A stretch of 64,000 nucleotides of DNA from Psychrobacter okhotskensis (GTDB taxonomy: Bacteria; Pseudomonadota; Gammaproteobacteria; Pseudomonadales; Moraxellaceae). The stretch spans positions 1-64,000 of the forward strand of contig NZ_JABRVQ010000006.1 in assembly GCF_013248965.1 (NCBI RefSeq), written 5' to 3'. Position 1 is the first letter of the stretch, and every line of letters begins with the position of its first letter. This document shows, in pieces, positions 1-64,000 of this stretch. The translations under genes and the position numbers were made by a program. The notes under the pieces are model-generated. The model saw nothing but the letters and a program-made list of their open reading frames with translations. It was not told where the DNA came from and did no database searches.

Positions 1-1
1 G

Positions 2-106
2 AAATGGGCTCAGGTGAAGTTTCTACGCCAAGGCTGGATGGAAAACGACTTATCCAAATTGTTTTATGATGTTTGTCCTAACCATAACAATTTTATTTTG
101 AGCTGA
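2..106 (+). CDS. C-terminal end of an unidentified protein (cut by left edge)
   Basis: One plus-strand frame is open from the left edge to a TGA at 104-106, giving the last 34 residues of a protein. It is rich in aromatic and charged residues and contains WAQVKFLRQGWME. The spacing of W-A, L-R and G-W-M-E resembles the end of a winged-helix unit like those in Mrr-type restriction proteins, but this rests on a short pattern only. It faces arsH convergently with about 14 bp between the stops. A second frame is open to a stop at 67-69 but looks less protein-like. The function is unknown. Confidence 0.4.
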   Translation, partial: KWAQVKFLRQGWMENDLSKLFYDVCPNHNNFILS

Positions 107-120
107 CTATATATAAAAGA

Positions 121-897
121 CTAAATCGACTTTTGATTGACACGTTGCGACACTGCTTCAGCACTTTCCACCCGCTCAGAGTACCTATCTGTCAAATAGG
201 CTGAACGTCCACGAGTGAGCCAAGTAAACTTTACCAGCTCTTCACAGACATCAACGAGGCGCAGATATAAGGGCGACTTGTCCATGCGATTATCGTCATT
301 AAACTCTAAAAAGGCTTTAGGGATAGACGATTGATTCGGGATAGTAATCATACGCATCCAGCGCCCAAGAATACGCAGCTGATTGACGGTATTAAAGCTT
401 TGACTGCCACCGCTGACTTGCATCACCGCTAAGGTTTTGCCTTGGGTTGGACGTACGCCGCCCAGTGCGAGTGGTATCCAATCGATTTGTGCTTTCATAA
501 TGCTAGTCATACTACCGTGACGCTCTGGACTCGCCCACAGCATACCCTCTGACCACTGCGCCAGCTCGCGCAGCTCTTGTACCTTTGGATGATTGATATC
601 AGCATCATCTGGCAGCGGTAGACCCGATGGATTAAACATCCGTACCTCGCAGCCATACCAACGTAATAGACGGCTTGCCTCTTCAGCCGCCAGCCGCGAA
701 AACGAGCGCTCACGTAATGACCCGTATAGCACTAGTATTTTAGGCGGATGACGCGGGTCAGTTAGCGCAATCAATGACTCAATATCAATCGGTTGTAATT
801 GACTGGCATCAATATTGGGCAAGTCATCTAGATTGGCTAAGTCATCGACGTCATATTGCCCTGTATTAACCTTTACCATGATGTAGAACCTCTCCAT
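121..897 (-). CDS. arsH: ArsH, NADPH-dependent FMN reductase / organoarsenical oxidase
   Basis: This 258-aa flavodoxin-like protein has the ArsH FMN phosphate-binding loop [10 protein letters not shown] at residues 59-68 and the downstream stretches [10 protein letters not shown] and VSGGSQSFN that line the flavin site in the family. Known ArsH proteins use NADPH and FMN to oxidise trivalent methylated arsenicals. It is the last gene of arsR-arsC-arsH. Its ATG at 897 overlaps the 3' end of arsC by 32 bp, and an internal Met7 would still overlap, so translational coupling is likely. Length and motifs are complete. No arsenite efflux gene follows, since the next gene is convergent. Confidence 0.93.
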
Positions 898-1273
898 CCT
901 CTTTAGTAAAGCTGCTCACTGGGTTTTCTAACAATTCAAACACTCGCTCTGAAGGTCGGCATAACGCTGCGCCTTTATCCGTGACCACGATAGGACGATT
1001 GATTAAGATAGGATGCGCCATCATCGCATCGATAATGTCGTTATCAGACAACTCAGGATTGTCTAAGCCCAGCTCATCATTGATGGCTTCTTTACTACGT
1101 AGCAACTCTCTTGGCGAGAGGTTCATTTTTGCCAATAGCTCAACTAACTCATCACGGCTCGGCGGGTTTTTCAGATACTCCACTACTTCTGGCTGTTCAC
1201 CTGATGCCTTCATGATGGCTAACGTATTGCGAGAAGTACCGCAGTTAGGATTATGAAAAATTAATGGTTTCAT
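866..1273 (-). CDS. arsC: ArsC, glutaredoxin-linked arsenate reductase
   Basis: A 135-aa Spx/ArsC-fold protein that reduces arsenate to arsenite with glutathione and glutaredoxin in the cytoplasm. The N-terminal [10 protein letters not shown] places the catalytic Cys at residue 11. RELLRSKE (about residues 55-62), NRPIVV and the late CRPSERV supply the basic residues expected around the active site. A good ribosome site (AGGTGAG) precedes the ATG at 1273. It is the second gene of the ars operon, 137 bp after arsR, and its end overlaps the start of arsH. Confidence 0.93.
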
Positions 1274-1410
1274 AGCAATCTCACCTATTTTATGGGTATG
1301 GTTATTAATAATATATTTGTTCAGAAAACGTTTATTAAGAATCTATTAGTTCTACTACTTCTATTAGTTAAGAGATAGTTATTGAGTCAGCTATCGGCTT
1401 AGCGCTTACT

Positions 1411-1773
1411 TTACAGATTGTCTTTATTATTAAGTTTAGCAGTCTCACATCCACTCAAAATTTCCATGAGCGAGGCACACAGCTCTGGATGTCCCGCACA
1501 GCAGTCTTGCAATAAAAACTGCACGACCGCCTCCATATGCGACAACGAGGCGCGATAAATTATCTGCCTACTTTGGCGTTTTGACACTACCCACCCTGCT
1601 CGTGCCAACACCGATAAATGCGCCGACATAGTGTTATGCGGCACAGACAGCTGACGGGCTATCTCACCCGCAGGCAAGCCCTCAGGCTCTTGACTGACAA
1701 GTAACCTAAAGGCTTTGAGACGAGTATCTTGAGACAGCGCAGCGAAGCTTGCGATAGCATTTGTTATTTCCAT
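1411..1773 (-). CDS. arsR: ArsR-family arsenite-responsive repressor
   Basis: A 120-aa winged-helix repressor of the ArsR/SmtB family. The recognition helix region reads SVPHNTMSAHLSVL (about residues 43-56), followed by a beta wing with KRQSRQIIY. The classical ELCVCDL metal site of E. coli ArsR is absent. Instead three Cys cluster at the C-terminus (Cys91, Cys92, Cys99), the arrangement described for the Acidithiobacillus-type ArsR, so I infer As(III) sensing there. It is the first gene of arsR-arsC-arsH. Symmetrical sequences directly upstream of its ATG suggest autoregulation. Confidence 0.92.
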   Translation of the reverse strand: MEITNAIASFAALSQDTRLKAFRLLVSQEPEGLPAGEIARQLSVPHNTMSAHLSVLARAGWVVSKRQSRQIIYRASLSHMEAVVQFLLQDCCAGHPELCASLMEILSGCETAKLNNKDNL

Positions 1774-1818
1774 ATGTCCAATAATACAGACATATTGAAA
1801 TAATTCAATACTTTTGAA
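1772..1818 (-). promoter_or_regulatory. Candidate ArsR operator with overlapping inverted repeats
   Basis: The stretch upstream of arsR holds a perfect 7-bp inverted repeat TATTGAA-N4-TTCAATA (1793-1810). A second one, ATATGTC-N10-GACATAT (1772-1795), overlaps the start codon. A third TTGAA half-site lies at 1814-1818. ArsR dimers bind imperfect palindromes next to or over their own promoters, so this is the likely autoregulatory operator. No clear -35/-10 pair could be fixed by eye. Confidence 0.55.
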
Positions 1819-1967
1819 TTCACTACCCTATAAGAAGGCTGTTTTTTTACTTAAAAACCATCAGTGCAGTAAAACTGCTATAAAAACTGCAATAGGGTCT
1901 TGCATGATAATCAAAATCAGCATAGGCTAATCTATTTCGTTTTTATATTCATTTTTTAGGGGTCATT

Positions 1968-3521
1968 ATGCTGTCACATTGGGTACGCGCCATCTTACAA
2001 GCCACTGTCTATGACGTTGCTATTCAAACGCCACTTGAAGCTGCACCCAAGCTGACCCAACGTTTTGCTAATGATATTCGTTTTAAACGCGAAGACCTGC
2101 AACCAGTCAAATCCTTTAAATTGCGCGGTGCTTATAACCGCATCAGCCAATTGAGCGATGAGCAAAAAGCGCGCGGCGTGATTTGTGCGTCGGCAGGTAA
2201 CCATGCGCAAGGCGTGGCTTACTCGGCACGCAAGTTATCGCTTAATAATATCATCGTTATGCCAACCACTACCCCTGATATCAAGGTAGATGCCGTCAGA
2301 GCGCTTGGTGGCAACGTTGATCTGCATGGTGATAGCTTCGATCAAGCCAACCGCTATGCGATTGATCGTGCTGAGCGTGAAGGCTTAACCTTCATTCCTC
2401 CTTACGATGATGAATTGGTTATCGCTGGACAAGGCACTATTGGACTTGAGCTAACCCAGCAGTGGCGCAACATGGATTATGTTTTCGTTGCCGTGGGTGG
2501 TGGTGGTTTGGTCTCAGGTGTCGCAGCCTTCCTAGGTGAAGTAGCCCCGCATGTTAAAGTCATCGCCGTAGAAGCGGAACAATCAGCCTGCCTAAAAGCG
2601 GCGCTAGAAGCTGGCGAACGCGTAAAACTTGAGCAAGTAGGACTGTTCGTCGATGGTGTGGCAGTCGCGCAAATTGGTGAACTGCCTTTTGATATCGTCC
2701 GTATGCAAAAAAGCGATAACTCAGGGCCTTTGGTCGAGCCTGACGTTATCACTTGTACCAATGATGAAGTCTGCGCTGCCGTCAAAGACATCTTTGAAGA
2801 AAACCGTAGCATCGTTGAGCCTGCTGGCGCGTTACCCGTTGCGGGCATGAAAAAATATATTGAAGCTCATAATCTACAAGGCAAAAACTGCGTAAGCATC
2901 ATCTGCGGTGCCAATATGAACTTTGACCGTCTGCGCTATATCGCTGAGCGTACTGAGATAGGGGAGAAAAAGGAAGCCATCTTTGGCGTGACGATTCCTG
3001 AGCAGACTGGGGCATTCTTAAACTTCTGCCGTAGCCTACACGGACGTAATATCACCGAGTTTAACTACCGTGCCGATAGCAAAAAATCACCAGACTCGAT
3101 GGAGCCTGCAGCCATATTCGTCGGAATTGCCCTAAAAGAAGGTGATAAAGAGCGTCAAACTATCCGTACGCAATTGGCAGCAGATGGTTATACGGCGCAT
3201 GACTTGACTGACGATGATATCGCTAAATCGCATATCCGTCATTTGATTGGTGGTCACGCCCACGTCACAAATGAGCAATTATTAAAAGTTACCTTTCCTG
3301 AGCGTCCGGGTGCGCTATTGACCTTCTTAGAAAAGCTGGGTGACGATTTTAATATTACCTTGTTCCATTATCGCAACCATGGCGCTGCTGAAGGACGCGT
3401 GTTAGTGGGTCTACAAGCCTCTGAAAGCAACTCACGTTTACTGCAAGATGCCTTACTTGATATTGGCTATGATTGTACTTCCATCACTGACAATGTCGGT
3501 TATCAATTATTTTTAAAGTAA
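1968..3521 (+). CDS. ilvA: Threonine ammonia-lyase, biosynthetic (threonine deaminase)
   Basis: A 517-aa enzyme that makes 2-oxobutanoate from threonine, the first step of isoleucine synthesis. The N-terminal fold-type II PLP domain carries SFKLRGAYN with the PLP Lys at residue 51, SAGNHAQGVA, and the glycine loop GGGGLVSG. The C-terminal third has two ACT-like regulatory repeats (from about residue 335 and about residue 430, the latter with TFPERPGALL), as in the feedback-inhibited biosynthetic enzyme of about 514 aa. AGGGG lies just upstream of the ATG. It is a single transcription unit, divergent from arsR. Confidence 0.96.
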   Translation: MLSHWVRAILQATVYDVAIQTPLEAAPKLTQRFANDIRFKREDLQPVKSFKLRGAYNRISQLSDEQKARGVICASAGNHAQGVAYSARKLSLNNIIVMPTTTPDIKVDAVRALGGNVDLHGDSFDQANRYAIDRAEREGLTFIPPYDDELVIAGQGTIGLELTQQWRNMDYVFVAVGGGGLVSGVAAFLGEVAPHVKVIAVEAEQSACLKAALEAGERVKLEQVGLFVDGVAVAQIGELPFDIVRMQKSDNSGPLVEPDVITCTNDEVCAAVKDIFEENRSIVEPAGALPVAGMKKYIEAHNLQGKNCVSIICGANMNFDRLRYIAERTEIGEKKEAIFGVTIPEQTGAFLNFCRSLHGRNITEFNYRADSKKSPDSMEPAAIFVGIALKEGDKERQTIRTQLAADGYTAHDLTDDDIAKSHIRHLIGGHAHVTNEQLLKVTFPERPGALLTFLEKLGDDFNITLFHYRNHGAAEGRVLVGLQASESNSRLLQDALLDIGYDCTSITDNVGYQLFLK

Positions 3522-3564
3522 TCTCAAAAATGGTTTTTTAACCATAATGATGACAACATATTTT

Positions 3565-3595
3565 AAGCGGCCTACCCCACTAGGATTGGCCGCTT
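3565..3595 (+). terminator. Hairpin after ilvA, possible terminator
   Basis: A perfect 8-bp stem AAGCGGCC/GGCCGCTT with a 15-nt loop lies 43 bp after the ilvA stop and 18 bp before the next ATG. There is no T-run after it on the plus strand, so termination would be weak or factor-assisted. Confidence 0.4.
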
Positions 3596-3613
3596 ACTAA
3601 TATTGAGAACGCG

Positions 3614-4264
3614 ATGCATATCCCTACTGTTTTTGCCGAAGACAATTTTGACAATATTATTAAATTTATCGCCGTTAATCCGTTAGCAACTTTGATTGCC
3701 CAAACTAATGATGGTATGGAAGCCTGTCATATACCGTTATTTTGGTATAAAGATGATGCAAACATCAATTCTCAATACGGCTATCTTTACGGTCATTTTG
3801 GTCGCAAAAATCCTATTTACCAACAGGCTTTAGCAGACAGCTCATGGTTAATTATCTTTCAAGATTCTGGACACTACATTAGCCCTAACTGGTACCCTAG
3901 CAAAGCTAAAACTCATAAAGAAGTGCCGACATGGAACTATCAAAGCGTCCATATTCAATCTAAAATTGAGCTGCTTGAAGACACTGATACCCTTAAATGG
4001 ATATTAGCTACCATGACGGCGCAGCAAGAAGTAATAAACAATAATCCTTGGTCGTTAGATGACGCACCAGCTGCTTATATCGATGCCATGTGCCGCGGTA
4101 TTATTGGCTTTAGATTGTCTATTGATTCGATACAAGCCCAATTTAAACTAAGCCAAAATAAAACTGTAGAAAACATCACAGGGGTGATAAATGGCTTAGA
4201 GCATTTACATACAAATGACGCTAAAGAAATGGCTGTTAAAGTTACAAATCAAAATGAAGGCTAA
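3614..4264 (+). CDS. PaiB-like FMN-binding protein
   Basis: A 216-aa protein of the PaiB/FMN-binding split-barrel family, from the MHIPTVF start through HIPLFW, GHFGRKNP, SGHYISPNWYPSK and VPTWNYQSVH. PaiB of Bacillus is described as a negative regulator of sporulation and protease genes, but in Gram-negatives family members are simply flavin or haem-binding proteins of unknown job. The regulatory label should therefore not be carried over. Length is typical. It probably shares no promoter with ilvA. Confidence 0.85.
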   Translation: MHIPTVFAEDNFDNIIKFIAVNPLATLIAQTNDGMEACHIPLFWYKDDANINSQYGYLYGHFGRKNPIYQQALADSSWLIIFQDSGHYISPNWYPSKAKTHKEVPTWNYQSVHIQSKIELLEDTDTLKWILATMTAQQEVINNNPWSLDDAPAAYIDAMCRGIIGFRLSIDSIQAQFKLSQNKTVENITGVINGLEHLHTNDAKEMAVKVTNQNEG

Positions 4265-4382
4265 TTTTTTTACTTATTCACCATAAAACCCCATTTTGAA
4301 AAACTTTAATCACTCATCACTCTTTTAATATCTAAAAAAAGCACCATTATTATCTTAGTTTATTGATATCTATGAGGTTTTG

Positions 4383-4823
4383 ATGAGTAAACACAATAAA
4401 AACCACAATCAACCCAGCCATAGCCAGCCCGATGCTGTGCGTATGCGTCTCGATAAATGGTTATGGGCCGCGCGTTTTTATCGCACCCGTACCCTTGCCA
4501 AAGAAGCCATCGAAAGCGGACGGGTGCATTATGCTGGTAGCCGAGTCAAGACCAGCAAAGAGATTGCCGTCGGAGATGAATTGAGTATTCGCCAAGGCTC
4601 AGCCACTGCCATGACCGAAAAAACCATCGTCGTCGAAGCATTAACAGCACAACGTGGTAATGCGACTGCCGCGCAAGTGTTATATTCAGAGACCGAGGAA
4701 AGTGAAGAGCGCCGCGCTTATTATGCCGAGCAGCGCAAACTTGCCAACCTTGCCCGCCCTGATAACAAGCCCAATAAAAAAGAGCGCCGCGATTTACAAC
4801 GCTTTAAAAGCAACCAAGACTAA
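4383..4823 (+). CDS. hslR: S4-domain RNA-binding protein, heat-shock protein 15 type
   Basis: A 146-aa protein with an S4 domain at about residues 19-80 (RLDKWLWAARFYRTRTLAKE, then GRVHYAG and VGDELSI) and a basic C-terminal tail ending NKKERRDLQRFKS. E. coli Hsp15 binds stalled 50S subunits carrying nascent chains and helps recycle them. The ATG at 4383 is preferred over an in-frame TTG three bases earlier because TGAGG lies 5 nt upstream. The next 200 bp hold no gene. Confidence 0.9.
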   Translation: MSKHNKNHNQPSHSQPDAVRMRLDKWLWAARFYRTRTLAKEAIESGRVHYAGSRVKTSKEIAVGDELSIRQGSATAMTEKTIVVEALTAQRGNATAAQVLYSETEESEERRAYYAEQRKLANLARPDNKPNKKERRDLQRFKSNQD

Positions 4824-5031
4824 TGTTAACAAATCATTCTATATCTAAAAGCTGAGCAGCTGAGCAATAATCACTGGCGTGACCCTGTTGTTTAGCTTCT
4901 GCCCTTGCCATTCAAGGTATTAAGCGTTACGCTGATCCCTTATTAGTTTACTAGATAGCATGCTCATAAACCGCATTACCCATGCTGGTTTTTTATAGCA
5001 TGTTTTTTTTGCTGTAAGAAAAGGTCATATT

Positions 5032-5529
5032 ATGCTGATGAAAACTTGTACTCCATCGTCTGTATTATTGGTTTGTTTAGGAAATATTTGCCGGTCACCG
5101 ACTGCCGAGGAGGTTTTTCGTCAGCAGGCGGCGATCGCAGGCTTGTCAATCAAGGTAGACTCAGCAGGCACTGGCGACTGGCATATTGGTCATGCGCCCG
5201 ATGAGCGAGCGCAGCGCCATGCAAAAGCCCATGGTTATAAAATCAACAAGCTGGTTGCCCGTCAAGTGAGTGCAGACGATTTTCGCAATTTTGACTTGAT
5301 ACTGGCGATGGACACGCAGAATTTAGCTGATCTACAGGCCATCAAAGATAGTTTGGCGGGCACAGACGACCATTTAGCGAAGTTGGCATTATTCAGTGAA
5401 GAAGATCCGACCTACGGCGGCGATGACGTGCCAGACCCTTATAAAGGCGATAGCGATGCTTTTGAAGAGGTGATTGAACGTATTGAGTCAAGTGCACAAG
5501 CCTGGATTGAAAGCTGGAAGACTTGCTAG
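5032..5529 (+). CDS. Low-molecular-weight protein tyrosine phosphatase
   Basis: A 165-aa cytoplasmic phosphatase with the P-loop CLGNICRS (nucleophile Cys15, Arg21) near the N-terminus and the general-acid motif DPY (Asp135) near the C-terminus. Bacterial members such as Wzb and Etp control tyrosine kinases of capsule export. No capsule or kinase gene lies nearby, so the substrate is unknown. The first 11 residues before VLLVCLGN are slightly longer than usual, and Met3 could be the true start. Confidence 0.92.
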   Translation: MLMKTCTPSSVLLVCLGNICRSPTAEEVFRQQAAIAGLSIKVDSAGTGDWHIGHAPDERAQRHAKAHGYKINKLVARQVSADDFRNFDLILAMDTQNLADLQAIKDSLAGTDDHLAKLALFSEEDPTYGGDDVPDPYKGDSDAFEEVIERIESSAQAWIESWKTC

Positions 5530-5579
5530 CCAAACAATCTATATTTATGCTACTTTTGCACCCTGCATCCTTTATAATA

Positions 5580-5742
5580 GGGTCTGTTGAACATTCAAAT
5601 GTGGAACTGGCAGTGGCTATTTTTTAGACAATACGCAGTGAAATTTTTGACGCCTAGTCATTCTAGGTTAGATAATTTCGCCATGTATTGGCAAAAAATA
5701 GCCCTGCCCTGAAAGGCTGATATTTGAATGTTCAATAGACCC
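5580..5742. repeat. MITE-like palindromic element, family 1, intact copy
   Basis: A 163-bp element with terminal inverted repeats. The left end begins GGGTCTGTTGAACATT and the right end is its reverse complement apart from one base over about 21 bp. TA flanks both ends (5578-5579 and 5743-5744), as expected for a TA target duplication. The interior is itself palindromic: GGCTATTTTTTAG...AAAAAATAGCC outside, then an apical CCTAG-TCATT-CTAGG. There is no reading frame. It lies between the phosphatase gene and murB. Related copies are at 12086 and 58650. Confidence 0.8.
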
Positions 5743-5785
5743 TAAACATCGCATAATTTTTTATATTTGCCATATAGGCTATGTT

Positions 5786-6934
5786 ATGACCTCAGCTGTT
5801 CGCCTTGATTCTAGCGCTCAACAGACTATGTCGACTGATTTACCGCTTAGCTTACTTAATGCTAAGTCGGTCGATTTGTCGCATGGTAATACCATGGCAT
5901 TGGCATGTGTCGCTGACTCTGTCGTGACCCTAACAGATGAAGCTCAGCTAGACAGTTTGATGGCAAGTTATGCTAATAATCCTGAGCATCAGCCATCATT
6001 ATTTGTATTGTCTGGCGGCAGCAATGTGTTGTTGCCAGCGCATTTGAAGGCGACGGTATTACAGCCACAGATGCGTGGCATCACGATGACGGCGCAAACA
6101 GAGCGTTATGTCGATATAGAAGTGATGGCGGGTGAGAACTGGCATGACTTCGTGGTGTATAGCGTTGAGCAAGGCTGGTATGGACTAGAGAATCTAGCCT
6201 TGATACCAGGTCTGACCGGAGCGGCGCCCGTACAAAACATCGGTGCTTACGGTGTCCAGTTAGAAGACTGTTTGCAATACGTCCGTGCTTATCATTTGCC
6301 AACGCAAACGTGGCATCGTCTATCGCTGACAGACTGCCAGTTTGGCTATCGCGATAGTGTTTTTAAGCGCACGCCCAATACATGGTTGATCAGCCGTGTA
6401 GGATTTAGACTGCATACCGATGCGAGTAAAATTCTTGCCAGTTATGGTGATGTACAGACAGTAGCGCAGCGCTATGCTGAGCAGAAAAATCGCCTACAGC
6501 CTACCCCCGCCGATGTCATGCAAGCAATCATTGATATTCGTCAGCAAAAACTCCCCGATCCTAAACAGCTGCCGAATTGCGGTAGTTTTTTTCAAAACCC
6601 TATTATTTCGCAAGCACAGTTTGCCACTCTTCAACAAACTTATCCTACTATCGTTGGCTACCCAATACCCGATGCGACGGTAAAGGTTGCCGCCGGTTGG
6701 TTGATTGAACAAGCTGGCTTAAAGGGGGGCGGTATTGTTCCTATTGTTACCCACCAGCAGCAAGCGCTGGTACTGACCAATCATAGCCCTTATCAAGCAA
6801 CCCAAGATGACGTAGCCACTGCCCAACACTATATCGCTGCTCAGGTCTATGAAAAATTTGCGATTCAACTATCGCGTGAGCCGGTTTGGATAAATGCAGA
6901 TGGCTCTATTGGGTATGATGAGCATGTGGTCTAA
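5786..6934 (+). CDS. murB: UDP-N-acetylenolpyruvoylglucosamine reductase
   Basis: A 382-aa cytoplasmic FAD enzyme that uses NADPH to convert UDP-GlcNAc-enolpyruvate to UDP-MurNAc in peptidoglycan synthesis. It has the FAD-binding segment LSGGSNVLL, the type I signature GLENLALIPGLTGAAP with NIGAYG, and NCGSFFQNP, whose Ser is the proton donor. It is about 40 aa longer than E. coli MurB because of an N-terminal extension, and an internal Met15 is an alternative start. The stop overlaps the beginning of the next reading frame. Confidence 0.95.
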   Translation: MTSAVRLDSSAQQTMSTDLPLSLLNAKSVDLSHGNTMALACVADSVVTLTDEAQLDSLMASYANNPEHQPSLFVLSGGSNVLLPAHLKATVLQPQMRGITMTAQTERYVDIEVMAGENWHDFVVYSVEQGWYGLENLALIPGLTGAAPVQNIGAYGVQLEDCLQYVRAYHLPTQTWHRLSLTDCQFGYRDSVFKRTPNTWLISRVGFRLHTDASKILASYGDVQTVAQRYAEQKNRLQPTPADVMQAIIDIRQQKLPDPKQLPNCGSFFQNPIISQAQFATLQQTYPTIVGYPIPDATVKVAAGWLIEQAGLKGGGIVPIVTHQQQALVLTNHSPYQATQDDVATAQHYIAAQVYEKFAIQLSREPVWINADGSIGYDEHVV

Positions 6935-7697
6935 GCGCCTATTATCCAAACGCTTATGGCGCTATTATTTGCGGTCAGCGGAACGTATGGTGAAGCTGTT
7001 TCGTATCATTAACATCACCTTTTTGCTCGGCTCAACGTCTGTTATTTTAGTGCTAATTAGCTTATTCACCCCGCTATTCTCGCAAGTAATCGTTTATATA
7101 TTTGCGCTGTTGCCATTACCTAGCATGCCATCGGCTGCCAAAAGCTCTCCTCCTACTGCCTATGTGGTGCTAGGTGGTGGCCTAACCAACGATCACAATA
7201 ACCAAATCATCCTCAATAGCTATAGTCTTAATCGCGCCCGTACCGCTGCTACTGCCTATCATGATTTACCGCTGCCTATTGTGCTCAGCGGTGCCGAAGC
7301 GCCGTGGCTCGGTCAATGGCTCATTGAGCATGGCATTGATGGATTGATAAGCGAAAACGCTAGCATGAATACCTGCGAAAATGCCCGCTTTACCGCTAAG
7401 CGCATTCCACTACGTCACGTGTACCTTATTACCGACAGCTATCATATGGCACGGGCGCGTAGACAATTTGCTTTAAATGGTATCAATAGCACGCCTATTG
7501 ATGCGCCATTGCCCGTCAGGCGTGATTGGATAAAACCAGCACAAAACTTGAGCCATTCACGGCGCGCCGTCTATGAAGTCGCCGCCTATTTGCGTGATGT
7601 GATACGTCCGCAGATGGACTGCCGCCATGCCAATGATGTCACTTCACAGCAGCTATTGACCCCCAGAGGAAACGCAGCAAAAACGCCTGTGCAATAA
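6894..7697 (+). CDS. DUF218 (YdcF/ElyC/SanA-type) membrane protein
   Basis: A 267-aa protein with a hydrophobic N-terminal anchor region (about residues 37-80) and a DUF218 domain. Visible motifs are YVVLGGGLTND, LSGAEA, SMNTCENARFTAK and LITDSYHMARAR. Family members such as ElyC and SanA are inner-membrane proteins tied to envelope integrity and vancomycin resistance, which suits its place after murB. The start is uncertain: ATG codons at 6894, 6915, 6918 and 6924 overlap the murB end, and 6987 would avoid the overlap. Translational coupling to murB is likely. Confidence 0.8.
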   Translation: MQMALLGMMSMWSKRLLSKRLWRYYLRSAERMVKLFRIINITFLLGSTSVILVLISLFTPLFSQVIVYIFALLPLPSMPSAAKSSPPTAYVVLGGGLTNDHNNQIILNSYSLNRARTAATAYHDLPLPIVLSGAEAPWLGQWLIEHGIDGLISENASMNTCENARFTAKRIPLRHVYLITDSYHMARARRQFALNGINSTPIDAPLPVRRDWIKPAQNLSHSRRAVYEVAAYLRDVIRPQMDCRHANDVTSQQLLTPRGNAAKTPVQ

Positions 7698-7904
7698 TGT
7701 TATAGTCAGTGAAAAGTAATGTCGAACCATCATGCATTGCGTTTTTAGGATATTTTGACTATAGCAATAAGTTTCAGCCGTCATTAACCTCTGCACCTGC
7801 CATTTTCTAATCATTCGCTATATTACTTTTACCTCTACAAGTCGTCCATCACCCTGATGACAAGTGTATAATAACGTCAGAAACTGCTATAAAAGAGATT
7901 TGCC

Positions 7905-8195
7905 ATGCTCAGTATATTTTTATTAATTCCATTAAGTCTCATGCTGTTTGTGGTTGCCATTTGGGCAGTACGTTATGCGGTTAAATCAAACCAATTTGAA
8001 GATTTAGACAACGCTTCACAGCGTATTATATTAGATGATCGTCAAGAACGTCGGCAAACCATGCAGGCTCACGAGCAATCAGCAGCAAGTACACAGACTA
8101 ACTCTACTATCGCGACGGATACTGCTAATAATGACAAATTAGCAAATAGGGAAAATCCCATCGATAATGATATTGATGACAACCTCAAACCATAG
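7905..8195 (+). CDS. ccoS: CcoS, cbb3-type cytochrome oxidase assembly protein
   Basis: A 96-aa protein with one N-terminal membrane helix (about residues 3-24) followed by YAVKSNQFEDLDNASQRIL, the conserved CcoS signature. The rest is a polar, Asn/Asp-rich tail longer than in most CcoS proteins. CcoS is needed for haem and copper insertion into cbb3 oxidase. The oxidase genes ccoNOQP and ccoGHI are not in this window. The next gene is a TauE/SafE-like protein, an association also known beside ccoS in Pseudomonas. A TATAAT at 7867-7872 may be its -10 box. Confidence 0.85.
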   Translation: MLSIFLLIPLSLMLFVVAIWAVRYAVKSNQFEDLDNASQRIILDDRQERRQTMQAHEQSAASTQTNSTIATDTANNDKLANRENPIDNDIDDNLKP

Positions 8196-8328
8196 CTTTA
8201 AATCATCTTACCTGTGCGCCCTACTGTTGATGTTTTTGTCAGTAATCAAACTATATTGCTGACCCGCTATATTAAAGACCAATTATAAAAGTAGGCGCGC
8301 CTTTTGCTATTTTTAGGAGAATTGACCC

Positions 8329-9294
8329 ATGACCACTGCTTTACTTGTTGCGGCATTACTAATGGGATTTTTTGGTTCACCACATTGCTTGGGTATGTGC
8401 GGGGGGCTGGTAACAGCGTTTGGTCTGTCGATGAAAGACGTTAGTCCCGCTAAACGCCGCGCCCTTGTGGCGACTTACCACTTAGGGCGTCTTAGCAGCT
8501 ATGCGCTGTTGGGTTTAGTCGCAGGTTTGATTGGTACGACTGTTTTAGAACCCTTGATGCGAGGCAATAATATGCCGCGTATCTTATTAGGTTTGGTATT
8601 GGTGTTTGTTGGTGTGACCATGCTTGGTGCGCCATTTTTGAGCAAGCTTGAGCGCTATGGCATGCGTTTTTGGCAGTATCTCAGTCCCCTTCGTCAAAAA
8701 GTTTTTCCTTTAAACACCTTTCCACGAGCATTGTCAGCGGGTCTATTGTGGGGATTTTTGCCTTGTGGTTTGGTTTATGGCGCTCTACTGATTGCAGTGG
8801 TTGCCCACAACCCATTAAGCGGCGCGGCATTAATGTTCGTCTTTGGCCTGGGTACAGTGCCGATGCTGGTTGCCACGCACGAGACCGTTGGCTGGCTACG
8901 CAACAAAATTGGACGCTTTCGTCTGCGTCAGATGAATGGGGCACTGATGGTCGTGTCAGGTATGGCGATCATTGTCGTCCCATTAGTAATGGCAAATATG
9001 CATAGTGGGCATGATATGTCCACTATGCATAGCGATCATATGCAGATGAGTGATTCGCAAATGATGGATATGCCCATGCATGGAACGATGGATGGATCGA
9101 TGAATAACAGCAGCCATTCTGCGACGACTACTGATACAGATACCCATGACCATCATGATATGAGTCAAATGAATCATGACATGACACCTGCTATGGCTGA
9201 TACAATGGATCACAGTATGCATGATATGAACAATAAGAGTAGCGAAGCAGACATGAAAAACAATCAGGATGCTATGATAGAAAATGCTGAATAA
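8329..9294 (+). CDS. TauE/SafE (UreH-like) membrane protein with Met/His-rich C-terminal tail
   Basis: A 321-aa inner-membrane protein. The first roughly 220 residues form about six hydrophobic helices, with FFGSPHCLGMCGG near the N-terminus and LLWGFLPCGLVYGALL in the middle, both typical of the UreH-like/TauE group. The last 100 residues are a soluble tail crowded with Met, His and Asp (HSGHDMSTMHSDHMQM and similar), which looks like a copper or other soft-metal binding segment. AGGAG precedes the ATG. Beside ccoS it probably helps copper handling for cbb3 oxidase. Transport of sulfite is not implied. Confidence 0.8.
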   Translation: MTTALLVAALLMGFFGSPHCLGMCGGLVTAFGLSMKDVSPAKRRALVATYHLGRLSSYALLGLVAGLIGTTVLEPLMRGNNMPRILLGLVLVFVGVTMLGAPFLSKLERYGMRFWQYLSPLRQKVFPLNTFPRALSAGLLWGFLPCGLVYGALLIAVVAHNPLSGAALMFVFGLGTVPMLVATHETVGWLRNKIGRFRLRQMNGALMVVSGMAIIVVPLVMANMHSGHDMSTMHSDHMQMSDSQMMDMPMHGTMDGSMNNSSHSATTTDTDTHDHHDMSQMNHDMTPAMADTMDHSMHDMNNKSSEADMKNNQDAMIENAE

Positions 9295-9328
9295 AAAATC
9301 AAAGCGCTAGGGCATGTCTTAATCAGAA

Positions 9329-9366
9329 AAAAGCCCTTAACATCAATCAGGATGTTAAGGGCTTTT
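9329..9366. terminator. Bidirectional terminator between the TauE-like gene and the DEAD-box helicase gene
   Basis: A perfect 16-bp stem (left arm 9329-9344, right arm 9351-9366, core GCCCTTAACATC) with a 6-nt loop has A-runs on the left and T-runs on the right. It can therefore end transcription from both convergent genes. Confidence 0.9.
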
Positions 9367-9409
9367 CTATTAATCCGAAATTATTAAGACAAAGTCCAAA
9401 TTAGACCAG

Positions 9410-10606
9410 TTATTCCTGCCATTGCTCAAGCGTAAACTTGGTATCTAAATGCTTCTCTAACGCAGGGATATTAAAAGCATCATCTTCACTAACGAAGCTA
9501 ATACTGATACCAGTCTGTCCAGCGCGGCCCGTACGACCAATGCGATGTACGTAATCATCTGGCTGATCAGGCAAAGTATAATTGACCACGTGGCTGATAT
9601 CATCGACATGAATACCGCGCCCTGCGACATCGGTGGCAACCAAGATAGAAGCGTGACCATCTTTAAAACGCTGTAAGTATTTTTCGCGTTTTTGCTGAAT
9701 GACATCGCCTGACAACATCACAATTTTATGTCCTTGGCGCAGTTTGTGATAGAGACGCTTGACTTGATCTTTGCGATTGGCAAAAACAATCACTTTATCG
9801 ACAGCGCTATCACTAATAATACGCTGCAATGCCGCTAGTTTTTGATCTTCTGTCAATAAATAAAAGTGCTGATCGACCAACTCACTGGTTTTATGCTCAG
9901 GCTCAATTTCAACAAATTGCGGCTCATGTAACCAACGATAGGCCAAGTTCATCACATCTTGGTTAAAAGTGGCTGAGAATAACAAGCTTTGGCGATCGGT
10001 GTTCGAAGGCATCCGACCAACCAAGCGCTTGATATCCGGAATAAAACCCATATCCAGCATGCGATCTGCTTCATCTAGTACCAGCACTTCTACTCGATCC
10101 AGATAGACCATGCCCCTATTGGCAAGATCAATCAGACGACCGGGCGTCGCTACTAAGATATCGACATATTGACGCTCAAGCTCATGCTGCTGGGTCTCAT
10201 AATTGGTGCCACCCATAATACAAACGCTGTGCAGCGAAGTGTATTTGGTCAAAGCGATACAATCATCAAATATTTGCTGTGCAAGCTCGCGGGTTGGTGC
10301 CATAACCACTGCGCGCGGCTCACCTAGATAGCGCTCTTCATCACTGGTAAAAGGACGCTTGAGTAATGCCTCCATAATGGTCAACAAAAACGTTGCCGTC
10401 TTACCGGTGCCAGTTTGTGCCTGTCCGATAGCGTCTTGATTTGCCAAGGTATGCGGTAATATTTGTGCTTGGATAGGCGTCAGTTCAGTAAAACCTAAAT
10501 CACTTACCGCGCGCAAGGTCGGTGTAGAGAGTGGTAAATCAGTAAACGCTGTAAAATTACTCAAAAAATCATCCTTTTGTATGAATCGCTTGTATTTTTC
10601 AATCAA
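9410..10606 (-). CDS. rhlB: DEAD-box RNA helicase, RhlB-like
   Basis: A 398-aa ATP-dependent RNA helicase with all DEAD-box motifs in order: Q motif (GFTELTPIQAQ), motif I AQTGTGKT, PTRELAQQ, TPGRLID, VLDEADRM, SATF, then VATDVAGRGI and HRIGRTGRAG. It lacks a long RNA-binding tail, and the length fits Pseudomonas-type RhlB, a degradosome helicase. The exact paralogue (RhlB or another short DEAD-box protein) is less sure than the family. A cold-shock protein gene lies upstream on the same strand, which suits RNA remodelling at low temperature. Confidence 0.85.
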   Translation of the reverse strand: MIEKYKRFIQKDDFLSNFTAFTDLPLSTPTLRAVSDLGFTELTPIQAQILPHTLANQDAIGQAQTGTGKTATFLLTIMEALLKRPFTSDEERYLGEPRAVVMAPTRELAQQIFDDCIALTKYTSLHSVCIMGGTNYETQQHELERQYVDILVATPGRLIDLANRGMVYLDRVEVLVLDEADRMLDMGFIPDIKRLVGRMPSNTDRQSLLFSATFNQDVMNLAYRWLHEPQFVEIEPEHKTSELVDQHFYLLTEDQKLAALQRIISDSAVDKVIVFANRKDQVKRLYHKLRQGHKIVMLSGDVIQQKREKYLQRFKDGHASILVATDVAGRGIHVDDISHVVNYTLPDQPDDYVHRIGRTGRAGQTGISISFVSEDDAFNIPALEKHLDTKFTLEQWQE

Positions 10607-10690
10607 TGATAGGCTTATGCCAAGACTCAGCCTAGCTGTATATCGCTACCAATATAAGTACGCCTCTAAAAGTTGTACATTGATAAGCAT

Positions 10691-10771
10691 AAAAAAAGCC
10701 AAGCCCAACGCCTACCCTCACCAATCATGCTGAATGAAAATCAACATAGGTAAGATAAGACGGGCTTGACT
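10691..10771 (-). terminator. Likely terminator of the cold-shock gene
   Basis: On the minus strand, AGTCAAGCCC and GGGCTTGGCT can pair (one wobble) around a 55-nt loop, followed directly by seven T. It lies 62 bp after the csp stop. The long loop makes it unusual. Confidence 0.45.
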
Positions 10772-10832
10772 CGGTAGTATATCAGTAGTTTATCCAGACA
10801 TTATAACTAAACTGTGCTAATGACTGTATCGA

Positions 10833-11048
10833 CTATTCTTCTACTTTTCTGACTTCTTCAGCTTGAAGACCTTTGTCGCCTTCGACCACGCTGAACTCAA
10901 CCTTTTCGCCATCTTTTAGAGAGCGATAACCATCACCTTGGATCGCGCGGAAATGGACAAAAATATCTTCTCCGCTATCACGTTGAATGAAACCAAAGCC
11001 TTTTGAGTCATTAAACCACTTAACGATACCTTGCTCACGAGCTGACAT
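10833..11048 (-). CDS. Cold-shock protein, CspA family
   Basis: A 71-aa single cold-shock domain. RNP1 is KGFGFI and RNP2 is DIFVHF, preceded by GIVKWFN. It binds single-stranded RNA and DNA and melts mRNA structure. AGGAAG precedes the ATG. The leader upstream is long, as in cold-inducible csp genes. Whether it is cold-induced or constitutive cannot be told from the protein. Confidence 0.95.
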
Positions 11049-11549
11049 AATATTACTTCCTAAAAAAGTCGCTTAGCCCCAAATTCCTTTGCAACATTGC
11101 ATATAAACGGGGTCTAAGATTGAGAAATCAGAATTAAACGCTATGACGCAACATACATTCGTATAGACAGACAAGATGAATGCTTATCTTAACTATGTTG
11201 AATGTACTGTTTTGCTATACCTTTTACTCATACCAAAATAGCTTTTGTACTCATCATCGTTTATGTTAGATGCTTCATTATAAAAACTTATAATAATGGT
11301 AGTAACAAATTCGCAATATAGATTGCTTAAAAAATATCATAGCACGGGTTTTTAGCAACATAAAGACTTTTAACACGGTTTTTAAAACTTAGCTTGATTT
11401 TTGATGTAATTTTTTTATAACCTTGCTGACAAGCTGTTATCATAATGCGATAAGAGGGGTTTTATGGCACAGCTTTTTCTGTATTAACCCTACTTATTTA
11501 GCAGTAACGCATCAATCATCCGTAGCCTTCAATAGCGATAGAGAGCATT
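11049..11549 (-). promoter_or_regulatory. Divergent csp/aroQ intergenic region with probable long csp leader
   Basis: This gene-free 501-bp region separates csp from aroQ. On the minus strand TTACTA (11300-11305), a 17-bp spacer and TATAAT (11277-11282) make a plausible promoter giving a leader of about 220 nt for csp. That is the length class of leaders that act as RNA thermosensors in cspA genes. A short palindrome TGCAA-CAT-TGCA lies near 11089-11100. No reading frame of note was seen, and the aroQ promoter was not identified. Confidence 0.4.
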
Positions 11550-12086
11550 ATGACCACCCCTTCTCAATCAGCAGCGCCAGTAGCACACGTTGACCAATCA
11601 ATAAAAACAACCTTGACCCAAAGATTATTATTGATTAATGGCGTCAATCTCAATTTACTGGGCAAGCGTGAGCCGGAGATTTATGGCCATACGACGCTGG
11701 CAGATATTGAGCAGGGCCTCATTGAGCGCGCGGCAAACTACGGTGTTGAGCTGATTTGCATACAGTCAAACCATGAAGGCAAGCTGGTCGATGAGATTCA
11801 ACACTATGGGCTTTTAGCAGAGTCAGCAGCGCAAGTAGATGCCATCATTATCAATCCTGCAGCGTTCACTCACACCTCGGTCGCAATCCGTGATGCGTTA
11901 TCGGCCACGCAAAAGCCATTTATCGAGGTGCACTTGTCTAATGTACACGCTCGCGAAGCTTTCCGGCAGCATTCTTACTTTAGTGATATTGCAGTCGGTG
12001 TCATTTGTGGCTTAGGACATAGAGGTTATCAGATGGCTTTAGATTATTGGCTAGCTAATACCTATAAGATAAACCTAAATGATTAG
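11550..12086 (+). CDS. aroQ: 3-dehydroquinate dehydratase, type II
   Basis: A 178-aa enzyme of the shikimate pathway. The type II core runs from about residue 25 ([21 protein letters not shown]) through [28 protein letters not shown] and [16 protein letters not shown], which hold the catalytic Tyr, Asn, His and Arg positions. About 25 extra N-terminal residues precede the core of roughly 150 aa. The TAG stop at 12084-12086 coincides with the left border of a repeat element: TA is the target dinucleotide and the G is the first base of the element. Confidence 0.95.
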
Positions 12087-12231
12087 GGCGTGTTGAACAT
12101 TCGATCATGGCACTGACAGAGACTGTTTTTTAGGCGATTCAAAGATAAAAATAGTAAGTTTAGTCATTCTAAGCGTCTCTTTTTATCAAAGAATCAGCAA
12201 AAAATAGCCCTGTCCTTTTAGGCTGATGCTA
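12086..12231. repeat. MITE-like palindromic element, family 1, right end lost
   Basis: The left end GGGCGTGTTGAACATT follows TA at 12084-12085. The interior keeps the family layout: a GTTTTTTAG/CAAAAAATAGC stem, apical TTAGTCATTCTAA, and AGCCCTGTCC near the right. No right terminal repeat is visible, so the 3' boundary is approximate. The first base completes the aroQ stop codon. Confidence 0.6.
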
Positions 12232-12374
12232 AAATATATTGAGAAAGTCATACAGAAAGAAAAAACTCATTCGCGCAAGACAACCTTATCTTTAGCACAC
12301 TAGTCAAACAGCAATTACTTGCTTAAAATAATAAAATTACGGTTTGGTAAATAAACCTCTACATGGTGATATGA

Positions 12375-13676
12375 ATGGCAAAATCGTCCGGAAAACGCTT
12401 TATGAAACTGGCTGGCATGACAGCGAGTATTGCCGGCAAAGCCGCTAAAAACTCATTAAGGCACCTATCAAGTGACGAAGAAAAACGTCTGCAGGCACGC
12501 TCAGAATTGATGCAAGACGTGGGTATCCAAATAGCCGAAACACTTGGTGAGATGAAGGGCGCGGTGATGAAAGTGGGACAAATTGCCTCACAATATAAGG
12601 ACGTATTTCCACCTGAGGTTGCGACAGCTTTAGAAAAGTTGCAAAAAGACGCACCGCCCATGCCTTATGCGCAGATACGGGCACAAATAGAACGTGAGCT
12701 CAAAGCTCCTGTCGATCAACTGTTTACGATGTTTGAAGAAACACCCTTTGCCGCCGCTTCCATTGGACAAGTACACAGGGCTATTCTACCCTCTGGGCAA
12801 AAAGTCGTGGTCAAAGTACAGTACCCCGATGTCGATGAAAACTGTGATAGTGACCTCAAACAAGTGCGCATGGCGCTAAAAATCGCTGGCGTCTTGAATA
12901 TGAGCAAACAATTGCAGGAGCAGCTCTTTAACGAGATTCGTCAAAGTCTGCATGATGAGTTGGACTATGTCAAAGAAGCTCACAACCTACAGGTATTCGG
13001 TGCTTTTCATACTGATGACCAAGGACTTATTATCCCCAAAGTCATTAACAGCCACTCTACCAGACGGGTTTTGACATTGACTGAGGAGATGGGAGAGACG
13101 CTGACTGTCGCCGCGACGTGGAATAATGAGATCAAACAGAAAATCGCCAAACGACTGTTTCACTTTACTGCAGGTCAACTGTTTGGCTTATACCGGATGC
13201 ACTGTGACCCCCATCCCGGTAATTTTGCGTTTCGTCATGATGGCAGTGTCGTAGCCTATGATTTTGGCGGTATTCGCAGCTATAGTCATAGTGAGGTTCA
13301 ATTGTTTCGCCGCTTCGCGCAGCATGCCGTCAAAGGTGATGTGACCGCACTAGAGCAAGACTTAATCGCTCTTGATATTCGCCGTGAGGATGATAAAAAT
13401 GTGCCGGGTGAATTCTATGAAAAGTGGCTGGCTATTGGTATGAAGCCGCTATCCATTGCACCTTATCAAGAAGGGGCATTTGATTTTGGCAGCAGTCAAG
13501 TTCATCATGAAGCCATCAGCCAAATGCGCACCTCATTAAAATACTTCGGGCAATTTCAACCTTCAGCCACGACGATGATGCTAGATCGTACCGTGTCAGG
13601 ACAATATTGGAACCTAGTCAATCTGGGTGTTGAAATAGACCTGTCACCACTGGTCGCTGAGTATATAACCAACTAG
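12375..13676 (+). CDS. ABC1/AarF-UbiB family atypical kinase
   Basis: A 433-aa protein of the UbiB/ABC1 atypical kinase family. It has the family-specific KGAVMKVGQIAS (the KxGQ motif), the Ala-rich nucleotide loop AAASIGQVHRA, the invariant Lys in VVVKVQYP, HCDPHPGNF and the metal-binding YDFGG. Such proteins act as ATPases supporting quinone or lipid metabolism. This one lacks the C-terminal membrane helices of ubiquinone UbiB, so I would not call it UbiB. Its TAG stop (13674-13676) is formed at the border of a repeat element. Confidence 0.88.
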   Translation: MAKSSGKRFMKLAGMTASIAGKAAKNSLRHLSSDEEKRLQARSELMQDVGIQIAETLGEMKGAVMKVGQIASQYKDVFPPEVATALEKLQKDAPPMPYAQIRAQIERELKAPVDQLFTMFEETPFAAASIGQVHRAILPSGQKVVVKVQYPDVDENCDSDLKQVRMALKIAGVLNMSKQLQEQLFNEIRQSLHDELDYVKEAHNLQVFGAFHTDDQGLIIPKVINSHSTRRVLTLTEEMGETLTVAATWNNEIKQKIAKRLFHFTAGQLFGLYRMHCDPHPGNFAFRHDGSVVAYDFGGIRSYSHSEVQLFRRFAQHAVKGDVTALEQDLIALDIRREDDKNVPGEFYEKWLAIGMKPLSIAPYQEGAFDFGSSQVHHEAISQMRTSLKYFGQFQPSATTMMLDRTVSGQYWNLVNLGVEIDLSPLVAEYITN

Positions 13677-13845
13677 GGCGTGTCCTCATTTTAAAAATGG
13701 TGATACAAATGAGGTAAATTGCCGTCAAACAAGGAAAATAGTGCAGATAATATCGATATATTACCTAGCTATTTGACGATGTTTGGCAAGATTTAACCAT
13801 TTTTAGCCCATTTAGATTGCTATCGGTTGAATTGAGGACACGCCC
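13676..13845. repeat. MITE-like palindromic element, family 2, intact copy
   Basis: A 170-bp element starting GGGCGTGTCCTCATTT and ending TTGAGGACACGCCC, with TA on both sides (13674-13675, 13846-13847). The interior holds further nested inverted repeats: AAAAATGG/CCATTTTT, GCCGTCAAAC/GTTTGGC and an apical ATATCGATAT. It has no reading frame. It sits between the convergent ABC1 kinase and channel genes, and its first G completes the kinase stop codon. The second copy is at 38267. Confidence 0.85.
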
Positions 13846-13885
13846 TAGCCTCTAGCCTACATAGAAAAATAAAGGCTAGTGAACA

Positions 13886-14716
13886 TTACACATGCAGTGC
13901 ATGGCCGCAGCGGTCGCAAAAAACAGCACTCACGGCATGACCAAATTTTCCGCAGTTCGGACACGTAATGGGGTTAAGCTGTGGACGCATATTTCGAGCA
14001 AGCTCAGAAGTAAAAATGCCCGTTGGTACCGCAATGATTGAATAACCCGTAATCATGACCATACTCGCAATCGCTTGACCCAACGGAGTTTTAGGTGACA
14101 TATCGCCATACCCTACCGTAGTCATCGTAACAACCGCCCAATAGATAGACAGCGGAATACTCGTAAAGCCATTTTCAGGCCCCTCTACCACGTAGATAAT
14201 CGAGCCGAAAATCGTAACCAATAATACCAGCGATAAGAAAAATACCGTAATTTTTTGCTGGCTGGTTTTGAGTGCCGAGGCCAAAAAACCTGCTTGTTGC
14301 ATGTAAGCTTTGAGCTTGAGTACGCGAAAGATACGTAAAATACGCAAAACACGTATGACCAACAGATACTGCACGCCTACAAACAACAGGCTTAAATAGC
14401 TGGGCAATACAGATAATAAATCCACTACCCCAAAAAAGCTAAAGGCATAACGAAAGCGGTTGGGCGCTGAAAACCAGCGCAATGCATACTCAATGGTAAA
14501 TAAAATCGTAAAAAACCATTCCGCATAAAAAAACAGCGTGCCATATTGCAAACGCATATATAGCACGCTGTCCAGCATTACCACCCCAACACTGGCCAAA
14601 ATGGCTATCAACAATACAACATCGAAAAGCTTACCCATGCGGGTATCTGTGCCTTCGATAATAATATGAATGCGGTTACGCAGGTGAGTAATAGCTTCGT
14701 TAGTTGGTTGCTTCAT
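13886..14716 (-). CDS. Voltage-gated-type K+ channel with C-terminal zinc ribbon
   Basis: A 276-aa membrane protein with six predicted helices. The fourth has Arg at every third position (IRVLRILRIFRVLK), like a voltage sensor. The pore loop carries the K+ selectivity filter TVGYGD at 200-205. After the last helix the protein ends in a compact zinc-ribbon-like motif with CPNC (Cys252, Cys255) and CDRC (Cys267, Cys270). It probably assembles as a tetramer. The ribbon is unusual for bacterial Kv-like channels and might aid assembly or gating. Confidence 0.9.
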   Translation of the reverse strand: MKQPTNEAITHLRNRIHIIIEGTDTRMGKLFDVVLLIAILASVGVVMLDSVLYMRLQYGTLFFYAEWFFTILFTIEYALRWFSAPNRFRYAFSFFGVVDLLSVLPSYLSLLFVGVQYLLVIRVLRILRIFRVLKLKAYMQQAGFLASALKTSQQKITVFFLSLVLLVTIFGSIIYVVEGPENGFTSIPLSIYWAVVTMTTVGYGDMSPKTPLGQAIASMVMITGYSIIAVPTGIFTSELARNMRPQLNPITCPNCGKFGHAVSAVFCDRCGHALHV

Positions 14717-15075
14717 AGAGTCAATAGAGTCACAAGATCAATGGTTTAAAAAAACCGAACGATTTAGGCTAGGATGGACAAGCTAAGATTGGTCAAAACG
14801 CGTAAAAGTGGTTTATAATATCCCACACCTTATGACTATCAATAGTTATTATCAAGGTTCGATAAGTGACGATATAGGCAGCCATAACGCAAAAAATAAT
14901 AGTGTAGCAAAAAAGCACTGCTAACGACATACAAATCGTTAACTTGCAGGTAAGTCAATTACCTCAAAAAACAGCTCAATCATATAATAAAAACCGCTTA
15001 TGAAGTATCAAATATTATCATTCATAGTCTTTTTATTCACACCATAAAAACCACGTAAAACTTTAAGGATGTCAT
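14717..15075. other. Divergent intergenic region upstream of yebC
   Basis: A 359-bp gene-free, AT-rich region. A TATAAT at 14814-14819 with TTGGTC 19 bp upstream is a weak plus-strand promoter candidate for yebC. Nothing else was recognised. Confidence 0.3.
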
Positions 15076-15825
15076 ATGGCAGGCCATTCAAAATGGGCAA
15101 ATATTAAACACCGTAAAGCGCGTCAAGATGCGGTAAAAGGCAAAGTATTTACCAAGATTATTCGTGAAATTGTCTCAGCTGCCAAGCAAGGCGACCCTGA
15201 CCCTGATAAAAACCCACGCTTACGTGCTGTTATCGAAAAAGCATTGTCAGTCAATATGACTAGGGACACTATCAATCGTGCAGTAGCTCGCGGTACGGGT
15301 GGCGATGACAATGACAATATGGATGAAGTGAGCTATGAAGGCTATGGCGTTGGCGGTGTGGCAGTATTAGTCGAAACCATGACTGATAACCTTAACCGAA
15401 CCGTCAGCGAAGTACGCCATGCCTTTACTAAGAATGACGGTAATCTTGGCACCTCTGGCTCAGTGGCTTATCTCTTTACTAAGCGCGGTGAAATCACCTT
15501 CAATGACACAAGCTTAGAAGACGAAGTAATGTTGGTCGCTCTAGATGCTGGTGCGCTTGATATCGAAAATGATGGCGACAGCTTGCTGGTCATTACCGAA
15601 TGGGAAACTTTCGGTCAAGTCAAAGATGCGCTTAATGCTGCAGGTCTGGTCTCTGACAACGCGGAGGTAACCATGTCGCCGTCAACTACTGCTGAGATAG
15701 ACAATGTGGATGATGCCGAAAAAGTCATGAAGATGATTGATATGCTAGAAGACATCGATGACGTGCAAGAAGTTTATAGCAATGTGAACTTCTCAGATGA
15801 GGTAATGGTGCAACTTGAGCAATAG
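15076..15825 (+). CDS. yebC: YebC/PmpR-family protein (TACO1 family)
   Basis: A 249-aa cytoplasmic protein beginning [18 protein letters not shown], the invariant start of the family, followed by [25 protein letters not shown] and the central [11 protein letters not shown]. Members bind DNA as regulators (PmpR) or help translation of difficult sequences (YebC2/TACO1). Which activity applies here cannot be read from the sequence. Length is standard. Often found before ruvC, but here it stands alone with its own terminator. Confidence 0.95.
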
Positions 15826-15846
15826 TTCGGGTTGAGAATATTAAAT

Positions 15847-15883
15847 AAAAAGGCCAAACGTTTTTTAATGTTTGGCCTTTTTT
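15847..15883. terminator. Bidirectional terminator between yebC and ogt
   Basis: A stem AAAAAGGCCAAAC (15847-15859) pairs with 15870-15882 across a 10-nt T-rich loop, followed by T-runs on both strands. Confidence 0.9.
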
Positions 15884-15913
15884 TAGTGACGAGTGATAAG
15901 CACTTACTTTAGA

Positions 15914-16486
15914 CTAAGCCTTGCAAGTGACCCCTTCAAGCGCTAACAAATATTCTTTCTTATCCAGCCCACCCGTATAACCACCAAGCTTACCATCGCT
16001 AGCAATGACGCGATGACAAGGAACGATGATGCTAAAAGGATTCCTACCATTGGCATTGGCCACCGCGCGAAAGCCTTTGGGATTATCCACATTTCGTGCC
16101 AGCATTGCATAGCTGATAGTTGCGCCATGATCGATGTTTTGTAATGCCCGCCATACTCGTTGCTGAAATGGCGTGCCCAAAGACAGATCTAATGCTAAGT
16201 CAAACGCTTGACGCTCACCCTTAAAGTACTCATCCAACTGCTTTATAGTCTCTAATAGTAGCGCTTGAGCCGGTTCATTTTCGCTTAGCTTATCCTCATT
16301 GATAAACGTAAAGCTCTTATCAACAAGGCCATAGTGCTTTTTAAGTTTGGGAATGGATTTTGAGCTATGCCAAGCGTCACCCGTCTGCTGCCAGTTGACT
16401 TCAACCAGTTTAGGGCTGCTATGCTCATTGACGCTGGCAATTAACGTTAACTGGTTAGATCCAAAAGCTGCTTCGGTGACTATCAT
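15914..16486 (-). CDS. ogt: Methylated-DNA--protein-cysteine methyltransferase
   Basis: A 190-aa suicide DNA-repair protein that takes the methyl group from O6-methylguanine. The active-site motif is PCHRV with acceptor Cys157. The DNA-binding helix-turn-helix region GTPFQQRVWRAL...ISYAMLAR and the arginine-finger region FRAVANANGRNP precede it. The N-terminal RNase-H-like domain is complete, so it is Ogt-like rather than an Ada fragment. It lies 73 bp downstream of ftsY on the same strand. Confidence 0.93.
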   Translation of the reverse strand: MIVTEAAFGSNQLTLIASVNEHSSPKLVEVNWQQTGDAWHSSKSIPKLKKHYGLVDKSFTFINEDKLSENEPAQALLLETIKQLDEYFKGERQAFDLALDLSLGTPFQQRVWRALQNIDHGATISYAMLARNVDNPKGFRAVANANGRNPFSIIVPCHRVIASDGKLGGYTGGLDKKEYLLALEGVTCKA

Positions 16487-16559
16487 GGTTTTCCCCTGTT
16501 AAATCATTACGTTTTTAAGGCTCTATCATTGAACATCGACTCAAACAAACTATCGAGTA

Positions 16560-18032
16560 CTACTCTTTATCGTCGGTTTCGAACAAGGCGGCGACAAACT
16601 GCTTTGGACTAAAAGCGCGTAAGTCATCAATCGACTCACCAACGCCAATATAACGAATCGGCACGTCTGTGGTTTCGGCAATATTAAAGACCACGCCACC
16701 TTTGGCCGTTCCATCTAACTTAGTAATCGTAATACCCGTTAATGGGACGACTTTGTTAAAGAGTTCTACTTGATTGATCGCATTTTGACCCGTGCCAGCA
16801 TCGAGAACAATCATGCCTTCGTGCGGTGCGCTTGGATCAGCTTTACGCATGACGCGTACGACTTTTTCTAGCTCCGCCATGAGATGCGTTTTGTTTTGCA
16901 AGCGTCCAGCAGTATCGGCGATCAGTACATCGATATTTTTTGCTTTGGCAGATTGCATGGCATCAAAGATCACAGAGGCACTATCAGAGCCATGACCCTG
17001 CGCCACGACTGGAATATTATTGCGCTCACCCCAGATTTGTAGCTGCTCGGTTGCGGCAGCACGGAATGTATCACCAGCTGCGAGCATGACAGATTTGCCC
17101 TCGCCTTGTAAGCGCTTGGCAAGTTTACCAATCGTCGTCGTTTTACCGACCCCATTGACGCCCACTACTAAAATTACAAAGGGTTTTTTGCTGGTATCAA
17201 TCACCAGTGGCGCGACTTTTGGCGTTAAGATATCAACCAGTTCCGTTTGCAACGCTTTATACAATGAATGGGCATAAATTAAGTCACCACGGTCTGTCTG
17301 CTCAGTGAGACTTTTGATGATACGGTTGGTCGCGTTGACACCGATATCGGCGACCAATAGCTGATCTTCGACTTCTTCTAACAGCTCATCATCGATCTCT
17401 TTGCCACCGATCAGGATACTGACCATCCCTTCGGCTAAGTTCTTCCGTGATTTACTCAGCCCCGTTTTCATACGGTTAAACCAGCTGCCTTTTTTCTTAT
17501 TATCCTGCTGTTCTTGTGAGTCTTCTGGCAATGGCGACGGCTTTTCTGCTTGTTGTACTTTATTATTTTCTGGGCTTACGCTTGCTGTATCTCCCAATTG
17601 CTCTTGTAATGGCATGGTTGGAATGGTTGAAATGGTTGAAGCCGTATTAGTCTTGCTGTTAGCTTCTGTTTCCTTGGCACGCGAAAAACTTTCAGAGGAA
17701 CTTTTAGGTACGTTATGCTCCTCTGTCATGACAATCGGCGTGGCTAAAGCGATACTCTCAGCAGCATGGGCGCTTGAGACGTCTTTGTTTGTCGTCGTTT
17801 CTTGCTCTGTGGCCTTATCATTATTCACTGCATTGTCATTATTTGCCGCATTGTCATGATGCTTATCGGTCATCCCAGCATCATCTAACGGTTTGGTTGG
17901 TACGATATCCTCATCAACGATGGGCATAGATTGCACCGGTAGGCTGGGTAAGGTAATATCATCGTCATCTAAATCATCAAGACCACCGTCAAGGTTAATG
18001 ACCACACGATTGCTATTGTTTGGGTTATTCAT
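16560..18032 (-). CDS. ftsY: FtsY, signal recognition particle receptor
   Basis: A 490-aa SRP-receptor GTPase at the inner membrane. The first roughly 180 residues are acidic and low-complexity (Asn/Asp/Thr/Ser-rich, e.g. DNAANNDNAVNND), the variable membrane-targeting A domain. The N domain follows (KKGSWFNRMKTGLSKSRKNL), then the G domain with GVNGVGKTTTIGKLA, DTFRAAATEQL, DTAGRLQNK and TKLDGTAKGG. The order and C-terminus are complete. E. coli FtsY is of similar size. Confidence 0.96.
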   Translation of the reverse strand: MNNPNNSNRVVINLDGGLDDLDDDDITLPSLPVQSMPIVDEDIVPTKPLDDAGMTDKHHDNAANNDNAVNNDKATEQETTTNKDVSSAHAAESIALATPIVMTEEHNVPKSSSESFSRAKETEANSKTNTASTISTIPTMPLQEQLGDTASVSPENNKVQQAEKPSPLPEDSQEQQDNKKKGSWFNRMKTGLSKSRKNLAEGMVSILIGGKEIDDELLEEVEDQLLVADIGVNATNRIIKSLTEQTDRGDLIYAHSLYKALQTELVDILTPKVAPLVIDTSKKPFVILVVGVNGVGKTTTIGKLAKRLQGEGKSVMLAAGDTFRAAATEQLQIWGERNNIPVVAQGHGSDSASVIFDAMQSAKAKNIDVLIADTAGRLQNKTHLMAELEKVVRVMRKADPSAPHEGMIVLDAGTGQNAINQVELFNKVVPLTGITITKLDGTAKGGVVFNIAETTDVPIRYIGVGESIDDLRAFSPKQFVAALFETDDKE

Positions 18033-18328
18033 AAGCTTGCCCTAAAAGTTATCATTATTAGTAAGATGTTTATTTTAAAATCGGTCAGTATATCGTCCGT
18101 TTTCTATCATTCAAATGATAGATTATTTTTAGCCTAGTTTAGCATAATTCAAGTTGCTCTCAGCCTTTACCATCCTAGACCGAGGTTAAATGCTAGAATT
18201 CATTAGATGAGATGAATGGTTGAGAAAGTTTAGCTTAAGGTTTGGACACAAAAATCTGACCTTCAATATGCGTAACTTCGCCTACTCTTAGCGAGCTTTA
18301 TTCAATAACTTCATATTAGGAATCACCT

Positions 18329-18481
18329 ATGTCATCGCTATCAGATTATTATAAAAAAATTGCCAATATCAGTGCGGCTCTATTAATAACCACCATCGCG
18401 CTGTCAGCGACTGGCTGTAACACCACGCAAGAGTTTAAGCCGACGGCTAGCGTGATAGTTGGCGCGCATAAATCGCTGTAA
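18329..18481 (+). CDS. Small lipoprotein, 50 aa
   Basis: A 50-codon frame starts with ATG 18329-18331 and ends with TAA 18479-18481. AGGAA sits about 8 nt upstream. A basic n-region (YYKK), a hydrophobic core (ISAALLITTIALSA) and lipobox ATGC place the lipidated Cys at residue 30, leaving a mature peptide of about 21 residues ending VIVGAHKSL. Small lipoproteins of this kind are known in Moraxellaceae but I cannot assign a function. It lies 71 bp upstream of the M16 lipoprotein protease gene, possibly in one transcript. Confidence 0.75.
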   Translation: MSSLSDYYKKIANISAALLITTIALSATGCNTTQEFKPTASVIVGAHKSL

Positions 18482-18552
18482 CGCCAGCACTGTCGATTAC
18501 TATATTTAGCATGCATACATTCAGCCGTCTTTTTATATAAGTAGAACCTACC

Positions 18553-20067
18553 ATGTCCTCGACCTTACCCTTACCTGCTAGCTTCTTACGCCTTGCCTGC
18601 GCTTTGGCGATAGCAACTACCCTTGCCGCTTGTCAGACTAACAGCGTTGGCACTACTTCGTCAGCGGATGGAAACGCACTTGTCCAAAGCCCAGACAGCA
18701 AGGAATCCCAGCCATCGTCAGCGTTGTCTATGGATATGTCAGGTCGGCATGAGTATCAGTTAGCAAACGGTCTAAAGATCGTGGTAAAAGAAGACCACCG
18801 CGCACCCGTCGCCATAACCCAGATTTGGTATCGAGTAGGCTCGACAGATGAGCCGCTTGATAAAGGCGGCATCTCGCATTTGCTAGAGCATATGATGTTC
18901 AAAGGTACCTCTACTGTATCAAGTGACGACTATGAACGCCTAATCGCCAAATTTGGGGGCGTTAACAATGCCTTTACCAGTTATGACTATACGGGTTATT
19001 ACGAGCTATTCCCAGCCAACCGTATGCCACTGGCGCTAGAGCTTGAAGCCGATCGAATGAAAAACTTAATCTTTGATGACAAGGAATTTACCAAAGAGCA
19101 CCAAGTGGTCATGGAGGAGCGACGCCAACGTACTGATGACAACCCACTTGCCAAAGCTTATGAATCATTTCGATTGTTGGCGCTACCTGATAGCCCAAAA
19201 GGCGAATCTGTCATTGGCCCTATGAGTGAGCTTGAATCCATTACGCTCCCAGAGCTAAAAGAGTGGTACAAGACTTGGTACGCACCCAACAATGCAACCT
19301 TGATGATAGTTGGCGATGTTGACCCAACAGAAGTGTTGGCGCAAGTCAAACGCTACTTCGGTGAGCTAAAACCAAGCAATCTGCCCAAACGACCTGCTGT
19401 CAGTCAAAAAGGCTTCCGGGGTTATCAGCAAGTTGAGTCTGAACAAGCGGTACAAGTACCAGTTTTGCTGATGGGTTATAACGTGCCCAGTCTCGTCACT
19501 GCCGGCACAGCCAATGAAAAACAAGCTTACGCGTTATCGTTGGCACAAGACGTATTGGATGGTGGTCTGTCTGCTCGCTTAGAGAGCCGACTGATACGCG
19601 AACAAGGCCTGCTCACCACAGTTGGCACCTCTTATGACTTGCTCGATCGCGGTGATGGACTGTTTTTAATTCAAGCGACGCCGCGTGAAGGTGTCAGCTT
19701 AGAACAAGCGCAGCAAGCTATAATTTCTGAAATAGAAAAGCTTAAAACCGATCCTATTGCTGCTGACGAAGTCAGTCGTGCCAAAACCAATACAGTCACT
19801 GGATTGGTCTATGCGCAAGACAGCATGGAGGGTCAGGCACGCATGATTGGCTCGCTACAGTCTATCGGTCTCGATGACAGACTGCTTGCCGAACTACCAG
19901 CCAAGCTCGATGGCGTCAAAATCTCTGATATTCAAGCGGCCAGTAAAAAGTACTTGGTCAAAGATAATTTGACCGTCATGCATGTGATACCGCCTACTGA
20001 GCAAGCATCTAAAGAAAAAGCATCTACAAAGCAAATAAGTCAAAAAACGGTAAGCAAAAATCAATAA
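18553..20067 (+). CDS. M16-family zinc metalloprotease, lipoprotein (active subunit)
   Basis: A 504-aa secreted lipoprotein with a signal peptide ending LAAC (lipidated Cys27). It has the inverted zinc motif HLLEH at residues 109-113 (HxxEH), followed about 70 residues later by the EEHQ/VVMEERRQRTD region that supplies the third zinc ligand. A second M16 half with the RLESRLIREQGLLTTVG segment completes the two-domain fold. It probably degrades peptides or processes proteins in the periplasm. The next gene is an M16 partner without the zinc motif, the usual arrangement for heterodimeric M16 proteases. Confidence 0.93.
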   Translation: MSSTLPLPASFLRLACALAIATTLAACQTNSVGTTSSADGNALVQSPDSKESQPSSALSMDMSGRHEYQLANGLKIVVKEDHRAPVAITQIWYRVGSTDEPLDKGGISHLLEHMMFKGTSTVSSDDYERLIAKFGGVNNAFTSYDYTGYYELFPANRMPLALELEADRMKNLIFDDKEFTKEHQVVMEERRQRTDDNPLAKAYESFRLLALPDSPKGESVIGPMSELESITLPELKEWYKTWYAPNNATLMIVGDVDPTEVLAQVKRYFGELKPSNLPKRPAVSQKGFRGYQQVESEQAVQVPVLLMGYNVPSLVTAGTANEKQAYALSLAQDVLDGGLSARLESRLIREQGLLTTVGTSYDLLDRGDGLFLIQATPREGVSLEQAQQAIISEIEKLKTDPIAADEVSRAKTNTVTGLVYAQDSMEGQARMIGSLQSIGLDDRLLAELPAKLDGVKISDIQAASKKYLVKDNLTVMHVIPPTEQASKEKASTKQISQKTVSKNQ

Positions 20068-20135
20068 TAACAACGTGCTGTCAATATTTTCACTGATAAG
20101 ACAATGCTAAAGACCTTATTAATAAGAAGAAAGCC

Positions 20136-21713
20136 ATGACTCAGACTACTTTTCTCATGAATATAAAAAGAAGCCCTTTAATGTCATTAGTAAAGCGCGA
20201 ATTTAAACCTCATTTCGAACCTCGTTTCGAACCTGGGTTTAAGCAGCGTTCCTACTTGAGCCTAAGTATATTATTAGGTTTGACGATATTGACGACCACC
20301 GCTCAGGCAGATACCACTGGTAGCGAAGACTTTCGTACGCCATCATCTGCCGTTGATATAAATGCACCAATAGCCGCACTATCAACACTCACAAGTGTCG
20401 CTGATGCCAAGCCATCAAAAGTCACAGTGCCAACCATTCAACCGTTCAAAACCAAATCTGGCGTTCCTGTGCTTTTTGTACGCACCACCGCCCTGCCCAT
20501 TGTTGATATTGATTTACGCTTTAATGCAGGTAGTGCCCGAGATGGCAGCATACGCAAAGCCGGTTTTGGCATTGCCAATATGACCGCTACGATGTTGGAA
20601 CAAGGCTCTAAAAGCTTAGATGAAAATGAGTTCACCCGCGCTGTTGAAACCTTGGGAGTGAATTTGAGCAGTAGCGCCTATAAAGATATGTTTATCGTCT
20701 CGCTACGCAGCTTATCCGATGACAAACATCTACTGCCTGCCGTCGACTTGATGACTCAAATGCTGAATGAGCCAGCGTTTGATGCAGATATCCTAGCTCG
20801 TAACAAAGCGCGGTTATTGGTCGGTTTGCAGCAGCAAAAACAAGACCCCAATAGCCTTGCGAGTATTGCTTTTAATGAAGCTTTATATGGCGACCACCCT
20901 TACGCCCATCCTTCCGTTGGCACCCTCGACAGTGTACCGACTATTGAAAGAAAAGAATTAATCGACTTCAAAAATCGCTATTTGGTTGCGGCAAATGCTT
21001 CTATCGCGATGACAGGCAATCTGACTTTAAGCCAAGCCAAAAAACTTGCTGACAATATCACTGCTGACTTGCCGGTCGGTCAAGCCGCGACAACGCTACC
21101 TGAGCCCAAACCACTGACAAAAGCGCAGCATATTCACATTCCTTTTCCCAGCACCCAAACGACCGTACTAATGGGACAACTGGGCGATAAACGCGCCACC
21201 GATGCTATCGCACAGCAGAAGCAAACTAACTTTGCCGTGGGTAACGAAGTGCTGGCAGGAAGTGACTTTAATGCGCGGCTGATGACTGAAATCAGACAAA
21301 ACCTTGGCTATACCTATGGTATTTCAGGCTCAATGAGTCCGATGCTAGCGCGCGGCCCTTACCAGATTGGTTTTTCGACGCGCAATGATAAAGCGCGCGC
21401 TGCTATTGATGCCAGCTTAGACGTCATCAATGATACTTTGGATAATGGTATTACTAGCACTGAGATGCGCTTGACGACCGACAATTTAAAGAACAGTTTT
21501 CCGATGGGCTTTGCCAGCAACGCCGGTATCAATAGCTTATTGGGAATGATGAATTTTTATCAATTGCCCAATAATTATCTGACCAATTATGTAAGCCGTA
21601 TTGAGCAAGTACGATTACCAGAGGTCAATGAAACCATGCGCGATACGCTCAAACCTGATAACTTTTTGATTGTCACTGTTGGACAAGAGGATCCTTGGAA
21701 GGCCGATAAATAG
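20136..21713 (+). CDS. M16-family protein lacking the zinc motif (partner subunit)
   Basis: A 525-aa exported protein homologous to M16 proteases. At the place of HxxEH it reads GFGIANMTATML, so it cannot bind catalytic zinc. The C-terminal half keeps RLMTEIRQNLGYTYGISG, the substrate-binding segment typical of inactive partners. The N-terminus has an unusually long basic stretch with an imperfect FKPHFEPRFEPGFK repeat before the signal-peptide core (LSILLGLTILTTTAQA). AAGAAG precedes the ATG. It follows the active M16 gene by 68 bp, so the two are likely co-translated. Confidence 0.9.
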   Translation: MTQTTFLMNIKRSPLMSLVKREFKPHFEPRFEPGFKQRSYLSLSILLGLTILTTTAQADTTGSEDFRTPSSAVDINAPIAALSTLTSVADAKPSKVTVPTIQPFKTKSGVPVLFVRTTALPIVDIDLRFNAGSARDGSIRKAGFGIANMTATMLEQGSKSLDENEFTRAVETLGVNLSSSAYKDMFIVSLRSLSDDKHLLPAVDLMTQMLNEPAFDADILARNKARLLVGLQQQKQDPNSLASIAFNEALYGDHPYAHPSVGTLDSVPTIERKELIDFKNRYLVAANASIAMTGNLTLSQAKKLADNITADLPVGQAATTLPEPKPLTKAQHIHIPFPSTQTTVLMGQLGDKRATDAIAQQKQTNFAVGNEVLAGSDFNARLMTEIRQNLGYTYGISGSMSPMLARGPYQIGFSTRNDKARAAIDASLDVINDTLDNGITSTEMRLTTDNLKNSFPMGFASNAGINSLLGMMNFYQLPNNYLTNYVSRIEQVRLPEVNETMRDTLKPDNFLIVTVGQEDPWKADK

Positions 21714-21740
21714 TGATTATTAATAATAATGAAGATCAAA

Positions 21741-21764
21741 AAAAGCACTTATAAAAGTGCTTTT
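21741..21764 (+). terminator. Terminator after the M16 gene pair
   Basis: A 10-bp perfect stem AAAAGCACTT/AAGTGCTTTT with a 4-nt loop starts 28 bp after the stop codon. It also carries an A-run on the left side. Confidence 0.8.
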
Positions 21765-21902
21765 AGACAAATTATTAAAGATAGCTATTGGCAGTAACTA
21801 TTGGAAGTAGCTATATGAAATACAAGAAGAATAGACAATAGAAAAATAAAGGATGACGTTACAAGTACTAACTACTATGTAAAGTCGTCAGCTTAGGTTA
21901 CG

Positions 21903-22451
21903 TTAGCTAGTGATGGTGATGTTTACGTCATAGCTTAAGCGCGTGGGTTTGTGAGTTGCCCCGACATAATTTAAGCGAATCACATGTTTATCATAAGATT
22001 GAACTTGATAAGGACCATTGGCAAAGTTATGCATGGTTGGGACAATTAATAACGTCTCGATTTGATCGCTATTAATATTAATATCGATGCTTTGACCTGC
22101 TTCTGGGTATAAATAATAGTCACAATAATCTGATATCAAGACCTCAGCCGTACGGACGATAGTGTCATCATCGACGTTTTTTTGCAGCAGTTTTGGACAT
22201 ATATCAGGACGTTTAGCGGCGAGAAGCGCATAAGAATTTCTGATATTTTCTTCGATATCTTCTGCATCCGAAGCATTTGCATTGGGCAAGCTATTTTCAG
22301 AAGCAGGGTCTGGACTGCAAGCACTAACACACAGAAGAGACAAAACCACTGAGCAACATAACCCCGTATACATCTGGGTTGAGCGCAAAGTGCTTTTTTT
22401 AGGTTTGTCTGATTGACTCAATCTTTCTACTGCTGAGTACCGCTTTTTCAT
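21903..22451 (-). CDS. Putative lipoprotein of unknown function
   Basis: A 182-aa protein with a long basic n-region, a hydrophobic segment (YTGLCCSVVLSLLCV) and lipobox VSAC giving a lipidated Cys45. The mature part starts with a polar Asp/Asn/Ser-rich linker, then a compact domain with Cys pairs (DICPKLL, SDYCDYY) that could form a disulfide. I do not recognise the family. It lies downstream of the M15-like peptidase gene on the same strand. Confidence 0.65.
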   Translation of the reverse strand: MKKRYSAVERLSQSDKPKKSTLRSTQMYTGLCCSVVLSLLCVSACSPDPASENSLPNANASDAEDIEENIRNSYALLAAKRPDICPKLLQKNVDDDTIVRTAEVLISDYCDYYLYPEAGQSIDININSDQIETLLIVPTMHNFANGPYQVQSYDKHVIRLNYVGATHKPTRLSYDVNITITS

Positions 22452-22586
22452 AAATCCCGCTTACAGCAAACGATGGTGTATTATTTTTGACATAATACAC
22501 CATCATTTGTTGCAATAGAAAATGGTTTATATACGTATGAGTATAACTGGATAATTATATTCGTTTTTACGATAATATCGGCTTTA

Positions 22587-23573
22587 TCAATAGCGACAGG
22601 AAGAGCTGCTGCTGGCATGATTAAAGCCCCATTTGCGGTATCCATCAGTATCCAAATGGATAGCGCCTGTGGAATACAACCCCAACCCAAAGTTATGAGA
22701 CTGACCTTGATATTGCCAGAACTGACATAAGCCATCTTGCATGGTGCTCAGTAGCCATAAATTGTCTTCGTACTCAGGCACCCAAATATCTATAGCGCCT
22801 GCGGTCATATGTTTGCTGCTACTTGCCCCGCCAGCACAGTCATTGAGTCCAGGACTGCGATATACCGAGCGTATCTCAGTACTAGCGGGTAAAATACCTT
22901 GGTTTTTTAGCTCACTATACAGGCGCAATGTGGGCACGACATTGGCCCATAACTCTTGCGGCGGCAGCTGATAAGGCTCATAGCCACATTTATCCCAACT
23001 GCGTGCCGTCGTGAGTAATTGAGACAAGGGCGGTACATTACGAGCACCCACTCGCGCATTTAAATAGCGTTGATAGTCGGCAACTTGGCTCGCTCGGTAG
23101 CTATTGCTGTTTAGCCAGCCGTTAAAATCTATACTGGTAAAATTATTATAAGTATTATTACTGGTACTGTAAGTAGAGGGATAGGTGGTACTGTAGCTAG
23201 GCGCGCGTCTATTGATGTTGACGCGTTTGTTCTCTTCAATGGATACACTGGCATCAAAATTGAAATCGCGTTGTTTTTGCTGAATCAAGCCCTGCATGCT
23301 ATCGCCAGTCACCACATTTGCGCCACTTAGCCTTGCTCCACTTAACATAGTAACACCAGAGTTATATGTCGCATTAGTAGAAGGCTTGATATAGGGATTA
23401 CTGCTACTATTATCGCTACTATTGCCATGACGGACTTGAATGCGGCGCTCACTGCTGTCGCTCACGATAGCCGCATGAACGCTGATACTACTGGCACAAA
23501 CCAATAAGGCAATAATAGGCTTGTGAATCTGCCCATAGACATGGTTTTTTTTATTGATCATTGCAAGAAACAC
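22587..23573 (-). CDS. Secreted M15-type D-Ala-D-Ala carboxypeptidase-like peptidase
   Basis: A 328-aa exported protein (signal core IIALLVCASSISVHA). After a low-complexity Ser/Asn/Tyr-rich region (about residues 40-150), the C-terminal domain has VYRSPGLNDCAGGA, SKHMTAGAIDIW and GAIHLDTDGYRKWG. The SxHxxGxAxD and HxD pattern matches zinc-binding M15 peptidases that trim peptidoglycan cross-links. It probably acts in the periplasm on the wall. The start could also be Met5. Confidence 0.82.
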   Translation of the reverse strand: MFLAMINKKNHVYGQIHKPIIALLVCASSISVHAAIVSDSSERRIQVRHGNSSDNSSSNPYIKPSTNATYNSGVTMLSGARLSGANVVTGDSMQGLIQQKQRDFNFDASVSIEENKRVNINRRAPSYSTTYPSTYSTSNNTYNNFTSIDFNGWLNSNSYRASQVADYQRYLNARVGARNVPPLSQLLTTARSWDKCGYEPYQLPPQELWANVVPTLRLYSELKNQGILPASTEIRSVYRSPGLNDCAGGASSSKHMTAGAIDIWVPEYEDNLWLLSTMQDGLCQFWQYQGQSHNFGLGLYSTGAIHLDTDGYRKWGFNHASSSSSCRY

Positions 23574-23823
23574 CCGCTAAAAACGTTTTACCGATACTAT
23601 CAAATTTTTAGCAAGCAGGCTAAACTATCGCATCTAATTCTTAGCGACCTATTCGTAATTAACACTTATCCTTATAATCTTCATAGTTACGTGACTTTAT
23701 TACTAATGTGTTACTTTATTGGTTAGCATCTATTAGAATGAATACCTTATATTTATTGATTAATCATTTGTTTGTGTCAAATCAGACTTCTCTTTTACGC
23801 CAATTGCCAGCCACATTTTGCCT

Positions 23824-24966
23824 ATGTCTTCTAATCCGCAATACCGTTTTTCCCGTCAGAGCCACCATTTAGGTCAGGGTCATGCACCGACGCTATGGCA
23901 ACGTATTCATATTGACCCATGGTTGACTCTGCTTTTATTGACGGTTTGTTGTATTGGTTTAACGATTTTATATAGTGCTTCGACCCAAGATGGGAGCATG
24001 GTCATACGCCAGATGATTAGCTACGGGGTAGCGTTTGCCGTCATGTTTACCATGGCTCAGATACCGCCCAGCATTTATCGTAGCTTTACGCCTGTTTTTT
24101 ACGTTCTAGGACTCGTACTATTAGTATTGGTAGATATTATTGGCGAGGTGCGCATGGGTGCACAGCGCTGGATTAACCTGCCAGGATTTGGCAGCGTGCA
24201 GCCTTCAGAATTTATGAAACTTGGCATGCCGATGATGTGCGCTTGGTTTTTGTCTAAGCGCGATCTACCTCCTTCAGCCTCAAGTATCGCCATTACATTA
24301 GCGTTGATTATCGTTCCGGTGCTATTGATTGCCAAAGAACCTGATTTGGGTACTTCGCTGCTGGTTGCGGCCAGCGGCATTTTTGTGCTTTTTTTAGCAG
24401 GTCTGTCATGGCGAATGATTTCAGGAGCGGCCATCTTAGCGATACCGCTTATCGCCATCGCTTGGAATTTTTTGTTACATGACTATCAGCGTACCCGAGT
24501 ATTGACATTGCTCAACCCGGAAGCGGATGTGCAAGGTGCTGGCTGGAATATTATTCAGTCCAAAACCGCCATTGGCGCAGGGGGGCTGACGGGTAAAGGC
24601 TATTTGGAAGGCACACAGTCGCATCTACATTTCTTACCAGAAGGCCATACTGACTTTATTATTGCCGCGTTTTCTGAAGAATTCGGTCTGTTGGGCGTTA
24701 TGTTACTGATGTTCGTCTACGCATGTCTACTCACACGCGCCTTATATATTGCTTTTACCCATCCCGATGTTTATAGCAGACTATTGGCAGGCGCGGTCGC
24801 CATGTCGTTTTTTGTCTATGTGTTCGTCAACGTCGGTATGGTTGGCGGTATTTTACCTGTTGTTGGCGTTCCTCTACCTTTCGTTAGCTATGGCGGCACG
24901 GCAATCGTCACTTTGATGGCAGGCTTTGGGTTATTAATGTCCATTCATACCCATAAATCTAACTAG
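23824..24966 (+). CDS. rodA: RodA, peptidoglycan glycosyltransferase of the elongasome
   Basis: A 380-aa SEDS-family membrane protein with about ten helices. Typical RodA segments are GAQRWINLPGFGSVQPSEFMKL, AKEPDLGTSLL, GKGYLEGTQSHLHFLPEGHTDFI and the late PFVSYGGTAIVTLMAGFGLLMS. It polymerises lipid II together with PBP2 during rod elongation. The ATG at 23824 is preferred over an in-frame TTG at 23818, although no strong ribosome site is visible. No PBP2 gene is adjacent. rlpA, a common neighbour of rodA, follows after about 1 kb. Confidence 0.94.
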   Translation: MSSNPQYRFSRQSHHLGQGHAPTLWQRIHIDPWLTLLLLTVCCIGLTILYSASTQDGSMVIRQMISYGVAFAVMFTMAQIPPSIYRSFTPVFYVLGLVLLVLVDIIGEVRMGAQRWINLPGFGSVQPSEFMKLGMPMMCAWFLSKRDLPPSASSIAITLALIIVPVLLIAKEPDLGTSLLVAASGIFVLFLAGLSWRMISGAAILAIPLIAIAWNFLLHDYQRTRVLTLLNPEADVQGAGWNIIQSKTAIGAGGLTGKGYLEGTQSHLHFLPEGHTDFIIAAFSEEFGLLGVMLLMFVYACLLTRALYIAFTHPDVYSRLLAGAVAMSFFVYVFVNVGMVGGILPVVGVPLPFVSYGGTAIVTLMAGFGLLMSIHTHKSN

Positions 24967-25022
24967 AGCATGGCTTTAATCTTAATATGAGATAATGAAA
25001 AAACACTATGTCGGTAACAGCT

Positions 25023-25053
25023 AAAAAGGCGCTATTTTATGGCGTCTTTTTTT
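25023..25053 (+). terminator. Terminator after rodA
   Basis: A 12-bp stem with two wobble pairs (AAAAAGGCGCTA against TGGCGTCTTTTT) ends in seven T, 57 bp after the rodA stop. Confidence 0.75.
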
Positions 25054-25957
25054 AAAGCCTACATGAAATTTTGGACTTGGAATGTCTGTATAAACACGCC
25101 ATACGTGACTCTTGAAAGTATCAAAAACGCAAACTATAGCGACTTATTAATTAAAAAATAGCAGCCTTAATATCCAAAAATTAGAATATTAAGATAGAAT
25201 TTAAGCAGTTTTTAGGAGCTAATAATTCGTTTTATTTGTAATTAATGCTACATATTCTTTGATATTACCCATCATTTATCATAGCCACATCCTACCTTAA
25301 ACTACTGATATATTTAGAAAAAATATATTTATACTACAGCTTTTTTCCTCTAAAACTCCCCCTATTGTTACTCTACACTGATAGGTTTTAATCCTTGTTT
25401 TTTACAAATAATTGCGTTAACCTCGTTTTATTGTGTTTTGCTACATAACCCGTACAGAGCTACTAACAAACTTAGCATTTAATTATATTTTAGTTATAGC
25501 TCATCCGTATAGTTAGCAAATCCGAGATTTCAGACTTTCAAATCGACTACTTAGTTAACGCTTTAATAACAAAGTAATACGTAATACACTTTAAAACGTT
25601 TATTAATTTAGCAATACATGGAAGTTTGTTTATCGGATATGATAAATGTCGGTACTGACCATTGAAACTTTAGTTATTTAACTATGAGAGTCGGTACTTA
25701 ATTAATGTTGTTAACTATCATTTGAGCACATCGTAAACGTTTCAGTCATTTACTACTGCAACGCATTTATGATAACAAAATGAAAATTATCATATGTTAG
25801 ACCCTATAAAAGCCATCTTTTGCATCAATCCTGATTAGAATAACCGATTGATATATAGGCTTTAGAGCTTGCGACACGATTAGATTGGTCTAAGTCTGTC
25901 ACACTCGATCTAAGATTTTTAGAGTTAGGTTTTAATGTATAAGTTATAGAGGTATTT
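25054..25957. other. 900-bp AT-rich gene-free region upstream of rlpA
   Basis: There is no convincing gene on either strand in this 904-bp stretch. The longest short frame noticed (25063-25161, 32 codons) lacks a ribosome site. No tRNA-like or long palindromic structure was seen. It is unusually large for this gene-dense window. It may contain the rlpA leader, an unrecognised small RNA, or a decayed gene. Confidence 0.4.
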
Positions 25958-26572
25958 ATGAATAAGCGTTTATCTGGTTTACTTACAATGTCAGTATGTC
26001 TATTTGCTGGCTCTGCAGTCGCATCTAATGCCAATGCGGTAGAAGCAAAAACCACCCTTGCAATGATTTCGCAAGATAACGCCTCCCATATCGACCGTGT
26101 ACTCGGTGAGCTTAGTCGTCAACATGATGGTGCTTCAAGCTTGGTTAAGTCTGCCCGTCAGCCTACCTCATTAGCACTTAGCAGCTCACTATTAGCGAGC
26201 GATACCGCCCAAGTAAGCAATGACGAAGACGTGCTAGAGCGTTTAACAGCAGTCGCGTCTAACTCAGTGAGCAAATTTAAGCAAACCGGTTTGGCATCTT
26301 GGTACGGCCGTAAATTTCATGGTCGCAAAACGGCCAGTGGTGATACTTTTGATATGAATGCCCTGACAGCGGCTCATCGTTCACTACCATTAAATTGCTA
26401 TGTCAAAGTCACCAATAAGACCAATGGCAAAAGCGTCGTGGTAAAAGTCAATGATCGCGGTCCATTCCACGGTAACCGAGTAATGGATTTGTCTTATGGT
26501 GCTGCTAAGCAACTAGGTATCACTAGCAAAGGGGTTGGTAACGTCTCGATTGAACGTGTTTCAGGACCCTAG
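25958..26572 (+). CDS. rlpA: RlpA-family septal ring lytic transglycosylase
   Basis: A 204-aa exported protein (signal peptide about residues 1-28). Residues 110-203 form a double-psi beta-barrel with GLASWYGRKFHGRKTASG, NALTAAHRSLP, VKVNDRGPFHGNRVMDLS and AAKQLGI, matching RlpA. The Asp of NDRGP and the His in HGRKTASG fit the catalytic region. RlpA cleaves denuded glycan strands at the septum. There is no lipobox and no SPOR domain, so it is a short form and septal targeting must differ from E. coli. Confidence 0.88.
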   Translation: MNKRLSGLLTMSVCLFAGSAVASNANAVEAKTTLAMISQDNASHIDRVLGELSRQHDGASSLVKSARQPTSLALSSSLLASDTAQVSNDEDVLERLTAVASNSVSKFKQTGLASWYGRKFHGRKTASGDTFDMNALTAAHRSLPLNCYVKVTNKTNGKSVVVKVNDRGPFHGNRVMDLSYGAAKQLGITSKGVGNVSIERVSGP

Positions 26573-26614
26573 TTCTAAACCTACAGTTTTATAACTAAAG
26601 TTATAGCTAAAACG

Positions 26615-26652
26615 AAAAAAGCGCCTAACCACGATGAGTTAGGCGCTTTTTT
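26615..26652. terminator. Bidirectional terminator between rlpA and radA
   Basis: A perfect 15-bp stem (26615-26629 with 26638-26652, core GCGCCTAAC) and an 8-nt loop have A- and T-runs on both sides. The genes are convergent. Confidence 0.92.
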
Positions 26653-26698
26653 ATGTCTGACATTTATCTTTTTTAATATAAAGCTATAAGCCTATCGC

Positions 26699-28135
26699 TT
26701 ACAACTCAAACGCACTTTCGATAGCATCGTCGAGACGTTCAACGGCAATCACATTAATGCCTTTAAATTGAGGAGAATCCTTCGCAGGTGCGTTAGCTTT
26801 AGGAATAATAGCGTGCTTGAAACCATGCTTCATCGCTTCTTTCAATCGTTCTTGACCGTTAGGTACAGGGCGTATCTCTCCAGACAAGCCTACTTCACCG
26901 AACACGGCTAAGGATGAAGGCAAGGGCTTTTCTTTGATACTTGAAGCACAAGCCAATAATACAGCCAAATCAGACCCTGTCTCTATGACCTTGACGCCGC
27001 CAACCACGTTGACATACACGTCTTGTCCACTGGTATGAATACCGCCGTGACGATGCATGACGGCCAGCAGCATGGATAAGCGTTGAAAATCTAGCCCCAG
27101 CGCCATACGTCTAGGTTGACCTTGCGAATCATCAACCAACGCCTGTACCTCGACCAATAGCGGTCTCGTACCCTCACGACTGACCATAACGACCGATCCA
27201 GCCACGGGCTTATCATAACGGCTCAAAAATATCGCTGACGGATTGGCGACTTCTTTCAGTCCCATATCGGTCATACCAAAAATACCGAGCTCGTTAACCG
27301 CACCAAAACGATTTTTGACGGCGCGAATCATCCGAAAGCGGGAGTCTGACTGTCCCTCAAAATACAATACCGTATCAACCATATGCTCAAGCACGCGTGG
27401 CCCTGCGAGCGTACCTTCTTTGGTCACATGCCCCACTAAAAATAGCGCAGTGCCCGTCTGCTTGGCATACCGTGTCAAAATAGCCGCAGATTCTCGAATT
27501 TGACTGACGCCGCCCGGTGCAGAATTGATGGCATCTGTATAAATAGTCTGAATAGAGTCAATAATAGCAATGGCTGGCTGCTCTTGAGTTAAAGCCGCAC
27601 AAATAGTCTCGACGTTGGTCTCGGCCAATACCCGAAGTCTGTCAGCAGGCAGATCCAAACGTTTGGCACGCATAGCAACCTGAGCCAGTGACTCCTCGCC
27701 GGTCACATAAAGCGCACTACCTGCCAGCGAATCAGCACGAGCCATATTGGTCGCTGTTTGCAATAAGATAGTTGACTTACCAATACCGGGGTCGCCGCCT
27801 ATTAATACGACAGATCCGGCAACCAATCCACCGCCAAGCACACGATCAAACTCGCTAATGCCAGTGGGCAAGCGCGTATCTAGGCCGACGCTGACAGCAT
27901 TAAGCGGCATGACCGCACTATGAGTGCCTGCATAGTTGCCAGCGGGTGCACCTGTACTACGAGACACCGCTCGACTAGCATTAGGCTTAGCAGTATTCTT
28001 ATTATGATGCGGCATACTGACGTTTGGCGCTTCAACCAAGCTGTTCCATTCCCCGCAATCCGTACACTGCCCTGCCCATTTGCCAAAATGCGCCCCGCAA
28101 TGCTGACAGACATAACTGCTTTTATTTTTTGCCAT
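26699..28135 (-). CDS. radA: DNA repair protein RadA
   Basis: A 478-aa RecA-like branch-migration helicase. The N-terminal C4 zinc finger uses Cys10, Cys13, Cys24 and Cys27. The Walker A is GGDPGIGKSTILLQ, the RadA-specific KNRFG motif sits in VKNRFGAVNELG, and the C-terminal Lon-protease-like domain has YVNVVGGVKV and GEVGLSGEIRPV. It is complete and of standard length (about 460 aa). It lies 224 bp after lptB on the same strand, where rpoN is found in many gammaproteobacteria. Confidence 0.96.
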   Translation of the reverse strand: MAKNKSSYVCQHCGAHFGKWAGQCTDCGEWNSLVEAPNVSMPHHNKNTAKPNASRAVSRSTGAPAGNYAGTHSAVMPLNAVSVGLDTRLPTGISEFDRVLGGGLVAGSVVLIGGDPGIGKSTILLQTATNMARADSLAGSALYVTGEESLAQVAMRAKRLDLPADRLRVLAETNVETICAALTQEQPAIAIIDSIQTIYTDAINSAPGGVSQIRESAAILTRYAKQTGTALFLVGHVTKEGTLAGPRVLEHMVDTVLYFEGQSDSRFRMIRAVKNRFGAVNELGIFGMTDMGLKEVANPSAIFLSRYDKPVAGSVVMVSREGTRPLLVEVQALVDDSQGQPRRMALGLDFQRLSMLLAVMHRHGGIHTSGQDVYVNVVGGVKVIETGSDLAVLLACASSIKEKPLPSSLAVFGEVGLSGEIRPVPNGQERLKEAMKHGFKHAIIPKANAPAKDSPQFKGINVIAVERLDDAIESAFEL

Positions 28136-28359
28136 AATGTATAAGCCTTATACAGACGATCAATAATAAAATATCAGAATACTTTTTTAAGTGTTTATAT
28201 GAGAATAATTGTATGAAGAAGCCGTTAAGATGACAGGCTGTGTAGCAGGGATAATAACGAATAGGGTATGAATTATGGTCGTTGACACAAAAGATAGCTG
28301 AGACTTTATGCCAACTTATAAAAACAGAAACGAACGTGAATAGTGGTTAACTTACTGAT

Positions 28360-29139
28360 TTATACCTGAAAATCTTTACCTAGGTACACAGATTTCACCA
28401 ATTCATTATCTAAAACATCGCAAGCTGTACCTTCAGCAATAATGGCACCTTCTGAGACGATATAAGCTTTTTCACAAATAGCGAGCGTGTCGCGGACATT
28501 ATGATCCGTGATTAGTACGCCAATACCACGATTTTTTAGCGTTAATATCACATCTTTAATATCACCAACAGAGATAGGATCAACGCCCGCAAAAGGCTCA
28601 TCGAGCAAGATAAACTTCGGATCAGCTGCTAGGGCACGGGCAATCTCGCAACGGCGACGCTCACCGCCCGATACACTCATTCCCAAAGATTTGCGTACAT
28701 GTCCTAGATTGAATTCACCGATTAGTTTTTCAAGCTCTTGGCGCTGCTCATTGGCCGTCAATTCTGTACGCGTTTGTAAAATAGCTAAGATATTGTCTTC
28801 AATAGACAGTTTGCGGAAGATAGAGGCTTCTTGCGGCAAATAGCCAATACCAGCACGAGCACGCTCATGCATGGCATATTTGGATAAATCCATGTTGCCT
28901 AAGCTGACGCTGCCTTTATCCATGTTAACCAGTCCGACGACCATATAAAAACTGGTGGTTTTACCGGCACCATTAGGGCCTAATAATCCAACCACTTGAC
29001 CTTGATCAACAGAAAACGAGACATCTTTGACGACCCAACGTTTGCCATAGCGCTTACCTAAGTTCTTCATACACAAGCGCACGACAGGCTCAGCGTTGAT
29101 GGTTGGGGCTAAAGGGTCAAGATTTTGGTTATCACTCAT
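28360..29139 (-). CDS. lptB: LptB, ATPase of the LPS transporter
   Basis: A 259-aa ABC ATPase. The Walker A is GPNGAGKTT (residues 54-62), the signature is VSGGERRR, and the Walker B is [13 protein letters not shown], followed by [10 protein letters not shown]. It powers LPS extraction from the inner membrane with LptFG and LptC. It is the last gene of kdsD-kdsC-lptC-lptA-lptB. About 20 extra residues precede the usual start. Confidence 0.96.
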
Positions 29140-29195
29140 AACTTACTCATAGTGTTATCGAAATTTAAGCGCTGCTACAGACTGGTTTGTACAAT

Positions 29196-29765
29196 TTAGC
29201 GTACACCGCTCTGGCTATTACTGTTGCTGGGCGGGAAAACCAACTCCACGCGCTGATTGCCGCCAGCAGTCGCTTCTACATCACCCGCCTTTAAGCTATA
29301 ACGAATGACATTACCTGCGAAACTGGCACCATTTTGTACAAGCTTTGCATTGCCAGTCAACGTGATAATACCAGTGATGGCATTATAATCAATTTTATTG
29401 GCCTGACCTTTCGCCACGCCTTTTTCTTGGGTAACTACTTGTTGCATAGTGGCTGGACGACCGGTCGCTACTGCAGAGTTGATACTACGACCCTGTGATA
29501 AGTTGACCGTAATATTATCTGCGGTCATCTTAAACGTACCTTGAGTAATAACCACACCACCAGAATAACTCGTGACGCCGGTACGTTCACTATACGTGGC
29601 TTTATCTGCCAACAGCTTGATCTGCTGGTTGGCGTCTGATGGCAGCGCATGACTGTATAGTGGTAACGCTAGCAACATCATGACCGATAGCGTGCGCAGA
29701 CGAGGAGAGACTTGAATCGAGCGGGTCGATAATAAGCGCAAAGTAGGCAAAAATTTAGATTTCAT
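29196..29765 (-). CDS. lptA: LptA, periplasmic LPS transport protein
   Basis: A 189-aa periplasmic protein with a signal sequence (basic n-region, core LSVMMLLALPLYSHA) and the OstA/LptA beta-jellyroll: DKATYSERTGVTSYSGGVVITQG (two segments), ITLTGNAKLVQNG and VIRYSLKAG. It bridges LptC to LptD and carries LPS across the periplasm. I chose the ATG at 29765 with GAG upstream, because the longer frame begins with TTG at 29804. Confidence 0.92.
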   Translation of the reverse strand: MKSKFLPTLRLLSTRSIQVSPRLRTLSVMMLLALPLYSHALPSDANQQIKLLADKATYSERTGVTSYSGGVVITQGTFKMTADNITVNLSQGRSINSAVATGRPATMQQVVTQEKGVAKGQANKIDYNAITGIITLTGNAKLVQNGASFAGNVIRYSLKAGDVEATAGGNQRVELVFPPSNSNSQSGVR

Positions 29766-29983
29766 AAATATTACTCGTTTTATTATTAGTAGTAGGATTT
29801 GCAAACTTTATGCTAACGATAGTCAATTCTATATTAATCGGACACGGTCTCAGGTTATTAGAGTCACTCGGCGTACTATAGATAGCACTTTCGCTCATCT
29901 GTCCTGTCTCTCAATTATTCTGAACCAACTATATTGTTTTAATGCTTTTTGACGTAATCATTTACTGTAAAAGGCAACGGTGA

Positions 29984-30571
29984 TTAAAACAAGGCTTTGT
30001 CTTGACGGTCAGCAGGAGAAAAATTCACAGCGACCTGACCGAACTCATATTCTCCAGTCTCAAGATTGGCTTTCATACTTGATGCTTCAAATCGATTCAT
30101 CCCTTGTTCAATCTTGACCGCTTCATCACTATAAACTTGACCTGACTTGGTATTGCCTTTAAGAGTATTACCCGTCACTTTGATGGGTTCAATATCTGAT
30201 GCGCCATCAGCTTTATCTTCACTAACTAAGGTAAAGCCACCAGACAAACTCAGCTCTCCAGTCTGTTGGCTAATAGCAGCACTACCCGCTTCGATACGAT
30301 AGCGCTGCTCATCTGAGGGCTCCCAATTCATCGTAATACCGGACATCTCATCCTCATTAGTCACCGGATTGTGTGTCAACGATTCAGCGGTAAGCTCATA
30401 TTCCGTTTCGCCTTGCTCATTGGTTTGCACCGCCTTGATGTCGGTCGCTTCATAATCAACATCCGTCGCTTCCATACTGACTGGCGGTGATATATCTCCT
30501 TGCTGCTGAAAAAACCAGCCAGCAATACCAGCAATAATCAACGCTAAAACTATTAAAACACGAGTATTCAC
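29984..30571 (-). CDS. lptC: LptC, membrane-anchored LPS transport protein
   Basis: A 195-aa bitopic inner-membrane protein: one N-terminal helix (VLIVLALIIAGIAGWFF) and a periplasmic jellyroll domain with TLKGNTKSGQVYSDEAVKIEQG. It receives LPS from LptB2FG and hands it to LptA. Its ATG overlaps the kdsC stop by 4 bp, so the two are coupled. The 218 bp between lptC and lptA is wide for this operon. Confidence 0.9.
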   Translation of the reverse strand: MNTRVLIVLALIIAGIAGWFFQQQGDISPPVSMEATDVDYEATDIKAVQTNEQGETEYELTAESLTHNPVTNEDEMSGITMNWEPSDEQRYRIEAGSAAISQQTGELSLSGGFTLVSEDKADGASDIEPIKVTGNTLKGNTKSGQVYSDEAVKIEQGMNRFEASSMKANLETGEYEFGQVAVNFSPADRQDKALF

Positions 30572-31134
30572 GACAAGTTATCCTGAGTTTGTGCCTCATC
30601 AAGCGTATAGTGCGCGATAAAGTCTTGATAATGACCGTGACCTTTTAAGATAAGATCACATATTTCACGAACTGCCCCCGTACCGCCTGCGCGGGTGGTA
30701 ACCATGTCGCTACGCTTAATCACTTCGGCATGAGCATTGGGCACCGTTGCCGCAAACCCCACGGTTTGCATCGCTTTAATATCTGGCAAATCATCGCCCA
30801 TATAAGCACAATCAGCCGCCGTAATGTTGAGTGCCGGGTCAAGGGTAGATAACAATTCATTTAAGGCAATGAGCTTATCATCACGTCCTTGTACCACATA
30901 ATTCACACCCATCTCGACAGCGCGCTTATCCACCATGGCGCTGCTACGACCCGTGATAATAGCAGTCAAAATGCCATACCGTGCTAACGACTTAACGCCG
31001 ACACCATCGTGTACCGAAAAGGCCTTAGTCTCAATACCATTGGCGTCATAGATAATTTGACCATTGGATAAAATACCATCAACATCCAGTACCAATAGCT
31101 TCACTTGTCCGGCTTTTTTTATTAAGTCTTGCAT
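30568..31134 (-). CDS. kdsC: KdsC, 3-deoxy-manno-octulosonate-8-phosphatase
   Basis: A 188-aa HAD-superfamily phosphatase without a cap domain. Motif I is LDVDGILSNG (nucleophile Asp17, acid Asp19), the Thr motif is IITGRSS, the Lys is in the VQGRDDKLIAL region and motif IV is YMGDDLPDIKAM. It makes Kdo for LPS. It follows kdsD by 68 bp and overlaps lptC. Confidence 0.95.
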   Translation of the reverse strand: MQDLIKKAGQVKLLVLDVDGILSNGQIIYDANGIETKAFSVHDGVGVKSLARYGILTAIITGRSSAMVDKRAVEMGVNYVVQGRDDKLIALNELLSTLDPALNITAADCAYMGDDLPDIKAMQTVGFAATVPNAHAEVIKRSDMVTTRAGGTGAVREICDLILKGHGHYQDFIAHYTLDEAQTQDNLS

Positions 31135-31202
31135 GAGTCATCCCTTCTTAAAGACTTTTTGGCTCTTATTTATGTAGCGTTATTTTTTTAAATGCATAAT
31201 GC

Positions 31203-32195
31203 TTACTTAACACCCGCTTGTAGTAAGTCATGAACCGTAATAATCGCTTCCAAGCGATCTTCGTCATCGATAATCAATAGCTGGCTAATGCCGTTTTCGT
31301 TCATGACACTCAAAGCGTCTGATGCGCGCATGCTTTTACTGATGCGACGTGGGTCGTGTACCATCACATCGCGCATCGGTGTTTGTAGATCAATGCCTTT
31401 TTCTAAGCCACGGCGTAAGTCACCGTCTGTAAATACGCCGACAACTCTGTCATTATCATCAATGACCACTGTCATACCTAAACGCCCAGCAGACATGGTA
31501 AAAAGCGCCTCTTGCAATGGGGCTTGTTGATTGATAAGTGGCAAATCTTCTGACTTAGTATGCATCAAATCTTCGACGCGCGTGAGCAGTTGACGACCTA
31601 ACGCCCCTGCTGGATGCGATAAAGCAAAATCCTCTGACGTAAAATTGCGCGCATGCACTAAAGCCACTGCCAAGGCATCGCCTAGCGCCAATGTAGCGGT
31701 GGTGCTAGAAGTGGGCGCAAGATTTAGCGGACAGGCCTCCTGCGATTTACCCAAAGTCAATACAATGTCAGCTGCGCGCGGTAACATGCCACGCTTATCA
31801 CGGCTGATACTAATCAGTGGAATATTTAAATGCTTAACCACAGGCAGCAGCATTTTAATTTCGTCTGACTCGCCAGAGTTTGAGATGGCCAGCAACACAT
31901 CGCCTTTCACCAGCATACCTAGGTCTCCATGCCCCGCTTCACCAGGATGCATAAAAAAAGCGGGTGTACCAGTAGAGGCAAAGGTCGCAGCGATTTTGCG
32001 CCCAATCAATCCTGACTTACCCATACCAGTCACCACTACCCGACCTTTACAGGCCAAGATAATATCGCAAGCCTGTGCAAATCTATCGTCTATCTGCTCT
32101 GTCAGTAGTGCTAACGCCGATATCTCGGTATTGATGGCTTCGATAGCGGTACTAATATATTGCTCATGGGTCAGATTGCTTTGGCTATTACTCAT
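31203..32195 (-). CDS. kdsD: KdsD, arabinose-5-phosphate isomerase
   Basis: A 330-aa enzyme that makes arabinose 5-phosphate for Kdo synthesis. The N-terminal SIS domain has VVTGMGKSGLIGRKIAATF, the HPGEAGHGDLG loop and ISNSGESDE. Two CBS domains follow (from about residue 210: LPLINQQAPL, and MRDVMVHDPRRISK). Length matches E. coli KdsD (328 aa). It is the first gene of the kds-lpt block. Confidence 0.96.
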   Translation of the reverse strand: MSNSQSNLTHEQYISTAIEAINTEISALALLTEQIDDRFAQACDIILACKGRVVVTGMGKSGLIGRKIAATFASTGTPAFFMHPGEAGHGDLGMLVKGDVLLAISNSGESDEIKMLLPVVKHLNIPLISISRDKRGMLPRAADIVLTLGKSQEACPLNLAPTSSTTATLALGDALAVALVHARNFTSEDFALSHPAGALGRQLLTRVEDLMHTKSEDLPLINQQAPLQEALFTMSAGRLGMTVVIDDNDRVVGVFTDGDLRRGLEKGIDLQTPMRDVMVHDPRRISKSMRASDALSVMNENGISQLLIIDDEDRLEAIITVHDLLQAGVK

Positions 32196-32331
32196 GCATC
32201 AGCTCTATGTTTATAATGAATCGATAAGATATTTTACTATACTCTGAGCAATATTAATAATGCCCCGCAAAACCCAATAGCAACGTCAAATCGATATCAA
32301 TGTTTAGTAGTTATTATACGTCTATTTATAC

Positions 32332-32360
32332 AAAAAAAACCCACTATAGCAGCAGGTTTT
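32332..32360 (-). terminator. Terminator after hfq
   Basis: On the minus strand AAAACCTGCT pairs with AGTGGGTTTT (wobbles included) around GCTAT, followed by further T. It lies about 78 bp after the hfq stop. Confidence 0.7.
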
Positions 32361-32437
32361 GATTAAGTATATCAAGTCGAGATAACGCATCTATAGGCAA
32401 AATACTTCCTGTCTATGATCGGTTATTTATTATCAAC

Positions 32438-32965
32438 TTAGTTGTTATTATCAGACTCGTTATTTGGCTTACTTTCGAAGCTCGCACTGTCTGCTGGCGT
32501 CTCAAACCCACGGTCTTGACCAAAACCACCACGTTCAAAACCGCGATCTTGACCTTGTCCTAAACTACCACGCTCAAAGCCGCGATCTTGACCTTGGCTA
32601 AAGCCACCACGGTTGAAGCCACTACGATTAGCAGCAAAACCGCGCTCTTCAAAACCACTGCCGCTAGCAGGATTACTACCACGTTCAAAACCACTACCTT
32701 GATAACTGGTTGGCGCGGCACTCTGAGGCTGAGAGGTAGTGCCTGTCGCTGTGCTACTACGCGGGTTACGCGCTGGTACAACCGTCGAGATGGCATGCTT
32801 ATAAACCATCTGGCTCACGGTATTTTTGAGCAACACGACATATTGGTCAAACGACTCAATCTGACCTTGCAATTTGATACCATTAACTAAAAAAATAGAG
32901 ACAGGAATGCGATCTTTGCGCAGCGAGTTCAAGAACGGATCTTGTAAAGTTTGTCCTTTTGACAT
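32438..32965 (-). CDS. hfq: Hfq RNA chaperone with long Gly-rich C-terminal repeat tail
   Basis: A 175-aa Hfq. The Sm core is residues 1-68: [20 protein letters not shown] (Sm1 follows with [14 protein letters not shown]) and Sm2 VYKHAIST. It forms hexamers that pair small RNAs with mRNAs. The remaining roughly 105 residues are low-complexity and Gly/Arg/Phe-rich, with repeated RGFERG and SGF units, and end in an acidic Asn-rich tip. E. coli Hfq has only 102 aa in all. Long Gly-rich tails are known from Acinetobacter Hfq. It lies at the end of tsaE-mutL-miaA-hfq. Confidence 0.95.
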
Positions 32966-33399
32966 GAAATCTCTCCTAAATATTATATAATTATGTTTTA
33001 AGCGCCAATTATTTTAAGTGTTGATTCAATTATAATGGCTAAGAGTAGATACAATAATAAGTTTTATTTATAAAACGTATCTAAATAAACACTGGTCCTT
33101 CTTAAGCGATTCCACTTTATCGTGAATACATTATTATTGTAGATAATTAAGTAACTACTTGTTTCATAAACTGTTTTTATCAACAAACGTCAATTAATAA
33201 TAGTTAATAAAGCAATGGCGATCGCGCAAAATACACCACTTTACTGAATTTAAATTATAACAGCTATTAACGTTGTATTTTGAAACTAATTGTCATTACT
33301 TTCTAGTGTGTTTATGAAGCGTTGCTGCTATGTTGTGTTTCTAATAAGATGGAGCAAAATCAAGACAGACTTTAAGGCAAATAACGCCTTTAAGAATGG
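32966..33399. other. Gene-free region between miaA and hfq
   Basis: A 434-bp AT-rich spacer that probably carries a separate hfq promoter, since miaA and hfq are usually closer. No reading frame, strong hairpin or RNA gene was recognised. Confidence 0.3.
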
Positions 33400-34590
33400 C
33401 TAAAGCAGATAGTTTCTTGCCTCTGCCATTGTTGTGAATGCTTTAATCTCTAACGTATGGTTCATAGAGTCATTTGTATCATCAGCAGAGTTGGGACTTA
33501 TTGCTACTGGTGTCGCAGTACTGGGCAGTTGCATTACTTTGCGAAGCCAAGTGTACTGGCGCTTTGCTAGCTGTCTTGTCGCATATAATGCCTTATTTTG
33601 CATTTGCTGACAAGCAAGCAACTCGGTTTGGCTATCGGCCGAACTTGATTCAAGAAGAGGCTGAGATGCTTTATCTTGTTGTGACTTATTACTTATTGAA
33701 CTGTCTAATTCGCCAAAAGCCTCGTAAAACAACGCCTTGTCTAAATGCGGCTGTTCAAATATTGGATGATTAGTATGCACGAGATATTCTAAGACTTGCC
33801 GATAGCCAACGCAGCGCATCGACGGCAAATTCGGTGTTAGTGGATACTGCTCAAGCAGCCTGATTACTTCAGCCACTAGACCCTCATTCCACATGATGTC
33901 TAGACGCTGCTCGATACGCTCATGTAACCATGGGCGATCAGGCATCACTGCCAATACATGCCAGTTCTGATTGGGATTATGGGCCAATGCTTGTTTGGGC
34001 TTTCGCTGCCAGTCACTAATTGGGATATCTGTTTGCAAATACACTTCAATAGCGCGGGTAATACGCTGAGTATCAGTGGCATTGAGGCGCTGGTGGCTCA
34101 CCGCATCAACTTCACCTAGATAGTCATATAGCACACTTATACTTTCATCTTGTCGCCATTGCTCCACCCGCGCACGGACGCTATCATCGCTATCTGGTAC
34201 TGGAGATAGCCCATCTAATAGCGCCATGTAATACATCATGGTACCGCCAATGAGCAAGGGTATTTTGCCGTTTTCATGACAGCGATCAATCAGACGAGCA
34301 ACATCATTAACGAATTCTGCAACGCTATAGCTCTGAGTCGGGTCAATAATATCAACTAAATGGTGCGGATAACGCGCAAGCTCCTCCGTCGTAGGCTTGG
34401 CTGTACCGATATTCATGTCGCGGTATATCAGCGCTGAATCTACTGAAATGAGCTCATAACGCCCTGTATCATACAGCTCATAAGCCAGTGCTGTCTTACC
34501 GCTCGCGGTTGGTGCCATCAAACACACCACGCTATTATCTGCCAAATTGGGATTTAGGCGATAAGACGAGCTATCAGACGAATGTTGCAT
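33400..34590 (-). CDS. miaA: tRNA dimethylallyltransferase MiaA
   Basis: A 396-aa enzyme that adds the dimethylallyl group to A37 of tRNAs reading UNN codons. The P-loop is APTASGKTALAYEL, followed by SVDSALIYRDMNIGTAKP, GGTMMYYMALLDGL and RCVGYRQVLEYL, with RQLAKRQYTWLRK near residue 344. Usual length is about 315 aa. The excess is mainly a Ser/Gln-rich insertion of about 60 residues between the YRQ helix and RQLAKRQ, plus a longer C-terminus. It lies 44 bp after mutL. Confidence 0.95.
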   Translation of the reverse strand: MQHSSDSSSYRLNPNLADNSVVCLMAPTASGKTALAYELYDTGRYELISVDSALIYRDMNIGTAKPTTEELARYPHHLVDIIDPTQSYSVAEFVNDVARLIDRCHENGKIPLLIGGTMMYYMALLDGLSPVPDSDDSVRARVEQWRQDESISVLYDYLGEVDAVSHQRLNATDTQRITRAIEVYLQTDIPISDWQRKPKQALAHNPNQNWHVLAVMPDRPWLHERIEQRLDIMWNEGLVAEVIRLLEQYPLTPNLPSMRCVGYRQVLEYLVHTNHPIFEQPHLDKALFYEAFGELDSSISNKSQQDKASQPLLESSSADSQTELLACQQMQNKALYATRQLAKRQYTWLRKVMQLPSTATPVAISPNSADDTNDSMNHTLEIKAFTTMAEARNYLL

Positions 34591-34634
34591 AAAGTTGCCT
34601 TTACCAATAATGTTTTGGGTAACAGAAAGAGAAT

Positions 34635-36443
34635 TTAGTTATTTTTTTTATTCACAGACGAGAGCATTAACGCGACTAACTGCTGACTGTCTATCGTTTT
34701 GAGTGCGTTATTAATAAGTAACGAGTCGATATCAGCTAAGAATACTATCAAATCTTGCGCTGACATTTGCGCGCTCACGGTAGCCAGTTGCTGATTAATA
34801 TATGCTGCACTATCTATCGACTTGCCCTCTAATATTTCCCCTTCTTTGGAAAAATTATTGCTAAGCACTTGTGACTCAAATAATGAGCTTAACATCGACT
34901 GCCAATCTGCTGCACTGATGAGTAAACATTGCCCGTGATAGTAAAATAATAACCAAGGCAGTGATTTATTATCGATGTCTTTAGCATAAGAAGATTCGAT
35001 TGCTAGGTTATTTAAGCTCGTAATGATGTCTAAGCAAACTGGTAAAGACTCGCTTGTTAGTAACGAGCTACTTAGCATATTAGCGTTATTGGTTGAAACT
35101 GGACTTAATAATTTAATACTCTTCGCTGAAGAGTCATCACTATAGAATTTTCCTGAAAGACGCTCTTCTAAATTTTGCGAAAAAGCTTTACTTACTGACA
35201 ACTGATATGGCTGTCTGGGTGCTTGTACTTGCTGGCTTTTGGTTAAACGAATGGTAGATGATGTCTGTTCCCTTTCAGCAGCAAAGGCGTTATATATAGG
35301 TAGACGATTATCTAATACTTGACTATCATCATTAGCAGAATCAATGGTCTTTTTGCTAATAATCGTTTTAAGCTTTGTCCGAATATCATGACTTAGATGC
35401 GCCATGATATTGTTGAGCGGACTGATTTTGATGCGCTGTTTGGATGGATGTACATTGATATTGAGCCACTCGGTTGGCAAATCAAAATAAAGCGCGTAGC
35501 CAATACCTGCCAGCTGAGTACTTTGGGCAAGTTGGCGCAATTGATTGCTAACCAAGGCTTCTTTTACTAGCCTGCCATTCACATAGATTAGCTTTGGTAA
35601 AGTATCCTGCGAATGAGCGATAGGCCACAACCAACCATTAATGCTTGCTTGAGCGCCAAAGCTATTGCCAGCATACTCTGCAGGTGACTGCATCAAGCTG
35701 CTGAGATCTATCGCTATTTCTAACGCATTATCCATTAGTGATGACCCAGTCGCTTGTTCAAGACGCGATAATGGCAGACGATTTATATTACTATGATTGT
35801 TGTTATCGACAGACCTTGAAGACAGCGACAGCCGCTTTTTATTATCATGAAACAGCGTCAGTGCCACATCTGCTCGCGCCAGTGCGACTTCACGGACGAT
35901 CGTCTCAATATGACCAAACTCGGTCGCGATAGACTTTAAATTACCGCGACGGGCTGGCACGTTAAAGTATAAATCCTTTACGGTAATGGTCGTACCACGA
36001 TGATGCACAACGGGTATGAGCCTTGGCACATCGTCCAATACACCAGCAACTTGCAACTGACGACCGATGCCACTGTCATCGTGGCTACTGGTCAAGGTCA
36101 AACGAGAAACTGCTGCCGTCGCTGCCAAGGCTTCCCCGCGAAAGCCTAACGTTGTAATACCATGTAAGTTAGCGACATCCGCAACTTTACTGGTCGCATG
36201 ACGGGTAATGGCCATGACCATATCATCGGGATGAATGCCCGTGCCATTGTCCATCAGCTCAATCATTCCCATGCCGCCTTGGGTAATATGAATTTCAATA
36301 TTACTCGCACTAGCGTCAATCGCATTTTCAAGCAGTTCTTTGACCACTGCGGCTGGACGCGTGACCACCTCACCTGCTGCTAATTGATTGATGAGCAACG
36401 GCGATAATTTTTTGATGCGGCTATTGGAGAGATTATCTGGCAT
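34635..36443 (-). CDS. mutL: DNA mismatch repair protein MutL
   Basis: A 602-aa GHKL ATPase of mismatch repair. The N-terminal motifs are ELLENAIDASAS, DNGTGIHPDD, GFRGEALAA and, later, NVHPSKQRIK. A long Ser/Asn-rich linker (about residues 345-440) leads to the C-terminal dimerisation domain, which lacks an obvious endonuclease DQHA motif, as expected in bacteria with MutH-type or Dam-linked repair. The stop is 44 bp before miaA and the start is about 50 bp after tsaE. Confidence 0.95.
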   Translation of the reverse strand: MPDNLSNSRIKKLSPLLINQLAAGEVVTRPAAVVKELLENAIDASASNIEIHITQGGMGMIELMDNGTGIHPDDMVMAITRHATSKVADVANLHGITTLGFRGEALAATAAVSRLTLTSSHDDSGIGRQLQVAGVLDDVPRLIPVVHHRGTTITVKDLYFNVPARRGNLKSIATEFGHIETIVREVALARADVALTLFHDNKKRLSLSSRSVDNNNHSNINRLPLSRLEQATGSSLMDNALEIAIDLSSLMQSPAEYAGNSFGAQASINGWLWPIAHSQDTLPKLIYVNGRLVKEALVSNQLRQLAQSTQLAGIGYALYFDLPTEWLNINVHPSKQRIKISPLNNIMAHLSHDIRTKLKTIISKKTIDSANDDSQVLDNRLPIYNAFAAEREQTSSTIRLTKSQQVQAPRQPYQLSVSKAFSQNLEERLSGKFYSDDSSAKSIKLLSPVSTNNANMLSSSLLTSESLPVCLDIITSLNNLAIESSYAKDIDNKSLPWLLFYYHGQCLLISAADWQSMLSSLFESQVLSNNFSKEGEILEGKSIDSAAYINQQLATVSAQMSAQDLIVFLADIDSLLINNALKTIDSQQLVALMLSSVNKKNN

Positions 36444-36494
36444 TAATGGATGTCATACTTTTCTATAGTCTCAGCAGCATTAACGGGGTCTAAC

Positions 36495-37019
36495 CTAAAT
36501 TTTAAGAGAGGATAAATCTAAGCCTTGTGCTTGGCCCGCCTTCGATAGTCGCAGCTCAACTTGACGAGCCTCTTTATCTGTATCAGCGCTGTTGGCTTGC
36601 GTCATATCGATAAACATAGTCGGCGGCGGTAAGTAGCTGTCCGCACGGCTGGCCCATTCGATAATGACCAGCGCATTTGGTTCATCGAGATACTCATCGA
36701 AACCGATAAAAGACAGCTCTTCTGGGTCTTGCAGACGATATAAATCAGCATGATAAACAGGCTTAATTGAGTCGTCATTTTGCTGAATGCTATAAGGTTC
36801 CACTAAGGTGTAAGTCGGGCTTTTAACGGCACCCGAATGTCCGAGCGCTTGCAACCAATAACGCGTTAGCGTGGTTTTACCTGCGCCCAAATCACCCGCT
36901 AGCCAGACACTACCGGATAGTGGTAATGCCGCCAATTGTGCCGCCAAACGCTGAGTATCGGCTTCAGAATACAGCGTCAACATTTTTACGTTTTTGTCTT
37001 CCATTGTACTATTAAGCAT
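36495..37019 (-). CDS. tsaE: TsaE, tRNA threonylcarbamoyladenosine biosynthesis ATPase
   Basis: A 174-aa P-loop ATPase required for t6A37 tRNA modification with TsaB, TsaC and TsaD. The Walker A is AGDLGAGKTTLTR, followed by VKSPTYTLVEPY, YHADLYRL and the late IIEWASRAD. Its first 12 residues overlap the end of the QueD-like gene by 8 bp. The start could lie at Met6 or Met13. It heads the conserved tsaE-mutL-miaA-hfq order. Confidence 0.93.
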   Translation of the reverse strand: MLNSTMEDKNVKMLTLYSEADTQRLAAQLAALPLSGSVWLAGDLGAGKTTLTRYWLQALGHSGAVKSPTYTLVEPYSIQQNDDSIKPVYHADLYRLQDPEELSFIGFDEYLDEPNALVIIEWASRADSYLPPPTMFIDMTQANSADTDKEARQVELRLSKAGQAQGLDLSSLKI

Positions 37020-37635
37020 CAGGCTTACCTGTCTGTACTTGCGTATGTACCTGCATAGTCACGGATGGATTGACAAAGCGCTCACCGCGAATCAGCTTGG
37101 TATACAACTCGGTGTCATGCCATTCAGCACTCACTTGGTCGCTGAACTCAAATTCTTCTAAATTAAGCTCGCCCATTTGCGCGTTTGCCACATCATCAGC
37201 AAAGCACTGTGCGTAACCGGTTGCCGTCTCATGGGCAATCACCGAGTAAACGCTGACATCAGACTCACCGTTTTGCATTTGGGTTTGTTTTAGAATTTCT
37301 TGCGCCCAAAAGAATATCACGCGCGAGAACTGCTCTGCGGACGGCGAGACTGGCAAACTTATCCAGCGTGCGCTGAACTTTTTACAAGCCTCAATATACT
37401 CAGGATCGTCCTTATTCCAAAAGCAAATGGCATGATCAAAGCTGTCGATGATGTCTTTAATCGAAGACTTTAATAAGCCAAAATCATAGACCATTTGCCC
37501 GTGATCTAAACGCTTGGCTTCTAGAATCAGCTCAATCTGATAGCTATGACCATGGATAGAATGCTTACAACGCTCAGAGCTACAGTTACGCACGATATGA
37601 GCATTTTCAAATTTAAAAAGTTTACGGATACGCAT
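37012..37635 (-). CDS. queD: QueD-like 6-carboxytetrahydropterin synthase family protein
   Basis: A 207-aa protein of the 6-pyruvoyl/6-carboxytetrahydropterin synthase fold. ENAHIVRN and HSIHGHSYQ give the zinc-binding His set, with Cys in SERCKHS as probable catalytic residue. DFGLLKSSIKDIIDSFDHA follows. It is longer than E. coli QueD (121 aa) because of extra C-terminal sequence, so the role in queuosine synthesis is likely but not certain. I chose the ATG at 37635, since the longer frame starts with GTG at 37662. It overlaps tsaE. Confidence 0.8.
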   Translation of the reverse strand: MRIRKLFKFENAHIVRNCSSERCKHSIHGHSYQIELILEAKRLDHGQMVYDFGLLKSSIKDIIDSFDHAICFWNKDDPEYIEACKKFSARWISLPVSPSAEQFSRVIFFWAQEILKQTQMQNGESDVSVYSVIAHETATGYAQCFADDVANAQMGELNLEEFEFSDQVSAEWHDTELYTKLIRGERFVNPSVTMQVHTQVQTGKPDA

Positions 37636-38012
37636 AATAATTTTGACCAAAACAGTAAGCACTATCGTGCTAAATATTAATAACTAAAGGTTTGCCACAG
37701 CGAATCATTGGCTTGTCGCTTATTATAGCAAATTGGCATGTATCCGTAAGTAAGCACTTATTAATAGCAATATTGGCTAAATAAATCTATTGCCTACAAC
37801 GTCTATTTATAAAATACGAATTTAAGGCATAGCATCGACAAAGGCAGGGTTGGATCGAATCGTAGGTGAATTGTGCAGAGGCTATCTATTACCTACCCTT
37901 CAGCCTATACTCAATCCAGTACGCAGCGTTTGCGGCCATTGTAGCAATATCGCCTACTAGTCAGCTAATTTGGCTTAGAGGATGGTATAAGCTACCTAAA
38001 AAGGAAAAAATC
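37636..38012. other. Intergenic region upstream of the small basic protein gene
   Basis: A 377-bp region between divergent genes. An in-frame extension of the downstream gene reaches 37866 but has no protein-like character, so I treat it as leader. No promoter or RNA motif was confidently recognised. Confidence 0.3.
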
Positions 38013-38132
38013 ATGAGTAAAGGTCAAGATAGTAAGAAGAATGTAAAAAAGAAGCCACTGTTAACGGCAAAAGAGAAAAAAGCGGCTAAACAATCAAAGA
38101 AAGAAGACAGTGGTAGTATTTTATTTAGGTAA
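38013..38132 (+). CDS. Small basic Lys-rich protein, 39 aa
   Basis: The ATG at 38013 is preceded by AAGGA and opens a 39-aa protein beginning MSKGQDSKKNVKKKP and containing TAKEKKAAKQSKK. It is strongly basic, with no Cys and no membrane segment. Similar short Lys-rich proteins starting MSKGQxSKK are, as I recall, widespread in gammaproteobacteria, function unknown, perhaps nucleic-acid binding. The longer upstream frame (to 37866) has an unlikely composition and no ribosome site. Confidence 0.7.
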   Translation: MSKGQDSKKNVKKKPLLTAKEKKAAKQSKKEDSGSILFR

Positions 38133-38185
38133 ACATTAATATTCAATGCACCACTGTGCTAATTGAAACCCTATTAATTAAAGCT

Positions 38186-38222
38186 ATGCCAATCGAACCT
38201 CAAGGTTTGATTGGCATTTCTT
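38186..38222 (+). terminator. Terminator after the small basic protein gene
   Basis: A 14-bp stem with one mismatch (ATGCCAATCGAACC with GGTTTGATTGGCAT) and loop TCAA lies 53 bp downstream of the stop, followed by a T-rich stretch. Confidence 0.7.
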
Positions 38223-38245
38223 ATATTTGATTGGCATTTCTTATA
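38206..38245. repeat. Perfect 20-bp tandem duplication overlapping the terminator arm
   Basis: The unit TTTGATTGGCATTTCTTATA occurs twice head to tail (38206-38225 and 38226-38245) without a mismatch. It duplicates the 3' arm of the preceding hairpin, so either copy could pair with the 5' arm. Confidence 0.85.
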
Positions 38246-38266
38246 TTAGATGATGCTTTGATACTA

Positions 38267-38434
38267 GGGTGTATCCTCATTTTAAAAATAGTCATAAAAA
38301 TGAGATAAATCGCCGTCAAACGAGAAAATAGCGCAAATAATATCGGGATATTAGTCAGCTGTTTGACGGTGTTCGGCAAAATTTAGCCATTTTTAGACCA
38401 TTTAGATACAATCGAGTGAATTGAAGATACGCCC
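38267..38434. repeat. MITE-like palindromic element, family 2, second copy
   Basis: A 168-bp element starting GGGTGTATCCTCATTT and ending TTGAAGATACGCCC, with TA on both sides (38265-38266, 38435-38436). It aligns along its length with the copy at 13676 (shared CCGTCAAAC, ATAATATCG, TTTGACG and GCCATTTTTAG). It lies between the convergent small basic gene and the ynfA-like gene. On the minus strand its terminal G completes the ynfA-like TAG stop. Confidence 0.85.
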
Positions 38435-38766
38435 TAAGTACTGCGCGGTGCAAACATAATAATCGCCATCCCTAACAGCGCGACCGTCGAACCCACTATA
38501 TCCCACGTGGTTGGTCGAATACCATTCACCGTCCACAACCATAAAATCGCCATCACCACATACACCCCACCATAAGCTGCGTAGACTCTACCCACAGCCG
38601 TTGGATGTAATGTCAGCAACCAAACAAAAGCGGCTAAACTAAGCACGCTGGGAACAAGCAGCCAGATTGACTTACCTTCTCGCAGCCATAGATAAGGCAG
38701 GTAACAACCGACAATCTCAGCTAATGCTGTCAAAGCGAACAGCGCTACTGTCTTTAATTCTGTCAA
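38434..38766 (-). CDS. UPF0060 / YnfA-family membrane protein
   Basis: A 110-aa inner-membrane protein with four hydrophobic helices. Family marks are [30 protein letters not shown] and the late MAIIMFAP. YnfA is related to small multidrug-resistance transporters; transport by this member is unproven. The TAG stop at 38436-38434 is made by the TA and terminal base of a repeat element. It lies 6 bp after the PhzF-family gene on the same strand. Confidence 0.9.
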
Positions 38767-38772
38767 AACCCG

Positions 38773-39585
38773 CTACTCCTCAACCGTGATAAAGCCTGTC
38801 ATATACTGCACGGCATTGCCAGAAATAAGCACTCTATCGCCTGCAACGACACAGTGTAAAGCCCCGCCTCGAGTTGATGCTTGATAAGCAATCAATTCAT
38901 TTTTACCCAAATGCTCTGCCCACAGTGGCGCAAGTCCCGTATGAGCCGAACCTGTGACTGGGTCTTCATCGCCACCATTGGCTGGCCAAAAATAACGAGA
39001 AATAAAATCGTATTCTTTATATTCAGCAGACTTAGCCTGACAAGTAACCACCACATCTAAGGGTGCGAGCTGTTTTAGCTGTTCGTTATCGCGCGCTACT
39101 GTTAATACGTCGGCTTCAGTATTATAAATCACAAAATAAGCTTGGGTATTTTTATAAACTTCAGCTGGTGCAATAGATAATCCTGCTAGCAAGCTATCGG
39201 GAATATTATCAACTTTCTCGGGCTTAGCATTAGGAAAGTCCATTTGTATTTTGCCATCATCTGTTTGCACGACGGTTAATATACCAACCGCTTTGGCTGA
39301 AAATTTAATAAACGCTAAATTAGGGTTTTTATTAAATAACACAAAAGCAGAAGCCAAAGTCGCATGTCCGCAAAAAGCAATCTCAGTCAATGGTGAAAAC
39401 CAGCGGATATGATAAATGTCTTTGTCATCAGCCACAATAAAAGCCGTTTCAGATAAATTATTTTCAAAGGCAATCGATTGCATTAACTCATCAGCAAGCC
39501 AGCTATCTGTAATGATAACCGCCGCTGAATTGCCTTTAAAAATAGTATCCGTAAAAGCATCAACGACATTAATTTCTAGTTGCAT
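38773..39585 (-). CDS. PhzF-family isomerase/epimerase
   Basis: A 270-aa protein with the diaminopimelate-epimerase-like fold. The family features are VDAFTDTIFKGNSAAV, NNLSETAFIV (catalytic Glu), EIAFCGHATLASAFV and DPVTGSAHTGLAP. PhzF itself acts in phenazine synthesis, but no other phenazine genes are here, so the substrate is unknown. I prefer the ATG at 39585 with GAG upstream over the TTG at 39624. It forms a short operon with the ynfA-like gene. Confidence 0.88.
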   Translation of the reverse strand: MQLEINVVDAFTDTIFKGNSAAVIITDSWLADELMQSIAFENNLSETAFIVADDKDIYHIRWFSPLTEIAFCGHATLASAFVLFNKNPNLAFIKFSAKAVGILTVVQTDDGKIQMDFPNAKPEKVDNIPDSLLAGLSIAPAEVYKNTQAYFVIYNTEADVLTVARDNEQLKQLAPLDVVVTCQAKSAEYKEYDFISRYFWPANGGDEDPVTGSAHTGLAPLWAEHLGKNELIAYQASTRGGALHCVVAGDRVLISGNAVQYMTGFITVEE

Positions 39586-39656
39586 AGCATTCTCATATTT
39601 TTTATTGAAATTTTTTTTGGCCAATACTTACTTACATTAAGGCTCATTAGCTCCTT

Positions 39657-40118
39657 TTATATCCAGCGTCTGACTCTTGATATATAAACCTGATACTTCT
39701 TACCAAATTTTTGCTTCATCATCTGCTCTTCTGGCTGGATCTGAAAACGTGTCATATAAAGTATAAAAATGGGTAATAATACAAACGCTAGATAGTGAGA
39801 CAAATATAGTGCCCAGCCTAATAAGACAAGCACCAAACCTACATACATAGGGTTACGGCTATATCGATATACACCATCAGTCACTAAACTAGAGACCTGC
39901 TCAAGGGCTTGTGGATTGGCGGTGGTCTGCGCTTTTTTAAATTGAATCACGCCCATAATACTACTGCCCACTCCTATCACACCCAAACCCACTGCCAGCG
40001 CCGTTGAGCCAGTGAGCGAGAACTTCAAAGCAGGTACAATTTTAGACACGCCAACCATGGCAGCTGCCGTAATGATGACTTGTGCTGGTGGTGGTACTTT
40101 TAGTGCTAAGGATTTCAT
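39657..40118 (-). CDS. Isoprenylcysteine carboxyl methyltransferase-like membrane protein
   Basis: A 153-aa integral membrane protein with about four helices. The C-terminal YSRNPMYVGLVLVLLGW and IQPEEQMMKQKFGKKYQVY match the SAM-binding region of the ICMT/PEMT group. Bacterial members methylate unknown lipids or proteins. The ATG at 40118 is preferred, since the longer frame starts with GTG at 40130. It is probably upstream in the same transcript as the PhzF gene. Confidence 0.78.
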   Translation of the reverse strand: MKSLALKVPPPAQVIITAAAMVGVSKIVPALKFSLTGSTALAVGLGVIGVGSSIMGVIQFKKAQTTANPQALEQVSSLVTDGVYRYSRNPMYVGLVLVLLGWALYLSHYLAFVLLPIFILYMTRFQIQPEEQMMKQKFGKKYQVYISRVRRWI

Positions 40119-40593
40119 AAGACCACCCACAAGTTTTTGTTGAATTCATGCTTTTATCTTTATTCATTGTGTCCGCTGACTACTAAGACACTATTGAAAA
40201 TCTGTAGCATTATAATGATAGATATTTTATATCGGCAAGCCTTAACATTATTTATCTAGGCTAGTTTGGCAATAGGGAGATAGCGCTAGATGACAAATAC
40301 GGGGCAGCTATCTACCTCTTTGTTAGCAATAACTGGCGCATAGTATCTAATTTATTTTAGTAATGTGTGACGGATTAAGTTTTTGCTTGATTGAATAGGC
40401 TTGAAATGGATGTTATCTGTTAACTCAAATAACTATGCAATATTAGAGCTCTTGCAAAAGCACTATTTTACTGAAAAGTGATTCAAAGGCTAGTGACGAC
40501 TTATGCAAGAGGTTTATTAAAATAATACTAATTGAGTTAAAACTGTTATATTAAAATATAAGCATCTTTCAGAGAAATAAAATTATATCAAAT
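40119..40593. other. Gene-free region with a short inverted repeat
   Basis: No gene was recognised in these 475 bp. An 8-bp perfect inverted repeat CTCTTGCA (40449-40456) / TGCAAGAG (40504-40511) encloses a smaller hairpin CACT-TTTT/AAAAGTG. The outer arms resemble insertion-sequence ends, so it may be a decayed mini-element, but no target duplication was found. Confidence 0.35.
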
Positions 40594-41019
40594 TCAATCA
40601 AATGCTTTATGATAAATATCACCACACTTATGACACATCCACTGATTCATCCAATAATCATACTTTTCTGGAAATTCAACTTTATTATAACTCAATGCCT
40701 TCTTCATAAGATAAATGGCAAACCCTATTACAGCGATACCTAAAAGCTTTAAAAACCACCCACCAGCTAGCATAAAAACGCCTACAACAATCATAATGAT
40801 AAAAACACCGATACCTTGTTTTACAGGCGGGGCAGCTTTGTTTGCAAGTGTAGATCGTGATGTGCCACTTGTGGTAGTGTGAGCAGCTCCTCCACCTACA
40901 CCTGCCCTAGCAACACCACCACCAACTGTGCGACTGGTGGTATTAATCTGTTGAGTTCCAGATTCGTATACCACTTCAAGTCGCTGACAATTATCAGAAC
41001 CACATTTTAGACAGTTCAT
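40594..41019 (-). CDS. Membrane protein with split zinc ribbon, unknown function
   Basis: A 141-aa protein. The N-terminal MNCLKCGSDNC and the C-terminal MCHKCGDIYH each supply a CxxC pair that could form one zinc ribbon. Between them are a Gly/Thr-rich stretch (residues 30-65) and two adjacent hydrophobic helices (about 70-105). Both ends would therefore lie on the same side of the membrane. I do not recognise a named family. It is monocistronic. Confidence 0.65.
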   Translation of the reverse strand: MNCLKCGSDNCQRLEVVYESGTQQINTTSRTVGGGVARAGVGGGAAHTTTSGTSRSTLANKAAPPVKQGIGVFIIMIVVGVFMLAGGWFLKLLGIAVIGFAIYLMKKALSYNKVEFPEKYDYWMNQWMCHKCGDIYHKAFD

Positions 41020-41440
41020 TATAAAATTCCCCTATACTCGTTAATAGTTAAATTGGATAGCACTTTTTATTTTTTCTAAAAACAGTATATTAGAATTCAT
41101 AAAAATAGAGAATGCTTTAATGGATGAATGTTGACTAACACATTTGTTACAAGAATAAGCTAAAACATACATTTAAGCAATATTTAGTAAGCTTAATTTG
41201 ATTAAAAAATTAAGCTTCGACTGTCTTTTTGATAAAATTTGATTGAACTATTGAAGCAGGCAGTTCAGTGACTTATATTTATAATATGACTGACATTTCT
41301 AGGTGAGTCATACTCTTTAATGGCAGATAATAGCGGATGACACAATGAGCTCTCCCCCTTTCTCATAAAATTAATGAAAAAATCCCGACATAAAAAAGCC
41401 TATCTATAAAAGATAGGCTTTTCTAAATCAAACTCGTTAT
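41020..41440. other. Intergenic region with a terminator
   Basis: This 421-bp AT-rich region separates two minus-strand genes. A 12-bp perfect stem AAAAGCCTATCT/AGATAGGCTTTT (41394-41405 with 41411-41422) ends the carboxynorspermidine operon. The rest has nothing recognisable. Confidence 0.6.
41394..41422 (-). terminator. Terminator of the carboxynorspermidine operon
   Basis: A 12-bp perfect stem with loop ATAAA and A/T runs on both sides lies 19 bp after the stop of the dehydrogenase gene. Confidence 0.88.
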
Positions 41441-42715
41441 TTAAACATCAAACTCTAATGCTCTGTCACCTTCGCTATCTTTGATACGCGTTGGCAAGCC
41501 AATTTTATTGAGCAGATTGATAAATGGCTTGGCATCTAGCTCTTCAACGTTGACCATCTTGCCAGCATCCCACTCGCCAGTCGCGACTAACATCGCAGCC
41601 GCGACAGGTGGTACGCCTGCGGTATAAGAGATACCTTGGCTGCCGACTTCATTATAAGCGTCTTTATGATCGGAGACGTTATAGATAAAGATTTCGCTAT
41701 CAACGCCATTAATCTTACCTTTAACTTTGTCACCGATGCAAGTCTTGCCCGTATAGTTTGGTGCAAGCGAGCTTGGATCTGGTAGCACGGCTTTGACCAC
41801 TTTTAGCGGAATAACCTCTTGCCCTTCCGCAGTCATCACTGGCTGCTCAGACAATAGACCTAAGTTCTGTAGCACGGTAAAAACATTAATATAATGCTCA
41901 CCAAAGCCCATCCAAAAGCGAATGTTGGGCACATCTAAGTTAGCAGACAATGAATGAACTTCATCGTGACCGCTTAAGTAGCTGTTTTGCACGCCAACTA
42001 CTGGTAAATCGTCAGTACGCTTTACTTCAAACATTTTATTAGATTGCCACTTGCTGTTCTGCCAAGAGTAGACCGTTCCGGTGAATTCGCGGAAATTAAT
42101 CTCAGGGTCGAAGTTGGTGGCGAAGTATTTACCGTGGCTACCCGCATTGATATCAATAATATCAATATCAGTGACCGAGCCTGTATCCATCATGTCGTAG
42201 CCAAGGCGCGCATAGGCATTGACCATACCGGGATCAAAGCCTGCACCCAAAATCGCCGTGACATTGTTGTCCGCACAGCGCTGTTTACGCTGCCATTCAT
42301 AGTTGTTATACCATGGCGGCGTCTCGCAAATCTTACGCGGATCTTCGTGGATAGCGGTATCAATATAAGCAACACCTGTCTCAATACAAGCTTCTAATAC
42401 AGTCATATTGACAAATGCCGAACCGACATTGATAACAATTTGTATACCAGTATCTTGGATAAGCTGTGCCAATGCTTGGCTATCAATGGCATCAACTTGG
42501 TGCGTGTGCAAGATAGCAGCTTGTTTAAAGCTCTCTTTGTCTTTGACACTTTGCGCGATGGCATCACATTTAGTCTTGGTACGTGAGGCAATATGAATCT
42601 CGCCGAGCACATCATTATGCATCGCACATTTATGCGCGACCACTTGAGCGACACCGCCGGCGCCGATGATGAGTACGTCTTTTTTATTGGGCTTAGCTTG
42701 TTGGTTGGTATTCAA
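41441..42715 (-). CDS. Carboxynorspermidine synthase (saccharopine dehydrogenase family)
   Basis: A 424-aa oxidoreductase with an N-terminal NAD(P) fold (VLIIGAGGVAQVVAHKCA) and the family segments AYIDTAIHEDP, ILGAGFDPGMVNAYA and GISYTAGVPPVAAAMLVA. It makes carboxy(nor)spermidine from a diamine and aspartate semialdehyde. The frame extends to an ATG at 42745, but AGGAGG lies inside that extension, 9 nt before an in-frame TTG at 42715, so TTG is the probable start. It lies downstream of nspC, its pathway partner. Confidence 0.9.
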   Translation of the reverse strand: MNTNQQAKPNKKDVLIIGAGGVAQVVAHKCAMHNDVLGEIHIASRTKTKCDAIAQSVKDKESFKQAAILHTHQVDAIDSQALAQLIQDTGIQIVINVGSAFVNMTVLEACIETGVAYIDTAIHEDPRKICETPPWYNNYEWQRKQRCADNNVTAILGAGFDPGMVNAYARLGYDMMDTGSVTDIDIIDINAGSHGKYFATNFDPEINFREFTGTVYSWQNSKWQSNKMFEVKRTDDLPVVGVQNSYLSGHDEVHSLSANLDVPNIRFWMGFGEHYINVFTVLQNLGLLSEQPVMTAEGQEVIPLKVVKAVLPDPSSLAPNYTGKTCIGDKVKGKINGVDSEIFIYNVSDHKDAYNEVGSQGISYTAGVPPVAAAMLVATGEWDAGKMVNVEELDAKPFINLLNKIGLPTRIKDSEGDRALEFDV

Positions 42716-42832
42716 TGCAACAATCCTCCTTTGTGTCCCTGTCATCGCCTAAGAGGTGGCTAGTCAAAACAGAAACGAGTGAATGATATGCGTGAATTAA
42801 AAAGGAAGACCGAGGAAAACCCACGCACCCGT

Positions 42833-42858
42833 CGGGCAAAATCAGCTGTTTTTGCCCG
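42833..42858 (-). promoter_or_regulatory. Hairpin in the nspC-dehydrogenase spacer
   Basis: A 9-bp perfect stem (42833-42841 with 42850-42858, CGGGCAAAA arm) with an 8-nt loop stands in the 271-bp spacer between the two polyamine genes. On the minus strand no T-run follows, so it could be an attenuator, an RNA-processing site or a stability element rather than a simple terminator. Confidence 0.45.
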
Positions 42859-42986
42859 TGGCGATTATAACAATTTTTACTTACTTTTCGGCAAAAATTA
42901 CAACATAACTTAGAAAATCTGAGAGCAATACTCATTTCTAGATAGTTGTTTGGCAGTGTTATTGAATAATGCCAAGCATAATAGTG

Positions 42987-44201
42987 TTATGACAAACTCG
43001 CCTTATAATCTTGGTAATCAAACTCGCGCTGCACATCAATGCTGCCATCCAGACGACGAATTACAATCGCTGGCATGTTGATGCCATTGAACCAGTTTTT
43101 CTTTACCATGGTATAGCCTGCCGCATTACCAAACGCAATCTTATCGCCTACCTGTAATTGGTTAGGCAAGGCATACTCACCAAAAATATCGCCTGCCAAA
43201 CAAGAACGACCATAAATAATAGTGTTGTCCACCACGTCAGCTGTTTTGGCCATATCGACAGGTAAGATATTAATCGACTCTTTATTAATCGCTGCAATGG
43301 GTGCTGACTCGCGGTAAATGAGTAAGTCCAGCATATGCGCCTCTATTGAGGCATCGACGACTGCTAGGTTTTTTTCATTATGCATAGTATCTAAAACGCT
43401 TGTAACTAGTGATCCAGCGCCATGAATGCTCGCTTCACCCGGCTCAAGGTAAACTTGTACGCCGTATTTTTCACTAAAGCCTTTCAACCGCTCAGCAAGT
43501 TTTTCTAGTGGATAATCAGGGGCGATAAAGTGAATACCACCGCCCAAACTGACCCACTCAAGCTGCGCTAAAACGTCACCAAATCTAGCTTCGATATCAG
43601 CCAAGCTGTCGCTAAAAGCCTCAAAACTGTCATTTTCGCAATTGTTATGAATCATGACGCCAGTGATATCACTCAATACCGCCGCAATCTTATCTTTATC
43701 ATGCTCACCTAAGCGGCTAAATGGACGCGCAGGATCAGCGATGATAAACGATGAATTGCTAGTCTTTGGATTTAAGCGTAGCCCAACTGGAATACCCTTT
43801 GCCGCCGCTTGCTCTTTAAAGGCGTTAAGTTGCGAGATTGAATTAAAGATAATCTTATCGGCATAGCTTAATACTTCATCGATTTCATCTGCGCTGTAAG
43901 CAACGCTATAAGCATGGGTTTCTTTTTCATTATCACTGTCTTTACCTTTACCAAAAGTCTCGTAGCCAAGTCTGACTTCATTGAGTGACGACGAAGTGGT
44001 GCCATGCAGATAAGGCTGCATCACATCAAACACGCCCCACGTTGCAAAGCATTTGAGCGCCAATAAGGCTTTAGCGCCTGACAGCTCACACAGTCGCGCG
44101 ATAATCTGCATATTGGCAACGATTGCCGCTTCGTCGAGTAGATAATAAGGCGTTGGTGGCAAGGATGATTTTGTGGTTTTCAGCGAAGTTTTTGCATTCA
44201 T
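42987..44201 (-). CDS. nspC: Carboxynorspermidine decarboxylase
   Basis: A 404-aa PLP decarboxylase of the alanine-racemase-fold group. The PLP Lys is in LLALKCFATWG (near residue 50). Further marks are SSSLNEVRLG, the HNNCEND segment, SLGGGIHF, YLEPGEA and the catalytic YGRSCLAGD. It decarboxylates carboxynorspermidine/carboxyspermidine to norspermidine/spermidine. It is the first gene of the pair, and the DUF924 gene is divergent. Confidence 0.93.
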   Translation of the reverse strand: MNAKTSLKTTKSSLPPTPYYLLDEAAIVANMQIIARLCELSGAKALLALKCFATWGVFDVMQPYLHGTTSSSLNEVRLGYETFGKGKDSDNEKETHAYSVAYSADEIDEVLSYADKIIFNSISQLNAFKEQAAAKGIPVGLRLNPKTSNSSFIIADPARPFSRLGEHDKDKIAAVLSDITGVMIHNNCENDSFEAFSDSLADIEARFGDVLAQLEWVSLGGGIHFIAPDYPLEKLAERLKGFSEKYGVQVYLEPGEASIHGAGSLVTSVLDTMHNEKNLAVVDASIEAHMLDLLIYRESAPIAAINKESINILPVDMAKTADVVDNTIIYGRSCLAGDIFGEYALPNQLQVGDKIAFGNAAGYTMVKKNWFNGINMPAIVIRRLDGSIDVQREFDYQDYKASLS

Positions 44202-44291
44202 AAGAGGTTACCTAATAGCTGCTGTTGGTATCATGACAGATATAAATATTTGCGCTATAGTAGACTAAATCCACCGTAATTAGAATATCTT

Positions 44292-44957
44292 ATGTCATTA
44301 TCAACCGATTATTCCAGCTCTGCTAGCCAAGCCAATTTATCGCAACTCGATTCAAAGAATATTAATGTAGAGTATCTAGATGCTGAGGCGCGCGCAGTGT
44401 TGGATTTTTGGTTCGACCAAGATAATGAGCCATATTGGTTTGCCCAAAATGACAACTTTGATAAGCAAATAAAGGCTAAGTTTGGCAAAATCTGGCAAGC
44501 AGCAAAACACGGTGAATGTGCGCCGTGGCGATGGTCTGACAATCACAACGATGTGAATAGCTCAATCACTAATTTGGCAGGACGATTGGCAGAGATTATT
44601 GTCTTAGATCAGTTTTCTCGCAATCTATGTCGCGAGCAAGCATGCGCCTTTGCTCAAGACGGTATGGCCGTGGCATTAGCGCAAGAAGCCATTGCCCAGC
44701 CACATTTTGAGACCCTACCGATGGAGTGGCGCAAGTTTACTATTATGCCGTTTATGCATTCTGAATCAGCTGTTATCCATAAACGCTATCTGCCGCTGTT
44801 TGAGCAACTAAATGACCCAACCACTTTAGACTTTGAACGCCGTCATAAAGACATTATTGATGAATTTGGACGCTATCCACACCGTAATGAAGCCTTGGGT
44901 CGTGAGTCGACTGCAGAAGAAGACGCATTTTTACAGCAGCCGAATTCTTCATTCTAA
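44292..44957 (+). CDS. DUF924-family protein
   Basis: A 221-aa all-helical cytoplasmic protein. ARAVLDFWFDQDNEPYWFAQN, LIVLDQFSRNLCR and the late FGRYPHRNEALGRESTAEE define the DUF924 (YbgA-independent) family, which has a TPR-like fold and no known activity. About 30 variable residues precede the domain. It is divergent from nspC and has its own terminator. Confidence 0.9.
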   Translation: MSLSTDYSSSASQANLSQLDSKNINVEYLDAEARAVLDFWFDQDNEPYWFAQNDNFDKQIKAKFGKIWQAAKHGECAPWRWSDNHNDVNSSITNLAGRLAEIIVLDQFSRNLCREQACAFAQDGMAVALAQEAIAQPHFETLPMEWRKFTIMPFMHSESAVIHKRYLPLFEQLNDPTTLDFERRHKDIIDEFGRYPHRNEALGRESTAEEDAFLQQPNSSF

Positions 44958-44978
44958 GCGTTATTACTTATAATAACA

Positions 44979-45020
44979 AAAACAAGGGCTGAATCAGATA
45001 ACTGGTTCAGCCCTTGTTTT
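44979..45020. terminator. Strong bidirectional terminator between the DUF924 and CAP genes
   Basis: A 19-bp stem with one wobble (44979-44997 with 45002-45020, core CAAGGGCTGAA) and a 4-nt loop has A/T runs on both sides. The genes are convergent. Confidence 0.92.
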
Positions 45021-45056
45021 GTTTTATCCTATTTATTCTAGGGTATACCCTATAGA

Positions 45057-46235
45057 TTAGTAGTTCACTTTACCGGTGCTAAAGCTAAACGACTGCTGCT
45101 TTAGCGTTCGATTGTCCACTAACACATCAAAGCTTACACGATATTCATTCTCGCCATGCAAACCACAGTTTTGATCTTTTTTAGTGGTGATTTTGCAGCT
45201 TTTTAGATTATCCGTAATGGGTAAAATAAAAGCTTCGTTCGCTGGTAGCTCATAAACGGTATTCTTATAGGGATCTTGCCCATAATCAAGCAGTTCAGTG
45301 GGCACATCGATGTTACGCTGAACATCATGGAACTTGATATTACTGAGCTTAATGGTCTGGGCAGCTGGCATACTGACATAGATGGGCTGCCCGATAGGAT
45401 CAGCTCGTAGGTCACGACCCGTTCCTTTGACAGGATTTGGCGTTTCGTTATACAGCGCAGTCACCGTACCACTGACCCCTTGGCAAGGATAAGTGAATAT
45501 GCCTGCCACCGTATTGTCTTTGCTTGCCTTCGTCGCTGAGGCATGGTTGACTAAGATATAACCCTGATTGTTGGTCGTGTCTTTGCCATAAGGCTTATAA
45601 GTGACCATACCCGTACCCGTCAAACTCGAGCCTGGTAGCATCAAAGAACGCAGATGATAAGGCGCTGCCAATAATGACTTCGCCATTGCACCTGCCACTA
45701 TATCAGAGCCTATAATATTGCCTGCCGAGCTATAATAGACCGACTGAGCAATATTCTCAGTCACACCATATTGGGCGTTGCCGTAGTTTGCCTGTAACAA
45801 CCGATCTGTGAAGCTGACTCCGCTAAAGAATGGGTTATTATCACCCGTGACGTTGGCGATATCTGCAATCTTATTTTCATAGTGCGGACTAAAAGCAGTC
45901 GGCGTGCTATTAGCAAATACATGCTTGATGTATTTTGCATGTTGAATCGCAACATTATCCAGTGCAGTATCGGCAGACAAACCACTTAGACCACAGCTGG
46001 TGCGCGCTAGACTAAAGGTATTATTGGCAATTAATGCAGCTTTTGCCTCATTATCAGTCTGGTCATTAGGCTTATCAGTCGAGGTATCATCAGGACTAGC
46101 AACAGGCGGTGTTGGCTTGGGCGTAGTATTGTTAGTGCTGCCATCTGAGTCTCCGCCACTGCCGCCACAAGCCGTCAAAAACGCTGTTAAAAATATTACT
46201 GCCGCGAGGTTTTTTTCTCGTAATTTGAGAGTCAT
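45057..46235 (-). CDS. CAP-domain (SCP/PR1-like) lipoprotein
   Basis: A 392-aa lipoprotein with lipobox LTAC (Cys23) and a Gly/Ser/Thr/Pro-rich linker to about residue 60. The central CAP domain has LARTSCGLSGLS, AIQHAKYI, HYENKI, FTDRLLQANY, VTENIAQ and APYHLRSLM. A C-terminal beta domain (CQGVSGTV onward) contains paired Cys. CAP proteins are secreted and often bind lipids or sterols; function here unknown. Confidence 0.85.
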   Translation of the reverse strand: MTLKLREKNLAAVIFLTAFLTACGGSGGDSDGSTNNTTPKPTPPVASPDDTSTDKPNDQTDNEAKAALIANNTFSLARTSCGLSGLSADTALDNVAIQHAKYIKHVFANSTPTAFSPHYENKIADIANVTGDNNPFFSGVSFTDRLLQANYGNAQYGVTENIAQSVYYSSAGNIIGSDIVAGAMAKSLLAAPYHLRSLMLPGSSLTGTGMVTYKPYGKDTTNNQGYILVNHASATKASKDNTVAGIFTYPCQGVSGTVTALYNETPNPVKGTGRDLRADPIGQPIYVSMPAAQTIKLSNIKFHDVQRNIDVPTELLDYGQDPYKNTVYELPANEAFILPITDNLKSCKITTKKDQNCGLHGENEYRVSFDVLVDNRTLKQQSFSFSTGKVNY

Positions 46236-46453
46236 CTTTTATCCTGTAAGATAGTGGTGTGCCTATAATCAGCAATAAATTAGCTATGACGGATATTATC
46301 GAATAACGATTCAAATGTCATTTAATAAAACATGAAAACTTAATACACATAATCTCAAAAAACCATTCATTTTTGACTAAGGGATGTTTTTTTAAATTGA
46401 TAAATAATTTCTGCTTAGGCTATTTATATAAATAAGCAATTCTCCATTTGTCT

Positions 46454-47335
46454 TTAACTCTCCAACGCCTTTCGCACTGGTGCAAAGCTACGTCTATGCT
46501 CGGGCAGCACCCCATACTGTTGAATCGCTTCCATATGCGCTTTGGTTGGATAGCCTTTATGTTTGGCAATCCCATATTCAGGATGCTGAGCATCGAGTGT
46601 ATACATACCAGTATCACGGCTGACTTTTGCCAATATACTGGCTGCGGCGATACTGGTATGACGCGCATCCCCTTTTACCCATGCTTGGCAATCAATCGCA
46701 GAGTGATCTATGCCTAATTCAGCGAGCTTGGTATTGTTTACTTGAGGACAGCGATTTCCGTCGAACAAAACCTCAAATGTCAGCATAGATGTGGCAAGAT
46801 GCTCAGCGATAGCCTCTAACAATCCTTCAGTGCATAAGCGCATACCGAGCATCGTTGCTTGCAAAATATTCACCTGATCGATGACCGCTGCTGGTATTTC
46901 AGCGATGATAAAACCCACAGCATTTTGCTGCACCAATGGATAAAGAATATCGCGTTTTTTCTCACTCAACTGCTTAGAATCCGTCAGTATGGATAAAGGT
47001 GTGTCTTTTAAGGGTTGTTCTTCAATCAATCCTGACCACGTGGCAGGCAGTATCGCTGCGGCCACATTAACGCTACCTAAAAGTGGTCCGCGCCCTGCTT
47101 CATCAACACCTATTTGCAGCGTTGAGCTGTGCAGCGTTGAGCGTTCTACATGCTGTTGTGTATTTAAGTGTGGCTCTTCATTTATCCCATATTCAGCGAG
47201 CAGCTTAGTCACATTCACTTGCCCATATAAATGGATAGGTTCGGCTAAATCAATGCACTGGGATTTTATATCAATCTGTTGGATTTTTTTGTCAATCGGA
47301 ATAATACTATCTGTAGGGTTGTTCTGAATGCTCAT
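46454..47335 (-). CDS. rnhB: Ribonuclease HII with N-terminal extension
   Basis: A 293-aa RNase HII. The catalytic segment [12 protein letters not shown] (Asp-Glu pair) starts at residue 76, followed by [13 protein letters not shown], the DGNRCP segment and [10 protein letters not shown]. The enzyme cuts RNA in RNA-DNA hybrids and misinserted ribonucleotides. About 75 residues precede the usual start and show no known domain; no better ATG lies near the catalytic motif. It lies 57 bp after lpxB, a conserved neighbour. Confidence 0.94.
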
Positions 47336-47392
47336 GATTTTTTGTGGTCTTATTGATTTAGGTGTTAAAGATAAATAATGCGCAATTATCCC

Positions 47393-48700
47393 TTAGGATT
47401 TATGCTGGTTTTGCATAAACCATTGATCAATCACGCTATTAGCAGGCTCATGATTGCTTTGCTGCTGCAATAGCTGCTTGGTAGCGACAAGCGCTTTTAA
47501 TTGTTCTGCATAAGCACGCGGTTGCAACAGACGCATGACGGTGCGGCAAATATTATCACCACTCGCCTGCTCCTGTATCAGCTCAGGGACGATGGCGGTG
47601 TCGGCTAAAATATTGGGCAGTGCCACATAAGGGACTTTGACCAGACGCTTGGCAATCTGATAGGTCAGCTGATTTAATTGATACACCACCACCATTGGGC
47701 GCTCAAGCAGCATCGCCTCAAGGGTTGCCGTGCCAGATGCTAGCATCACCAGATCCGAGGCAGCCATAGCCTGCTGACTAAACGCTGGCTGGCTGTCGTC
47801 ATAGACCACCACGATAGCGGCACGCAATTGCTCTGATCGTCGATCAATGACGTCTTGGACGATATACTGATGGTTTTGATCGACCGTTGGAATGATAAAA
47901 CACAGCTTCGGATCTAGTAATATTAACTTTTGAATACCATCCAGCATAAGAGGTAAAATAGCCGTTATCTCCCCGCGCCGAGAGCCTGGCATCACACAAA
48001 TAAGCTGGCTGACATCATCGAACCGCTCGATAAAAAACTGCTGCAAACCATCGTTGTGCCAGACCAACTCACTGCGCCTCTGATTGATAGGCGTCTCTAT
48101 CAAGGTCTGATCAATAGTACGTAACAAAGGATGACCCACACATATCGCTGGATGATTGTGGCGCTCATATACTGGCAGCTCAAACGGAAATAGACAGAGT
48201 ACAAGGTCGGTCGCCGCTTTAATATTATGAATACGCGACTCGCGCCATGCCCAAATAGAGGGGCTAACGTACTGTACACAAAACACGCCTTTTGGCTTTA
48301 ACTTTTTGGCGACTCGTAGATTAAAATCAGGCGCATCAATGCCGATAAACCAATTGATATCAGCGATTTTGAAGGCGCTCAATAACTCGCGGCGCGCTTT
48401 AAGTAAGTCAGGCAATTGCGCCATGACTTCCACCAAGCCCATCACTGCCAGACGTTCTAGTGGAAAAATACTTTGCAATCCTTGCGCTTGCATCTTAGTA
48501 CCACCAACGCCTACCCAAACGATATCATCACGCAGGTTATTCATCTGCTGCATAAAATCTGCCCCCAAACTGTCACCTGACACCTCACCTGCGACAATAC
48601 CAATAACCAGTGGTGCCGTCTTAAATTCAGGCATCTGCTGATTGGTATCTGTCTGATCAATAAAGTCAGTATGTTTATGGGAAGTAGCAGAATCGGTCAT
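47393..48700 (-). CDS. lpxB: Lipid-A-disaccharide synthase
   Basis: A 435-aa peripheral membrane glycosyltransferase that joins UDP-diacylglucosamine and lipid X in lipid A synthesis. The family features are IVAGEVSGDSLGADFM, VGVGGTKMQAQGL, GIDAPDFNLRVAKKLK, YVSPSIWAWRESRI and VMPGSRRGEI, then ASGTATLEAMLLERPMVVVY. About 25 extra polar residues precede the usual start. It is co-transcribed with rnhB. Confidence 0.95.
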   Translation of the reverse strand: MTDSATSHKHTDFIDQTDTNQQMPEFKTAPLVIGIVAGEVSGDSLGADFMQQMNNLRDDIVWVGVGGTKMQAQGLQSIFPLERLAVMGLVEVMAQLPDLLKARRELLSAFKIADINWFIGIDAPDFNLRVAKKLKPKGVFCVQYVSPSIWAWRESRIHNIKAATDLVLCLFPFELPVYERHNHPAICVGHPLLRTIDQTLIETPINQRRSELVWHNDGLQQFFIERFDDVSQLICVMPGSRRGEITAILPLMLDGIQKLILLDPKLCFIIPTVDQNHQYIVQDVIDRRSEQLRAAIVVVYDDSQPAFSQQAMAASDLVMLASGTATLEAMLLERPMVVVYQLNQLTYQIAKRLVKVPYVALPNILADTAIVPELIQEQASGDNICRTVMRLLQPRAYAEQLKALVATKQLLQQQSNHEPANSVIDQWFMQNQHKS

Positions 48701-49129
48701 AACAAGCTCTCAATATGAAGAATGACAATGGGTACAATTATTATGAACAAAAATAGCATTATTATAAAATATAGCACACCGAGTGAGTAACACCGCGCTA
48801 ATGGCTGCAAGCGCTTGCCTCACTACTATTGTAGCGTTATATCATTTATGTTGTCATCATACGTCACCATGGTACAAATAGCGAAATTAGCTTATAAAAG
48901 TCCAGCATAGTTGGCTGATAAACACCAAAAGAAGCTTTTATACGCAAAAAAATGCGCAGTAAGCTGATGTTTAAAAATCCCAGTTTAGGGCTGAGTGTTG
49001 TTAAGTATAACGAAGTTTTGGTTTGCACATTCCAGTTATCAGTCAATTAACTGCGCGACTGCCCTTGTCAACCAGCACTTTTGTCCTCATAATGATTATT
49101 CCTATAAATCAGCTAGACGATATATAATC
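48701..49129. other. Divergent region between lpxB and the DAHP synthase gene
   Basis: A 429-bp gene-free region. A frame extension of aroG reaches 48995 but has no protein-like character. No TyrR-, PhhR- or attenuator-like element was recognised. Confidence 0.3.
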
Positions 49130-50212
49130 ATGACAACACCAGCTACCAATAATGCAGATATTGATGACGTGAATATTGAAAAATTCATTCCCTTGATCAC
49201 CCCCGCTGAGCTAAAAACTGAGCTACCTTTATCAGACGAAGCCTATAAAACCGTCCTAAAAGGGCGTAATACGATCCAAGATATTTTGGATGGTAAAGAT
49301 AAGCGTCTGTTTGTGGTCATCGGCCCTTGCTCTATCCACGATATCAAAGCCGCTCACGAATATGCCGATCGCTTAGCTGCATTGGCAAAAGAGATCGAAG
49401 ACAGCATATTCGTTGTGATGCGCGTTTATTTTGAAAAACCGCGTACCACGGTCGGCTGGAAGGGTATGATCAACGACCCTGACATGAATGACAGCTTCGA
49501 TATTGAAAAAGGTCTGCGTACCGCTCGTAAGCTATTGCTTGATTTGAATGAGAAAGGCTTACCTTGCGCGACTGAAGCGTTGGATCCAAATACCCCGCAG
49601 TACATGCAGGATTTAATCAGCTGGTCAGCAATCGGCGCACGTACCACTGAGAGCCAAACGCATCGCGAAATGAGCTCTGGATTATCATGCCCAGTTGGTT
49701 TCAAAAACGGTACGGACGGCGGTATGACAGTTGCGGTTAACGCCATGCAAGCGGTTAAAGAAGGTCATAGCTTCTTAGGGTTATCCTCAGATGGCAAAGT
49801 CTCTATCATCAAATCTAAAGGCAACCCTTACGCACACGTGGTACTACGCGGTGGTAATGGCAAGCCTAACTATGATGAAACTGCTGTTGCGCAAGTGGAA
49901 AATGAGCTAGCAAAAGGTAAAACCAACAGCAAGATTATGATTGACTCAAGTCACGCCAACTCAGGTAAAGACCCGTATTTGCAGCCGATGGTTATTAATA
50001 ACGTCGCCGAGCAAATCCAAAATGGTAACAAATCCATCATCGGCATGATGGTTGAGAGTCATCTTAAAGGCGGCAGTCAAAAGCTAACTGCTGACTTGAG
50101 CCAGCTTGAGTATGGCAAGTCTATCACCGATGGTTGCTTAGATTGGGATAGCACAGTCACTGCGCTATACAATCTACGTGACATGGTAAAAGATGTATTG
50201 CCTAACCGTTAA
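49130..50212 (+). CDS. aroG: 3-deoxy-7-phosphoheptulonate synthase, class I
   Basis: A 360-aa enzyme that condenses PEP and erythrose 4-phosphate, the entry to the aromatic pathway. The motifs are IGPCSIHD, GWKGMINDPD, ARTTESQTHREMSSG, PVGFKNGTDGG and MIDSSHANSGKD, whose His and Asp bind the metal. Length fits AroF/G/H. The frame extends 45 codons upstream without a likely start, so the ATG at 49130 is used. The feedback amino acid (Tyr, Phe or Trp) cannot be assigned from sequence. Confidence 0.93.
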   Translation: MTTPATNNADIDDVNIEKFIPLITPAELKTELPLSDEAYKTVLKGRNTIQDILDGKDKRLFVVIGPCSIHDIKAAHEYADRLAALAKEIEDSIFVVMRVYFEKPRTTVGWKGMINDPDMNDSFDIEKGLRTARKLLLDLNEKGLPCATEALDPNTPQYMQDLISWSAIGARTTESQTHREMSSGLSCPVGFKNGTDGGMTVAVNAMQAVKEGHSFLGLSSDGKVSIIKSKGNPYAHVVLRGGNGKPNYDETAVAQVENELAKGKTNSKIMIDSSHANSGKDPYLQPMVINNVAEQIQNGNKSIIGMMVESHLKGGSQKLTADLSQLEYGKSITDGCLDWDSTVTALYNLRDMVKDVLPNR

Positions 50213-50252
50213 TAGCGATTGGTCATAATGAATCGTTATTAGGCCACTCAGC

Positions 50253-50293
50253 AAAAAGCCCGTTTGACATAATTAATGTCAAACGGGCTTTTT
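50253..50293. terminator. Bidirectional terminator between aroG and pepN
   Basis: A perfect 18-bp stem (50253-50270 with 50276-50293, core GCCCGTTTGACAT) and loop AATTA are followed by T-runs on both strands. The genes are convergent. Confidence 0.93.
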
Positions 50294-50311
50294 TTATACT
50301 TCAGCTTATAA

Positions 50312-50328
50312 ATTTGAGGACAGGCCTT
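50312..50328. repeat. Solitary family 2 element end (remnant)
   Basis: ATTTGAGGACAGGCC here resembles the right end of the family 2 elements (ATTGAGGACACGCCC) and is followed by TTAA. No left end or body is present. It lies in the aroG-pepN convergent spacer. This is a short match, so chance is possible. Confidence 0.4.
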
Positions 50329-50340
50329 AAGCTAACCGTC

Positions 50341-52992
50341 CTACTCACTTGCTGCGCCTAGTACGCTCGTTAAGCTTTCGAGCACGTGTTTAGAAGACAC
50401 GGCTTGCTGCAAATCTAACAGCTTATCATGCGCCATCTGACGACGTGGCTCAGCCAAGGTATTCCAGCGCGCCAGCACCTGCAACAAGCGCGATGCTAAG
50501 ACAGGATTAGCATCATCCAACTTTTTAATCACAGCAATATAGATATCTAAACCCTCTGCCGTCCATAAGACGGTCGGCTGCGAGGTAAAAGCGCTAATCA
50601 CTGAGCGCACACGATTGGGCGTATTCCAATCAAAATCAGTATGAGTGAGCAACGATTGGATAGCCTCAGTAGTGACCGTATCAGCTGATGCTTGCACACT
50701 AAACCATAAATCGATAACCAAGTCATTTGCTTGGAAACGTTGATAAAAGTCCGCCAAATAGGCATCCGCATCTGCCAATTGATGATTAACCATCACTTTT
50801 AATGCACCAAAACGTTCCGTCATACAGCTGGCATTGTCATACTGCTGCTGTGCCCATTCATTGGCAGCATCAACGTTAGCCGTCAATGCCATGTCTAATA
50901 TCACATTGCGCAAGGCACGAGTACCACGAGCGGCGGCGCTATCTTCATAAGACTGCATGGGCAGCTGCTTATAAAGTACTGCCCATTGGTCTTTTAGCAT
51001 CTCTGCCACTTGCTGATATAAGCCTTCACGCTGCGCTTTGACCAACTCTGGATCATAATCTTCAGCAATAGCAGAAGCCAACTCTTGCGCTGATGGAATA
51101 TCAAGCAAACGCGCCGCCAACATCGCATCGTCAGCTGCGAGCACGGGCAAGGTCTGCGCTAATGCTTGTAGGTACACTTCAGGGTTGCTCTTCTCGCCTT
51201 GGCCTTGCAGCAAGATGCGATTGACCAGCATTTGCGTCACTTGCCAGCGGTTAAAGCCGTTGGTTTCATGCTTGAGTAAGAATGCCAAATCTTCATCTTG
51301 ATAGTCATAATTAAGCTGTACTGGCGCACTAAAGTCACGCAGCAATGATACTACTGGTTCGCTAGTCACATTTTCAAAGGTAAAGGTTTGCGCGGCTTGA
51401 TCGAGTAGCAGCATACGCTCGGCGACGATAGCACCAGAATCTTGGTCAAATAGCGCGGTCGCTACGGGAATAGGTAAAGGTTTAGGCGCATCAAAACCAC
51501 TAACATGACGGGTTTGCTGACTTAAAGTAATGGTTAACGTTTGCGTGGTGCTGTCATAATCTTGGTGACCAGACACCACTGGCGTACCAGGTTGACGATA
51601 CCAATCAATAAAATCTTCAATTTTATCATCAGTAATACTAAGCGCAGACAAGAAGTCCTCAACGGTAACTGCTTGCCCATCGTAACGACGGAAATACTCA
51701 TCCGTACCTTTACGGAAGTTATCTGCCCCCAAGGTATTCGCAATCATACGGACGATTTCAGCGCCTTTTTCATAGACGGTCGTCGTGTAAAAGTTATTAA
51801 TCTCGACGAAACTTTCAGGGCGTACAGGATGTGCAAGCGGCCCTGCGTCCTCAGCAAACTGATGGGCACGCAAAGTCGCGACATCATCAATACGCTGTAC
51901 GGCACTTGACTGTTGATCGGCTGAAAAAGATTGATCGCGGTAAACAGTAAAGCCTTCCTTCAAGCACAGCTGGAACCAATCGCGGCATGTGATGCGATTG
52001 CCTGTCCAGTTATGGAAGTACTCGTGCGCGATGATGGCTTTCACACTAAAGCTACGCGAGTCCGTTGTGGTCTCAGGGCTAGACAACACACAAGCGGTAT
52101 TAAAGATATTCAGACCCTTGTTTTCCATTGCGCCCATATTAAACTGACTAACGGCGACAATCATATAGCGGTCTAAATCATAAGCGCGGCCATAATTAAC
52201 CTCATCCCATTTCATCGAATCTTTTAGGGCTTGCATACCGACATCACACTTATCGATATCGGCAGACTTGGCGTATATTTCTAGTAAAACGCCTCGACCT
52301 TCGCTAGTGGTATAAGAATCCGTCAATACATCTAAGTCAGCGACGACACAGGCAAACAGATAGCTTGGCTTATTGGTCGGATCATGCCAAATCGCATAAT
52401 GACGGTCTGACGCACCAGTAACCTCACCTGCCTCTACCAAATTACCATTGGCTAGTAACGTCGGATAGCGCTTATCGGCCTCAAGACGGGTGGTGAATAT
52501 CGCGAGTACATCGGGGCGATCTGGATAAAAAGTAATCTTGCGAAAGCCTTCTGGCTCGCATTGAGTCACAAACATGGTATCGTCACCGCTACCTGCCATG
52601 TAAAGCCCTTCAAGGGCGGTATTGGTCTGCGGACAAATACGTACTTGAATCTCTAAAGTGATTTCCTCAAGTTCATCAGGTATATCAGTGATGGTAAGTT
52701 TACCGGCTTGTTGCTGATAATCTGCATCTGATAACTTACGACCATTCATGGTAATAGCCAGCAGTTCCAACTCTTCACCAAATAGTACAATGTTCCCAGC
52801 GGTTTGGCGCACCATCTTCAGGGTACTGTCTACCTGAGCATATTCTTCAAATAGCTTAATATCTAAATCAACCGTTTCTACATCAAAGCTTGGTTTTTTA
52901 TAATCTTTTAAGTTGATCTTACTCGGTGCATGCGGCGGCACATCTGGCATTTCAGGGTTGATAATTTGAGCATCAGTTTCAGCAGTAGACAT
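50341..52992 (-). CDS. pepN: Aminopeptidase N (M1 family)
   Basis: An 883-aa zinc aminopeptidase. The substrate motif is NMGAMENKGLNIF and the zinc motif is HEYFHNWTGNR, with the third ligand Glu in LKEGFTVYRDQ. The N-terminal beta domain, the catalytic domain, the beta sandwich (DSTTQTLTITLSQQT) and the helical C-terminal domain are all present. It is typical of the E. coli PepN class (870 aa), which trims peptides in the cytoplasm. There is no signal peptide. Confidence 0.96.
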   Translation of the reverse strand: MSTAETDAQIINPEMPDVPPHAPSKINLKDYKKPSFDVETVDLDIKLFEEYAQVDSTLKMVRQTAGNIVLFGEELELLAITMNGRKLSDADYQQQAGKLTITDIPDELEEITLEIQVRICPQTNTALEGLYMAGSGDDTMFVTQCEPEGFRKITFYPDRPDVLAIFTTRLEADKRYPTLLANGNLVEAGEVTGASDRHYAIWHDPTNKPSYLFACVVADLDVLTDSYTTSEGRGVLLEIYAKSADIDKCDVGMQALKDSMKWDEVNYGRAYDLDRYMIVAVSQFNMGAMENKGLNIFNTACVLSSPETTTDSRSFSVKAIIAHEYFHNWTGNRITCRDWFQLCLKEGFTVYRDQSFSADQQSSAVQRIDDVATLRAHQFAEDAGPLAHPVRPESFVEINNFYTTTVYEKGAEIVRMIANTLGADNFRKGTDEYFRRYDGQAVTVEDFLSALSITDDKIEDFIDWYRQPGTPVVSGHQDYDSTTQTLTITLSQQTRHVSGFDAPKPLPIPVATALFDQDSGAIVAERMLLLDQAAQTFTFENVTSEPVVSLLRDFSAPVQLNYDYQDEDLAFLLKHETNGFNRWQVTQMLVNRILLQGQGEKSNPEVYLQALAQTLPVLAADDAMLAARLLDIPSAQELASAIAEDYDPELVKAQREGLYQQVAEMLKDQWAVLYKQLPMQSYEDSAAARGTRALRNVILDMALTANVDAANEWAQQQYDNASCMTERFGALKVMVNHQLADADAYLADFYQRFQANDLVIDLWFSVQASADTVTTEAIQSLLTHTDFDWNTPNRVRSVISAFTSQPTVLWTAEGLDIYIAVIKKLDDANPVLASRLLQVLARWNTLAEPRRQMAHDKLLDLQQAVSSKHVLESLTSVLGAASE

Positions 52993-53040
52993 AGGGATTC
53001 CTATTATTATTTATAGTAAAAATTTGGGTAAATCACATTA

Positions 53041-53056
53041 GGGCGGGACGTCAATT
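53041..53056. repeat. Possible solitary family 2 element end
   Basis: GGGCGGGACGTCAATT preceded by TA (53039-53040) matches the family 2 terminal sequence GGGCGTGTCCTCAATT at 13 of 16 positions. No partner end was found within 200 bp. It lies in the 5' region of pepN. Confidence 0.3.
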
Positions 53057-53254
53057 ATGCACAATTTTTATGATCATTAGAATGATAGCGACATTTAGCT
53101 ACATTGACCTAAACCAGCAGATTTCAAGAGCAACCCTCAAGATTATTACGCCTATCATCCGAGGCAAAGATCAAAAGCGTCAATCATCCATTGGATAGTC
53201 GCCATGAAAATGATTTAATAGAGACACAGCTCACCAACAATCAATGGTTTATTA

Positions 53255-53887
53255 ATGACAACACAATCTGCTAATCGCGCAACTATTACCCTACCACTCT
53301 TAATAGATTATATTGATGTACTATTACCATCATTAGCAACACAAGTGAAGTCACCAGACACGAATGAACAAACCACTGCTGATCAAATCACTTTTGATCA
53401 AATCAATGATAGCTCTGATTTGCTGTGGGTAGTGCAAGATAAAACTGAGCGTTTAGCCCTACAGCCAACACTGAAAAAATACGCTGATGAAAATGGAAAA
53501 ATGCATTTATCAACGTTATCAGAACTTACGCAACAGCAATTATCAGAACGTTATGAGCTCGCCTGCTTTTGGCTACCCACTTTATCAGCAGAGCTATTAC
53601 CACAATATATTCCATTGCTCATGCGCTATCGCGATCTTTATGCCGCGCATCTACTGATTGCACTTGATAGCTCCATAGACCTAAAAGCTTATGGCTTTAC
53701 GCCATTTGATATTTTAGACGAACCGTCTGTGAAAGTAACTGGCAGCAGTGCTATAGATGACTCCCTACCAGACGCCTCATTACCAACATTATGGCAATTT
53801 AATTTGTACGATTATAAGCAATTACCAAACTGGCTCAATGCAGATTATTGGGCCAATCCTGAAAACTGGGGCAAACATCGTTGGTAA
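53255..53887 (+). CDS. Conserved hypothetical protein
   Basis: A 210-aa soluble protein, rich in Leu, Asp and Thr, with no signal peptide and no membrane segment. The C-terminus LYDYKQLPNWLNADYWANPENW is a striking aromatic motif that I believe occurs in uncharacterised proteins of Pseudomonadales, but I cannot name the family with certainty. The middle (ELACFWLPTLSAELLPQY, YRDLYAAHLLIAL) looks like an alpha/beta fold. It is divergent from pepN and precedes pal. Confidence 0.7.
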   Translation: MTTQSANRATITLPLLIDYIDVLLPSLATQVKSPDTNEQTTADQITFDQINDSSDLLWVVQDKTERLALQPTLKKYADENGKMHLSTLSELTQQQLSERYELACFWLPTLSAELLPQYIPLLMRYRDLYAAHLLIALDSSIDLKAYGFTPFDILDEPSVKVTGSSAIDDSLPDASLPTLWQFNLYDYKQLPNWLNADYWANPENWGKHRW

Positions 53888-53956
53888 AAATTCGCGTGTT
53901 GTTTGAATAGTATGAAAGACCTTATGTAATTTGCAGATTATTTACAGTAATACTAC

Positions 53957-53984
53957 TTACATAAAGTAACATTTAGTATATGAT
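53957..53984 (+). promoter_or_regulatory. Candidate sigma-70 promoter of pal
   Basis: TTACAT (53957-53962), a 16-bp spacer and TATGAT (53979-53984) lie 74 bp upstream of the pal ATG in an AT-rich spacer. Confidence 0.35.
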
Positions 53985-54057
53985 AGATAGTAATTGCCTA
54001 AGTTTTATCGTAAGCAGTTTAAAACAACAAATCTAATTAAAATTTTAGGAGCTCGTC

Positions 54058-54576
54058 ATGTCAATCAGTTTCTCTAAGATCGCTGTCCTCGCTGTGTTAT
54101 CAAGCGCCGTTGCCATTACCACAGGTTGTGCAACCAAGCGTGCTACCTCTGAAGTCGTGGTTGCACCACTAGGTATCCCAGGTGGTCAAGCTGGCTACAA
54201 TGGTGCTGTTATTGTAGACAATTCAAACGCCGTTATTACTGGTGCTGAAAACCTACAAGCGGTTGTTTACTTTGGCTTTGATAGCAGTGAAATCACCTCA
54301 CAAGCAGCCAGTGTGTTGAACCAACACGCAGGCTTGTTAAGCTCAAACCCAGCCGCTGGTGTCGTGATCGCTGGTCATACCGATGAACGCGGTAGCCGTG
54401 AATACAATATCGCCCTTGGTGAGCGCCGTGCCCAAGCAGCACGTGACTATCTTGCTGCTCAAGGTGTTGCTGTAAATAACATTCGTGTCATCAGCTATGG
54501 CGAAGAGCGTCCTGCGGCGGCTGGCAATACTGAAGACGCCTATGCACAAAACCGCCGTGCTGAGTTGTCTTACTAA
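54058..54576 (+). CDS. pal: Pal, peptidoglycan-associated lipoprotein
   Basis: A 172-aa outer-membrane lipoprotein with lipobox TTGC (Cys24). The C-terminal OmpA-like domain has YFGFDSSEIT, GHTDERGSREYNIALGERRA and SYGEERPAA, the peptidoglycan-binding loops. It anchors the outer membrane to the wall with Tol. AGGAG precedes the ATG. The tolB and other tol genes are not in the window; here pal is monocistronic. Confidence 0.92.
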   Translation: MSISFSKIAVLAVLSSAVAITTGCATKRATSEVVVAPLGIPGGQAGYNGAVIVDNSNAVITGAENLQAVVYFGFDSSEITSQAASVLNQHAGLLSSNPAAGVVIAGHTDERGSREYNIALGERRAQAARDYLAAQGVAVNNIRVISYGEERPAAAGNTEDAYAQNRRAELSY

Positions 54577-54622
54577 AATCAAGTAAACTGCCAATAATCC
54601 ATAAAGCTTTATACGCTTTATC

Positions 54623-54653
54623 AAAGCCCAGTAATATCATATTACTGGGCTTT
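54623..54653. terminator. Terminator after pal
   Basis: A near-perfect 15-bp palindromic stem (AAAGCCCAGTAATAT against its complement) is followed by five T, 47 bp after the pal stop. Confidence 0.9.
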
Positions 54654-54707
54654 TTGCATTTCAGTCAGTTAAGATAGTGGATATCAAAAAGCAAAAAATG
54701 AATAATA

Positions 54708-55517
54708 ATGATGCAAAAATTGCAGTTAATAGACGTTAAATATACTCAGCTTGCTCCGATGACATGGTGCGCTACCGCAGAGGTGAGCGAATCTCTCTCT
54801 TTACACCTTAGAGAAACAAAGCGTAAATCGGCATGTTTATCCGTTTTTAATATACCGGATATGAATTTTCATCAGCTACATGATGCTAACGGGCAGCATC
54901 ATACCTCGCCAAGTCATTTGTCTGTGCGGGACATCGCTTACAACCAACGTCAGCAACAACGCAAAGGCGTTCGGCTGCTATTAAAAGCACTGCTTAATAA
55001 GTTGGAAATCACTGACACCTTAGATGAATCTGACTTCCCGTATCGACTGATGAACAGTAAATATTACGTATGTTTTAGCCATACGGGTGCGGGTTATAAA
55101 AACGATAGGCATACAGATAGTGATACAGACTTTCGGCATGCTAACCATAAATCTTCTAATAATAAAATTGCAGTGGCCATCAGTCGATGTCACGCTGTAG
55201 GTATCGATATAGAAACCAATGAGGTGGCACAGAACGTGGCACAGCGTTTTTATCATATTAATGAGATCGCTGCCTTACAGACCTTATCAGCAAGCGATAA
55301 CCGCACCATGACTAAGCTTTTTTGGCAAATAAAAGAAAGCTTTATCAAAATTCGTCAGTATAAATTGGCGCAAGGACTGGGAATGGATTACTCTTATTTA
55401 CTACCCAGCTTGGTTGACAAAATGAGTGAAAAATCACCTGTCATTATCATTAATGATGATAAGATTGACTATCACATTGCGGTTTTATTGTCGCAGCAAA
55501 CTGTCGTTGTTTTTTGA
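54708..55517 (+). CDS. 4'-phosphopantetheinyl transferase superfamily protein
   Basis: A 269-aa protein. HAVGIDIETNEV and LFWQIKESFIKIRQ are the Mg-binding and catalytic motifs of Sfp-type transferases, which attach phosphopantetheine to carrier proteins. CFSHTGAGY before them fits the CoA-binding segment. No NRPS, PKS or siderophore gene is nearby, so the carrier is unknown. The start could be the adjacent ATG at 54711. Confidence 0.85.
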   Translation: MMQKLQLIDVKYTQLAPMTWCATAEVSESLSLHLRETKRKSACLSVFNIPDMNFHQLHDANGQHHTSPSHLSVRDIAYNQRQQQRKGVRLLLKALLNKLEITDTLDESDFPYRLMNSKYYVCFSHTGAGYKNDRHTDSDTDFRHANHKSSNNKIAVAISRCHAVGIDIETNEVAQNVAQRFYHINEIAALQTLSASDNRTMTKLFWQIKESFIKIRQYKLAQGLGMDYSYLLPSLVDKMSEKSPVIIINDDKIDYHIAVLLSQQTVVVF

Positions 55518-55658
55518 GATTATAAATTTAAAATTTTATATTTAAGATCATCACTTATCTCATACCCATAAGAACAGCTGTCTTAAAATCAGACAGAAGC
55601 TATAGACCTCTAAAATTTGAGCAGCAACCAATGGATTGATGCCTATAAAGTAGGTAAG

Positions 55659-56033
55659 TTAATTTTTTAAACGGTATTTTATTTGCTTAAGCGTGGGTCG
55701 CTTTCTTTTATCATTTTTCAATAACATAACAGCAGCAGCATAAAAATCCATATTAACAAATGGCTTGCATAAATTGGATGATGGCGTCACAAGGCTACTA
55801 CGTTGTAAATTATAACCGCTATTAATAGTTTCCTTATTGCATTGGATACATCTATACATTTTTCCTACCCTTTCCGCAGGAATACTAATTCCGCCACAGC
55901 GGCAGCTACTGGAGAATCGTGTCAATAAATTGGCAGTGACACGAGCTGATGCATTAGGCTCACTCTCAGCATCATTCTTTTTAAATTTAATTTTTTTGCT
56001 AAATTGAGCTTTAATTACGCTTAGAACACCCAT
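55659..56033 (-). CDS. Small zinc-ribbon protein, unknown function
   Basis: A 124-aa basic protein. SSCRCGGISIP and YRCIQCNKET form a CxC and CxxC pair likely to bind zinc. The N-terminus is Lys-rich and the C-terminus KDKRKRPTLKQIKYRLKN is basic, suggesting nucleic-acid contact. Not recognised. It is monocistronic, with a weak AGAGA ribosome site. Confidence 0.5.
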   Translation of the reverse strand: MGVLSVIKAQFSKKIKFKKNDAESEPNASARVTANLLTRFSSSCRCGGISIPAERVGKMYRCIQCNKETINSGYNLQRSSLVTPSSNLCKPFVNMDFYAAAVMLLKNDKRKRPTLKQIKYRLKN

Positions 56034-56187
56034 TATCTCTCAGATTTAAGAATCCATTTCAGCTCGCTATACTATACACAAAAATCAATAAATGCTTTTT
56101 TCCTAAGAATTTAGAGCGTTACATTGTAACTGCAACCTACAACTCGTTCTAGAGTCCTGTTGAAAAATAAATAATGAACCAAACAAT

Positions 56188-56218
56188 AAAAAAACGACCC
56201 GAAGGCCGCCTTTTTTTT
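56188..56218 (-). terminator. Terminator of the outer-membrane protein gene
   Basis: On the minus strand GGCGGCC, a TTCG tetraloop and GGTCGTT form a stem (wobbles included) flanked by runs of A and T. It lies 37 bp after the stop codon. Confidence 0.8.
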
Positions 56219-56254
56219 GCTTACTCTAAATACAGTGCTTAGACTGTGATTAGA

Positions 56255-57148
56255 TTAGAAACGGTAAGTTGCACCAAGTTTAACAATTGGGAACCATTCT
56301 AACCAATCTTTACTTTCTAGCTCTTTCTGTGCTGCAGCGGCAACATCACCACGTGTAATATCACTATCTGCCTTTTTAACAGTTTCTGACCCACTTATAT
56401 ATCCAACAGACTCATCAGCATCACCAATTGCACGAACTGTCGCGTCTGTTTTACCCATATAGGCCGCACCGATCTCACCGAACACACCCCAGTTATTACC
56501 GATATTTGGACGGAAACCAATAGTACCATAAGGCGCTAGCTTGTTACGATGCTCTACCGTACCTGATAGCTTACCAGTATCTGTAGCATTATAGCTAACA
56601 TTACCAATTTTGAAGATATCATTTCTACCTTCAGCACTTACGTCGATGTCGTTATCAGGTACGATGATACCAGCACCAACCGTGAACCAGTTACCAGCTG
56701 GACGTAGCTGTACGCCTAGGTATGGGTTGCTAAAGTCTGCGTCATCAATTTTATATTTGACATCTTTTACAGTAACGCTGCTACTGAAATCAGATACGTC
56801 ACCACCTGCCCAACCAGCTTGTAGTTCAACCTTATCATTCAATGCCCAAGCAACGTTGGCACCATAACCTAGTGTACCGATCTCAGCACTAACAGCAGCT
56901 GGATTTACAGCCGTGTTAAAGAGAGTCTTAGTACCACCGACGACAGCGCCAGTCGTGTTACGGACAGCACCCGCAGTTTTGCCCATCATGCCAGCATTAG
57001 CAGGCTCAGCTTCATAGGCAACTGCAACAGGCTCAGCTTCGTATACAACAGCATCAGCTTCGTCAACAACGATAACAGGTTCAGCAGCTAAAGCCGCAGT
57101 TGACGCTAGAATAGCGGCAGAGATTGCAGATAGTTTAATAAATTTCAT
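56255..57148 (-). CDS. Outer-membrane beta-barrel protein (porin-like)
   Basis: A 297-aa exported protein with a clean signal peptide (LSAISAAILASTAALAA). A short acidic repeat (VVYEAEPVAVAYEAEP) and a Gly/Thr-rich segment follow, then about eight amphipathic strands such as WALNDKVELQAGWAGG, YLGVQLRPAGNWFTVGAG and YGTIGFRPNIGNNWGVFGE. The last residue is Phe (GATYRF), the BAM recognition signature. It may resemble small OmpA- or OmpW-like barrels, but the family is not certain. GGAGAG precedes the ATG. Confidence 0.78.
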   Translation of the reverse strand: MKFIKLSAISAAILASTAALAAEPVIVVDEADAVVYEAEPVAVAYEAEPANAGMMGKTAGAVRNTTGAVVGGTKTLFNTAVNPAAVSAEIGTLGYGANVAWALNDKVELQAGWAGGDVSDFSSSVTVKDVKYKIDDADFSNPYLGVQLRPAGNWFTVGAGIIVPDNDIDVSAEGRNDIFKIGNVSYNATDTGKLSGTVEHRNKLAPYGTIGFRPNIGNNWGVFGEIGAAYMGKTDATVRAIGDADESVGYISGSETVKKADSDITRGDVAAAAQKELESKDWLEWFPIVKLGATYRF

Positions 57149-57868
57149 AATTACTCTCCTAAAGTGTGAAATAACTCGCCCATAAAAAATGATAATTCAG
57201 CTTTTTTTAAACCATCATTTTGTTGAGCAGATTAAAACAATTTTGGCTCAAAAAGTCACCCCTATAAACGCGCTTTTTATTTGCCATTATGTAAAGATTG
57301 CATAGAAATTGTAATAATTACTACACTAACCAGCAAAACTTCGGCTTCCAGTTACACAACGCTCTCAAAGTAACTTAAGAGCACAGACACGAATACTAAA
57401 TGGCTTAATGTTCATGTAATGGTATTACAAAATATGTCATTATGATGGACGAGCCATGAAACTAATTCAATAGTAGTTATATGGCTTATTACTACAGTTT
57501 GTTGTGATTTGTGAGTTGACGTATCTTTTATTGCTTATCCTGCAGCTTTTGGCCTAAGACCATTTTGAGCAGGAATCATACGACAAGCCTATGTTTAAAT
57601 AATAATTCAACTAATTATTGTTGATTCCATTTAAAAGAGAGTAAAGGCAACCGAGTGCAGAATTAGCAATCATACTTCAAGTGGGGTAAACGCTGTCACT
57701 CTTTTATAGCGGATTGACTACATAGTGCGACTATTGCTTGTCTGAGACTGATATTATGCTAAATTAGAAAGTTATTCAGTCGTGTCTTAGCTTTACCAGT
57801 ATTTGACTCATCGATTAAAACGTTTTGACGTTCTCTGCCTTATTATTTTTTATTATTGAGCCATTTTT
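57149..57868. other. Gene-free divergent region between the OMP and IclR genes
   Basis: A 720-bp AT-rich region without a convincing frame on either strand. It must contain the promoters of both flanking genes, but no clear -35/-10 pair or operator was fixed by eye. Confidence 0.35.
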
Positions 57869-58627
57869 ATGCCTAAAGTATCGTCGATTACCCGTGTGTT
57901 AGAGATTATCGAAGCGGTGTCCTATGCCTCCAAACCTCTTTCTCCACTTGAACTGTCGCAAGAGCTAGATATCCCAAAACCCACCATCCATCGACTAATT
58001 CAGAACTTGGTTGATGAAGGGTTTGTGACCGTTGATATCGGTGGCGGTATTATACCCGGTAAGCGGGTCCGCAACCTAAGTGTCGAGCTCTGGCAACAGC
58101 GCCAGTTTTTTAATGAACGACAGCTGATCTTGCACAAGTTAGTTGATGAGATCAAAGAAACTTGTGGTATTGCTATTCCCTATCACATGGATATGCTCTA
58201 TACCAACCGCGCTCAAACGTCGCTGCCATTACAGATTTATCTACCAGTGGGCGCAAAATCACCGATGTGGTGTACCGCTACAGGTAAGCTGTACCTGAGT
58301 CAATTGTCCACCACCAGTCGCAACAAAATCCTCCAAGGACTGCCGCTAGACAAATTCACCAAAAATACGATCACTGACGTTGATACTCTAAATGCCGAGC
58401 TTGATCGTATAGCTGAGACGGGTATCGGTATCGATAATGAAGAGTTTATCTCAGAGATGGTAGCGGTTTCGGTGCCTGTCTTGGATAAAAAATCACGCTA
58501 TTTGGCTTCCTTATATATTCACGCCCCAACCATCCGCGTGTCATTAGATGAGCTAATGACACACGTGCCGCGTTTGCAGGCAGCGGCGAAGGATATTCAG
58601 ACGCTGGTATACGAGCTACAAAATTGA
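57869..58627 (+). CDS. IclR-family transcriptional regulator
   Basis: A 252-aa regulator with an N-terminal winged helix (VLEIIEAVSYASKPLSPLEL, then DIPKPTIHRLIQNLVDEGFV) and a C-terminal effector domain (PVGAKSPMWCTATGKLYLS, VAVSVPVLD). IclR proteins sense small organic acids and control aromatic, glyoxylate or amino acid catabolism. It is convergent with the valine-degradation operon, so regulation of that operon is plausible but not shown. A repeat element lies between. Confidence 0.9.
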   Translation: MPKVSSITRVLEIIEAVSYASKPLSPLELSQELDIPKPTIHRLIQNLVDEGFVTVDIGGGIIPGKRVRNLSVELWQQRQFFNERQLILHKLVDEIKETCGIAIPYHMDMLYTNRAQTSLPLQIYLPVGAKSPMWCTATGKLYLSQLSTTSRNKILQGLPLDKFTKNTITDVDTLNAELDRIAETGIGIDNEEFISEMVAVSVPVLDKKSRYLASLYIHAPTIRVSLDELMTHVPRLQAAAKDIQTLVYELQN

Positions 58628-58649
58628 AGGTAATAGATAGATGAACTTA

Positions 58650-58800
58650 GGGTCTGTTGAACATTCAAATATTAGGACTGCTGATTGCTAAAATCGTCCC
58701 AAACTAGGCGTAAACCGACGATAATGTCGAGACCTTAGCTAGGTTTACAACAACGTTTGGGGTGATTTTAGCATCAGCCTTTCAGGGCAGGGCTATTTTT
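58650..58800. repeat. MITE-like palindromic element, family 1, rearranged copy
   Basis: The left end GGGTCTGTTGAACATTC after TA (58648-58649) is identical to the copy at 5580. The middle differs: GCTAAAATCGTCCCAAAC pairs with GTTTGGGGTGATTTTAGC, a strong hairpin. The right part, CAGCCTTTCAGGGCAGGGC, is the inverted complement of the right arm of copy 5580, and no right terminal repeat is present. It looks like a mosaic or rearranged copy. It lies between the convergent IclR gene and mmsB. Confidence 0.65.
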
Positions 58801-58895
58801 ATACTTTTCTTAGTCGCACTATCAAGAACAGTCTTTTAATACTTCATTAAACCACAGTATTCAAAACTGCTTAAGAGACTTAATCATTTAGAGCA

Positions 58896-59849
58896 TTAAG
58901 ATAGTACTGAGCTATCATGACGCGCCATAATACTAGAAAAGTCCTTATCGCCGTTGTCTACCGTATGTGCTTCATAAAGTTCTGTCGCTTTGGCTCCCAT
59001 TGGGGTTTCAACATCGGTATCTTTAGCCGTTTGCATCGCAAGGTTAAGATCTTTTTGCATGAGCTTACTCATAAAGCCGCCTTTATAACCATTGCTAGAT
59101 GGCACGTTCTCCATTACTTGCGGATAAGGGTTATAGACCTCTAATGTCCAATTGCGACCTGAGCTTTGTAGCATAATATCTGATAGCACTTTAGGGTCAA
59201 GGCCGTTCTTAACCCCTAAGTTAATTGCTTCTGCCGTTCCCGCCATTAGAATGCCTAACAGCATGTTGTTACAGATTTTCGCGACTTGTCCAGCACCGTG
59301 CTCGCCTGCATGAAAGATGTTTTTACCCATAACGGCTAGTATGGGCTCAGCTTTGGCGAACGCATCGTCGCTACCACCGACGATAAAGGTTAAACTACCA
59401 GCGATGGCGCCGCCTGTACCGCCGGAGACTGGCGCATCTAAGAAGTCGATACCAAGCTTACTTGCAGCTTCTGCTACCAATCTTGCATCAGCTGCCGCGA
59501 TGGTACTGCTATCAATGACCAATGTACCTTTGGGCAATTCTGCTAGTAAGCCATCAGCCCCATTCTCACCTAGATAGACAGAATGGACGTGCTTGCCAGC
59601 AGGCAACATGCTAATGACAACCTGTGCATTGCTCGCAGCATTTTTAGGGCTAGCAGCCACACTGGCACCTGCTTGTTGCAAGCGCTGGGTCGCCTCCTCA
59701 GACAAATCATAGACAGAGAGCATATAACCTGCCTTTAATAAATTCTCTGCCATCGGTGCGCCCATATTGCCAAGCCCAATAAAGGCTATATTTGGCTTGC
59801 CAGTATTATTTGAGTCTTTATTGCTTAAACCTGAATCCTTTGTTTCCAT
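58896..59849 (-). CDS. mmsB: 3-hydroxyisobutyrate dehydrogenase
   Basis: A 317-aa NAD-dependent dehydrogenase of the beta-hydroxyacid family. The Rossmann motif is IAFIGLGNMGAPMAENLL, followed by DAPVSGGTGGAIAGSL and GAGQVAKICNNMLL, whose Lys is catalytic. It oxidises 3-hydroxyisobutyrate to methylmalonate semialdehyde in valine degradation. About 20 extra N-terminal residues are present. It is the last gene of the operon. Confidence 0.94.
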   Translation of the reverse strand: METKDSGLSNKDSNNTGKPNIAFIGLGNMGAPMAENLLKAGYMLSVYDLSEEATQRLQQAGASVAASPKNAASNAQVVISMLPAGKHVHSVYLGENGADGLLAELPKGTLVIDSSTIAAADARLVAEAASKLGIDFLDAPVSGGTGGAIAGSLTFIVGGSDDAFAKAEPILAVMGKNIFHAGEHGAGQVAKICNNMLLGILMAGTAEAINLGVKNGLDPKVLSDIMLQSSGRNWTLEVYNPYPQVMENVPSSNGYKGGFMSKLMQKDLNLAMQTAKDTDVETPMGAKATELYEAHTVDNGDKDFSSIMARHDSSVLS

Positions 59850-59945
59850 CTCATCGCTCCTTGATGATTGCTTATGCAGACAGTGCTACACATAGTTTTA
59901 CGTTTTTTAATTTATACCTGATTCTTATAATGAGCTTACAAGCTC

Positions 59946-61214
59946 TTAGCGCACAAGCTGGCTGCCTAAAGCTTCATTACCCAACCAATCGCCCAAAGGA
60001 TGCTCGCCTTTAGCATAAGGGTTCACAAAGTGCTGATGTATATATTCCTGCCCTTCGATACTGAGACAGTCTGCTAATGAACGCGACCATTGTGGATTGC
60101 GATCTTTATCAATTAGTAGCGCACGTACGCCTTCTTTAAAGTCAGGATTGGCCGCACAATGTACGGCTACGTTGGCCTCTAAATACAGAACTTGTTCTAG
60201 CGATAAGTCCGTGACTTTATGATAAAGCGCGTAGGTCAAAGCGACAGTAACTGGGCAACCTTGACGGTACGTATCTACTGCCCGCTGCGTCCAGCTGTCT
60301 GCTGCAAAGTCTGTATCTAGCTTTGCCAGCGCTTCGTCACTTTGTAAAAGTGCATCGATATCGCCCAGTCCGCCGCTGTTCATCAACTGCTGGATAGGAT
60401 GCCAATATGTCGCTAATTTGCTAGCAGGCAATTCGGCTACTGGCTGTGCTGCCAGCGCACGGCTAACGATACTATGAGCGCTATTGTTGTGACATTTATC
60501 GGTGCTACCTGCTGCCACTTGCCAATCGCTCTGTTTTAAGCTTTGTATGATGGCATCATAATCACTACTGGCAACGGCATACTCTGCAAGATTAGATAAT
60601 AAAGCGTCATTGCCGTTACACATCGCACCTGTTAGCCCTAAAAATAAACCTGTTTTAGCTGGCATGCGCTGTAAAAACCAACTGCCAGAAGCATCAGGAA
60701 ACAGTCCAATAGTTACTTCTGGCATAGCAAAGCGGGTGCGCTCAGTGACCAAACGATGACTACAGCCAGCCATCAAACCCATGCCGCCACCCATAATAAT
60801 GCCGTCACCCCAGAGTATTAATGGCTTTGGATAAAAATGCATCTGCCGATAAAGACGATACTCATGACCAAAAAACTCTGTCGCATATGGGTTCGGTAGC
60901 GGCGCACTGGTAGACATACTGTCATACAGCTTACGGATATCGCCGCCAGCACAAAACGCCTTGTCGCCTGCTCCTTTTAATACCAATGCCACTATCTGAT
61001 CGTCATTTTGCCACTGCTCTAGCTGCTGGGCTAATAACTGACACATCTCAACACTGAGTGCATTGAGAGATTTGGGCGTGTTTAAGGTCATTATTCCAAT
61101 AAGATGACCACACTCTGTCGGCTCAGTATCGAACAATACTGGCGCTTCTTGTGTGATGTTTTCTACGGAATTTTGATTATTAGTATCGTCCGTCGCTGTC
61201 GTCGCTGCTGTCAT
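59946..61214 (-). CDS. 3-hydroxyisobutyryl-CoA hydrolase
   Basis: A 422-aa crotonase-fold enzyme. The oxyanion-hole segment is GDKAFCAGGDIRKLYD, with MGGGMGLMAGCSHRLVTERTRF and FAMPEVTIGLFPDASGSW following. A longer C-terminal part than in enoyl-CoA hydratases (residues about 250-420) marks the hydrolase subgroup of about 380 aa. It releases 3-hydroxyisobutyrate from its CoA ester. It lies 58 bp downstream of the hydratase gene and upstream of mmsB. Confidence 0.9.
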   Translation of the reverse strand: MTAATTATDDTNNQNSVENITQEAPVLFDTEPTECGHLIGIMTLNTPKSLNALSVEMCQLLAQQLEQWQNDDQIVALVLKGAGDKAFCAGGDIRKLYDSMSTSAPLPNPYATEFFGHEYRLYRQMHFYPKPLILWGDGIIMGGGMGLMAGCSHRLVTERTRFAMPEVTIGLFPDASGSWFLQRMPAKTGLFLGLTGAMCNGNDALLSNLAEYAVASSDYDAIIQSLKQSDWQVAAGSTDKCHNNSAHSIVSRALAAQPVAELPASKLATYWHPIQQLMNSGGLGDIDALLQSDEALAKLDTDFAADSWTQRAVDTYRQGCPVTVALTYALYHKVTDLSLEQVLYLEANVAVHCAANPDFKEGVRALLIDKDRNPQWSRSLADCLSIEGQEYIHQHFVNPYAKGEHPLGDWLGNEALGSQLVR

Positions 61215-61272
61215 AAAAGTAACCTAAAAATTAAAAGGAAGAATATTAACGCTAAGTCTGATTCAATTTGGC

Positions 61273-62055
61273 TTATTTATTTTGCCAAGTGGGTTTACGC
61301 TTTTCTAAGAACGCTTGCACGCCTTCGCGCTGATCTTTGGTATCAAACAACTTAACAAAAGCTTCGCGCTCATGGATAAGGTTTTGTGCGGGCGGAGTAT
61401 TTCTTGCGGCTTGGATAAGCTGTTTAGAATAACTAACAGCAACGGGTGATTGCTTAGCGACTTTTTGCGCTAATGCTTGTGCCGCTAATAAACCTCCACC
61501 TTTTGCCGTGACTTCTTCGACTAAGCCAATGCGTAATGCAGTATCGGCATCGACGCGCTCACCGCACAATATCATACGCTTCGCCCAGCCTTCACCAACC
61601 AGTAAAGGCAGATTCTGCGTACCGCCCGCGCATGGCAATAATCCCACGCCGGTCTCTGGTAAGGCCATCTGTGCATGCGCTTCTGCGATACGGATATCAC
61701 AGGCCAGCGCACACTCAAGTCCACCGCCCATCGCATAGCCGTTGATGACTGCGATACTGACACCGCGATACGCTGATAGCGCTTCAAACGCTTCACCAAA
61801 AGCAATGGCCATGCTGATTGCTTGGCCTTTATCACCGTCTGAGAAATTATTTAAGTCCGCACCTGCTGAAAAGAATTTCTCGCCATCGCCATGAATAATT
61901 AAGGCATAAGCATCATCATTGGCATTGAGGTCAGTGACCAGCTGTTTGAGCGCTGGCAGACTGTCCATCGTCCACGTATGGGCTGGTGGGTTATTCAGTG
62001 TTACGGTAGCAATGTGACCGTCAATTGATAACTTGAGATTGGTATAATCCGTCAT
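61273..62055 (-). CDS. Enoyl-CoA hydratase (methacrylyl-CoA branch)
   Basis: A 260-aa crotonase. FFSAGADLNNF forms the oxyanion hole, GGGLECALACD and LPETGVGLLPCAGGTQ contain the two catalytic Glu. In this operon it most likely hydrates methacrylyl-CoA to 3-hydroxyisobutyryl-CoA. Length is standard for the family. The start ATG is at 62055. Confidence 0.92.
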   Translation of the reverse strand: MTDYTNLKLSIDGHIATVTLNNPPAHTWTMDSLPALKQLVTDLNANDDAYALIIHGDGEKFFSAGADLNNFSDGDKGQAISMAIAFGEAFEALSAYRGVSIAVINGYAMGGGLECALACDIRIAEAHAQMALPETGVGLLPCAGGTQNLPLLVGEGWAKRMILCGERVDADTALRIGLVEEVTAKGGGLLAAQALAQKVAKQSPVAVSYSKQLIQAARNTPPAQNLIHEREAFVKLFDTKDQREGVQAFLEKRKPTWQNK

Positions 62056-62187
62056 AAATAATCCTTTATTTTATCTGAATTTGGTACAATTTATTGGTGA
62101 GACGCTAGGTAAAAGAGCCATAGAAAACCATAGCGAACTTAAAATACCATGATAAAAATATTGCCATAAAATAGTTGCGTACTTCGA

Positions 62188-63348
62188 TTAACGCAATTGA
62201 CTCAATGCATCATCCTGCATAAGCTGACGCGAGACAATCACTCGCATAATCTCATTGGTGCCTTCCAAAATCTGATGGACACGCAAGTCTCGTACATGGC
62301 GCTCAAGCGGATACTCATTCAGATAACCATAGCCACCATGTAGCTGTAAGGCCTCATTGGCAACATCGAAACAAAGATCAGTGGAGAGACGCTTTGCCAT
62401 CGCACAGTAGGTAGAAGCTTGCCCATCATTGTTATCGACTTTATTAGCCGCTAAATAAAGCATTTGACGCGCGGTAATCGTTTGGGTAAGCATATCAGCA
62501 AGCTTAAACTGTACTGATTGTAAGCTGGCAATCGGGCTACCAAACTGGCTACGCTCTTGGACGTAATTTGTCGCTGTCTCTAGCGCTGACTGCGCCGTAC
62601 CTACCGCACAGATACCAATATTGATACGACCACCATCTAAGCCTTTCATCGCAATGCGAAAACCTTGGCCTTCCTCGCCGATTAAATTCTCTGCTGGCAC
62701 CTTGACATCTTTAAAGCTGATGGTACGCGTCGGCTGCGCTTTCCAACCCATTTTATGCTCGTTTTTACCATACTCAATACCATCGCTGTCAGCGTCTACC
62801 ACAAATGCTGAAACCCCTTTTGGGCCTGCACCGCCTGTACGTGCCATGACCACTAAGACGTCAGTCGAGCCTGCGCCCGAGATAAAGGTTTTTTCGCCAT
62901 TGAGTACATAATGGTCGCCTTGCTTATCAGCTTTGGTGCGTAATGAGGCAGCATCAGAACCGGCGTTTGGCTCAGTTAAGCAATAGCTGCCAAGCCATTC
63001 ACCGCTGACCATGTTGGGTAAATACTTTTTACACAAAGCATCGCTACCGTACTCACCGATCATCCAGCCCGCCATGTTATGGATACTCATATAAGCGGCG
63101 ACAGCGGTATCGCCCCAAGCCAGCTCTTCAAACACCATGGCAGAATCTAAGCGTGGTAGCCCTAAACCATCATATTCTGGGTTGGTATACAGCCCCAAAA
63201 AGCCAAGCTCGCCTGATTTCTTAATCACATCGACTGGGAAGTGTGAGGTACGATCCCATTCAGCCGCATTGGGCTTTAGCTCTTTTTGCGCAAATTGCCG
63301 AGCGGTTTGGCGAAAGGCAATTTGGTCTTCGGTCAATGAGAAATCCAT
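62188..63348 (-). CDS. Acyl-CoA dehydrogenase (isobutyryl-CoA dehydrogenase)
   Basis: A 386-aa FAD enzyme. Features in order: MDFSLTEDQIAFRQTARQFA, YCLTEPNAGSDAASLRT, LNGEKTFISGAGS, DMLTQTITARQML, LHGGYGYLNEYPLERHVRD and QILEGTNEIMR, where Glu of EGTNE is the catalytic base. It oxidises isobutyryl-CoA to methacrylyl-CoA. The ATG at 63348 is preferred over the longer TTG start at 63375, because AAGGA is 7 nt before it. Confidence 0.93.
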   Translation of the reverse strand: MDFSLTEDQIAFRQTARQFAQKELKPNAAEWDRTSHFPVDVIKKSGELGFLGLYTNPEYDGLGLPRLDSAMVFEELAWGDTAVAAYMSIHNMAGWMIGEYGSDALCKKYLPNMVSGEWLGSYCLTEPNAGSDAASLRTKADKQGDHYVLNGEKTFISGAGSTDVLVVMARTGGAGPKGVSAFVVDADSDGIEYGKNEHKMGWKAQPTRTISFKDVKVPAENLIGEEGQGFRIAMKGLDGGRINIGICAVGTAQSALETATNYVQERSQFGSPIASLQSVQFKLADMLTQTITARQMLYLAANKVDNNDGQASTYCAMAKRLSTDLCFDVANEALQLHGGYGYLNEYPLERHVRDLRVHQILEGTNEIMRVIVSRQLMQDDALSQLR

Positions 63349-63529
63349 AGGGTCATCCTTGTGCTTGCATAGCAAATATGGTGAAGAAAGTTTAATAAGT
63401 CATCAGTTCAATATCGTTATACAGTATAGCAGCGACAAAACGACAATCATAAATCATGCTTTGTTAAAAACATACTGAGTAAGATTGTCGCTATGTTGTT
63501 GAGATGCTGCCAATATAGTGGATTAACGA

Positions 63530-64000
63530 TTACATTGAAATAGTGGTATTCACGCCGCGGCTTGCCTCATCATCAAACCAACGTGCAGTAACCGTCTTGG
63601 TCTGGGTGTAGAATTGTACCGCCTGCTTACCATAAGGACCGAGATCACCAAGTTTACTAGCACGCGAGCCTGAGAATGAGAACATCGGTAGTGGCACAGG
63701 AATTGGTAAGTTAATACCGATTTGACCGACTTGCACATCTTGTTGGAATTTATGTGCCGCAGCGCCTGACTGAGTAAAGATCGCCGTACCATTACCATGT
63801 GGGTTGGCATTCAATAGCTCAATCGCTTCATCAAGGTCAGCTGCACGCATGATACACAGAACAGGCCCAAAGATTTCTTGCTGATAAATTTGCATATCAC
63901 TTGTGACATTATCAAAGATAGTCGGTCCTACAAAGTTGCCTTTCTCATAGCCTTCGACAGTAATGCCACGACCATCAAGAATCAAGCTCGCCCCTTCTTC
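63530..64000 (-). CDS. mmsA: Methylmalonate-semialdehyde dehydrogenase, C-terminal part (cut by right edge)
   Basis: The frame is open to the right edge and contains the C-terminal 156 residues of a CoA-acylating aldehyde dehydrogenase: [44 protein letters not shown] and the late [17 protein letters not shown]-type segment with [10 protein letters not shown]. These match MmsA, which makes propionyl-CoA from methylmalonate semialdehyde. The catalytic Cys is outside the window. It is the upstream gene of the operon visible here. Confidence 0.92.

Follow-up and report, generated by a model that had tools for sequence, protein, structure and literature searches.

A DsbD_2 membrane protein with a Met/His-rich tail beside ccoS in Psychrobacter, and its probable part in cbb3 oxidase assembly

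We analyzed a stretch of 64,000 nucleotides from Psychrobacter okhotskensis, referred to below as the window, in which a gene for a tailed membrane protein directly follows ccoS. The identity of the upstream gene is given by two profiles, PF03597 (55.2 bits against a cut-off of 23.1) and TIGR00847 (40 bits against 28.35). The PF03597-type match stops at residue 45 of 96, and about 50 extra polar residues lie on the C-terminal side of the FixS domain. The downstream gene had been described in an earlier note on this DNA as UreH/TauE-like. The profile search gave DsbD_2 (PF13386) instead, with an E value of 4.5e-48 and 164.2 bits against a gathering cut-off of 24.9; the match covers residues 8-212 of the protein and positions 1-198 of the 199 in the profile, and TauE/SafE is not among the five Pfam families found at E values up to 1. 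The best identity of the core to named Psychrobacter contigs is 90-91%. Plasmid searches returned no match, and PADLOC returned none. The features of the locus are collected in the table.

Table 1. Genes, motifs and other features of the ccoS-DsbD_2 locus, in window coordinates.
Feature	Position	Strand	Description or basis
ccoS (FixS), cbb3 oxidase maturation protein, 96 aa	7905..8195	+	PF03597, TIGR00847
DsbD_2 membrane protein with Met/His-rich tail	8329..9294	+	321 aa, ATG start; PF13386 match
Six-helix membrane core, residues 1-223	8329..8997	+	AlphaFold2 model and positive-inside topology
H19-C20-x-x-M23-C24-G motif, TM1	8383..8403	+	Invariant residues in alignments
LPCG motif with C146, TM4	8758..8769	+	C146 invariant; aligned with second cysteine of DsbD_TM
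Met/His/Asp-rich tail, residues 224-321, predicted periplasmic and disordered	8998..9291	+	Composition, pLDDT, Met/His retention
Terminator-like strong hairpin 3' of DsbD_2 stop codon	9329..9366	+	Folding

The hairpin that follows the DsbD_2 gene has a folding energy of -24 kcal/mol (z -8.1), and none of 200 shuffled sequences was equally stable. It is absent from the output of a terminator pattern scan of positions 7600-9500. The scan of that region gave 10 promoter-like sites (5.3 in shuffles, s.d. 2.6) and three terminator-like sites (2.1 in shuffles, s.d. 1.9); we set these sites aside as evidence. At up to two mismatches the window contains 85 matches to the FNR box, above every one of 100 shuffles (mean 51.75), and it contains no exact box. 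One such match, with two mismatches, falls between ccoS and the DsbD_2 gene (8236-8249) and was considered too weak for use.

Hydropathy indicates six helices in the DsbD_2 protein, and an AlphaFold2 model constructed with 55 alignment rows is good throughout the core (mean pLDDT 74-96 per ten-residue block). Residues H19, C20, M23 and C24 of helix 1 and C146 of helix 4 are invariant in 24/24 and in 55/55 alignment rows. Comparison of the core profile with the DsbD transmembrane domain (DsbD_TM, PF02683) gave an hhalign probability of 95.9 and an E value of 5.6e-9 over 182 columns, with C146 aligned to a DsbD_TM cysteine and C20 and C24 outside the aligned block. Several members of the genus exceed the PF02683 cut-off of 27.1 bits, with scores of up to 35.9, and the window protein itself reaches 26.2; it also shows a weak match to CcdA (2n4x, E 0.043). 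Judged from the sequence, the three cysteines together with the histidine and the methionine would suit a Cu(I) site, and two of the cysteines would suit a disulfide relay. In a structural comparison the top matches were RnfA/NqrE subunits (Z 8.2 and 7.9, 4.5-5.7 Å over 131-144 residues), and the range ends of this match hinted at corresponding cysteines. We make no use of this resemblance to the Rnf/Nqr D/E family (PF02508), since hhalign gave a probability of only 0.4 over 40 columns and such Z values are common among helical bundles. A Foldseek search gave no match at E ≤ 0.001.

The remaining 98 residues (224-321) include 20 Met, 12 His, 15 Asp and 2 Lys, and no Arg. That this region is unusually rich in Met and His, as the earlier note had remarked, is confirmed by a ranking of all ATG-started ORFs in the window that reach 200 aa (39, counting this one): its richest 98-residue stretch has a Met+His fraction of 0.34, about threefold that of any other ORF in the set, the next-best having 0.12. 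The mean pLDDT per block drops to 41-53 past residue 230, from which the tail is expected to be disordered. Counting Lys and Arg together, the three odd loops hold 12.0 residues on average, compared with 0.5 for the N-terminus plus even loops and 0.6 for the tail, and the odd loops exceed the even loops plus tail in 55/55 rows. This distribution indicates an N-out/C-out topology, in which the tail is predicted to be periplasmic.

To describe the evolution of the tail we used 62 genus orthologs among those fetched, or 59 once identical ones were dropped, with paralogs left out. Tails in this set are 49-133 residues long and have Met+His fractions of 0.22-0.47 (mean 0.35). Mean pairwise identity among the 59 distinct orthologs is 0.46 for the tail and 0.86 for the core, and dN/dS in 132 close pairs is approximately 0.21 and 0.03, respectively. 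Residue retention in the tail is highest for Met (0.82) and His (0.81), followed by Asp (0.68), Gly (0.61), Ser (0.58), Glu (0.44), Ala (0.39), Asn (0.38) and Thr (0.27); these values come from a slightly wider set of overlapping pairs, with no control, and from an aligner that favors common residues. The tail looks like a composition under selection rather than a fixed sequence. The earlier note had made its reading depend on the tail being conserved in close relatives, and it is kept in both genus and family, with His- or His/Met-rich tails in 20/20 loci from other genera of the family; tails of genus, family and wider loci were scored by eye. Similar tails are found in separate lineages (Cellvibrio L185, Cellvibrionaceae L220, Microbulbifer L224 and Halioglobus L222), and a long tail is absent from Pseudomonas L214, Marinobacter L210, Thalassotalea L199 and Oceanisphaera L200. 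Because several relatives within cbb3 clusters lack a long tail, it is dispensable for the role of the core.

The association with ccoS is consistent. In all 35 genus genomes that bear the DsbD_2 gene (this genome and 34 of 35 relatives), ccoS is located directly upstream, and the only genus relative without a DsbD_2 match, G014, is 83% complete. The usual order in Psychrobacter is murB, DUF218, ccoS and DsbD_2, followed by a DEAD-box helicase on the opposite strand. Elsewhere in the family, ccoS adjoins the DsbD_2 gene in 20/20 loci, fetched out of 55 other-genus genomes with a match, and a P-type ATPase is a neighbor in some of them only. At the level of the order, 16 genomes have a match, and loci were fetched from 15 of them; every one of the 15 has ccoG, ccoH or ccoI no more than about 5 kb away, and ccoS was detected in 14/15. 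In the genome that contains the window, ccoN is on contig C19, with neighbors that we interpret, by eye, as ccoO, ccoP, ccoG and ccoH; ccoI, with its PF12156 domain, is on C2, and the ccoS-DsbD_2 pair is on C6. These three locations, together with the clustering with ccoG, ccoH or ccoI in other Pseudomonadales, agree with the suggestion of the earlier note that the two genes are a separated maturation module, and gene order supports the view that they are a detached part of the cco maturation cluster. The tail is independent of this split, because loci L111, L119, L128 and L130 keep ccoH, ccoI and ccoS adjacent yet bear His/Met tails.

Several other features of these loci are recorded here in their own right. 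In L145 (contig C12 of G222, a Psychrobacter genome in which ccoN is present), the DsbD_2 gene beside ccoS is split over two frames and is either broken or misassembled. The CcoI of the window's genome (L140:4988-7861, minus strand, on C2) is encoded by an open frame of 958 aa, compared with 781-853 aa in order-level relatives, and this P-type ATPase has a polar stretch rich in Ala, Gln, Thr and Asn ahead of its actuator domain.

A link to cbb3 oxidase presupposes that the genome has one, and ccoN on C19 provides it. We also carried out the co-occurrence check that had been proposed. Among 57 relatives, DsbD_2 is present in 51 and ccoN, scored as above the TIGR00780 cut-off, in 52. The sole discordant genome (G048, order level) has ccoN and no DsbD_2; its contig ends about 0.4 kb past ccoI, and the missing genes may lie beyond this assembly break. 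Among 199 genomes of the family, both genes are found in 119, DsbD_2 only in two, ccoN only in three and neither in 75, and completeness is 59-86% in the five discordant genomes. The family count used ccoN at E ≤ 0.001, which includes 122 genomes; 120 of these are above the TIGR00780 cut-off, and the other two (G085 and G114) hold fragments. One genome of genus g31 (G106) has neither gene, and the remaining g31 genomes listed have both.

A phylum sample of 199 genomes, 144 of them above the TIGR00780 cut-off for ccoN, extended this comparison, with counts transcribed by eye from lists. Within the class of the window, Gammaproteobacteria, a strong DsbD_2 match (E < 1e-20, a threshold set after the list was seen) is present in 47/48 genomes with ccoN, the exception being G392, versus 0/23 other genomes. 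Sixteen of those 23 have weaker PF13386 matches (E 5e-4 to 4e-15), which we take to be DsbD-type proteins. Outside the class, strong matches are present in 48/96 genomes with ccoN and absent in 48/96, and one genome (G395) has a strong match but no ccoN above the cut-off. Genomes and ortholog pairs are not independent, so that p-values for this sample and for the Sco comparison below overstate. A strong DsbD_2 match nearly always accompanies cbb3 oxidase, and cbb3 oxidase can occur without the DsbD_2 gene.

Genes in this position have been noted before. According to a passage in PMC3899249, SO2357 of Shewanella, annotated as the disulfide bond oxidoreductase dsbD, lies downstream of ccoS and is 77% similar to VC1435 of Vibrio cholerae; the same passage, citing earlier work, states that VC1435 occupies the same position and is required for cbb3 assembly. 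Part of PMC10158934 describes ccoGHIS in green sulfur bacteria together with a further conserved gene, a putative tauE, and a section of PMC4938975 assigns DsbD_2 proteins with HMA domains to an inferred CsoR copper regulon. In Campylobacter, ccoI and ccoS mutants lost cbb3 activity and were partially rescued by copper, as stated in a portion of PMC8267372, and CcoA and Sco are treated in a section of the review PMC7558416. A term search showed that the words DsbD and TauE are absent from the main text of a copper/cbb3 paper and a review. In the literature searched we found no description of the tail. The core protein is thus of an already known kind, and the tail is what is new.

Together, these observations make it reasonably probable, in our view, that the window protein is a fifth cbb3 assembly protein of the cco cluster, of the VC1435/SO2357 kind, whose tail collects periplasmic copper and whose core hands copper or electrons toward CcoN. 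Family, genomic context, co-occurrence and the constraint on composition are observed, the topology is predicted, and the requirement in V. cholerae is taken from the literature; we infer the copper ligand and the hand-over. The disordered His/Met tail would collect copper ions in the periplasm and raise the local concentration of copper at the membrane. The Cys/Met/His site of the core may then take over or reduce the copper gathered by the tail, and the copper would reach CcoN (CuB) alongside the products of ccoI, ccoG and ccoS. Copper binding by the tail is plausible from its composition, and the core would carry either copper or electrons; His-rich tails would equally suit nickel or zinc. 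The earlier note had proposed copper storage or delivery for cbb3 oxidase. The connection to cbb3 is favored by the ccoS context, the co-occurrence and the example of VC1435, but storage in the manner of the Csp proteins is less likely: Csp copper storage proteins have a Cys-rich copper site, and none of the 59 distinct ortholog tails contains Cys. Knowledge of the copper route to CuB in cbb3 oxidases is still incomplete, and the ccoGHIS picture seemingly omits this fifth protein.

The possible alternative to which we give the most weight, though still a doubtful one, is that the core acts like CcdA or DsbD, with electrons from the cytoplasm passing through C20/C24 and C146 into the periplasm, where they would keep copper or the cysteine of a chaperone reduced; the tail would then serve to buffer copper or be little more than decoration. 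Such a thiol-redox conduit would account for the homology to the DsbD_TM profile, the PF02683 scores within the genus, the weak CcdA match and the invariant cysteines in helices 1 and 4, and it agrees with the annotation of SO2357 as dsbD in the passage of PMC3899249 cited above. However, the third invariant cysteine and the invariant His and Met are more like a metal site, the helix-1 cysteines fall outside the hhalign block, and a full DsbD-type gene (an open frame of 742 aa) is already present in the genome. In addition, the obvious acceptor, Sco, is without a strong match in most of the Psychrobacter genomes searched.

The distribution of Sco also bears on the tail. With our own threshold of E < 1e-10, a strong Sco match is present in 6/35 genus genomes versus 18/19 order-level genomes; two others of the genus (G023 and G032) have short matches barely above the cut-off. 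In the genome of the window (G000), which has cbb3 oxidase, the best SCO1-SenC match is 20.9 bits, below the cut-off of 22.8. The tail could stand in place of Sco. Within the genus, tails did not differ between five genomes with Sco and 29 others (p 0.77 for length, 0.42 for Met+His count and 0.11 for Met+His fraction), a comparison that left out G014, where no DsbD_2 was found, and G035, which was outside the Sco search. In one genome (G051), Sco and a long tail are both missing. Sco serves CuA oxidases too, and its absence may reflect the loss of such an oxidase.

Some genomes include a further DsbD_2 gene, found at 13 loci in eleven genomes or records (L033:4611-5513, L034:4574-5443, L035, L036, L037, L131-L137 and L159); ccoS was not detected within the fetched stretches. 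The genome of the window lacks such a copy. Tails of these paralogs consist of pentapeptide (QMNHE)n repeats, with up to 14 exact MNHEQ units that differ at synonymous sites; the count left out variants such as MNHDQ, INHEQ, MSHEQ and MDHG. The local genomic context includes a TonB-dependent receptor in 7/13 loci, a PepSY_TM protein in 6/13 and a DUF2946-like gene in 13/13, with a DUF2946 match below the cut-off (17.7 versus 23.7). The L033 receptor scores below the cut-off of two substrate models, at 161.7 bits against 472.45 for copper and 163.8 against 316.85 for hemin, so that neither model assigns it a substrate. End branches in the paralog tree measure 0-0.004 among the six receptor-type copies it includes and 0.013-0.03 among its six PepSY-type copies, and many forks lack resolution. 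Because the receptor-type copies of G034 and G205 are near-identical while their ccoS-linked genes (L012 and L099) are well apart, the sequences suggest recent transfer of the receptor-type paralog. Contig C24 of G205 carries both kinds of paralog (L131 and L132), about 33 kb apart, and G025 has a partial third DsbD_2 copy on C29.

A broader hypothesis, which we regard as unlikely, would join these elements: tailed DsbD_2 proteins would be Cu(I) collectors and inner-membrane copper carriers for cbb3 oxidase, analogous to Met-rich importers, with the tail performing the chaperone task of Sco in Moraxellaceae and the QMNHE paralogs being the same device in TonB copper-acquisition islands. Still less probable is a periplasmic metal defense, in which the tail mainly sequesters excess copper, silver or zinc and the ccoS neighborhood is incidental. 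The mobile-looking islands that hold the QMNHE-repeat paralog would fit this, as would the resemblance of the tail to the Met/His repeats carried by copper resistance proteins of the CopA/CopB type, but the tight co-occurrence with cbb3 oxidase and the position after ccoS are unexpected for a general resistance gene. We give as little credence to a functionless, neutral low-complexity tail arising from ATG/CAT/GAT slippage, even with its 20 ATG, 12 GAT and 11 CAT codons, the 15-base repeats of the paralog tails and the wide range in tail length, since dN/dS is 0.21, Met and His are retained above other residues, both His codons are in use, the composition is held across tails of GC 0.40-0.68, and His/Met tails recur in the 20 loci from other genera of the family.

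For the preferred reading, an assembly protein that gathers copper for cbb3 oxidase, a natural long tail of metal ligands in a group where strong Sco matches are mostly absent offers a direct handle on the role of copper. Among known systems, VC1435 and SO2357 are the closest in context, both following ccoS and bearing a DsbD-type annotation; this likeness is one of position and annotation. The tail recalls the N-terminus of CTR1, the repeats of CopA and CopB, and SilE, all of which place short Met/His repeats with Asp or Ser outside the cytoplasm and bind copper. Unlike those segments, it is a C-terminal extension of a DsbD_2 core associated with cbb3 assembly. CcoA (CalT), as described in part of PMC7558416, is likewise an inner-membrane protein tied to the copper supply of cbb3 oxidase, but it belongs to the MFS transporters, its M-x3-M and H-x3-M motifs lying in TM7/8, and we claim no kinship in sequence. 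CcdA and the DsbD transmembrane domain are related to the core by profile homology over 182 columns, with the helix-4 cysteine aligned; the window protein differs from them in its additional invariant Cys24, His19 and Met23, in its His/Met tail, and in its location among genes for cbb3 assembly.
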